DNA of 39,130 nt, taken from the NCBI GenBank assembly GCA_013152435.1, contig JAADGJ010000071.1:1-39130 (forward strand), in the 5' to 3' direction. Each line of letters begins with the position of its first letter. The stretch's first letter is position 1. Both the position numbers and the translations under genes were made by a program. This DNA comes from Chloroflexota bacterium (lineage in GTDB: Bacteria; Chloroflexota; Anaerolineae; DUEN01). Below the pieces are notes generated by a model. That model was not told the DNA's origin, searched no databases, and saw only the letters and a list, made by a program, of their open reading frames with translations. Below are positions 1 through 39,130 of this stretch, one piece after another.

Positions 1-35
1 GGAAATACCGCTAGAGGGTAGGGGCGAGCGGCCGC

Positions 36-432
36 TTGCCCTATTCGCTTAACGGCATGGGCGAGGCCCTCGCCTGTCGCTTTTTCCCTCCCCGGGCGGT
101 CGCACCTGAAAGGGGAGGGGCGAGGGGAAGCCTCTCCGCAGAGAAACGCTTTTTCTCGCCTTTTATCTGCCTGGTTGGGGCTTTGGCCGGTGGCCTCCGG
201 CCCCACGGGGCAGGTGAGGGCCTGAAAATAGAGCTCTTCGGAGGGGCTGCCGCCCCTCCCTGGAGTTTGGCCTCTTTTATGGCATCCTCCTGTATCTTGG
301 TATGGGTAGCGAAGGGCACTGCCCTTCGCTACCCATAGGGCCAAACCAGAAGGAGGGGCTGCCGTCCCTCCGATCCACCCCAGAGATGCGGGGCCACGCT
401 TCCATATCGCTTAAGTTGATACCAATGGGGCA
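36..432 (-). repeat. Family A structured repeat, left copy
   Basis: This stretch is the reverse-complement counterpart of 38641-38932, with long runs of near identity when compared by eye. It is rich in hairpins: GGCCGG/CCGGCC arms at 185-202, and 8-bp GGAGGGGC/GCCCCTCC arms at 240-259. It carries an extra insert of about 92 nt (260-351) that the right copy lacks. Several short reading frames cross it on both strands, but none has a recognisable product or a convincing ribosome site, so I treat it as non-coding. Its right edge abuts a truncated family B element. Confidence 0.85.
260..351. repeat. Nested palindromic insert inside the family A copy
   Basis: The insert is absent from the other family A copy. 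It is bounded by a 20-nt duplication with one mismatch (240-259 and 352-371). Near its ends lie inverted motifs TTTGGCC (266-272) and GGCCAAA (339-345). Its centre is a perfect 18-bp inverted repeat (301-318 against 320-337) around a single base. This looks like a small insertion that duplicated its target. No protein is encoded. Confidence 0.65.
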
Positions 433-437
433 CGGCC

Positions 438-616
438 TTCGACCTGCCTGGCCTCGGCCTGGGTCCTTCGGGAAGGGCCGAGAAAGGCAGGTACAGGCCG
501 GAAAAGCGGGGTTTTCGTAGAGGGGAAGACCCCTCCACACCTTCCCCTGTGGAACTGGTCGTTGAGGAAGCCCCCTTGGACATCTTGCCGGTAAATTTTC
601 AGACACGCTCTCAGAC
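438..616 (+). repeat. Family B structured repeat, left copy (5'-truncated)
   Basis: This is a direct copy of the right two-thirds of the element at 33947-34191. Shared structures are the hairpin with outer arms ACCTGCCT (442-449) and AGGCAGGT (485-492) capped by a TTCG-type loop, and a second hairpin at 517-538. The right end (600-616), read on the minus strand, is GTCTGAGAGCGTGTCTG. That is identical to the left terminus of the other copy, so the two ends act as terminal inverted repeats. The left part of the element is missing where family A begins. Confidence 0.75.
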
Positions 617-726
617 ACACTCCTACACCACATCGGGCGGCTTACGGCACCAAGTACTTGGATGCGAAAACGCCCGGAAGGTTACGAAACACGATCCTGA
701 GAGGCCGCGTGACGAGCCTCGTCGAT

Positions 727-755
727 TTGACCTTTGGCGGATGGGAGATCATAAT
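727..755 (+). promoter_or_regulatory. Promoter for moeA and start of a ~150-nt leader
   Basis: TTGACC (727-732) and CATAAT (750-755) are separated by exactly 17 nt, a good sigma70-type match. Transcription would start near 762, leaving about 150 nt before the moeA start. That leader holds small inverted repeats (TTGCA/TGCAA near 833-847; CAGGG/CCCTG near 843-868). I could not match it to the molybdenum-cofactor riboswitch, so any regulation is open. Confidence 0.5.
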
Positions 756-915
756 CGGTAGCGCCACGCTGGACGTGGGCATGGGGAAGGACGCCGTTGT
801 CGCCGTCGATCCATTCTTACCTACCCCTTGCAGAGCGATGCAACAGGGATTTGTGGGGCGCAGCCCTGCAACTGGGTACGCTGCCGCGATGGTGGATGAC
901 AGGAAGGGAGGGAAG

Positions 916-2163
916 ATGCGTCGAGAGCATGACCTGTATCCGATGCTGGGTGTGGAAGAAGCCATCGATCGTTTCCTGAGCCATTTTCGACCTCTGGATA
1001 CGGAGCGGGTGCCGATCCTGGAGGCTTTGGGGCGCGTCCTGGCCGAGGATGTGGCGGCGGAGATGGATATCCCCCCGCTGTCCAACTCCGCTATGGATGG
1101 GTACGCGGTGCGTTGTGAGGACACGGAGGATGCCCGGCCGGAGGCCCCGCGCCGGTTGCGCGTCGTCGCTGATCTGGCCGCCGGCTATGTGTTGGATCAG
1201 CCCATTCAGCCGGGCACGGCGGTGCGGATCATGACGGGGGCACCCGTCCCTCCCGGCACCGGAGCGGTGGTGCCGTTTGAGGAGGTGGAGACCGACGGCG
1301 AGGACATCCTGGTCTTCAAGGCCTATCCACCGAACAAGAACGTGCGGGCTGCTGGCGAGGACGTCCGGGCCGGGCAGGTGGTGTTGACGAAGGGAGCCGT
1401 CCTGCGCCCGCAGGAGATCGGGATGTTGGCTGCTCTGGGGTACACGGACATCGCCGTGCACCGCCGGCCGCGGGTGGCCATCCTGTCCACCGGAGACGAG
1501 GTCATCGATGTGACGGACCCGTGGCAGCCGGGAAAGATCCGCGACGCGAACAGCTATTCCAACGCGGCGCAGGTGCTCAAATACGGCGGCATCCCGATCC
1601 GCCTGGGAATTGCCCGGGACACGATCGATGATCTGACGGCGAAGATCCGCTCCGGCCTGGAGCAGGGCGTGGACCTGTTCCTCACCTCGGGCGGTGTGTC
1701 GGTGGGCGATTTCGACGTCGTCAAGAAGGTGTTGGCGACGGAGGGGGAGATCACCTTCTGGCGTGTGCGCATGAAGCCGGGCAAACCGCTGGCCTTCGGC
1801 ACCATCCATGGCGTGCCGCTGTTGGGGCTGCCCGGCAACCCGGTCTCGGCGATGGTCTCCTTTGAGCTGTTTGCCCGCCCGGCCATCCTCACCATGTTGG
1901 GCAGGACGAGGCTGGATAAGCCGACCGTGGACGCTATCCTGGTGGACGAGATCTCTCGCAAGGACGGGCGGCGGCATTACGTGCGGGTCACCCTGGAGGA
2001 GCGAGATGGCACGCGCTATGCCCGCCTGACCGGCGATCAGGGCTCTGGTATCCTGCTCTCCATGGTGAAGGCGGATGGGCTGGCCATCATCCCCGAGGAC
2101 GCCGATCATCTACCGGCCGGATCGTCGGTTCGGGTCCTGCTGTTCGACAACCCAGAGCGATAG
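916..2163 (+). CDS. moeA: Molybdopterin molybdenumtransferase MoeA
   Basis: The product is a 415-residue enzyme that inserts molybdate into adenylylated molybdopterin in the last step of molybdenum-cofactor synthesis; it is cytoplasmic. Visible family motifs in order are NSAMDGYAV, MTGAPVPPGTGAVVPFE, GEDVRAG, LSTGDEV, TSGGVSVGD, MKPGKPLAFG and LGLPGNPVSA. A C-terminal domain-IV region contains GDQGSGILLSMVKADG. The ATG at 916 is chosen because a purine-rich ribosome site lies just upstream and it gives normal family length. The frame stays open back to 658, but those extra residues resemble no MoeA N-terminus and would start upstream of the predicted promoter. It stands alone, converging on ssb. 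Confidence 0.95.
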   Translation: MRREHDLYPMLGVEEAIDRFLSHFRPLDTERVPILEALGRVLAEDVAAEMDIPPLSNSAMDGYAVRCEDTEDARPEAPRRLRVVADLAAGYVLDQPIQPGTAVRIMTGAPVPPGTGAVVPFEEVETDGEDILVFKAYPPNKNVRAAGEDVRAGQVVLTKGAVLRPQEIGMLAALGYTDIAVHRRPRVAILSTGDEVIDVTDPWQPGKIRDANSYSNAAQVLKYGGIPIRLGIARDTIDDLTAKIRSGLEQGVDLFLTSGGVSVGDFDVVKKVLATEGEITFWRVRMKPGKPLAFGTIHGVPLLGLPGNPVSAMVSFELFARPAILTMLGRTRLDKPTVDAILVDEISRKDGRRHYVRVTLEERDGTRYARLTGDQGSGILLSMVKADGLAIIPEDADHLPAGSSVRVLLFDNPER

Positions 2164-2265
2164 ATCGTCGTTGTCCGTCTGTGGGCAGGGATGATTCATG
2201 AATCACCCCTGCCCCGGCAGCACCCATGAGAGAGTGTGCCCGGCGGCTCCTTTCCGTGGAATGCG

Positions 2266-2294
2266 ACAAGGCCGGAGATCATCTCCGGCCTTGT
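2266..2294. terminator. Bidirectional terminator hairpin between moeA and ssb
   Basis: A perfect 14-bp inverted repeat (2266-2279 against 2281-2294) has a single central base. It ends in TTGT on the plus strand and, by symmetry, similarly on the minus strand. It sits between two convergent genes, as expected for a shared terminator. The U-tract is short. Confidence 0.7.
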
Positions 2295-2326
2295 GCGTGT
2301 GCATCGCGGCCCGCCGCTCGAGGATC

Positions 2327-2701
2327 TCAGGCTTGAGAGGCCGCTGCGGCCTCCGCATCGGATGCCTCCCCGGGGCGGTCTAGCATCTGCATGTCCTGGG
2401 CCACGATCTTGGCCCGTGAGCGCGTCTCGCCTTTGTCGTCCTCCCAGCGGTCGATCTGCAGGCGTCCCTCCACGTAGACCAGCCGGCCTTTGCTCAGGTA
2501 CTGCTCGCAGATATCGCCCAGCTTACCCCATGCCTCGACGGTGAACCAGTCGGTGGCCTCGCGGCGTTCTCCGTCGCTTCCCGTCCACGTGCGGTTGACG
2601 GCGATGTTGAACTGAGCGACTTTGCGACCGTTGGGCGTGGTGCGCACGTCCGGATCGTGTCCCAATCGGCCGATGAGCTGGACTCTGTTCAGCGCTGGCA
2701 T
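2327..2701 (-). CDS. ssb: Single-stranded DNA-binding protein
   Basis: This 124-residue protein has one OB-fold that covers single-stranded DNA during replication, repair and recombination. Typical SSB features are the start MPALNRVQLIGRLGHDPD, then FNIAVNR, the TDWFTVEAWGKLGD block and VYVEGRLQIDRWED. The start at 2701 is set by a GAGGAGGGG ribosome site; a longer frame to 2716 adds only MRRGT. The tail is short and ends in an Ala-rich DAEAAAASQA. It lacks the acidic DxxIPF-type tip that recruits partner proteins in most bacterial SSBs. It could be a secondary paralogue rather than the main replication SSB. Confidence 0.92.
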   Translation of the reverse strand: MPALNRVQLIGRLGHDPDVRTTPNGRKVAQFNIAVNRTWTGSDGERREATDWFTVEAWGKLGDICEQYLSKGRLVYVEGRLQIDRWEDDKGETRSRAKIVAQDMQMLDRPGEASDAEAAAASQA

Positions 2702-2813
2702 GGTGCCCCTCCTCATGCGAATGGCATTACGGTGGTCGCCGTGCTGCCGACAGTGTGCCGGATCGCGGTCACATGCGGCTCACAAGGAGGGGATCACGGG
2801 CCCGGGGCAACAA

Positions 2814-2839
2814 CGGGCGGAGCTCCTATGCTCCGCCCG
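2814..2839 (-). terminator. Hairpin downstream of the GH3 gene
   Basis: Arms CGGGCGGAGC (2814-2823) and GCTCCGCCCG (2830-2839) form a 10-bp stem around a 6-nt loop. Read on the minus strand the stem is followed by TTGTTGCC, so it can end transcription of the GH3 gene. A near-identical hairpin occurs at 10524-10561. A further hairpin with a GACGGAGGGC arm lies at about 2884-2912. Confidence 0.5.
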
Positions 2840-2938
2840 CTGGTTTCCATCGCCCGGGATGTTCCCTGGAAGCACATTGAGAGGGTGACGGAGGGCAGCG
2901 CCCTCTGTCCCCCAAAAGTCGGACTTGGGAGAGGGGAA

Positions 2939-5671
2939 TCAGCCTCCCCGTAGCTTGGCCAGGTCCTCATCGATGGCCTTCAGCTTTTCCTCTGTCAAGA
3001 GGTGCGGGACGAAGTTGGCGAGCTCCTCCAGCGAGAATTGCATCGCGGAGCCGACCTGCGGCGCGTTGAGCCTGTCGCCGAAGTGCTTCTCCAGGATGGC
3101 CCTGGCCCGCTCGTCGGCGAGCAGATCCCTGAGCTTGCTGCGGATACTGAGTTCGGGAGCGGGCACCTCCCCGGTCGGGCCTCCGATCGGCTGTGTGGTC
3201 GTCTCCTTCCAGGCGAACGAGCCCTGGACCCGGATATCACGGGACGAGCTCCCGACCAGCACCTCGAACTCGCCCGCCTCCGTCACCCACGCCTTTTGCT
3301 GGGGATCGTAGAACGCCAGCGCCCTGGCATCCAGCGTGAACGTCACCGTCTTCGCCTCACCAGGCTCCAGCGCGACCTTCTGGAATCCCCGGAGCTCCTT
3401 CTCCGGCCGCAGTACGCTGGCCTCCACGTCCCGGACGTAGAGCTGCACCACCTCCTTGCCCGCACGCGAGCCCGTGTTCTGGACGTCCACGGAGACCCGG
3501 ACCTCCTCGCTCGTCTCGGCGGGATCGATCCGCAGGTTGCTGTAGGCGAAGGTGGTGTAGGAGAGCCCGTGGCCGAAGGGGAATAGCGGCTCGATCTTCT
3601 TCTTGTCATAATATCGGTAGCCGACGAAGATGCCCTCGCCGTAGAAGACCTGGCCGCGCTCGCCCGGGTAGTTGATGTAGGCGGGGTTGTCCTCCAGCCG
3701 CTTGGGGAAGGTCGTCGGCAGCTTGCCGGAGGGGTTCACGTCGCCGAACAACACATCGGCGATGGCGTTGCCGCACTCCTGGCCGGGGAACCACGCCTCG
3801 AGCACGGCCGGCACCTTGTCCAGCCACCCCATGGTGACCGGTGCGCCGGTCTGCAGGACGACGATGGTGTTGGGATTGGCCGCGGCCACCCGTTCCACCA
3901 GCTCCGCCTGGCGGCCGGGCAGCTCCATGTCCGTGCGATCGAACCCCTCACTCTCCCAGTCGCCGTTGGTGCCGATGAACAGCAACGCCACATCCGACTC
4001 GGCGGCGAGCTGCGTCGCCCGCTCGATCGGGTCGCCGATGACGGGGGGCTGGCAGCCGACGATCAGGCCGCCCAACATGGCGTTCCCCTTGGTGTATCGG
4101 ATCTCGATCTCGTATGCCTGCCCGGCCGTCAGCTCGATCTCCCCCTTCTTCTCCTGGCTGCCCGCCCCGAAGAAGGCCTCGCCGGGCGTTTGCTCCGTCC
4201 AGTTGTCCACGACCTCCCGGCCGTCGATGTAGAGTCGGCTCAGGCCGGCGCTGACCAGGCTGAACGTGTATGTGCCCGTCTCCGGCACCGTGAGCGTGCC
4301 GCGCAGCCGGGCGGAGAACTGGCCGGGGTTCACTCCCGGCGCGAACTCCCCGATCCAGAAGAAGCGCAGATTTCGGGTCACCTGCGTGAGGACGGGCTCG
4401 CCAGACAGGTCGGGGGTGTTGTAGTACTCGCAGGTCAACCCCGGCCCCTGTCCCTCGGCTGGCGTGAGCCAGTCGGCCTCCAGGAGCGGCGTGCCCTTGT
4501 GGTTGGTGCAGCCCTGCTCGTACCGGACCTGGATCGCGTCCCCGCATCGGTTCCGAATGCCCTCGAGCGGCGAGACGGCGTAGTGCGGGTTGACCTGAGC
4601 GCTGCCGCCGCCCATGATCTGTGCGACCCTGGCGTTCGGCCCGATGACGGCGATGGTCTTGATCTTGCCCTCGTCCAGTGGCAACACGTCGCCTTCGTTC
4701 TTCAGCAGCACGATCCCCTCGCCCGCCGCCTCCCGGATGAGGGCCCGGTGCTCCGGCTTATCCACGGCCTTTTCCGGCTCCTCCGGGTGATCCATGGCCC
4801 CCGTCTTCAGGATGATGCGCAGCAGACGCCGGACCTTGTCGTCGATGATCTCCTCGCTGACCAGCCCGTCCTGGACAGGCTGGAGCAGCTTCTTGCCCAG
4901 GAATCGGGCCGGGCCGGGCATCTCCAGGTCGAGCCCGGCGTTGGCGGACTCCACCGTGCTCTTCGTGGCGGTCCAGTCGGAGACCACGACCCCCTGGAAC
5001 TCCCACTCCCCCTTCAGGATCTCACTCAGCAGGTAGGGGTGCTCGCAGCAGTGCGTGCCGTTCAGCCGGTTGTATGCGCCCATGATCGCCCATACGTCGG
5101 CCTCCTTGACCGCCGCCTCGAACGGGATCAGGTAGATCTCACGCAGCGCCCGCTCGCGCACCTCAGAGCTGATCGACAGGCGCTCGAACTCCGAGTCGTT
5201 GCATACGAAGTGCTTGATGCACGCGCTCACGCCCTGGCTCTGCACGCCCTTGATGTAGCTCACGGCGATGCGGGACGTGAGGTAGGGATCCTCGGAGTAG
5301 CACTCGAAGTTGCGGCCGCCCAGAGGGGAGCGATGGATGTTCACCGTGGGGGCCAGGAGCATATGGGCGCTTTTCGTCCTCGTCTCCTCACCCAGGGCCA
5401 CGCCCACACGGTGGATCAGCTCCGGGTTCCATGTGGCCGCCAGGGAGACGCCGGCCGGGAAACACGCCGACGTGAGGCCGCCTTGCCACTGGCTGCCCCG
5501 GGCACCGTTGGGGCCGTCCGTCATCTTGAACGGCGGGATGCCCAGCCGCTCGACCCCGGTGCTGTGCCACATGTCGGAGCCGGCGGTCATGGAGACCTTT
5601 TCCTCCAACGTCATCTGGCTCAGCAGTGCTTCGATGCGCTCTTCCATGGGCTGCGATGGTTGGTCGGACAT
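2939..5671 (-). CDS. GH3 beta-glycosidase with inserted PA14 domain and helical C-terminal tail
   Basis: This 910-residue glycoside hydrolase family 3 enzyme probably releases beta-linked glucose or xylose from oligosaccharides or plant glycosides. The N-terminal barrel carries MTDGPNGARG, KHFVCND (153-159) and the nucleophile aspartate D232 in VVVSDWTA. The second GH3 domain holds the SEGFDR and LPGRQAEL segments. A PA14-type module (about 400-540, with CEYYNT and RLYIDGREVVDNW) is inserted in it. A fibronectin-like domain follows, then about 70 residues starting LSIRSKLRDLLADERAR that are shared with the neighbouring rhamnosidase. There is no signal peptide, so it is probably cytoplasmic. 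The start has a strong AAGGAGG site. It is the last gene of the glycoside operon. Confidence 0.93.
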   Translation of the reverse strand: MSDQPSQPMEERIEALLSQMTLEEKVSMTAGSDMWHSTGVERLGIPPFKMTDGPNGARGSQWQGGLTSACFPAGVSLAATWNPELIHRVGVALGEETRTKSAHMLLAPTVNIHRSPLGGRNFECYSEDPYLTSRIAVSYIKGVQSQGVSACIKHFVCNDSEFERLSISSEVRERALREIYLIPFEAAVKEADVWAIMGAYNRLNGTHCCEHPYLLSEILKGEWEFQGVVVSDWTATKSTVESANAGLDLEMPGPARFLGKKLLQPVQDGLVSEEIIDDKVRRLLRIILKTGAMDHPEEPEKAVDKPEHRALIREAAGEGIVLLKNEGDVLPLDEGKIKTIAVIGPNARVAQIMGGGSAQVNPHYAVSPLEGIRNRCGDAIQVRYEQGCTNHKGTPLLEADWLTPAEGQGPGLTCEYYNTPDLSGEPVLTQVTRNLRFFWIGEFAPGVNPGQFSARLRGTLTVPETGTYTFSLVSAGLSRLYIDGREVVDNWTEQTPGEAFFGAGSQEKKGEIELTAGQAYEIEIRYTKGNAMLGGLIVGCQPPVIGDPIERATQLAAESDVALLFIGTNGDWESEGFDRTDMELPGRQAELVERVAAANPNTIVVLQTGAPVTMGWLDKVPAVLEAWFPGQECGNAIADVLFGDVNPSGKLPTTFPKRLEDNPAYINYPGERGQVFYGEGIFVGYRYYDKKKIEPLFPFGHGLSYTTFAYSNLRIDPAETSEEVRVSVDVQNTGSRAGKEVVQLYVRDVEASVLRPEKELRGFQKVALEPGEAKTVTFTLDARALAFYDPQQKAWVTEAGEFEVLVGSSSRDIRVQGSFAWKETTTQPIGGPTGEVPAPELSIRSKLRDLLADERARAILEKHFGDRLNAPQVGSAMQFSLEELANFVPHLLTEEKLKAIDEDLAKLRGG

Positions 5672-5707
5672 GGAAGCCTCCTTCGCTTTATAGATGGATT
5701 CCAGGCG

Positions 5708-5734
5708 CTCGCGGCGAGCGGGGATCGCCGCGAG
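5708..5734 (-). other. Intercistronic hairpin between GH78 and GH3 genes
   Basis: Arms CTCGCGGCGA (5708-5717) and TCGCCGCGAG (5725-5734) enclose a 7-nt loop, directly after the GH78 stop codon. No U-tract follows on the minus strand. It is more likely an RNA-processing or stability element setting the GH78:GH3 ratio than a full terminator. Confidence 0.45.
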
Positions 5735-8656
5735 TCACCGTTGTATTAGCTCGGCCTCAATGGCTTGCAATACCTCGTCCGTCAGCGCTCGCGGCGCATA
5801 ATCCGCCAGCTGGGCGAGGGATAGGTCCATGATCTGTTCCAGCGGCGCCGTGTCGATCGCGTCGGATACGTATTTGGCCAGGATCTTCCTGGCCCGCTCG
5901 TCGGCGAGCAGCTCTCGTAGTGGGCTGTGAATGCTGAGCTGGGCGGCCTCTTTTGCCGCCTCTCTCAGCGCGCTGGCCTCATATACGAAGTCGTATCGCC
6001 CGGATCCTATCTCGACCAGGACGGCATCCTGTGTCTGCTTGGCCCTGGTGATCCCTTCGGCCTCGCGAAGCGGGCGCCCGCTCTCGGTCACCTGCTCCAG
6101 GATCGCATGGGGCAAGCGCACCGTGGCGTGGGTGTTAGCCGGGATCGACACCGACAGGTGGAAGCGATCCTCGGTGAGCTCCCAGGAGGACTCGATAGGG
6201 CCGTACATGGAGTGCAATGTGGCCCGGGCGTGGGTGAGGCCGCCGCCCGGGTGGGGCTGGATCCGGATATGCTTGTAGCCGGGGCGGTCGGGGTCCACGT
6301 CGATGCCGGCGACCACGCTGTATAGCCAGTGGCCGATGGCGCCGAAGGCGTAGTGGTTAAAGGAGTTCATGCTGGGATCCTGGAACTCCCCATTCGGTTT
6401 GATCCCGTCCCACCGCTCCCAGATCGTCGTGGCGCCCCACTGCAGCGCGTACAGCCAGGAGGGGTAGGTCTCCTGGTTCAACAGCGTGTAGGCGACGTCC
6501 AGGTATCCCATCCGGCTGAGCACATGGCACAGATAGGAGGTCCCCACAAAGCCCGTGGACAGGTGGTTGTCCCGTCTGCGGATGTCCTCCACCAGCCGGC
6601 GTGCGGCCTCGGGACGTTGCTCCTCCGATAGCAGGTCGAACGCCAGCGCCAGCACGTAGGCGGTCTGCGTGTTGGGAGAGAGGCGTCCCCGCCCGGTGAC
6701 GAATTCCTCTCGGAACGCCTGCCTGATCTTGGCCAGGAGGTCTGCGTACTCCCGGGCGTCCTCCTCCTTGCCCAGGATCTGGGCCGTGCGCTGTACGATG
6801 CTGGTGGAGTAAGCGAAGTAGGCGGTGGCGATGAGGTCGAAATCCGTGGCCGCGTTGGGCCACCTGGCGTCGGGAGAGGTGACGGATAGCCAGTCGCCGA
6901 AATGGAAGCCCGTGTTCCAGAGGTACTCATCTCCCGCCTGCGCCCGGATGTACTCCACCCACGCCTTCATGCTCTCGTACTGGGACTCCAGGATGCGTCG
7001 GTCGCCGTAGCAGAGGTAGATCGTCCAGGGGACGATGGCGGCCGCGTCGCCCCAGGCGGCCGATCCGGCGTTGGCGGGCCCCAGCGCGTTGGGGATCACC
7101 CAGGGCACGTTCCCATCCTCCCGCTGATCGAGCGCCAGGTCCCGTAGCCATTTGGTGAAGAAGGCGGCCACGTCCATGTTGAAGCAGGCCGTTCGGGCGA
7201 AGACCTGGGCATCCCCGGTCCAGCCCAGTCGCTCATCTCGTTGCGGGCAGTCGGTGGGCACGTCGAGGAAGTTCCCCTTCTGTCCCCACACGATGTTGTG
7301 CTGGAGTTGGTTGATCAGGGGATGGGAGCATTCGAAATGGCCCGTCGGGGTGATGTCGGAGTGGATCACGATGCCGGTCAGATCGTCGAGGGTGGGTTCG
7401 CCGGGATAACCCTCCACCGCCACGTAGCGGAATCCGTGGAAGGTGAAATGCGGCTCGAAGGTCTCCTCCCCCTCCCCTTTCAGGATGTACCGATCCGTCT
7501 GGTCGGCCGAGCGCAGGTTCTCGGTATACAGATTGCCCTCTTGATCGAGCACTTCGGCGTGGCGGAGGGTGATCACCGTGCCCGGATCGCCGTGGACGCT
7601 CAGGCGCACCCAGCCGACCATGTTCTGCCCCATGTCGAAGACCAGCTCCCCCGCCGGCGTCCGGATGATCTCGACCGGCCGGATCTCCTGGATCCTGCGC
7701 ACGGGAGGACCCGCCGGGGCGACCAGGATCTCCTTGCTGTGTTCGACGACCCGCACGCCCGACCAGGTGCTGTCGTCGTACCCGGCCTGGCTCCATCCCG
7801 GCTTCTCCAGACGAGCGTCGTAGATCTCGCCCTTATAGATGTCCGACATGCGGATGGGGCCGGTCGACGACTTCCAGCTCTCGTCCGAGCATACCATCTC
7901 CACGCGGCCGTCCTCATAAACGATCCGGATCTGCAGCAGCAGCGCCAGCTTTTCCCCGTAGGTGTTCCGTTTGCCCTCGAAGGCGAGGTAGCCCCGGTAC
8001 CAGCCGTCGCCCAGGGTGACGCCGATCGCGTTCTCGCCCGGTTGCAGGTATTCGGTCACATCGTAGGTCTGGTACTGCAGTCGCTTGTGGTAGCTGGTCC
8101 AGCCGGGTGTGAAGAGCTGGTCCCCCACCCGCCGGCCGTTCAGCTCCATCTCGTACAGGCCCAGGCTGGTGACGTACGCTCGGGCCGATTTCACGGCGCC
8201 GTTCACCGTGAACGCCGTACGGAGCATAGGGCAGGGCTGAGGGATGGAGGTATCCTCGTCCAGATCGGGCTCGATCCACTTGGCCTGCCAGTCCTCCGGG
8301 CTCAGCAGGCCCATCTCCCAGAAGGCCGGCTCGCTCCAATCGGAGGGGCGGTCATCCCGGTCCCAGACGCGCACTTGCCAGTAGCAGCGCTGCCCCGATC
8401 GCAGGGAGGGACCCTCGTAGACGCGATGGATGGATTCCTCGGATGCGACTTTGCCCGAGTCCCACAGTAGATCCTCCCCGGAGGTCAGCGCGTCCGCGCT
8501 GGGGGCCACCCGGATCTGATAGGCGGCCTGGATCACATTGCGTCCCGGGGCCTCGATCTGCCAGCTGAGGCGGGGCCGCGTGACGTCGATGCCCAGAGGA
8601 TTCACCTTGTACTCGCAGCGTAAATTCGTGACCAGAAGAGAAGGGGCCGAGCTCAT
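5735..8656 (-). CDS. GH78 alpha-L-rhamnosidase
   Basis: This 973-residue family 78 glycosidase releases terminal L-rhamnose from glycosides, saponins or pectin-derived oligosaccharides. N-terminal beta domains (about 1-400, including YVTSLGLYEMELNGRRVGD and FTPGWTSYHKRLQYQTYDV) precede the alpha/alpha barrel. The barrel carries the family signature DCPQRDERLGWTGD (469-482), holding the acidic substrate-binding and catalytic residues, and later TIWERWDG. After the C-terminal beta domain comes a 65-70 residue helical tail (LSIHSPLRELLADERAR) closely related to that of the downstream GH3 enzyme. There is no signal peptide, suggesting action on imported oligosaccharides. The ribosome site GAGGAGG supports the start. 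The upstream gene is a Fe-alcohol dehydrogenase 96 nt away with no clear promoter between. Confidence 0.93.
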   Translation of the reverse strand: MSSAPSLLVTNLRCEYKVNPLGIDVTRPRLSWQIEAPGRNVIQAAYQIRVAPSADALTSGEDLLWDSGKVASEESIHRVYEGPSLRSGQRCYWQVRVWDRDDRPSDWSEPAFWEMGLLSPEDWQAKWIEPDLDEDTSIPQPCPMLRTAFTVNGAVKSARAYVTSLGLYEMELNGRRVGDQLFTPGWTSYHKRLQYQTYDVTEYLQPGENAIGVTLGDGWYRGYLAFEGKRNTYGEKLALLLQIRIVYEDGRVEMVCSDESWKSSTGPIRMSDIYKGEIYDARLEKPGWSQAGYDDSTWSGVRVVEHSKEILVAPAGPPVRRIQEIRPVEIIRTPAGELVFDMGQNMVGWVRLSVHGDPGTVITLRHAEVLDQEGNLYTENLRSADQTDRYILKGEGEETFEPHFTFHGFRYVAVEGYPGEPTLDDLTGIVIHSDITPTGHFECSHPLINQLQHNIVWGQKGNFLDVPTDCPQRDERLGWTGDAQVFARTACFNMDVAAFFTKWLRDLALDQREDGNVPWVIPNALGPANAGSAAWGDAAAIVPWTIYLCYGDRRILESQYESMKAWVEYIRAQAGDEYLWNTGFHFGDWLSVTSPDARWPNAATDFDLIATAYFAYSTSIVQRTAQILGKEEDAREYADLLAKIRQAFREEFVTGRGRLSPNTQTAYVLALAFDLLSEEQRPEAARRLVEDIRRRDNHLSTGFVGTSYLCHVLSRMGYLDVAYTLLNQETYPSWLYALQWGATTIWERWDGIKPNGEFQDPSMNSFNHYAFGAIGHWLYSVVAGIDVDPDRPGYKHIRIQPHPGGGLTHARATLHSMYGPIESSWELTEDRFHLSVSIPANTHATVRLPHAILEQVTESGRPLREAEGITRAKQTQDAVLVEIGSGRYDFVYEASALREAAKEAAQLSIHSPLRELLADERARKILAKYVSDAIDTAPLEQIMDLSLAQLADYAPRALTDEVLQAIEAELIQR

Positions 8657-8752
8657 GTGGTAAGCCTCCTCGTGCGTGTGAACCAGGGCGGCCCCGCTCC
8701 GCTCTCACGTCATTCGGACGGGGTCGGGGCTGTATGCGACTTCTCACGTGTG

Positions 8753-9931
8753 TTACAGCGCGCGGCGCAGGATATCGGCCAGCGTCTCGTCGGAGAGGGA
8801 CACCGGGTTATACCGCATCGAGCTGGCCCTCTTCGCCTGCTGGACGAGGTCCGGGATGTCCTCCTCGGTCATGCCGAATTCGGAGAGCTTCGGTATCTTC
8901 AGGGCCCGCACCAGCTCTTCCACAAAGGTGATGCCCGCGTCGATGGTGGCGTCCTCCGTGGAGAGCCGTCGCCCGAGCAGGGCCTGCCCGACGTCGGCGT
9001 AGCGGGTTAACACGGGGCTGTTGGGGTCTTGCCTGCGCAGCGTGGCCACGTTGGCGGCCATGACGTGAGGCAGCAGGGCGGCGCAGACCACTCCGTGCGG
9101 TATGGGGAAGCGGGCTCCCAGGGGCGAGGCGAACCCGTGCACGGCGCCCAGGCCCGCGTTCGCCAGGCAGATGCCTCCCATGAGCGCCGCCAGGGACATC
9201 TCGTCGCGTGCGTCGGCGTCGTCCCCGTTCTCGTACGCCCGCCGCAGCGATCGGGCGATCAGCCGGATCCCGGTGAGCGCCATGCCGTCCGTCAGGGGCT
9301 GCGCCCGATTGGACACGTACGGCTCGATCACCTGGGTCAGCGCGTCCAGCCCGGTGCTGGCCGTGACCTCCGGGGGCATGCTGTGCGTCAGGGCCGGGTC
9401 GACCAGTGCCACGCGAGGGATGAGGTATGGGCTGCGCATGCTCGCCTTGAAGTGCTTCTCCTTGTAGGCGATGACGGCGTTGCGCGTGACCTCGGAGCCG
9501 GTCCCGGCCGTGGTGGGGACGGCGATCAGGGGAGCGGCCGGCTTCGTGAGCGGCTTCCCCTGCCCGATCACCTCCATGTAGTCGAGGGCGGAGCCGCCGT
9601 TGGTGAGCAGGCCCGCCGTGGCCTTGGCCGTGTCGATGACGCTGCCCCCGCCCAGGCCGATGACCATGTCGCAGCCCGCCGAGCGAGCCTCCTCCAGCGC
9701 CTCGTCGACGGTGGAAATCTGGGGCTCCCCCTTCACCCTGTAATACGCCCGGCCGATCCCGTGGGCGTCCAGGTGTGCGGCCAGCCGGTCGATGATCTTC
9801 CCGGTTCGCAGGAATTCGCCGCCGTGCACGACCATCGCCTTGCGGCCGAATCCGGCGGCGATCTCCCCGATGCGATCGAACTCATCACGCCCATAGATGA
9901 TGCGGTTGGCTGTGTAGAACTCGAACTTCAT
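8753..9931 (-). CDS. Iron-containing (group III) alcohol dehydrogenase family protein
   Basis: This 392-residue NAD(P)-dependent oxidoreductase has the group III metal-dependent ADH fold. Visible motifs are IGLGGGSVIDTAK (nucleotide binding, about 91-103), PTTAGTGSEVT (139-149), GLDALTQVIEPYVS (194-207) and the HGFASPLGARFPIPHG metal region. In FucO-type enzymes the metal ligands are D, H, H, H. Here the second position in DALT(H) is Gln (Q200), a variant I believe occurs in some subfamilies but cannot check. Its place beside a rhamnosidase suggests reduction of lactaldehyde or another aldehyde from deoxysugar breakdown, but the substrate is inferred. The start has a GAGGAGGGG ribosome site. 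Confidence 0.88.
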   Translation of the reverse strand: MKFEFYTANRIIYGRDEFDRIGEIAAGFGRKAMVVHGGEFLRTGKIIDRLAAHLDAHGIGRAYYRVKGEPQISTVDEALEEARSAGCDMVIGLGGGSVIDTAKATAGLLTNGGSALDYMEVIGQGKPLTKPAAPLIAVPTTAGTGSEVTRNAVIAYKEKHFKASMRSPYLIPRVALVDPALTHSMPPEVTASTGLDALTQVIEPYVSNRAQPLTDGMALTGIRLIARSLRRAYENGDDADARDEMSLAALMGGICLANAGLGAVHGFASPLGARFPIPHGVVCAALLPHVMAANVATLRRQDPNSPVLTRYADVGQALLGRRLSTEDATIDAGITFVEELVRALKIPKLSEFGMTEEDIPDLVQQAKRASSMRYNPVSLSDETLADILRRAL

Positions 9932-9960
9932 CGCCCCTCCTCTGCAGGTATGTTGGATGA

Positions 9961-10020
9961 AAGACGAGGGACGGCCGTTGCCCCTCGTCGCCTCTCGCCC
10001 CTCGTCTTCTGTCCTCTGTA
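9961..10020. repeat. Word-type low-complexity repeat (CGAGGGGCGA/CCCCTCGTC words)
   Basis: This gap is made of variants of CCCCTCGTC and its complement GACGAGGGG. The outer words AAGACGAGGG (9961-9970) and CCCCTCGTCTT (9998-10008) can pair as a hairpin. It lies within the operon and has no coding capacity. Similar degenerate word repeats recur at 32455-32571, 35132-35181 and 37142-37205. Confidence 0.6.
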
Positions 10021-10024
10021 GGCG

Positions 10025-10330
10025 TCACCACGCATCATCGGGAGGGAACAGGCTGTAATGGCGAACGCCCTGCCTGGGCTGCGCCATCCAATCGGCGACG
10101 GTCTCTCGCCACCTCAGGTAGTGTGGGGTCTGTTGGTGGCGTGCGAAGTCCTCCTTCGTTCGGTAGACCTCGTATAGGAAGAAGCGGGTGGGCTCATCCT
10201 CCGCCTGCAGCACGTCGAAACGGACATTCCCTGGCTCCTGGCGGGTGTTGAGGTGGTTGTCCTTCGTGGCCTCGATGAACTGATCCACGTATTCCGGTTT
10301 CACCCAGACGGTGACGCAGACGACATACAT
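10025..10330 (-). CDS. LsrG-like antibiotic-biosynthesis-monooxygenase (ABM) fold protein
   Basis: A 101-residue dimeric alpha+beta-barrel protein. The core NHLNTRQEPGNVRFDVLQ, followed by RFFLYEVYRTKEDFARHQQTPHY, closely follows the E. coli LsrG pattern; LsrG processes phosphorylated AI-2. ABM relatives also act as isomerases or oxygenases on sugar-derived compounds. The start at 10330 is fixed by an AAGGAGG ribosome site; the frame continues to 10405 but would run through the promoter. It is the first gene of the operon with the ADH, GH78 and GH3 genes, so a role on a sugar catabolite is as likely as quorum-signal breakdown. No lsrK, lsrF or lsr transporter is visible. Confidence 0.82.
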   Translation of the reverse strand: MYVVCVTVWVKPEYVDQFIEATKDNHLNTRQEPGNVRFDVLQAEDEPTRFFLYEVYRTKEDFARHQQTPHYLRWRETVADWMAQPRQGVRHYSLFPPDDAW

Positions 10331-10376
10331 GGTAGCCCTCCTTACATGCTGAGATGCCGAATCGCCCTGTGCTCGC

Positions 10377-10421
10377 ATTCTACCATCCTGTGAGGATGGC
10401 CGCAAACGTTTGATGCAAACG
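10377..10421 (-). promoter_or_regulatory. Promoter and double operator of the glycoside operon
   Basis: On the minus strand TTGCGG (10405-10400) and TAGAAT (10382-10377) are 17 nt apart. The spacer is itself a perfect dyad: CCATCCT (10383-10389), GTG, AGGATGG (10393-10399). Overlapping the -35 is the palindrome CAAACGTTTG (10403-10412), which has the central CG core typical of LacI/GalR-family operators. A second dyad, CGTTTG and CAAACG around ATG, spans 10407-10421. A repressor bound here would block RNA polymerase. No regulator gene is in the window. Confidence 0.65.
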
Positions 10422-10523
10422 GGGCTACTCTCGCCCCTGGGGTGGCTCCAGGGGGCTCCTTTAGGGCCTCGTGGGGAATTCCAGGCGCGCTACGGGGTGA
10501 AACAAGCGGCGGCGACGTGGGAG

Positions 10524-10561
10524 CCGAGGCGGGCGGAGCATGGGGACTCCGCCTGCCTCGG
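10524..10561 (-). terminator. Strong hairpin downstream of the sugar dehydrogenase gene
   Basis: A 15-bp stem (10524-10538 with 10547-10561, one G-T pair) surrounds an 8-nt loop. It lies 67 nt past the stop of the minus-strand gene ending at 10628. There is no U-tract. The core is almost the same as the hairpin at 2814-2839, so it may be a repeated extragenic palindrome as well as a transcription end. The rest of 10422-10627 shows no gene. Confidence 0.5.
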
Positions 10562-10627
10562 GGAGTTCATCTTAATTCACCGCGGCCTTCGCCAGCCGGG
10601 GCCGTCGTCGGAGGGCGACCTCTCCGG

Positions 10628-11899
10628 TCACGGAGCGGCCACGATGCGATAGATGGAGCCATCGCCATAGTGGACGACGTAGAGTTCTCCCTCCGCGTCC
10701 TCGCCGAAGGTGCTGATCTGCAAGCCGCTCTGGAGGAGCTCTGTCATCTCCCATGTGCCCGCCGGGCTTTGCAAGAGGCCCCAGATCCGCCCGGTGCAGA
10801 AGTCCCCGAACAGGTACACGCCGACGAGCGCGGGGTATCGGCTCCCGCGATACACATAGCCGCCCGTGATGGAGCATCCCAGCGTGTGGTCGTACTCGAC
10901 CACCGGAAGCACCAGCCCCTCCGTCTCGCATCCGGTCTCCGGCTCGAAGCAATGGGCTCCCTCCATGATGTCCCAGCCGTAGTTCTCGCCGCCCGGGCTG
11001 TTCGCCGGCTGGACGTCCACCTCCTCATAGCGGTTCTGGCCGACGTCGGCGATGTACAGGTCGCCGGTGGCCCGGTCAAAGGAGAACCGCCACGGGTTCC
11101 GCAGCCCCAGCGCCCAGATCTCGGGGCGGGCTCCCGGCCGGTCGACGAAGGGGTTGTCGGCGGGGATCGCGTACGTCTCCACCCCGGCTACGTCGATTCG
11201 CAACATCTTACCCAGGAGCACGCCGAGGTTCTGGGCGTTCCCCCACGGATCTCCGCCGCGCCCCCCATCTCCTGTGCCGATGTAGAGGTATCCATCCGGG
11301 CCGAACTGAAGCTGGCCGCCGTTGTGGTTCCGCGCCGGCTGGTCGATCTGGAGGATGATCTGCTCGCTGGCGGGATCGGCCCGCCGTGGGTCGCCGTTGG
11401 GAGCCCGGTAGCGGGCGATGACGGTGTCCCCCCGGCGATCCGTGTAGTTGACGTAAAAGAGCCCCGTGGTCGCGAAGTCCGGCGGGAAGGCGACGCTGAG
11501 CAGCCCCTGTTCCGCTCCGCCGGAGCCCACCCGGTCGGTGATGTCGAGGAAGGGGGTGGGGAGTACCTCGCCGCCCTCGACGACCCGGATGCGCCCGGCC
11601 CTTTCCACCACGTAAACCCGGGCGGGGTCTCCGGCGTGGGTGAGGTACACGGGCTGTCGGAAGCCGCTGAACGCCGGCTCCAATGCGATGGAAGGGGGCC
11701 TCGTGGGCTGGGATTCCGGGGGCTGGGCTTGCGGTTCGAGAGTCTGGGGCTGCGGCGTGGCCGTGGGAATCGACGTGGCCGTCGGCGGGGCGGCGGTAGG
11801 TGAAGGGGCTGGCTTCTCGGACCTGCACGCGTTGACCAGGAGGAGCAGGCCGACCAGGATCAGGCCATGGATATAAACGGGATAGCGAGTTCGGTTCAT
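10628..11899 (-). CDS. PQQ-dependent aldose sugar dehydrogenase-like lipoprotein
   Basis: This 423-residue soluble-glucose-dehydrogenase-type six-bladed beta-propeller is expected to oxidise aldoses outside the membrane using pyrroloquinoline quinone. The N-terminus is a lipoprotein signal (hydrophobic LILVGLLLLV then VNAC, Cys25), followed by a Pro/Thr/Gln-rich linker to about residue 68. The catalytic domain shows GAEQGLLSVAFPPDF, RNHNGGQLQFGPDGYLYIGTGDGG (catalytic-type His in NHNGG), WALGLRNPWRFSFD, ADVGQNRYEEVD and YGWDIMEG, all typical of the GSDH/YliI family. The ribosome site AAGGAG supports the start. It is probably cotranscribed with the LCP gene 165 nt upstream. No PQQ synthesis genes are in the window. 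Confidence 0.9.
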   Translation of the reverse strand: MNRTRYPVYIHGLILVGLLLLVNACRSEKPAPSPTAAPPTATSIPTATPQPQTLEPQAQPPESQPTRPPSIALEPAFSGFRQPVYLTHAGDPARVYVVERAGRIRVVEGGEVLPTPFLDITDRVGSGGAEQGLLSVAFPPDFATTGLFYVNYTDRRGDTVIARYRAPNGDPRRADPASEQIILQIDQPARNHNGGQLQFGPDGYLYIGTGDGGRGGDPWGNAQNLGVLLGKMLRIDVAGVETYAIPADNPFVDRPGARPEIWALGLRNPWRFSFDRATGDLYIADVGQNRYEEVDVQPANSPGGENYGWDIMEGAHCFEPETGCETEGLVLPVVEYDHTLGCSITGGYVYRGSRYPALVGVYLFGDFCTGRIWGLLQSPAGTWEMTELLQSGLQISTFGEDAEGELYVVHYGDGSIYRIVAAP

Positions 11900-11940
11900 A
11901 GGGTACTCCTTACGTTGGGATCTTCGGACGGGAGCTGGCT

Positions 11941-11952
11941 GGGCGATCGCCC
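11941..11952. other. 12-bp palindrome containing GCGATCGC
   Basis: GGGCGATCGCCC is a perfect palindrome in the gap between the LCP and sugar dehydrogenase genes. Its core equals the octamer that is over-represented in cyanobacterial genomes. A single copy here carries little weight. Function is unknown. Confidence 0.35.
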
Positions 11953-12064
11953 GTTTGACCGGCGCAGAGTGGGGGAGGGGGCCTGAATGCCGTGAGGGAA
12001 GGGGAACATCGGGGCTCGCCCAGGACGATCCGAAGGGCTCGTGCCGGATAGGTCTGCTCGCGTG

Positions 12065-13555
12065 CTATTGGGTCTCGATGATCGGGAGCGCCTCTTCCCC
12101 GAGCACGATCTCGATGTCCCAGGGCGGCATGGAGACCGTCTTGCTCAAGTCTTGGACCTCGGTGGAGCCCAGGATGGATTGTAGGAGGGATAGGGTGCGA
12201 GGTTTGCGGACGAAGACGCGCACCACTGTACGAGGGTATGTGGAGCGGTCCGCCTCTCCTGTGTGGGTGATCTGGAGGCCATACGCCCTCAGCTGATCAG
12301 CCACGCGAGCTGCCCTCTCCGGACGTCCGGTCCCGTCCAGGACGGCGATGCGTGCGCTCTCCGCTTTCAGCGCGCTATCCTCCAGGACTTCGGCCATCTT
12401 GGGCGAGGCCGAGGCCGTGTGCGGGGAGGCCACCGGGATGCCACCCCCGAACAGATCGTCCATCAGGGGGCGGATCGCGTCCCGATCTGGGATCAGCACA
12501 TAGCCGATCTCCGGATCGTTTCGTTCCTCGCCCAGGCTGCGATCGATCACCACCTGCTTCACGTTGTCCAGATCCAGGTGTCGCGTCAGGTTGGCCAGGG
12601 CGGCGATCTTATCCAGAGGGATGTCCGTCTCCACGCTGCCCGCGAAGGTCCGGGCGAGCTGTGGCAGGCGCATGATCAGGGAGGGCAGCTTATCGGTTCG
12701 CAGCAGCTGCTCCTTGATGGCCAGGAGCACCTGTTGTTGTCGGCGCGCCCGCCCATAGTCATCGTCCACGTGACGGGTGCGGGCGTATTTCAGGGCCAGT
12801 TCGCCGTCCATGTGATGCTGCCCCGCCGGGATGAAGAGGGGGTCGTACCCGTAGTTGTCGTCCGGGAAGGTCGGATCGTTGATGTCCTGTGGCACATAGA
12901 TGTCCACGCCGCCGATGAGATCGATGAGGCGTCGGAACCCGTCGAAGTTGATCTTGACGTAATAATGGATCGGATAGCCGATCAGGTCGCTGACCGTGCG
13001 TTTGGCCAGCGCGGGGCCGCCTCCGGGATATCCCCTGGCCTCCCCGATCACGTGGGCGGTGTTGATCTTGGCGAAGATATCGTACTCCGGGATGCGCACC
13101 CACAGGTCCCGGGGGATGGAGAGCATGCCGACCTGCCCGGTGGTCGGGTCCAGGGTGACGACGATCATGGTGTCCGTGCGCGTGGGACCCGCCTCGCTGG
13201 GGCGTTTATCCACGCCCAGGAGCAGGATGTTCACCCGTTCGCCGCTTCGAGGGTGCCAGGGCCGGACGGTCGGGGTGGGAGCCACGGTCGGGGAGGGCTC
13301 CGGCGTGACCTCGTCGGCGGTGGTGGTGGACTGGGCGGCCACGGCGGTGATGAGGGGCACGGCGCTCTTCGGCACGCTGGCGACGGCGGACCGCGTCCAT
13401 CGATAGAGCCGATAGCCTGAGTAGGCGAAGACCAGCGCGAAGGCGATAAGCAGACAGCCCAACACGACCCCAACCCACGGCGGGGTTGGCCGCTGGTCAG
13501 GCGGTTGAGCATTGTGGATCGTATGCAAATCGGGGACGTCTCGCTCGTTTCCCAT
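12065..13555 (-). CDS. LytR-CpsA-Psr (LCP) family cell-envelope protein
   Basis: A 496-residue membrane-anchored phosphotransferase-like protein of the kind that attaches polymers to the cell wall or envelope. A short cytoplasmic N-terminus is followed by one membrane helix (about 27-50) and a Pro/Thr-rich spacer. The LCP domain carries NILLLGVDKR, RTDTMIVVTLDP, SIPRDLWVRIP, INTAHVIGEARGYPGGGPALAK and YARTRHVDDDYGRARRQQQVLLAI, including the Arg/Asp residues that bind polyprenyl phosphate. A C-terminal LytR_C-like domain begins near SARIAVLDGTGRPERAARVA. No Shine-Dalgarno precedes the ATG, while a TATAAT box lies only 10 nt upstream, implying a leaderless message. Confidence 0.92.
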   Translation of the reverse strand: MGNERDVPDLHTIHNAQPPDQRPTPPWVGVVLGCLLIAFALVFAYSGYRLYRWTRSAVASVPKSAVPLITAVAAQSTTTADEVTPEPSPTVAPTPTVRPWHPRSGERVNILLLGVDKRPSEAGPTRTDTMIVVTLDPTTGQVGMLSIPRDLWVRIPEYDIFAKINTAHVIGEARGYPGGGPALAKRTVSDLIGYPIHYYVKINFDGFRRLIDLIGGVDIYVPQDINDPTFPDDNYGYDPLFIPAGQHHMDGELALKYARTRHVDDDYGRARRQQQVLLAIKEQLLRTDKLPSLIMRLPQLARTFAGSVETDIPLDKIAALANLTRHLDLDNVKQVVIDRSLGEERNDPEIGYVLIPDRDAIRPLMDDLFGGGIPVASPHTASASPKMAEVLEDSALKAESARIAVLDGTGRPERAARVADQLRAYGLQITHTGEADRSTYPRTVVRVFVRKPRTLSLLQSILGSTEVQDLSKTVSMPPWDIEIVLGEEALPIIETQ

Positions 13556-13565
13556 ATCGGCAGAG

Positions 13566-13594
13566 ATTATAACACAGGAGGATCGCCCGGGCCA
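13566..13594 (-). promoter_or_regulatory. Promoter of the LCP gene (leaderless)
   Basis: On the minus strand a perfect TATAAT (13571-13566) lies 10 nt before the ATG at 13555. The -35 TGGCCC (13594-13589) is weak at 17-nt spacing. Transcription would start about 4 nt before the start codon. A 12-bp palindrome, ATCGCCGGCGAT (13599-13610), sits just upstream of the -35 and could bind an activator. Confidence 0.55.
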
Positions 13595-13673
13595 GTAAAT
13601 CGCCGGCGATCACAGGTTTTTCGAGCCCGCGTGGCCTGATGTGGAGGGGTTGCGATGTGGGTGTGCGTGAGGG

Positions 13674-15992
13674 CTATTCGGGTGGTATGGGCGCTTTGTA
13701 CAGCCCCTTGCCGGTCAGGATGTAGAAGGCCCTCTCGGTCTCGTCGACGAACAGGCTTCGCATATCCTGGAACTGGAGCGCGTCCCTGGTGGGACGCATT
13801 TGCCGGATGAATCGGCCGTCCTTCCCGAACTCGATGATGCGTCCGGTGCGAGCGTCGCCGATGTAAAGTCGCTCCGTGGTGGTGCCCTCATTGCGCCCGG
13901 CGACCAGGGCCGCTGGCGCCTGCAGGCGACCCGGGAACCCGGAGAAGGAGAACGGCTGTTGCTGGCCCTGGAAGAATTTGAGCACCCGCCCATCGGCGAA
14001 TAGGATCCAGATGTTGCCGTCGATGCTGAAGTCCACGGCCCCGCCGAGGTCGATGCTGCCCGTGAACTCCTCGGCGAAGTAGGGCTCCGGTTCGTTGGCG
14101 TAACCGTTGGTGGTGGGGATGTATCGCCAGATGGCATTGGCCTGTGTGTCCATCAGGTAGAGGCGCCCGAAATAGGTTCCCAGCTTTTGCGGATAGCGCA
14201 GGGGCTTTGTGTTGAACTCGATGCGGGTAAGGCCCAGGTTCTCCATCCACTGCCACAGGTTCCCGTCGGCATCCAGGATGAGAAGGGCGCTGACGTTGCG
14301 ACCGTCTCCCGCCGGGACCCACACCATGTCCACCATCTCGCCGACGATAGCTTCACCCAGGTTCTGGCCCTTGCTCAGCAGCGGCCCCGCGTCGACCTCT
14401 TCCAGCCCATCGCGCTCGCTGCTCAGGCGATAGTGGTCGACCCGATCCAGCCCCCGGTCCAAGATGAACACGTTGTCGCCGCTGACGACCACCCGGCCAG
14501 GGTCACGCCTCCCCTCTCCGAATTCCTTAAGGGTGAGCGTGAGATATAACATCTCTACCTGTTCGATGCGATCTCGCTGCTCCTGGATGTTTATCCGTAG
14601 TTGCTGGATATCCGGATGTGTCGGCTGCAGCAGCTCCGCCTGATCCAGCAGGGTTTCCGCTTCGATGAGCGCTGCCTGGGCCTGGGCCGGATCGGTCGTC
14701 GTGCTCGCCAACGTCAGTTGGGATTTCGCTTCATCCAGCAGCTCCTGGAGCTTCTGCGCTCGCGTGACCCCTCGCTGCCAGTATGCAGCTCCTACCAGGA
14801 GGGCGATCAGGATCGGGATGGCGATGGCGACGAACAGCGCCCATTTCGAGGAGCCGGGCTGTGGCCGGGAGGGGGCCGCCTTCGCTGGACGCTCCTCCCG
14901 CCTCTCTGGAGGGGGGCGTCGCGTCAGCCGAATGCGGGGCAGGGAAAATCTCCAAGCTGGCCTGGAAGGAGGCTCGGCCTCTGCGGAGGGTACCTCCTCC
15001 CAGAACTCCTCCTCCAGAAGCTCCTCCTCCGTGGCCTCCTCTGGCCAGGGCTCTTCCTCGACGGCCGGCTCCCAGGCGGGATGGGGCGCTTGCGGCTCCT
15101 GCGCGGTCTCTATCGGCTCCTCGCGCACGGGGACGGACCGCGGCGGGCGCGTGACCGAGCGCGGGATATGCGGCGGGGTGCGATGGGACGTTGGGGCCGA
15201 TCGGGTGGGCTGTCCCTCCACGTCGGGGGGCATTTCGGGCTCAGCCGGGGCGGAGGTGGGCGGGACCGCCGACGTGGGCGGGCGACGGGGCTGCGCCTCG
15301 ATCCCAGGGATATGGGACCAGGCCTCCGGCTCCGCCTCAATGGCGATGAGGATGCTGGCCAGGCCGGTCTCCTGGGCGACCTCCCGGAGGTAACGGATGC
15401 CGGCCTCCTGGTCGGATGCGGCTACGATGGCCGCCATCTCTCGGGCGGAGACGCGCTGGAGCCATCCGGCGTCGGCCAGAAGCACGGCGGTGTCGCCTCG
15501 CAGTTGGGTGTGGAAGAACTCCACATCGGGCGGGGCCTCATCGCCCAGGTAGACCTCGTCCTCCGGGATCCAGGCGGGGAACTGATCGACGGTGTCCGGG
15601 TGGGCGACGAAGGAGACGACGGGGCCGGCGTGTCCCAGGAAGAGATCGCGGCCGCGGATGATCAGGCAGGCCACGCTTCCCCGCCATGTCGCCTGCGAGG
15701 TGGTGTTGGCGTGTCGCAGCGCTTCATGGGCCGCGAGGATCGCCTGGGTCAGGCTGTAGGTCACGGAGCCGGTCGTCTGCTCGTAGTAGAGGGCCTGGAT
15801 CGTGTTCAACATCTGGCGGGAGAGGCGGGCCTGGCCGGTTCCGGCACCGTGGAGGTTCAAGAGGATGTACAGGTTGCCACGGGCCCGGGCCTGGGGCGTG
15901 TTCGCTTCAGGCTCCACGGCGCGAGCGTGGTAGACCGGATGATCTCGCTCCGCACTGATCTCAACGGCCGTTATCCGTGTGGGCAGTGCCAT
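13674..15992 (-). CDS. Membrane protein: degenerate PP2C-like domain, one TM helix, coiled coil, beta-propeller
   Basis: No family name is certain for this 772-residue protein. Residues 1-225 follow the PP2C phosphatase pattern (GNLYILLNLHGAG, then SVACLIIRGRDLFLGHAGPV, then DTAVLLADAGWLQRVS). The metal-binding aspartates expected in DGMGG, GDSR and SDGL are absent, so it is probably inactive. Residues 230-380 are Pro/Glu-rich. One membrane helix lies at about 383-404 and a coiled coil at 408-485 (ARs and long Leu/Glu stretches). The last 280 residues show repeated blade-like segments (GDNVFILDRGLDRVDHY, GTYFGRLYLMDTQANAIWRY, ERLYIGDARTGRIIEF) suggesting a propeller outside the cell. The start has a GGAGG site. 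It lies 30 nt after sbcD and is probably in one operon with it. Confidence 0.8.
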   Translation of the reverse strand: MALPTRITAVEISAERDHPVYHARAVEPEANTPQARARGNLYILLNLHGAGTGQARLSRQMLNTIQALYYEQTTGSVTYSLTQAILAAHEALRHANTTSQATWRGSVACLIIRGRDLFLGHAGPVVSFVAHPDTVDQFPAWIPEDEVYLGDEAPPDVEFFHTQLRGDTAVLLADAGWLQRVSAREMAAIVAASDQEAGIRYLREVAQETGLASILIAIEAEPEAWSHIPGIEAQPRRPPTSAVPPTSAPAEPEMPPDVEGQPTRSAPTSHRTPPHIPRSVTRPPRSVPVREEPIETAQEPQAPHPAWEPAVEEEPWPEEATEEELLEEEFWEEVPSAEAEPPSRPAWRFSLPRIRLTRRPPPERREERPAKAAPSRPQPGSSKWALFVAIAIPILIALLVGAAYWQRGVTRAQKLQELLDEAKSQLTLASTTTDPAQAQAALIEAETLLDQAELLQPTHPDIQQLRINIQEQRDRIEQVEMLYLTLTLKEFGEGRRDPGRVVVSGDNVFILDRGLDRVDHYRLSSERDGLEEVDAGPLLSKGQNLGEAIVGEMVDMVWVPAGDGRNVSALLILDADGNLWQWMENLGLTRIEFNTKPLRYPQKLGTYFGRLYLMDTQANAIWRYIPTTNGYANEPEPYFAEEFTGSIDLGGAVDFSIDGNIWILFADGRVLKFFQGQQQPFSFSGFPGRLQAPAALVAGRNEGTTTERLYIGDARTGRIIEFGKDGRFIRQMRPTRDALQFQDMRSLFVDETERAFYILTGKGLYKAPIPPE

Positions 15993-16022
15993 GGTGCGTC
16001 CTCCGGTGCCGGGTGGGCAAGC

Positions 16023-17249
16023 TCACTCGTCGGCGAGCTCCAGGATCTCGTCTGCGTAGCGGAGAAGCTGTTCGATGCGTTCGGGTGGAGTTTGCCGGGC
16101 GATCAGATAGCGTTCCAATATCTCACGGGGGGTCAGCGTTTCGATGGATTCCTGACTCCCCAATCGCAGTCGCGAGGGACGTTTCACCTCTCGGGAGATG
16201 GCGGCCACGTAGAACGCCGGCGCCAGCGCCTGCCGGATGGCCGCGTCGTCCAGCCGTGCCTCCACCTCCGCCGTGGTGTGGATCGTCAGACGTACGATGG
16301 CGTCGTCGATGGGGTGTTGAGCGATGGCGTTCAACACCTGTTGAGTGGGATCCTCTCCATCGGCTCGCACGTCGATGGCGATGAACCGTCGGGCGTTCAC
16401 GGGGACGAAGCGCCAGTCCGCATGCCCCTTTTCCAGCTCGACCAGGATAAACCCTTTTCGCTCGGATGCCTCGCCGAAGTCGATCCGCTCCAAGCTCCCG
16501 GAGTAGACCACCGGCGGGTCGTCGCACAGGCATTGGTGTTTGTGGATGTGCCCCAGGGCGACGTAATCGAACGCTTGATGGCGTACCAGGCTGAGGGGCA
16601 GCACCAGATCACGCCCCAGCATGACGCTGCGCTCGCTGCCGTAGACGGCGCCGTGGACCGTGCCGTGCGCCACCAGGACCGTGGGCAGCGCCGGGTCCAG
16701 CCGGCTCACCAGCCCCCCGTCCCTGAGGAGGGCCCGGTCGAGCTTATCCAGCATGAGCTGGTGGATCTCTTCCAGGTTCAGGTTCTTGTACTCGTCTCGT
16801 GTGAGCAGCGCGCTGCGGGTGACCCACGGCAGCGCGACGATCTGCACCGGCCCGTTCTTCGTGTCCACGCGGTACGTGTCAGGTCGTCGGGCCACCAGGA
16901 CGTTTTCCACCTCCAGGGTGTCGAAGATCTCGATGGCGTGGGCACGGCTGGCGGCGTTGGGGAGGTCGTGATTGCCCACCAGCAGGAAGGTGGGGATGCC
17001 CAGCTCCCGGGCGAGGCGGTGGATGCGTCGGGCGAACTCCCGCTGATACGTGGGGGAGGGATCCCTGGTCTTGAACGCGTCCCCCGCGAAGATCACCAGG
17101 TCGACGGCTTCCGCCTCCGCGAACTCGACGAGATGATCGAAGACACGCAGGAAGTCGACCAGCCGGGTGGACAGGCCGGTCTGGGGATCCAGCCGGCCGT
17201 AGTTCTCCATGCCCAGGTGGAGGTCGGCAAAATGTAGCAACTTTATCAT
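16023..17249 (-). CDS. sbcD: SbcD/Mre11-type metallophosphoesterase nuclease
   Basis: This 408-residue DNA-repair exonuclease subunit normally works with the SbcC/Rad50 ATPase on double-strand ends and hairpins. The five phosphoesterase motifs are intact: FADLHLG (D9, H11), FAGDAFKTRDP (D57), VGNHD (92-95), VAHGTVHG (193-200) and GHIHKHQ (233-239). The C-terminal part is the capping and SbcC-binding region. No sbcC gene adjoins it here; the next gene downstream encodes the PP2C-like/propeller membrane protein. The ATG at 17249 lies only 6 nt after a TAGAAT -10 box and has no ribosome site, so translation is probably leaderless. It could instead be a generic YhaO-like phosphoesterase. Confidence 0.87.
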   Translation of the reverse strand: MIKLLHFADLHLGMENYGRLDPQTGLSTRLVDFLRVFDHLVEFAEAEAVDLVIFAGDAFKTRDPSPTYQREFARRIHRLARELGIPTFLLVGNHDLPNAASRAHAIEIFDTLEVENVLVARRPDTYRVDTKNGPVQIVALPWVTRSALLTRDEYKNLNLEEIHQLMLDKLDRALLRDGGLVSRLDPALPTVLVAHGTVHGAVYGSERSVMLGRDLVLPLSLVRHQAFDYVALGHIHKHQCLCDDPPVVYSGSLERIDFGEASERKGFILVELEKGHADWRFVPVNARRFIAIDVRADGEDPTQQVLNAIAQHPIDDAIVRLTIHTTAEVEARLDDAAIRQALAPAFYVAAISREVKRPSRLRLGSQESIETLTPREILERYLIARQTPPERIEQLLRYADEILELADE

Positions 17250-17255
17250 GCTACT

Positions 17256-17284
17256 ATTCTACACCATGGCGCGCGATGGCGCAA
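17256..17284 (-). promoter_or_regulatory. Leaderless promoter of sbcD
   Basis: On the minus strand TTGCGC (17284-17279) and TAGAAT (17261-17256) have 17-nt spacing. The ATG follows 6 nt after the -10, so the transcript should begin at or next to the start codon. The rest of the 17250-17587 gap holds the sat terminator hairpin and otherwise nothing I recognise. Confidence 0.6.
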
Positions 17285-17522
17285 GGGATGCTGCGCCGTG
17301 GTGGGGTAATTTTTGTTCCGGCGATGATGAATTCTCACTCAAGGTAGGGCACGTTTGGCCACGTCGTGTACTGGGGGGAGACCGGGAAGGCGCACACGGG
17401 CACGATATCTGGCCGTGTCCCATGGGGCCGACTTTGCATATACGGCTTCTTTGTGGCCGAGTGCGAAGGCGCTGGGAGGGAGAAGACAGGGCGTGACCTT
17501 GCCCGGGAGGGGATAGACAGAA

Positions 17523-17552
17523 AGGCCATCGTCTCACCTGAGACGATGGCCT
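17523..17552 (-). terminator. Terminator hairpin of the sat-cysC gene
   Basis: A perfect 14-bp inverted repeat (17523-17536 with 17539-17552) and 2-nt loop lies 36 nt past the stop codon. Read on the minus strand it is followed by CTTTCTGTC, a modest U-tract. Confidence 0.75.
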
Positions 17553-17587
17553 CCCTGTCCCTTGGTCCCGGCCGCACCGGGTAGGGC

Positions 17588-19402
<1,815 letters not shown>

Positions 19403-19435
19403 TCACACAGATGAGGGAGAGAATCCCACCCGCCT

Positions 19436-19465
19436 ATCTTGCCATGTATACCGCGAGCCTGTCAA
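19436..19465 (-). promoter_or_regulatory. Possible promoter of sat-cysC
   Basis: On the minus strand a perfect TTGACA (19465-19460) is followed after 18 nt by CAAGAT (19441-19436), a poor -10. The -35 lies at the 3' edge of the upstream DUF4129 gene. The leader would be about 90 nt. This is plausible but weak. Confidence 0.35.
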
Positions 19466-20952
19466 GAATCTGGGGCAGGATGTCGGGGCTTTTTCGAGGT
19501 TCGAGGCTCTGCCTGCCAGGTGCTTTGGATCTTCTCCCAGGCCCGGCGGGCGCCCTCCATTTGCTCCACGGTCGGCGGCTCCGGGCTGTAGCGGGCATGC
19601 ACGTAGCCGTCTGTGATGGCGTTCAGGGCATCCTGGGCGCCGGGTAGCAGGCGGGCCAGCGCCCGGCGGTACTCGATGGGCGTCTGCCCGCGGCGCCGGG
19701 GGCATCCCTGATCGCGTGCGGCGGCCAGCAGCGCCTGGTAGATCGCCCGGATCACCCGCCGGGTGTGGATCTCGTCCTCCAGTGAGAGGAACGGATGCAG
19801 CACTGTCCTCCGCATCCCGCGCAGCCGTTGGATCCATCGGTGCCACAGGGCCTTCCATTGCGTGCGCAGGAGCTCACGGGACAGGATCAGGTCCCTCTCC
19901 TCCTCGATCTCCTCCTCCGTCTCCAGCCGGACGCGCTGCAGCGCCATGGCGAAGATCAGGCCCAAAACCAGGACGGTGACGATCAACAGGGCCCAGCGGG
20001 CCGGCTCGGAGAGGGTCATCAGCTGGTCCGGCGCGTCCAATTCCTCCGCCTCCAGCTCCTGCAGGGAGTCGAGGGAGAACATCTTGCCGAGCAGGGCTGC
20101 CAGCCACTCGACCAGGGGGATCAGGATCACGAAGAGGGGGTACAGGATCAGGTAGAGGAGGTAGCTGAGGAAGGCGATGACCGTGTATATCACGCGGCCG
20201 ATGGCGTTCACGACGCCGCCGATCCAACCCAACACCCGGGCCACGTCCGCGGGGGCGATGAGGGCGCTCATAGCCAGGCCGAGCCCCAGTAATCCGAGGA
20301 TGATGGAGAGCATGCTGACCAGCCAGTGACGGCTCAGTTGGAGCCGGGCGCCGATGCGTCGCCTGCCCACCCCGCGCCCCATCTCCAGGCTGGAGAGGGC
20401 CAATGCCGCCATGCTGGTGGCGAAGAAGAGGACGATGACGTGTTCCGCCCCGGTGGGGAGGCCCCGCCGATCTGCCATCGCGACCACGACCAGGATGACG
20501 AGCATGATGAAGCCGGTGGTGAAGGCTCCCCAGACGTTGTCGTGGATGGGGGGCATCCGGCCATCCAGCAGGCCGCGCAGCCACAGGTAAATGGCGATGA
20601 CCAGGGCGATGAAGAGCGGCGGCGTGACGGCGCCCCAGTGGGTCAGGTCCGTTCCCAGGATGCCCATCCAGCGCATGTTCCACAAGGGATATCGGCCGCG
20701 GTAGAACTGCCACCAGAGGACCAGCAGGATGGCGCCGAAGCCGATCAAGGTCGTCTGGAGGCGGGCTCGGCTGAGTACCCGGGTGCCGGCCGGGGTCCAA
20801 CGCGCCGTCGCCATACTGGTCAACGACAGCCCGAGGATCAGCGAGGCGGGCAAGAGGGCCCGGTGATAAGAGGGAGCCAGCCATCGGCGGGCGAATTCCA
20901 GCCACAGCCAGAGCCAGCAGGTGCGTTGGACGGCGAGCGTGGCCGGCAGCAT
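19462..20952 (-). CDS. Multi-pass membrane protein with C-terminal DUF4129 domain
   Basis: A 496-residue protein with many hydrophobic segments (for example LVVVAMAD-preceding, WLVSMLSIILGLLGLGLAMSA, LLYLILYPLFVILIPLVEWL, ALLIVTVLVLGLIFAMAL) and a soluble tail. The tail (about 400-480) carries the DUF4129 pattern AIYQALLAAARDQGCPRRRGQTPIEYRRAL, ending DAYVHARYSPEPP-like. DUF4129 proteins usually sit with DUF58, MoxR ATPase and transglutaminase genes in an envelope-related module. The frame opens earlier (21006), but the ATG at 20952 lies 8 nt after the DUF58 stop and avoids overlap; a GTG at 20988 is an alternative. Function is unknown. Confidence 0.82.
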   Translation of the reverse strand: MLPATLAVQRTCWLWLWLEFARRWLAPSYHRALLPASLILGLSLTSMATARWTPAGTRVLSRARLQTTLIGFGAILLVLWWQFYRGRYPLWNMRWMGILGTDLTHWGAVTPPLFIALVIAIYLWLRGLLDGRMPPIHDNVWGAFTTGFIMLVILVVVAMADRRGLPTGAEHVIVLFFATSMAALALSSLEMGRGVGRRRIGARLQLSRHWLVSMLSIILGLLGLGLAMSALIAPADVARVLGWIGGVVNAIGRVIYTVIAFLSYLLYLILYPLFVILIPLVEWLAALLGKMFSLDSLQELEAEELDAPDQLMTLSEPARWALLIVTVLVLGLIFAMALQRVRLETEEEIEEERDLILSRELLRTQWKALWHRWIQRLRGMRRTVLHPFLSLEDEIHTRRVIRAIYQALLAAARDQGCPRRRGQTPIEYRRALARLLPGAQDALNAITDGYVHARYSPEPPTVEQMEGARRAWEKIQSTWQAEPRTSKKPRHPAPDS

Positions 20953-20959
20953 CGCCTCG

Positions 20960-22177
20960 CTAACCCAATTCCAGCGCTTCCAATTCACGCCACACCTCGT
21001 GTCCACCGATATGGTAATATCGGATGCCTGGGGGAGGTGTGTCCAGTCGTTTTTCCCCTAGCCCGACGAGGGAGACGCCGTACTCCCGATTCCTCAGGTC
21101 CACCAGCGTCCGGGAAAGTCGATCGTTCAGGAGGGGGCTCACGACGATGACGGTGGAGCCGTACCGCAGGTTCGGCGCTTCCACCTGGAGGATCGCTTCG
21201 ATGGGCCACCGTCCGTACATCACAACCCGGGTCAGCGCCTCCAGAACCCAGGTGAGCTGGTCGGGGTGGCTTCCGGGGCGGATGCGGATGCGACGGCCGC
21301 CGGGCTGGGTGACGGAGTTGACGTACAGGCCAATGGGGTATCCCTCGCCCCACGCCCAACGTGCGATGGAGGCCGCCGTGGTGATGGCGAACTCCTGCAG
21401 CTCCCGATCGATCCCCTCGTAGCGGTATTCGAAGGTGTTGACGTTGAGGAAGATCGCTATGGGACGGCTGGCGGATGGCTCGAACACCTTGGTTTGGAGC
21501 TCATTGCGGCGCGCGGTGGCCTTCCAGTGGATATGGCGAAAGCTGTCTCCCGGGATGTACTCTCGTGCGCCCATGAGCCGGATGGGGTCCTCCAGCACGC
21601 GGCGCGGCGTTTTGAAGTCGCCGAAGGGATGTCGGGCGGGCAACCCCAGCGCGGTGAGCGGCACGATGCGGGGATAGACCAACAGCGTCTGGGTGTCCTG
21701 GAACTTCTCCCGCTTGATGGAGAACCCGAAGAGATCGCCCGAGATGATCTCCACGGGGCCGAATTCCCAGGCGCCGCGGTGGGCGCCGCGGATCCGGTAG
21801 TGACGCGTCACCCGCTCGTACCAACGAAGCGAGAGGAGGTTGATCAGGAGCCGGCGGCCGGGGCGATAACTGCTGTGTAGGCGGCCGGTGAGAAGCTCCA
21901 CATCCGCCGGGAACTCGTCCTCGGCGCGTAGCCACGCCAGCGGCAGGGGCTTGGCGTTCACGATCTCGATGTAGAGGTCGGTTTCCTCCCCATAGAACAG
22001 CCGCGTCGATCCGAAACGTCGGCGATAACCGACGCCGGCGAGACAGTAGCGCGTCCACAGGTGAGAGGCTGCCCCGATCAGGGCCAAGAGCAGGCCCATC
22101 ATGAGCAGAAGGCTGTGGTGCAGGATCGCGCTCAGGATAAAGATGATGCCGACGACTACCCACCAGGCTTTTTCCAT
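20960..22177 (-). CDS. DUF58 domain membrane protein
   Basis: This 405-residue protein has two N-terminal membrane helices (about 5-40). A beta-rich region with FYGEETDLYIEIVNAKPLPLAWLRAED follows, then the DUF58 core. The signature REYIPGDSFRHIHWKATARRNELQTKVFEP (about 208-237) and the following IAIFLNVNTFE strand resemble a vWA-like fold. Family members act with MoxR-type ATPases, but none is encoded next to it here. It is first in a two-gene operon with the DUF4129 gene, from a clear promoter at 22265-22293. The biochemical role is unknown. Confidence 0.88.
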   Translation of the reverse strand: MEKAWWVVVGIIFILSAILHHSLLLMMGLLLALIGAASHLWTRYCLAGVGYRRRFGSTRLFYGEETDLYIEIVNAKPLPLAWLRAEDEFPADVELLTGRLHSSYRPGRRLLINLLSLRWYERVTRHYRIRGAHRGAWEFGPVEIISGDLFGFSIKREKFQDTQTLLVYPRIVPLTALGLPARHPFGDFKTPRRVLEDPIRLMGAREYIPGDSFRHIHWKATARRNELQTKVFEPSASRPIAIFLNVNTFEYRYEGIDRELQEFAITTAASIARWAWGEGYPIGLYVNSVTQPGGRRIRIRPGSHPDQLTWVLEALTRVVMYGRWPIEAILQVEAPNLRYGSTVIVVSPLLNDRLSRTLVDLRNREYGVSLVGLGEKRLDTPPPGIRYYHIGGHEVWRELEALELG

Positions 22178-22264
22178 AGGGTGAGGGGCTCTCCTCGTTG
22201 GTCATCTCACGCGCTGCTATGAGGGGACCGTGACTGGCGTTGTGGAGATGAATCTTCCACATCC

Positions 22265-22293
22265 ATTATCGTCCCCGGGCCGGGAATCGTCAA
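22265..22293 (-). promoter_or_regulatory. Promoter of the DUF58-DUF4129 operon
   Basis: On the minus strand TTGACG (22293-22288) and GATAAT (22270-22265) are separated by 17 nt, a strong sigma70-type match. The leader is about 80 nt. It is divergent from the ABC-operon promoter 80 bp away; together they account for most of the 22178-22532 gap. Confidence 0.7.
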
Positions 22294-22372
22294 CCCCGGG
22301 GAGAGCGGGAAACGGCGGGGGCACGGCCGGGTGTCCCTACGGAAGTTGCCCCGCACCCTGATGACAACATCC

Positions 22373-22401
22373 TTGTATGGGGTTGCGATCAATGCTATAA
22401 T
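22373..22401 (+). promoter_or_regulatory. Promoter of the sugar ABC / amino-sugar operon
   Basis: TTGTAT (22373-22378) and a perfect TATAAT (22396-22401) are 17 nt apart. Just downstream, TGCA motifs flank a 10-nt centre (22408-22424), a possible operator covering the transcription start. The leader before the ATG at 22533 is about 125 nt and ends in an AAAGGAGG ribosome site. Confidence 0.65.
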
Positions 22402-22532
22402 GAAGTTGCATGAACGAAAGTGCATGGTTTGCCTATCGCTCCAGAGGTATCGTTCCGCTTCCCCCTCGCAAGGAGGTTTTCACGGCGCGTTGTGAGTGAT
22501 CCCCGTCGAGTGCAGGGAAAGGAGGCAGTCTG

Positions 22533-23876
22533 ATGTATAAGGGCCGAATGTTCCTGATGGTGACGTGGTTGGTCATCTCCGTACTGGCGTTGGGGGCCTG
22601 TCAATACCAACCGCCCCCGCCGGCCGCAGCCCCAGCTGCGGAGGAAGCAGGTGCCGAGGAGGAAGAGGTCGTTACGCTGCTCTGGGCTTTTTGGGGAAGC
22701 CCGCAGGAGGCCAAGACCCACCAGAGCGTCGCCGACGCCTTCATGGCTGAACATCCCAACATCAAGATCGAGACCATGGTGGAGCCCTGGAGCGACTACT
22801 TCACCAAGATTCAAACCCTCTGGGCCAGCGGCGACCCGTCCGTGATCCCCGATGTGCTCTTCCTGTGGCCGACGCCTCGGTACGCTGCCCAGGGCGTGCT
22901 GGAGAATCTCGACCCCTGGATTGAGAAGAGCGGCTATGACCTGAGCGACTACTGGCCTGCCCTGCTGGAGTCGGCCATGTGGAACGGCAGCGTCTACGGC
23001 CTGCCACGGGACATCGGGCTGGAGGTGCTCTACTATCGCAAGGACATCTTCGACGAGGCAGGGGTGGCCTATCCCACTGAGGACTGGACCTGGGATGACC
23101 TGGTGGCGGCCGCTGAGAAGCTCACCATCGTCGAGCCCAGCGGCCGGGTGAAGCGCTACGCCCTGGGTATGGAGGGCGGAAAGTATCAGCTATGGGTCGG
23201 CCAGAATTACGGCAGCATCCTGGACGATATGCGGAATCCCTCCCGGTGTACGCTGACCGAGCCGGCGGCCATGGAGGCCATTCAGTTCTTCGCCGACCTG
23301 ATGAACAAGAACTACGCCATGCGGGACGCCAATCTCAGCCAGGCCGGCGGTGACACGGCCGTGTTCCTCAGCGGCCAGGTGGCCATGATCATCCAGAACT
23401 CCAGCCGGGTGTCGGCGTTCAACGAGGCGGGGCTGGACTATGACGTCCAGGTGGTTCCCATCCCCAAGGGCGGGCAGCGCTCCGCTTCTGCCGGTGGCGC
23501 AGCCTGGGTGATGAGCGCCGCCAGCGATAACAAGGAGGCGGCCTGGACCTTCCTGAGCTGGCTGCAAAGCAAGGATGGCGGCCAGCGCCTCTACACCGAG
23601 TCCGGGGAGATCTTCCCCGCGCTGAAGTCTGTGGCCTACTCCGACGTCTTCCTCCGCTCCGGGAAGCCACCGGCCAACCGCAAGGCCTTCCTCATCGAGG
23701 CGGAGAACGCCAAGGTCGGGCGGTTCGGCTACTTCGATGAGTGGGGTGAGCTGAACGGCTCCATCATCCTGCCGGGGATGCAGCGCATCTGGGCGGGCGA
23801 GGACCCCGAGAAGGTGGTGCCGGAGGTCTGCGAACAGGTGGATGCCTTCCTGGCGGAGCACGGCTATCCCAAGTGA
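22533..23876 (+). CDS. ABC transporter sugar-binding lipoprotein
   Basis: A 447-residue extracytoplasmic solute-binding protein of the carbohydrate (CUT1) class. The lipoprotein signal ends LALGAC (lipidated Cys23), followed by a Pro/Ala/Glu-rich linker. The mature part shows typical binding-protein features: VTLLWAFWGSPQEAKTHQSVADAFMAEHPNIKIE, YFTKIQTLWASGDPSVIPDVLFLW, YGLPRDIGLEVLYYRKDIFDEAGV and FLSGQVAMIIQNSSR. It binds the sugar outside the cell and delivers it to the two permeases encoded next. The sugar cannot be read from sequence; the downstream deacetylase and NagB-like genes suggest an amino sugar. Confidence 0.93.
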   Translation: MYKGRMFLMVTWLVISVLALGACQYQPPPPAAAPAAEEAGAEEEEVVTLLWAFWGSPQEAKTHQSVADAFMAEHPNIKIETMVEPWSDYFTKIQTLWASGDPSVIPDVLFLWPTPRYAAQGVLENLDPWIEKSGYDLSDYWPALLESAMWNGSVYGLPRDIGLEVLYYRKDIFDEAGVAYPTEDWTWDDLVAAAEKLTIVEPSGRVKRYALGMEGGKYQLWVGQNYGSILDDMRNPSRCTLTEPAAMEAIQFFADLMNKNYAMRDANLSQAGGDTAVFLSGQVAMIIQNSSRVSAFNEAGLDYDVQVVPIPKGGQRSASAGGAAWVMSAASDNKEAAWTFLSWLQSKDGGQRLYTESGEIFPALKSVAYSDVFLRSGKPPANRKAFLIEAENAKVGRFGYFDEWGELNGSIILPGMQRIWAGEDPEKVVPEVCEQVDAFLAEHGYPK

Positions 23877-23920
23877 TCCGGGGCCCCTGGGTGTGGTCCA
23901 AACGAGAGAGATGAGGTAAC

Positions 23921-23952
23921 GTGATGGGTCATGCGGCCGCATGGCCCATCAC
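23921..23952 (+). terminator. Hairpin between binding-protein and permease genes
   Basis: A 14-bp stem (23921-23934 with 23939-23952, one T-G pair) and 4-nt loop is followed by CTTGTTCTCCCC. Such intercistronic hairpins commonly lower permease expression relative to the abundant binding protein through partial termination or 3'-end protection. Confidence 0.6.
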
Positions 23953-24021
23953 CTTGTTCTCCCCTGATGCGTGGTCGCGATCCCTCCATCCTGTAGGTCA
24001 TCGTGGTCCGGAGAGTGAGCC

Positions 24022-24975
24022 ATGACCGTTGCACACGGCCGATCCGTTCCCACCGCGAGTCGCCGGTGGTTTCGGTGGCGCCCTGATCAGCAGTGGGAGG
24101 CCTATCTCTTCCTGGTGCCCAGCCTGATCGGGTTCCTGATCTTCACCGCCCTTCCCGTGATCGCCTCCCTGGCGTTGAGCTTTGTGCATTGGAACCTGCT
24201 CACCCCGCCGATCTTCGTCGGCGTGGCGAATTACGTGCAGCTCCTGACCCGCGATCGCATCTTCCAGAAGGTGTTCTGGAACACGGCCTATTTCATCGTC
24301 ACGATCGTGCCGCTGCAATTGATCCTGGGGCTGATGATGGCCGTGGCCCTGAATCGCCCGATCCGGGGGCGGACGGTTTATCGGCTGATCTATTTCATGC
24401 CCGTGGTCACCACCATCGTGGCGGCCGCCCTCATCTTCCAGTGGATGTTCAACCGGGATTTCGGCGTGGTCAGCGCCATGATCTGGAAGCTGGCCGAATG
24501 GACGGGGCTTCCCATCACGCCGCCCGATTGGTTGAACAGCCCGACCTGGGCCCGGCCGGCCGTCGTCATCCTCACCCTCTGGAAGAACACCGGCTTCACC
24601 ATGGTGATCTATCTGGCCGGCTTACAGGCCATCCCTCGCGAGCTTTACGATGCGGCCGAGGTGGATGGGGCGAACGCCTGGCAGCGTTTCCGGCACATCA
24701 CGGTGCCCATGGTGAGCCCGACCACGTTCTTCCTGCTGGTGATCCAGATGATCGGCGCCTTCCAGCTCTTCAGCGAGCCGTACGTGATGACCCGGGGCGG
24801 CCCGGCCCAGGCGACCCTGACCATCGTCTACTACATCTATCAGAACGCCTTCGAGTTCGGGCGCATGGGCAAGGCCTCGGCCATCGCCTGGGTGTTGTTC
24901 GCCTTCATCTTCGTCTTCACGTTCATCCAGACCCGATTGCAACGACATTGGGTGCATTACGAGGCGGGGGAGTAG
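24022..24975 (+). CDS. ABC sugar transporter permease, MalF/UgpA type
   Basis: A 317-residue inner-membrane permease with about six helices. The EAA loop that contacts the ATPase reads LYDAAEVDGANAWQRFRHITVPMVSP (about 209-234), and MTRGGPAQAT follows. It pairs with the MalG-type permease starting 4 nt after its stop. No ATP-binding subunit is encoded in the operon, so a shared MsiK-like ATPase elsewhere is expected. The start at 24022 has a GGAGAGTGAG site upstream. Confidence 0.93.
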   Translation: MTVAHGRSVPTASRRWFRWRPDQQWEAYLFLVPSLIGFLIFTALPVIASLALSFVHWNLLTPPIFVGVANYVQLLTRDRIFQKVFWNTAYFIVTIVPLQLILGLMMAVALNRPIRGRTVYRLIYFMPVVTTIVAAALIFQWMFNRDFGVVSAMIWKLAEWTGLPITPPDWLNSPTWARPAVVILTLWKNTGFTMVIYLAGLQAIPRELYDAAEVDGANAWQRFRHITVPMVSPTTFFLLVIQMIGAFQLFSEPYVMTRGGPAQATLTIVYYIYQNAFEFGRMGKASAIAWVLFAFIFVFTFIQTRLQRHWVHYEAGE

Positions 24976-24979
24976 GCCC

Positions 24980-25852
24980 ATGGTTGCACGTATGCGATCC
25001 ACACTCCTCGGCAGAAGGCATCCTCGATCGGGCTCGTGGGTGGCCCATCTGGCGCTGCATGGGGCGTTGTTGGCCGGCAGCGTTCTCATGCTATTGCCCT
25101 TCGCCTGGATGCTCAGCACCTCGTTGAAGGAGCCCCGGGAGGTCTTCGCCTATCCGCCCGTGTGGATCCCCAGCCGGATCGCCTGGGAGAATTACGTGGA
25201 GACGGTCTCGGTCATGCCCTTCGGCCGCTTCTACCTGAACAGCGCCATCGTCGCCGTCAGCATCACCGCCCTTCAGATCCTGACCTCCTCGCTGGCGGCC
25301 TTTGCCTTCGCCCGGCTGCGCTTTTGGGGCCGTGAGCCGCTTTTCATGCTCTACCTGGCCACCCTGATGATCCCCTTTCAGGTGACCATGATCCCGAATT
25401 TCATCCTTATCCGTTATCTGGGCTGGTACGATTCCTATAAAGCGCTGATCCTGCCGCCGGCGTTTTCGGCCTTCAGCACCTTCCTGTTGCGCCAGTACAT
25501 GCGCACTATCCCAATGGATCTGGACGAGGCCGCTCGTATCGACGGCGCGTCCTCCTGGCGTATCTGGGGACAGGTGATCATGCCGCTGAGCGGCCCGGCG
25601 ATCGCCGCCCTCTCCATCTTCGTCTTCCTGGGGGCCTGGAACGACTTCCTGTGGCCCCTGGTGATCACGGCCTCGCTGGACATGCGTACGCTGCCCGTGG
25701 GCCTGAGTGCCTTTCAGGGGCAGTATAATGTACAATGGCATCTGCTGATGGCCGGGTCCGTGATCGCCCTGATCCCGGTGTTGGTCGTGTACATCGTCGC
25801 CCAGAGGTGGTTCGTAGAGGGGATCACGCTCTCGGGCATGGGAGGACGTTGA
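24980..25852 (+). CDS. ABC sugar transporter permease, MalG/UgpE type
   Basis: This 290-residue second permease of the importer begins with a basic N-terminus and has six predicted helices. The EAA motif is LDEAARIDGASSWRIWGQVIMPLSGPA (about 178-204), and SLKEPREVFAYPPVWIP after the first helix is typical of the family. The ATG follows the upstream stop by 4 nt, indicating translational coupling. Together with the upstream permease it forms the membrane channel. Confidence 0.93.
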   Translation: MVARMRSTLLGRRHPRSGSWVAHLALHGALLAGSVLMLLPFAWMLSTSLKEPREVFAYPPVWIPSRIAWENYVETVSVMPFGRFYLNSAIVAVSITALQILTSSLAAFAFARLRFWGREPLFMLYLATLMIPFQVTMIPNFILIRYLGWYDSYKALILPPAFSAFSTFLLRQYMRTIPMDLDEAARIDGASSWRIWGQVIMPLSGPAIAALSIFVFLGAWNDFLWPLVITASLDMRTLPVGLSAFQGQYNVQWHLLMAGSVIALIPVLVVYIVAQRWFVEGITLSGMGGR

Positions 25853-25873
25853 TCGGATGGAGTGTGAGAAGCG

Positions 25874-26740
25874 ATGAGTGAACGGCGCGTGTTGCTTGGA
25901 ATATTCGCCCACCCGGACGATGAGAGCTTTGGCCCGGGGGGGACGCTGGCCCGCTACGCCGCCGAGGGTGTGGACGTTCATGTGATCGTGGCGACCGATG
26001 GCGACGCCGGTTCCGTGGAGGATGTGGATCGCCTGAAGGGCCACAGCAGCCTGGCGGAGGTGCGGGCGGAGGAGCTGGCGAAGGCTGCGGAGGCGTTGGG
26101 CCTTGCCGGCGTGTGGACGCTGCCCTATCGGGATAGCGGGATGCGGGGCAGTCCGGACAATCGGCATCCCCGTGCGCTGATTCAGCAGCCGCTGGATGCG
26201 CTGGTGGAGGAGCTGGTGCGGCTGATCCGCCGGCTGCGCCCCCAGGTGATCATCACGCACGATCCGTTCGGCGGATACGGTCACCCGGATCATATCCTGG
26301 TCTCCCGGGCGGCCACCGCGGCCTTTCATCTCGCCGCCGATCCGGACGCGGCGCGGGAGGGCGATCGACCGCCGTATCGCCCTCAGAAGCTCTATTACAC
26401 GGCGATGAACAAGCGCGTGCTCCGGTGGATCGTGCGGCTGATGCGGCTTGCGGGACAGGATCCGACGGCCATTGGGCGCAACCGGGACATCAACCTGGCG
26501 GAGATCAGCCGGCAGGAGACGCCCGTGCATGCGCGAATCGATGTGTCCGCGTACCTGCCACGGAAGGAGGCGGCCAGCCGGGCTCACGCCAGCCAGTATA
26601 GCGGCGGGCCTTCCTTCGTGAAGGTTTTGCCGCCCTTTTTGCGCCGCCGTGTTTTGAGCACGGAGGTCTTCACGCGGGCCTTCCCACCGCCGACCGGGCG
26701 GGTCGAGACCGACCTGTTCGACGGGGTGGAGCTTGAATAA
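25874..26740 (+). CDS. PIG-L/LmbE family N-deacetylase
   Basis: This 288-residue zinc deacetylase has the family motifs AHPDDE (12-17) and HPDH (137-140), whose His and Asp residues bind zinc, with Asp15 as probable base. PIG-L enzymes remove N-acetyl groups from GlcNAc-containing molecules (diacetylchitobiose deacetylase, MshB, BshB are examples). Located between a sugar importer and a NagB-like gene, it may deacetylate an imported GlcNAc compound. Mycothiol or bacillithiol synthesis is less likely in this context. It starts 21 nt after the permease gene. Confidence 0.88.
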
Positions 26741-26755
26741 ATCGAAGGAGGAAAC

Positions 26756-27682
26756 ATGAGACCGATAAGCAAGGTTGCACCGGACTGGTGGGATTACACC
26801 ACGCTCGATCGGGAGATCCTGGATGACGCCGCCCGGCTGACGGCGGACGACCTGTTGGGGCTGAGCCGGGAGGGGTTCACCGTTCGGTTCTACGACACCG
26901 TCGAGGAGTTCTATCTGGCCGAGGCGTTGGAGTACATCACGGCCTGGATGCAGGCCACGGACGATGAGCCCGCCGGTATCTGCGGCCCCATCGGGCCCAC
27001 CGAGCAGTTGCCCCTGGTGGCGCGCTTGGTCAACGAGCTGGGCATCTCCTTGCGGAACTGCCACTTCTGGGGCATGGACGAGTGGGTCGTGGATGGCAAG
27101 GAGGTGGGGATGGACTTCCCCCTCAGCTTCGCCAGGGCGGACATGGAGCTGTGCTTCAACCGCATCCGCCCCGAGCTGGCCATGCCCAAGGAGAACATCC
27201 ATTTCCCGGCGGCCGACCCCACGGAGTACATCCAGAGCTGGGAGATGGCGCGATGCGTGGTCATGCAGGGGGGCCAGGGGGAGGTCAAGCACTGGGCCTT
27301 CAACGACCCGCCCAAGCGTGAGGGAAAGTACGTGGACGAGCCGCCCCCGCCGGAGGAATATCGCAAGCTCGGCACGCGAGTGGTGGACCTCCATCCCATG
27401 ACGATCATTCAGAACGCACGCACCTCCGGCGGCGGCGTGGTGCAGAACGTGCCCACCCAGGCGGTCACCGTCGGCCCGATCGAGACGTGGAAGGCGGAGA
27501 AGGTGTCGATCTGGCACGCGGGCAATCATGACAATCCGTTCGGCATGCGCCTGACGACGCTGATGATCTCCAAGCGGATTGTGGACACGTCCGTGCCCAT
27601 GTCCCTGCTGGCTGATCACCCGAACGTGCAGTTCAATTTCCTGCGGAGCGGGATCGGGACCTGCGAGACGGAGATGCATTGA
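26756..27682 (+). CDS. Divergent glucosamine-6-phosphate deaminase (NagB)-like protein
   Basis: This 308-residue protein of the NagB/RpiA-like sugar-phosphate isomerase fold is longer and more divergent than classical NagB. Recognisable landmarks are [11 protein letters not shown] (104-114; Asp108 matches the catalytic Asp of the MDEY motif), [15 protein letters not shown] (172-186, in place of GxGxDGHIAFNEP) and [11 protein letters not shown]. The active-site His is kept (H179), while the usual Glu of FNEP is Asp. Unusually for the family it carries a Trp/Asp-rich N-terminus ([13 protein letters not shown]). The AGGAGG ribosome site and 15-nt gap place it in the ABC/deacetylase operon. Deamination and isomerisation of an amino-sugar phosphate is inferred, not certain. 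Confidence 0.78.
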
Positions 27683-27725
27683 TGGGGGCGGGAGGGGAAA
27701 TTCGGTTCCATCCACATATCAAGAT

Positions 27726-27754
27726 TTGCTTCTTCCTGCTCCTGCGTGTACAAT
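27726..27754 (+). promoter_or_regulatory. Promoter of guaB
   Basis: TTGCTT (27726-27731) and TACAAT (27749-27754) are 17 nt apart. Initiation would be near 27761, giving a leader of about 97 nt that contains a terminator-like structure before the guaB start. Confidence 0.6.
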
Positions 27755-27783
27755 GATTTTGCGGGCCTGAGTGCCCGATCAAT

Positions 27784-29348
<1,565 letters not shown>

Positions 29349-29463
29349 GCGATGCCGCCTGACGCGGGCTGCTTGGGTGCGCGAGCTAACCGCCTTTTCC
29401 GGATTCGACAGTGGAGGCAGGGTGGGCGGTTTGACGCACATATCGCCAGCAGGCAGGAGCCAT

Positions 29464-29511
29464 GGCCGGCATACCGATCGAGGATCGGGTGTGCTGGCCT
29501 ATTTTACTTTC
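29464..29511 (+). terminator. Intrinsic terminator of guaB
   Basis: A long hairpin (29464-29499; outer arms GGCC...GGCC, inner CCGATC/GATCGG with a bulged G) is followed by TATTTTACTTT, a classical terminator. purL therefore needs its own promoter, which I could not identify in the remaining gap. Confidence 0.8.
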
Positions 29512-29543
29512 CGCAGCCGTAGCCATTCGGAGATGGGGATCTC

Positions 29544-32444
29544 ATGATCTATTGCGTTGAGGTGTCGACCCGAGAGGGGATCCGTGATGCGCGCGGGGAG
29601 AGCATCCTGCGGCAGGTGGACGCGTTGGGCATCGATGGCGTGAACGCCGTCCGCGTGACGGACCTGTATTTCCTGCAAGGGGATCTGGACCCTGAGGCCG
29701 TGGAGCGGCTGGCCGACACGCTGTTACACGATCCGGTGGTGGAGGAGGCCCGGTGGCATCCGTTTCCCGACGGGGCCGGGGACCGTTCGGCCCCCGGCGC
29801 GTGGGTCGTCGAGGTGTCCCTGTTGCCGGGCGTGACCGACAGCGTGGCCGAGAGCCTGTTGGAGGGCGCTCGCATGATCGGCGTGGCGGGGTTGGAGCGT
29901 GCGGCCACGGGCCAGCGCTACACGCTGCAGGGCGCCCTGAGCGAGTATCAGGCGCGCCTCATCGCCGAGCGCCTGCTGGTCAACGAGGTCATCCAGACAT
30001 ACGCGATCAACCGGGCGATCGACCCGCCGTTTGTGCCGGTGCAGGAGGCCGACGATACGGTGGAGGTGATCCCCATCACCGAGGCGGACGACGACGCCCT
30101 GGAGGCCATCAGCCGGGAGCGCCGCCTGTCCCTGGATTTGAACGAGATGCGGGCCATCCAGGCTTACTATCGCCGGGAGGGCCGCGAGCCCACCGACGTG
30201 GAGCTGGAGACCCTGGCGCAGACCTGGTCGGAGCACTGCGTGCACAAGACGTTCAAGGCGTTCATCACCTATGAGGAGCCGGGGCCGGACGGGACCCCGC
30301 GTCATCGTCACATCGATTCGTTGCTCAAGACGTACATTCGCGCCGCCACGGAGCGGGTCGACAAGTCCTGGGTGCGCTCCGCTTTCGTGGATAACGCGGG
30401 CATCGTGGCCTTTGACGATCGATTCGACCTGGCCTTCAAGGTGGAGACGCACAACCACCCTTCGGCGCTGGAGCCGTTCGGCGGGGCCAACACGGGGGTG
30501 GGAGGCGTCGTGCGGGATGTTCTGGGGGTCAGCGCCCGGCCTATCGCGAACACGGACGTGCTCTGCTTCGGCCCACAGGATCTGCCGTTCTCCGAGCTGC
30601 CGACCGGTGTGTTGCATCCCCGCCGCATCGCCGACGGGGTGACGGCTGGCATCGAGGATTACGGCAACAAGATGGGGATCCCCACAGTCAATGGGGCCAT
30701 CCTCTACGATCCGGGTTACACGGCCAACCCGCTGGTGTTCTGCGGCTGTCTCGGGATCCTGCCTCATGGTGCCCACCCTCGCGAGCCGCAGCCCGGCGAT
30801 CTGGTCGTCGTGATCGGCGGGCGCACGGGGCGCGATGGGCTGCGCGGCGCCACCTTCTCCTCCATGGAGATGACCCACGAGACGGGCGAGGTGGCCGGCA
30901 GCGCGGTGCAGATCGGGCATCCCATCCACGAGAAGCAGGTGCTGGAGGTCGTGTTGCGGGCCCGGGACGAGAGGCTGTACACGGCCATCACCGATTGCGG
31001 CGCGGGCGGGCTCTCCTCGGCCGTGGGCGAGATGGGGGCCGAGCTGGGCGCGGAGGTACATCTGGACCGGGTGCCGCTGAAGTACGCCGGCCTGCGTCCC
31101 TGGGAGATCTGGCTGAGCGAGGCGCAGGAGCGCATGGTGTTGGCCGTGCCGCCCGATCGCTGGCCGCGCCTGCAGGAGATCTGCAAAGGCCAGGACGTGG
31201 AGGCCACGGTGCTGGGGACGTTCACCGGCGACGGCCAGCTGACCCTGTACTATGGCGATCGCGTGGTCGGCCGGCTGTCCACGGACTTCCTGCATAACGG
31301 CATCCCACGTCGACATCTGCGTGCCGTGTGGACCCCGCCGGCCGTCTCGGAGCCCCATCTCCCTGGCCCGTCGGACCTGACGGCGGACCTACTGGCGTTG
31401 CTGGCCGATCCCGACACGCGCAGCAAGGAGGACGTCGTTCGCCGTTACGATCACGAGGTGCAGGGCGGCACGGTGGTGAAGCCGTTTGTCGGGCGGGAGG
31501 ACGCCGGGCCGAGCGATGCCGCCGTGCTGTATCCGGGGGGAGAGATCGGAGATTGGGGATCACGCCGCGGGATCGCGATAGCTTGTGGGATTCGCCCTCG
31601 CTATGGGTTCATTGACCCGTACGCCATGGCGTGGGCGGCGGTGGACGAGGCGATCCGGAACTGCGTCGCCGTGGGCGCGGATCCGGACCGGATCGCGTTG
31701 CTGGACAATTTCTGTTGGGGGAACCCCAGCCTGCCGGATCGGTTGGGCGCGCTGGTGCGCTGTGCGCAGGGATGCTACGACGCCGCGGTGGCTTACGGCG
31801 CTCCCTTTGTCTCCGGCAAGGACAGCCTGAACAACGAGTACACCGATGCGGAGGGCCGCAAGCGCGCCATCCCCGGCACCCTGCTCATCTCGGCGTTGGG
31901 GATCGTGCCGGACGTGCGGCGGACGGTGACGATGGACCTGAAGGCCCCTGGGGATTGGCTGTACGTGGTGGGGGTAACGGCCGACGAGTTGGGCGGGTCG
32001 AGTTATTACCATCGGCACGGGGAGCTGGGGGCGAACGTGCCGCAGCCGCCCGAGCGAGGGATCGAGCGGTATCGGGCGCTGCACCGGGCCATCGCCCAGG
32101 GGATCGTTCGGGCATGTCACGATTGCTCCGAGGGCGGTTTGGCCGTGGCCCTCGCCGAGATGTGTCTGGCGGGGGGATTGGGGGCGGAGGTGCACCTGGC
32201 CGATGTGCCGCGGGCGGATGGCGTCGATCGGGATGACGTGGTGGCGTTCAGCGAGTCGTTGGGGCGCTTCATCGTGGAGGTGACGCCGGAGGATGCGCCC
32301 GCGTTTGAGGCGTGTCTGGAGGGGCAGCCGATCGCTCGGATTGGGCGTGTGCGGGAGGGCGGCCGGGTGCAGATGGTGGGCCTTGACGGTCGCCTTGTGA
32401 TCGACGTGGACCTCTCAGCGATCGAGCGGGCCTGGCGCGGATAG
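29544..32444 (+). CDS. purL: Phosphoribosylformylglycinamidine synthase with duplicated PurS-like N-terminus
   Basis: This 966-residue FGAM synthase converts FGAR to FGAM with ATP, using ammonia from PurQ. Residues 1-72 ([28 protein letters not shown]) and 86-157 ([28 protein letters not shown]) each look like a PurS unit, together mimicking the PurS dimer that forms the N-terminal domain of large PurL. The catalytic part shows [71 protein letters not shown] and [17 protein letters not shown]. There is no glutaminase domain; that activity comes from the separate purQ 1.8 kb downstream. The start has a GGAGATGGGG site. Its stop overlaps the ribosome site of the next gene. Confidence 0.96.
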
Positions 32445-32454
32445 GAGGCAGAAC

Positions 32455-32571
32455 GTGAAGCGTGAAGCGGGAAGCGGAGAGCGGAGAGCGGAGAGCAGGG
32501 GGCGAAGAGCGTTACGTTTTACGCATTACGCAATACGCATTACGTTTTCCTCTTTACCCCTTACGTTTTTG
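32455..32571. repeat. Word-type repeats inside the lipoprotein 5' end
   Basis: Two word families adjoin: GCGGAGA units (about 32462-32510) and TTACGCAATACGC-like units (32512-32571). The 15-mer ATTACGCAATACGCA (32525-32539) is identical to 38506-38520 inside purB. Both are read through in frame by the lipoprotein gene. Confidence 0.75.
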
Positions 32572-33873
32572 GGAATCCTCGCCTGGCTTCTCATCGCCTG
32601 CGCCGGCAACGGCCCCAGCCCGATCCCGCCCACGGCCACGCCTCCGGTCCCCACGGCGCCCCGGCCGACGGCGTTGCCCAGCCCGACGCCGACGCCGGAG
32701 TATTTAGGCCTGGTTCGGCCCGACGGCCCGCTGCCGATTGGGCATCTGGTCTTCTCCACGGCGAACAGCGGCCGGGAGGAGGAAGGTGTGGTGTTGTGGG
32801 CCCGCTCGGCGCAGCGGGATGATCTCCAGGTCCTTTTGGCGGACACGTCGGATGCGTTGTGGGAGTGCGCCGCTCAGGGATCTGGCCTCTGTGCCGTCGG
32901 TGATCGAACGGGACAGGTGTACACCATCGTACCTCCCGAATCGCTGGTGCCGTTGTTGCCGGCGGGCGAGGGCTTGCAGCGAGTGTTCATATCGCCGCCG
33001 GGCAACTATGTGGGCCTGGTGAGCGAGGGTTTCATGGTGCTGACCAGCCTGTCGGATCCTTCGGATGTGGTCAACGTGCCGGATATCCCGGCTGTACGGG
33101 ATGTGGCGTGGAGCGCCGACGGCACCCGGCTGGCGTTCGTCGTGCTGGGTGAGCGGGAGTCGCTCTACGTGATGCGGTTGGGCCCGGAGGGCGTGCCGCC
33201 CGCGTTGATCGCCCAGGAGGATGAGGTGCGGTCCCCGGTCTGGGCCGGAGAGCAGCGCAAGCTGGCCTTTGTGGTGCGCGGGTTGGAATCGGCCAGAGGG
33301 GGATCGCCTCAGCGTCGGGATGTGTTCGTCGCCGATCTGGAGACGGATGAGTACGTGAACATCACGGAGGCGTTCGGCCCGTTTGTGGGCTGGCGCCCCG
33401 CGCAGCCGTTCGGAGGGGATGGGCTGGCCTGGGGGCCGGACGGCGAGGCGTTGGACTTTGTGTGGGTGCCGCCGGACGAGCGCCCGGATCGGGGGCGTCT
33501 GTATCGCTGGTTCTCCGGGTTGGATCCATACGCGGTCATGCCCGTTCTCTACGCGGAGGGGCAGGGATGGAGCGGCCCTCAGTGGTCGCCGGATGGCGTG
33601 TGGGAGGCCGCGGTCGCTCCCATCGAGGCGCGGGGCGGAGCGGGCGAGCTGTGGGTGAGCCCGGCCGGGGAGGAGTCCTGGACGGCGATCAGCCCGCCTG
33701 CCCACTCGGTGGCGCGCTTCGTCTGGTCTCCGGATAGCCAGTACCTCGCCTATGAGGTGCCTGGTGATGGCATCTGGGTGGTGCCGGTCACCGGAGGTCA
33801 GCCACAGCGCGTCGTTTCGGTCGGCGAGCCATATCAGGTGCGGCGCCTTCGCTGGGTTTCGGAACGCGAGTAG
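32455..33873 (+). CDS. Beta-propeller (TolB/PD40-like) lipoprotein of unknown function
   Basis: A 472-residue secreted lipoprotein. The GTG start has AGGAGG 6 nt upstream (32443-32448, overlapping the purL stop). The first 30 or so residues are encoded by word-type repeats and form an unusually long basic n-region (MKREAGSGERRAESRGRR). The hydrophobic core LPLTFLGILAWLLIAC and lipidated Cys49 follow, then a Pro/Thr linker. The rest shows PD40-like blades (DVAWSADGTRLAFVVLG, PVWAGEQRKLAFVV, PQWSPDGVWEAAVAP, FVWSPDSQYLAYEV). It probably sits on the outer face of the membrane. It has no known link to purine synthesis despite its operon position. Confidence 0.82.
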   Translation: MKREAGSGERRAESRGRRALRFTHYAIRITFSSLPLTFLGILAWLLIACAGNGPSPIPPTATPPVPTAPRPTALPSPTPTPEYLGLVRPDGPLPIGHLVFSTANSGREEEGVVLWARSAQRDDLQVLLADTSDALWECAAQGSGLCAVGDRTGQVYTIVPPESLVPLLPAGEGLQRVFISPPGNYVGLVSEGFMVLTSLSDPSDVVNVPDIPAVRDVAWSADGTRLAFVVLGERESLYVMRLGPEGVPPALIAQEDEVRSPVWAGEQRKLAFVVRGLESARGGSPQRRDVFVADLETDEYVNITEAFGPFVGWRPAQPFGGDGLAWGPDGEALDFVWVPPDERPDRGRLYRWFSGLDPYAVMPVLYAEGQGWSGPQWSPDGVWEAAVAPIEARGGAGELWVSPAGEESWTAISPPAHSVARFVWSPDSQYLAYEVPGDGIWVVPVTGGQPQRVVSVGEPYQVRRLRWVSERE

Positions 33874-33946
33874 GATACCAGCTTGGCGATCTCCCATGTC
33901 TCACCGCCGAGACGCGGAGAGCGTGAGGAAGATCAATCCATTCGTC

Positions 33947-34191
33947 GTCTGAGAGCGTGTCTGGGAAATGTCGTCGCTTCTGCTATGGAGAGGCTCGGAG
34001 GAGCGGAGTCCCTCTGGAAAAAGTCCTTCTTCCGCCTTTGACCTGCCTGGCCTCGGCCCGGGTCCTTCGGAAAGGGCCGAGAAAGGCAGGTGCAGGCCGG
34101 AAAAGTGAGGTTTCCGTGGAGGGAAGGTCCCTTCCACACCTCCCCCTGAGGAGCTGGTAGCTGGGGGAGATCCTCAGATACGCTCTGAGAG
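33947..34191 (+). mobile_element. Family B MITE-like element, complete copy
   Basis: An element of about 245 bp with no coding capacity fills most of the 33874-34219 gap. Its ends are inverted relatives: GTCTGAGAGCGTGTCTG at 33947-33963, and CTCAGATACGCTCTGAGAG at 34173-34191 read in reverse. Internally it has a long hairpin (ACCTGCCT at 34041-34048 with AGGCAGGT at 34084-34091; CTCGGCCC with GGGCCGAG inside; TTCG loop) and a second hairpin at 34116-34137. Inverted termini and a second copy at 438-616 fit a non-autonomous transposable element, possibly moved by an IS transposase elsewhere. Confidence 0.65.
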
Positions 34192-34219
34192 AACGAGTTC
34201 GATCAGGACGTGAGTGCGC

Positions 34220-35131
34220 ATGAAACCTCCTGTTTTGATTCTGCATGCAAACGGGACGAACCGGGACCGTGAGGCCGCATGGGCGTGCGAGCTGGCGGGC
34301 GGCGCTCCGGAGATCGTCCACATCAACCAGTTGATCGCCGGTGAGCGTCGGCTGATGGATTACCGGATGCTGGTCTTGCCCGGCGGGTTCTCCTACGGCG
34401 ACGACCTGGGCGCGGGCAAGTTGTGGGCGGTGGCGCTGCGCCATCGGTTGGCGGACGACCTGGCCGCGTTCGTGGAGGCGGGACGGCCGGTCCTGGGCAT
34501 CTGCAACGGCTTTCAGGTGTTGGTGAAGTCGGGCCTGTTGCCAGGGGGGATGGACGGAGGGCGACGGACAATAGACAACAGGCGACAGACGATAGACGAT
34601 GGACGACAGACGATAGACGACGGACGGTGGACGGAGGGCGGGAGACGGAAGCCGGGGAGTTTAGAGCCGTCGTCCTTCGCCCTTCGCCCTTCGTCAATGC
34701 AGGTGGTGACCCTCACGCGTAATGATTCCGCCCGCTTCGAGTGTCGTTGGGTGTACCTGCGGCCCCAGCCGGAGAGCCCGTGTATCTTCACGCAGGGATT
34801 GGATGGACTCATCTACTGCCCCGTGGCGCATGGCGAGGGGAAATTCGTCGCCCGGGATGAGGAGACGTTGGCCGTGCTGGAGCAGAAGGGGCTCGTCGCG
34901 CTGCGATATGTGGGGCCGGACGGCCGCTCCGCCGGATATCCCTGGAACCCCAACGGCTCCCAGGCGGATATCGCGGGGATCTGCAACCCGACCGGGACGA
35001 TCTTGGGGCTGATGCCACATCCGGAGGATCACATCATCCCGGAGCAGCACCCGCGCTTCCATCGCGGGGAGCGAGGTTCCCTGGGCCTGCCGCTGTTTCG
35101 GAACGGTGTGCGATACGCGGCGGAGGTGTGA
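34220..35131 (+). CDS. purQ: Phosphoribosylformylglycinamidine synthase glutaminase subunit PurQ with repeat insertion
   Basis: This 303-residue class I glutamine amidotransferase supplies ammonia to PurL. Motifs are [17 protein letters not shown], the nucleophile Cys95 in [51 protein letters not shown] and the His267/Glu269 pair in GLMPHPED. Residues 111-160 are extra compared with the family: [21 protein letters not shown] repeats encoded by 21-bp tandem units, then Pro/Ser-rich residues up to SSM. The reading frame and all catalytic residues survive, so the protein is probably active. ATG 34220 is the likely start; the ribosome site is weak. It follows the family B element directly. Confidence 0.93.
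34562..34645 (+). repeat. 21-bp tandem repeat inside purQ
   Basis: Three clear units (34562-34582, 34583-34603, 34604-34624) and a degenerate fourth (34625-34645) share the pattern CGACAGACGATAGACGAYGG. The 21-bp period equals seven codons, so copy-number change keeps frame. A CCTTCGCCCTTCGCCCTTCG run (34673-34692) adjoins. Confidence 0.85.
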
Positions 35132-35181
35132 GGCGGGGAGCGTGGAGCGTGGGGCGGGGAGCGTGGAGCGACGAGGCGGTA
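35132..35181. repeat. Word-type repeat between purQ and bioY
   Basis: The gap consists of GCGTGGAGCG and GCGGGGAGCG words. Further on, a CGCAG/CTGCG hairpin (about 35217-35234) and a GAAGCGTGAAGCGGAGAG stretch precede the bioY start. The same words begin the lipoprotein gene at 32455. Confidence 0.6.
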
Positions 35182-35266
35182 ATGCTTATCACGACATTGC
35201 TCTATGCCAAAGTAGGGGCGCAGTGGCGCTGCGTCCATTTAAGAAGCGTGAAGCGGAGAGTGTGAT

Positions 35267-35815
35267 ATGAAGGTGTTGGCACTGGACTGGTCGCGAGCGC
35301 GTGTGCTTGGAGGGATCGCGCTTTTTGCGGCGCTGACGGCGTTGACAGCACGGGTGGTGATTCCTTTACCGTTCACGCCGGTGCCGGTGACGCTGCAGGT
35401 ATTGGCTGTACTGCTGGCGGGGCTGACCCTGGGAGCGCGAGGAGGCGCGGCCAGTCAGTTGGCCTATCTGACGGCCATCGCTTTGGGGCTTCCGCTTTCT
35501 GCCAGAGGCTTGAGCGGGCCGGCGGCCTTCCTGGGCCCCACGGGCGGCTATCTGATCGCGTTCGCTCCCGCGGCCTATGTGGTGGGCGCGCTGGCTCGGC
35601 CGGGTTGGCGCGTGTGGATGGCCGCGCTGGCGGGCATCGGTGTGATCTACCTGGGCGGCGCGAGCTGGCTGGCCGTCTGGCTGGGTGGTGATTGGGGCAA
35701 GGCATGGACCATGGGCGTGGCCCCGTTCATCGTGGTGGATCTGGGCAAGGCGTTGGTGGCGGCCGCGGTGGCCGATGGTGCTCGCCGTTTGGTGGGGCCG
35801 ACCAGGACGGGGTGA
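35267..35815 (+). CDS. bioY: Biotin transporter BioY (ECF S component)
   Basis: A 182-residue membrane protein with about six helices. The BioY pattern PFTPVPVTLQVLAVLLAGLTLGARGGAASQLAYLTAIALGLP is followed by GPTGGYLIAF and a C-terminal PFIVVDLGKALVAA helix. It captures biotin, either alone or with an ECF energising module. No ecfA/T, bioM/N or biotin-synthesis genes adjoin; the shared module must lie elsewhere. It is inserted among purine genes. The ATG at 35267 follows a GGAGAG site. Confidence 0.92.
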   Translation: MKVLALDWSRARVLGGIALFAALTALTARVVIPLPFTPVPVTLQVLAVLLAGLTLGARGGAASQLAYLTAIALGLPLSARGLSGPAAFLGPTGGYLIAFAPAAYVVGALARPGWRVWMAALAGIGVIYLGGASWLAVWLGGDWGKAWTMGVAPFIVVDLGKALVAAAVADGARRLVGPTRTG

Positions 35816-35875
35816 TCTTTCTCCGCCGCCGGTTGTCCGCTACATTTTCGTGGTGATGTGGAGTGGGAGAGTGAT

Positions 35876-37141
35876 ATGACCGTTACAGCCGTTGTGGGCG
35901 CGCAGTGGGGGGATGAGGGCAAGGGGCGCGTGGTGGACTATCTTGCCCAGCGTGCAGATGTGGTGATCCGATTCCAGGGAGGGGATAACGCCGGCCATAC
36001 CGTCGTGAATGAGTTCGGCACATTCCGGCTGCATCTGGTGCCCTCCGGGATCTTCAATCCTCAGACCCGATGCATCGTGGGCACGGGCACTGTGGTGAAC
36101 CCGGAGACGCTCATGGAGGAGATGCGGGAGCTGTCCGAGGCTGGGGTATCGCTGGATAACCTGTGGCTCTCCGACCGGGCGCATGTGGTGTTGCCGTATC
36201 ATCGCTTGCTGGACGGGCTGGAGGAGCAATCCCGGGGGCGGGCGCAGATCGGCACGACCAAGCGTGGCATTGGGCCGGCCTACGCGGACAAGGCCGCCCG
36301 GCATGGGGTTCGGCTGGGTGATCTTACCCGGCCGGATTACCTGCGTCAGCGTCTGTCGTTGGTGATCGAGCGCAAGAATCGGACCCTGGCGTATTTCGGC
36401 CAGCCGCCTGTGGATTTGGAGGAGCTATTGGAGCGGGCGATCGCCTGGGGCAAGATGCTGGCGCCGAGGATCGTGGACACGTTGCCCATGATCCAGGAGG
36501 CGGTGCGAGGCGGCCAGGAAGTGTTGTTGGAGGGCCAGCTGGGCGCTATGCGTGACCTCGATTGGGGCATCTACCCGTATGTGACCTCGTCGAACCCGCT
36601 GGCGGGAGCCGCCTGCGCGGGGGCCGGGCTTCCCCCCACCGCCATCGATCGGGTGATCGGCGTGGTGAAGGCGTACTCCACCGCGGTGGGGGCCGGGCCG
36701 TTCCCGGTGGAGCTAAAAGACGAGGTCGGAGAGCAGCTGCGCGAGGTCGGCCAGGAATATGGCGCCACCACCGGCCGGCCGCGGCGTTGTGGCTGGTTTG
36801 ACGCGGTGGCCGTGCGGCATTCGGCCTGGTTGAACGGCTTCACCAGCCTGGCCGTGACCAAGCTCGACGTGTTGGACGGCTTCTCCGAGATCAAAATCTG
36901 CGTGGGGTACCGGCTGAACGGCGAAGTCATTGAGCATGTGCCGGATACGCCGGTGCTGGAGCAGGTGACGCCGGTATACGAGACGTGGCCGGGCTGGCTG
37001 ACATCCACCCGCGAGGCCCGGACGTGGGATGATCTGCCCGAGGCGGCGCAGGCTTACCTGAATCGCATCTCGGAGCTGGCGGGTGTCCCCATTCGGTACG
37101 TATCCGTGGGCCCTGAACGGGATCAATTAATCGTGTTGTAG
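35876..37141 (+). CDS. purA: Adenylosuccinate synthetase
   Basis: A 421-residue GTP-dependent enzyme making adenylosuccinate from IMP and aspartate. The start ATG 35876 gives the canonical N-terminus [24 protein letters not shown] (GDEGKG P-loop). [12 protein letters not shown] (catalytic His), [79 protein letters not shown] and TKLDVLDG follow. A normally conserved stretch, FEGAQGTLLDIDHGTYP in most bacteria, reads [17 protein letters not shown], so the active-site Gln is displaced by one and His replaced by Trp. All else looks functional. An in-frame start at 35858 is less likely. Confidence 0.96.
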
Positions 37142-37205
37142 AGGAGCAAATCGCCAGCTCGCCGACTCGCTGATTCGCTGACTCGCTTCTTCGTTGAATC
37201 GCCAG
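37142..37205. repeat. Word-type repeat between purA and purB
   Basis: The spacer is built of variants of TCGCTGACTCGC (CTCGCCGACTCGC, TGATTCGCTGACTCGC, TTCGTTGAATCGCC). It is non-coding, and no ribosome site better than CCAGGAAACG is left for purB. Confidence 0.65.
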
Positions 37206-37215
37206 GAAACGCTCG

Positions 37216-38625
37216 ATGAAAGAGGGACCAACGTTTTCTCACGAAGAGTACCTTTCGCCCTTCACGTGGCGGTACGGCTCGCCGGAGATGCGGAGGCTGT
37301 GGAGCGAGGCGCATAAGCGCCGGCTGTGGCGACGCATCTGGGTGGCGATGGCCGAGGCTCAGAGCGAGGCCGGGCTGGTGACCGCCGAGCAGGTGGCCGA
37401 TCTGCGCGCCCATCAGGATGAGATCGACCTGGCGCGAGCGCATGAGATCGAGCGGGAGATCCGCCATGACCTGATGGCGGAAGTGCGCACCTACGCGGAG
37501 CGGTGCCCCGTCGGCGGCGGCATCATCCATCTGGGCGCCACCTCCATGGATGTGGAGGACAACGCGGACGCGCTGCGCATCCGGGAGGCGCTCGATCTGA
37601 TCCTGGAGCGCCTGCGAGAGGTGACGTTGGCCTTCGCGGAGCAGGTCGAGCGGTGGGCGGACGTGCCCACCATGGCGTTCACACACCTCCAGCCGGCCGA
37701 GCCCACCACCATCGGCTATCGGCTGGCCCAGTATGCCCAGGACCTCTGGCATGACTGGCTGGCGCTGCGACAGGTTCGGGCGGAGGTACGCGGCAAGGGG
37801 TTCAAAGGGGCGGTGGGGACCGCCGCCTCGTACGCTCAGCTCTTCCAGGGCACGAACATGACCCCCGCCGAGTTCGAGCGGCGGGTCATGGCCGCGCTGA
37901 GGCTGGAGCCGGTGCCCATCGCCACGCAGACGTACCCGCGCAAACAGGAGTATCAGGTGCTCTCGGCGCTGGCTGGGCTGGGCCAGTCCCTGTACAAGTT
38001 CGCCTTCGACCTGCGCGTGCTGCAGTCGCCGCCCATCGGGGAGTGGGCCGAGCCGTTCGGCGCCCGGCAGGTGGGCTCCAGCGCCATGCCGTTCAAGCGC
38101 AATCCGATCAACGCGGAGAACATGGACAGTTTGGCCCGGCTATTGGCCGCGCTGCCCCGGGTGGCCTGGGACAACGCGGCGCACAGCCTGCTGGAGCGCA
38201 CCCTGGACGACTCGGCCAACCGCCGCAGCATTCTGCCGGAGGCGTTCCTCATCGCCGACGAGCTGCTGCGAAAGGCCGGCCGGATCATCCGGGGGCTGCG
38301 GGTCGACCGGGAAGCCGCCGCTCGCCTGCTCGACGCTTATGGTGCCTTCGCCGCCACCGAGCGACTGTTGATGGAGGCGGTGAAGCGGGGCGGGGATCGC
38401 CAGGAGCTGCACGAGGTGATCCGGGAGCACTCGTTGGCCGCGTGGGCTGCGATTCGACAGGGACAGGCCAATCCGCTGCCCGACTTGCTATGTAGTGACT
38501 CACGGATTACGCAATACGCAACACCAAAGGAGGTGCGCGCCTGGCTGGACGCCACGGATTACGTGGGCGACGCCCCGGCGCGCGCTCGGGAATTCGCCCG
38601 CATGCTGCGGGAGCAACTGGAGTAG
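37216..38625 (+). CDS. purB: Adenylosuccinate lyase
   Basis: This 469-residue fumarase/aspartase-superfamily enzyme cleaves SAICAR and adenylosuccinate. Features are the RYGSPEMRRLW N-terminus, IIHLGATSMDVEDNADALR, FTHLQPAEPTTIGYRLAQYAQDL and the signature loop VGSSAMPFKRNPINAEN with its catalytic Ser. Near the C-terminus, codons 424-438 (LLCSDSRITQYATPK) use low-GC codons unlike the rest of the gene and contain the word ATTACGCAATACGCA found elsewhere in non-coding repeats. The encoded residues still fit the family pattern (LLxxDxRIxxY). It precedes purC and continues the purine cluster. Confidence 0.96.
   Translation: MKEGPTFSHEEYLSPFTWRYGSPEMRRLWSEAHKRRLWRRIWVAMAEAQSEAGLVTAEQVADLRAHQDEIDLARAHEIEREIRHDLMAEVRTYAERCPVGGGIIHLGATSMDVEDNADALRIREALDLILERLREVTLAFAEQVERWADVPTMAFTHLQPAEPTTIGYRLAQYAQDLWHDWLALRQVRAEVRGKGFKGAVGTAASYAQLFQGTNMTPAEFERRVMAALRLEPVPIATQTYPRKQEYQVLSALAGLGQSLYKFAFDLRVLQSPPIGEWAEPFGARQVGSSAMPFKRNPINAENMDSLARLLAALPRVAWDNAAHSLLERTLDDSANRRSILPEAFLIADELLRKAGRIIRGLRVDREAAARLLDAYGAFAATERLLMEAVKRGGDRQELHEVIREHSLAAWAAIRQGQANPLPDLLCSDSRITQYATPKEVRAWLDATDYVGDAPARAREFARMLREQLE
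38487..38532. repeat. Low-GC word-repeat patch inside purB
   Basis: The patch is AT-richer than its surroundings. It shares the 15-mer ATTACGCAATACGCA (38506-38520) exactly with 32525-32539. It keeps the reading frame. Confidence 0.55.
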
Positions 38626-38945
38626 GGGCAAGGCAGGGCATGCCCATTGGTATCAAGTTAAGCGATACGGAAGCGTGGCTCCGCATCTTTGGGGTGGCTT
38701 GGAGGGGCGTCAGCCCCTCCGAAGAAACCTATTTTCAGCCCCTCACCTGCCCTGTGGGGCCGGGGGCCACCGGCCAAAGCCCCAACCAGGCAGGGAAAAG
38801 GCGAGAGAAAGCGTTTTTCTGCGGAGGGGAAGCCCCTCCGCACCTCCCCTTTCAGGTGCGGCCGCCCGTGGAGGGAAAAGGTGGCCGGCGGGAGCCTCGC
38901 CCATGCTGTTCAGTTGATGCGAATAGGGCAAGGCAGGGTATGCCC
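38626..38945. repeat. 20-nt direct repeats flanking the right family A copy
   Basis: GGGCAAGGCAGGGCATGCCC at 38626-38645 and the same sequence with C changed to T at 38926-38945 lie exactly 300 bp apart and bracket the element. They look like a target-site duplication or element-end direct repeats. Confidence 0.6.
38641..38932 (+). repeat. Family A structured repeat, right copy
   Basis: This copy is inverted relative to 36-432 and lacks the nested insert. Hairpins include arms GGAGGGGC-type near 38710-38730, a GGCC-rich stem near 38755-38785, and a perfect 10-bp stem (38820-38829 with 38833-38842, loop AAG). With 67 nt of plain sequence it fills the gap between purB and purC. It has no convincing coding capacity. 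Confidence 0.85.
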
Positions 38946-39012
38946 TGCGAGGGGTACTGGGAACCGCAAGGTGCGCAAGGGACGCACAGTGTCCAAGGAG
39001 GAGAGAGGTGGT

Positions 39013-39130
39013 ATGCTGGCCATAGAAGAGATCATGCAAGCGATCCCGCACGCTCTGTTACGCGTGGAGGTGCCCGGATTGGGAGAGCGGATCGAAGGCA
39101 AGGTGCGGGACATCTACGTGGTGGACGGGC
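39013..39130 (+). CDS. purC: Phosphoribosylaminoimidazole-succinocarboxamide synthase (5' end only)
   Basis: The window ends 39 codons into this gene. The visible protein is MLAIEEIMQAIPHALL followed by GERIEGKVRDIYVVDG; the GKVRDIY motif is the conserved nucleotide-binding start of SAICAR synthase. An AAGGAGG ribosome site lies upstream of ATG 39013. SAICAR synthase makes the substrate of the adjacent purB enzyme, which supports the call. The C-terminal 80% is beyond the window. Confidence 0.85.
   Translation, partial: MLAIEEIMQAIPHALLRVEVPGLGERIEGKVRDIYVVDG

Follow-up and report, generated by a model that had tools for sequence, protein, structure and literature searches.

Positions 10377–10405 of the window, the whole 39,130-nt stretch of Chloroflexota DNA analysed here, have the sequence of a genuine extended −10 promoter of the ordinary bacterial type on the minus strand. 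This promoter would drive a gene pair encoding an ABM monooxygenase and an Fe-containing alcohol dehydrogenase (the ABM/ADH pair), and the two glycosidase genes that follow may share the transcript by read-through. The best explanation of the whole, to which we assign a probability of about 55%, combines the promoter with an RbsR-type repressor site and a palindrome that occupies the spacer by chance. A LacI-family repressor of the RbsR/PurR type would probably bind GCAAACGTTTGA, covering the −35 hexamer and presumably blocking RNA polymerase, and would be released by a sugar ligand, which by homology may be ribose. Sequence comparison shows the promoter, its conservation, the absence of both palindromes from relatives and a motif match to sites upstream of an RbsR-like gene of the same genome. 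The region represents ordinary biology, with a known kind of promoter/operator arrangement.

The minus-strand promoter and its genes

The promoter and the genes downstream comprise the following features, those of the promoter and the ribosome-binding site being assigned from sequence:
10377–10382, minus strand: −10 hexamer, TAGAAT
10383–10385, minus strand: extended −10 element TGG, forming TGGTAGAAT together with TAGAAT
10383–10399, no strand assigned: 17-nt spacer, CCATCCT-CAC-AGGATGG in minus-strand letters
10400–10405, minus strand: −35 hexamer, TTGCGG
10336–10343, minus strand: Shine-Dalgarno sequence, AAGGAGGG
10025–10330, minus strand: gene 1, ABM-domain protein (ABM monooxygenase), 101 aa (Pfam ABM, 2.5e-21)
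8753–9931, minus strand: gene 2, Fe-containing alcohol dehydrogenase, 392 aa (Pfam Fe-ADH, 1.1e-49)
5735–8656, minus strand: gene 3, GH78 alpha-L-rhamnosidase, 973 aa (Pfam)
2939–5671, minus strand: gene 4, GH3 glycosidase with a PA14 domain, 910 aa (Pfam)

Read on the minus strand from 10421 to 10377, the region runs CGTTTGC-ATCAAACGT-TTGCGG-CCATCCTCACAGGATGG-TAGAAT. A TGN abuts the −10 and the −35 lies 17 nt upstream, as in sigma-70 extended −10 promoters, and the TTG, the 17-nt spacer and the TGG before TARAAT are all matched; the weakness of the −35 aside, there is no notable difference from that class. A strict sigma-70 scan of positions 9000–12000 found no promoter because the −35 fits at only 3/6 positions. 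A genome-wide search for TTG-N17-TGGTARAAT gave 15 matches, compared with 0 for the reversed control. The promoter is also kept upstream of the ABM gene in two relatives, as TTGCGA-18-TAGAAT in G001 (same genus) and as TTGTAG-17-TAAAAT in G003 (same family), both with the extended TGG. The distance from the −10 to the ATG is equal in this genome and in G003, and ~110 nt longer in G001. The promoter proposed in the initial annotation is therefore borne out by its conservation and by the genome-wide pattern, and the sequence evidence gives no sign of transcription starting elsewhere.

The ABM gene begins 46 nt downstream of the −10. Its product is weakly LsrG-like (NCBIfam NF007791, 90.9 bits, below the 135-bit cut-off) and is 94% identical to its counterpart in G001 and 91% identical to that in G003; the nearest named relative, from Caldilineae bacterium J4 (Chloroflexota), is 94% identical. 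In 54 of the 74 places with an ABM gene, spread over several phyla, an Fe-ADH gene follows it at a distance of at most 400 nt, and 5 of the 20 remaining places, where no ADH adjoins, have at most 300 nt of downstream sequence. A literature search found no recognisable account of the ABM/ADH pair in the sources accessible to it. In the 93-nt gap between the two genes (9932–10024), repeated GACGAGGG words and an inverted repeat, AGACGAGGG...CCCTCGTCT, are present that were not seen in the corresponding gap of G003.

The glycosidases show a different distribution. Neither GH78 nor GH3 genes lie beside the ABM/ADH genes in any of the 38 of these 54 places with at least 2.5 kb of downstream sequence (0/38), and relatives of the GH78 gene (E ≤ 1e-80), found at 12 places in 9 of 59 other genomes, have no ABM or ADH match at their loci (0/12). 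Because the ABM/ADH pairing is widespread and the glycosidases occur elsewhere without it, the conserved role of the promoter lies with the ABM/ADH pair. The glycosidases are a local addition, following ABM/ADH only in this genome among those compared. The intergenic gaps of 93, 96 and 63 nt contain no TGGTARAAT box, and co-transcription of the glycosidases with the pair is possible. The description of these genes as a glycoside operon is nevertheless doubtful, since ABM and Fe-ADH come first and GH78 and GH3 only third and fourth. The GH3 and GH78 proteins (2939–8656) have in common a C-terminal stretch of ~70 residues, 46% identical and outside the Pfam domains, which also ends the GH78 relatives at L204 and L205.

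A candidate RbsR-type operator over the −35 hexamer

Three features, all on the plus strand, lie at and beyond the −35:
10402–10413, plus strand: candidate LacI-type (RbsR/PurR-like) operator GCAAACGTTTGA, overlapping the −35 (matrix score and motif search)
10403–10412, plus strand: operator core CAAACGTTTG, with its TTG in common with the −35
10415–10421, plus strand: possible half-site GCAAACG, whose CG lies 13 bp away from the middle of the main site (sequence)

The overlap of CAAACGTTTG with the −35, as first described, is confirmed by the TTG common to both, and its description as a LacI/GalR-like core agrees with the sites found at the PurR/RbsR-like regulator of this genome and with its recurrence at a sugar-transporter promoter. 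GCAAACGTTTGA is an even palindrome with a central CG and an AAnCGnTT core. According to the accessible part of PMC4052901, most LacI-family motifs are even palindromes centred on CG, and most lie 30–140 bp before the start codon, a range that includes the window site at ~77 bp. The window site resembles RbsR/PurR operators in being even and CG-centred with the core AAACGTTT, but it is one core, 1 letter off the symmetric 12-mer, and the genes it precedes are not ribose genes. CAAACGTTTG is a plausible LacI-type operator, and a single RbsR-type site over the −35 is probably the best reading of this region.

The genome has 8 LacI-family genes and the window none; all 8 lie on other contigs. The candidate regulator is encoded at C58:41735. 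Its DNA-reading head is PurR-like, and among proteins of solved structure it is closest to the ribose repressor 9ny7 and PurR. RbsR is the NCBIfam model that fits it best (353.6 bits, below the cut-off of 531), and it is followed by genes that were read by eye from their translations as RbsD, RbsC and RbsB. Its promoter carries the cores AAAAACGTTTGC and GCAATCGATTGC, 12 bp apart, so that the genome encodes a regulator with the window-type motif at its own promoter.

Sites resembling GCAAWCGWTTGC are present at the promoters of this regulator and of its relatives. Relatives of at least 57% identity were found in 6 other genomes, with cores spaced by 12 bp in 4 of the 6 (L161–L164) and a single core each in the remaining two, which belong to one genus (L165 and L166). 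Among more distant relatives, surveyed with three short loci left out, the pattern varies, with 12-bp pairs in L167 and L170, a wider pair in L185 and no cores in several. Overlapping cores 12 bp apart are accordingly seen at RbsR-like genes of the class at L117:10681–10704 (C58), L161–L164, L167 and L170. A point against the RbsR reading is that the window has a single site where the regulator's promoter has tandem ones. Five other LacI regulators were rejected as owners of CAAACGTTTG, their upstream palindromes being different, and the remaining two, C132 and C76, showed no upstream palindrome above the cut used, so that either of them may be the owner.

With a matrix built from the autoregulatory sites of RbsR relatives, GCAAACGTTTGA scores 18.2. 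Three sites in 614,519 bp of sequence from this genome reach at least the window score, namely the window site itself, the one at C46 and one at the regulator's promoter; the window site ranks third, and the higher site of the regulator belonged to the training set. At C46:22990 the core lies over the −35 in the same register as in the window (TTGCAC-17-TAAAAT), and composition predicts 0.0019 such same-register cases among the 14 other promoters. The operon there includes genes for a sugar-type binding protein and an ATPase and two permease-like genes (permeases and ATPase by eye); the leader is ~430 nt, so the assignment of the promoter to this operon is itself presumptive. G001 has a binding protein 95% identical to that of C46 and keeps the promoter, and the core is absent there.

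Motif counts are less distinctive. CAAACGTTTG occurs exactly in 5 places in the genome, against 1 for the reversed pattern, a count that is unremarkable in itself, the placement being more telling. GCAAWCGWTTG is found in 6 places, comprising 3 promoters (window, C46 and C58), 2 sites within reading frames and 1 intergenic site; it gives 8 strand hits, where composition predicts 4.4 and the reversed control yields 2, and as a count the enrichment is not clear. GCAANCGNTTGC at 1 mismatch was discarded as too loose for use (174 versus 187 in the control).

These counts bear on an alternative that we regard as possible but unlikely, in which the promoter is unregulated, both palindromes are coincidental and the ABM/ADH pair is expressed without sugar control. 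G001 and G003 keep the promoter and neither palindrome, and the matrix scores at their ABM genes are 0.3 and −5.5, respectively. Because only 1 of the 3 family members with the ABM gene has the site, phylogenetic footprinting gives it no support. In G050, which has both a relative of the regulator (66%) and an ABM gene, inspection by eye revealed no site upstream of ABM. A comparable near-palindrome, GCAAAGGTTTGC, also lies over the −35 of a promoter in the window register at L148 near 14255 (C15); it has no CG centre, and the gene there, identified from its sequence, reads as nusA, at whose promoter sugar control is not expected. Against this alternative, the window site is among the top scorers, an equal register is found at the sugar-transporter promoter, and the genome has a motif-bearing regulator of which no close homologue was found in G001–G003. 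None of these three relatives has a protein above 46% identity to the C58 regulator, the best in G001 being 46% identical. The joint absence of site and regulator fits the RbsR reading, although the genomes are few and incompleteness, with G001 92% complete, could contribute.

If confirmed, the RbsR-type site would add a regulon to a little-studied Chloroflexota group, for which the literature search found no RbsR regulon beyond the accessible part of PMC4052901, and would connect the ABM/ADH pair with ribose sensing in a way open to testing.

The palindrome in the spacer

The spacer at 10383–10399 is, as the initial annotation had correctly given in letters and coordinates, a 17-nt perfect inverted repeat with 7-bp arms and a 3-nt centre that reads GTG on the plus strand. 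The window contains 42 perfect inverted repeats with arms of at least 7 bp and loops of 0–8 nt, where Markov sequence gives 32 on average, and the probability that a random 45-bp stretch has such a repeat is 0.022 in Markov sequence and 0.032 in the real genome. Among the 15 TTG-N17-TGGTARAAT promoters, 1 dyad with arms of at least 7 bp was observed and ~0.3–0.5 were expected.

The dyad occurs exactly once in its own genome, and the one 1-mismatch copy adjoins a start codon; contexts were read for these two places only. At up to 2 mismatches, 29 places were found against 7 in the reversed control, a control that is weak for this search owing to composition. No copy at up to 1 mismatch is present in G002 or G003, and G001 has 3 one-mismatch places, counted irrespective of their context. 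The spacer at the homologous position is CCAGACGGGGAGGGATGG in G001 and GTATCTGGAATGGGTGG in G003; the dyad is absent from the conserved promoter in both, its left arm not being kept, and the end of the right arm is common to them because it is promoter sequence. As a regulon operator, the dyad shows no recurrence at other promoters among its exact and 1-mismatch copies in this genome, nor at the conserved promoter of G001 and G003, and it was rejected as a regulon motif at up to 2 mismatches in this genome and up to 1 mismatch in three relatives. Most likely, the spacer palindrome is a dyad formed by chance out of promoter sequence and not a second operator. A striking palindrome can pass for an operator, and here two near relatives and the regulator's own promoter show which of the two sites is the likely one.

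Dual repression, in which the dyad would be occupied by a second repressor and CAAACGTTTG by a LacI protein, and rhamnose or a glycoside would act as inducer, is improbable in the light of these results. It would account for the perfect dyad that exactly fills the spacer, an event with a probability of ~1e-4 for a given 17-bp spacer, although this placement was noticed post hoc. A GH78 rhamnosidase does lie downstream, and a species-specific operator would be expected to lack conservation. However, no sister copies at other promoters were found among the exact and 1-mismatch places of this genome, the left arm is not kept in relatives, dyads of this size occur among promoters at the chance rate and all 8 LacI genes lie on other contigs. 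The dyad is also neither even nor CG-centred, unlike most LacI motifs in the accessible part of PMC4052901. Both palindromes, whose lack of conservation in relatives had been named at the outset as grounds for abandoning the proposal, are absent from G001 and G003, where the promoter is kept. Relief by rhamnose or a glycoside is likewise unsupported, as the candidate regulator is of the ribose-repressor type and the conserved genes are ABM and ADH.

Rhamnose regulators known from the same phylum offer a further comparison. In the Chloroflexales, these are the DeoR-type RhaR and the LacI-type RhmR, the latter predicted for an alpha-L-rhamnosidase operon (PMC3870299, accessible part). In that account, RhaR sites are tandem TCGAAA repeats, none of which is seen in 10377–10421, and the RhmR gene adjoins its operon, whereas the window has no LacI gene. 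The RhaR repeat was rejected as an explanation, since it does not fit the window.

Also improbable is a recent rewiring, whereby a ribose-type repressor would in this species have gained −35 sites at the sugar ABC-transporter operon and at ABM/ADH, the glycosidases would have been added and a second regulator would be evolving its site in the spacer; if true, this would amount to an integrated control found in no relative. It is very improbable that the dyad acts as an RNA hairpin in read-through from the upstream GSDH gene (10628–11899, minus strand). Such read-through would transcribe the dyad, and further hairpin-like repeats occur at 10434–10454 and 10532–10553, but no U run follows the dyad, a terminator scan gives none there and the dyad is not conserved. 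The least probable reading is a MerR-type activator that twists an over-long spacer from a dyad lying, as here, wholly between the −35 and −10, because MerR-type promoters have 19–20-nt spacers, the spacer here is 17 nt (18 in G001, 17 in G003) and the relatives have no dyad.

Other features of the window

Three perfect inverted repeats, at 301–337 (18-bp arms), 2266–2294 (14-bp arms) and 17523–17552 (14-bp arms), are perhaps terminators. A single reading frame at 29544–32444 encodes PurS- and PurL-type domains together.
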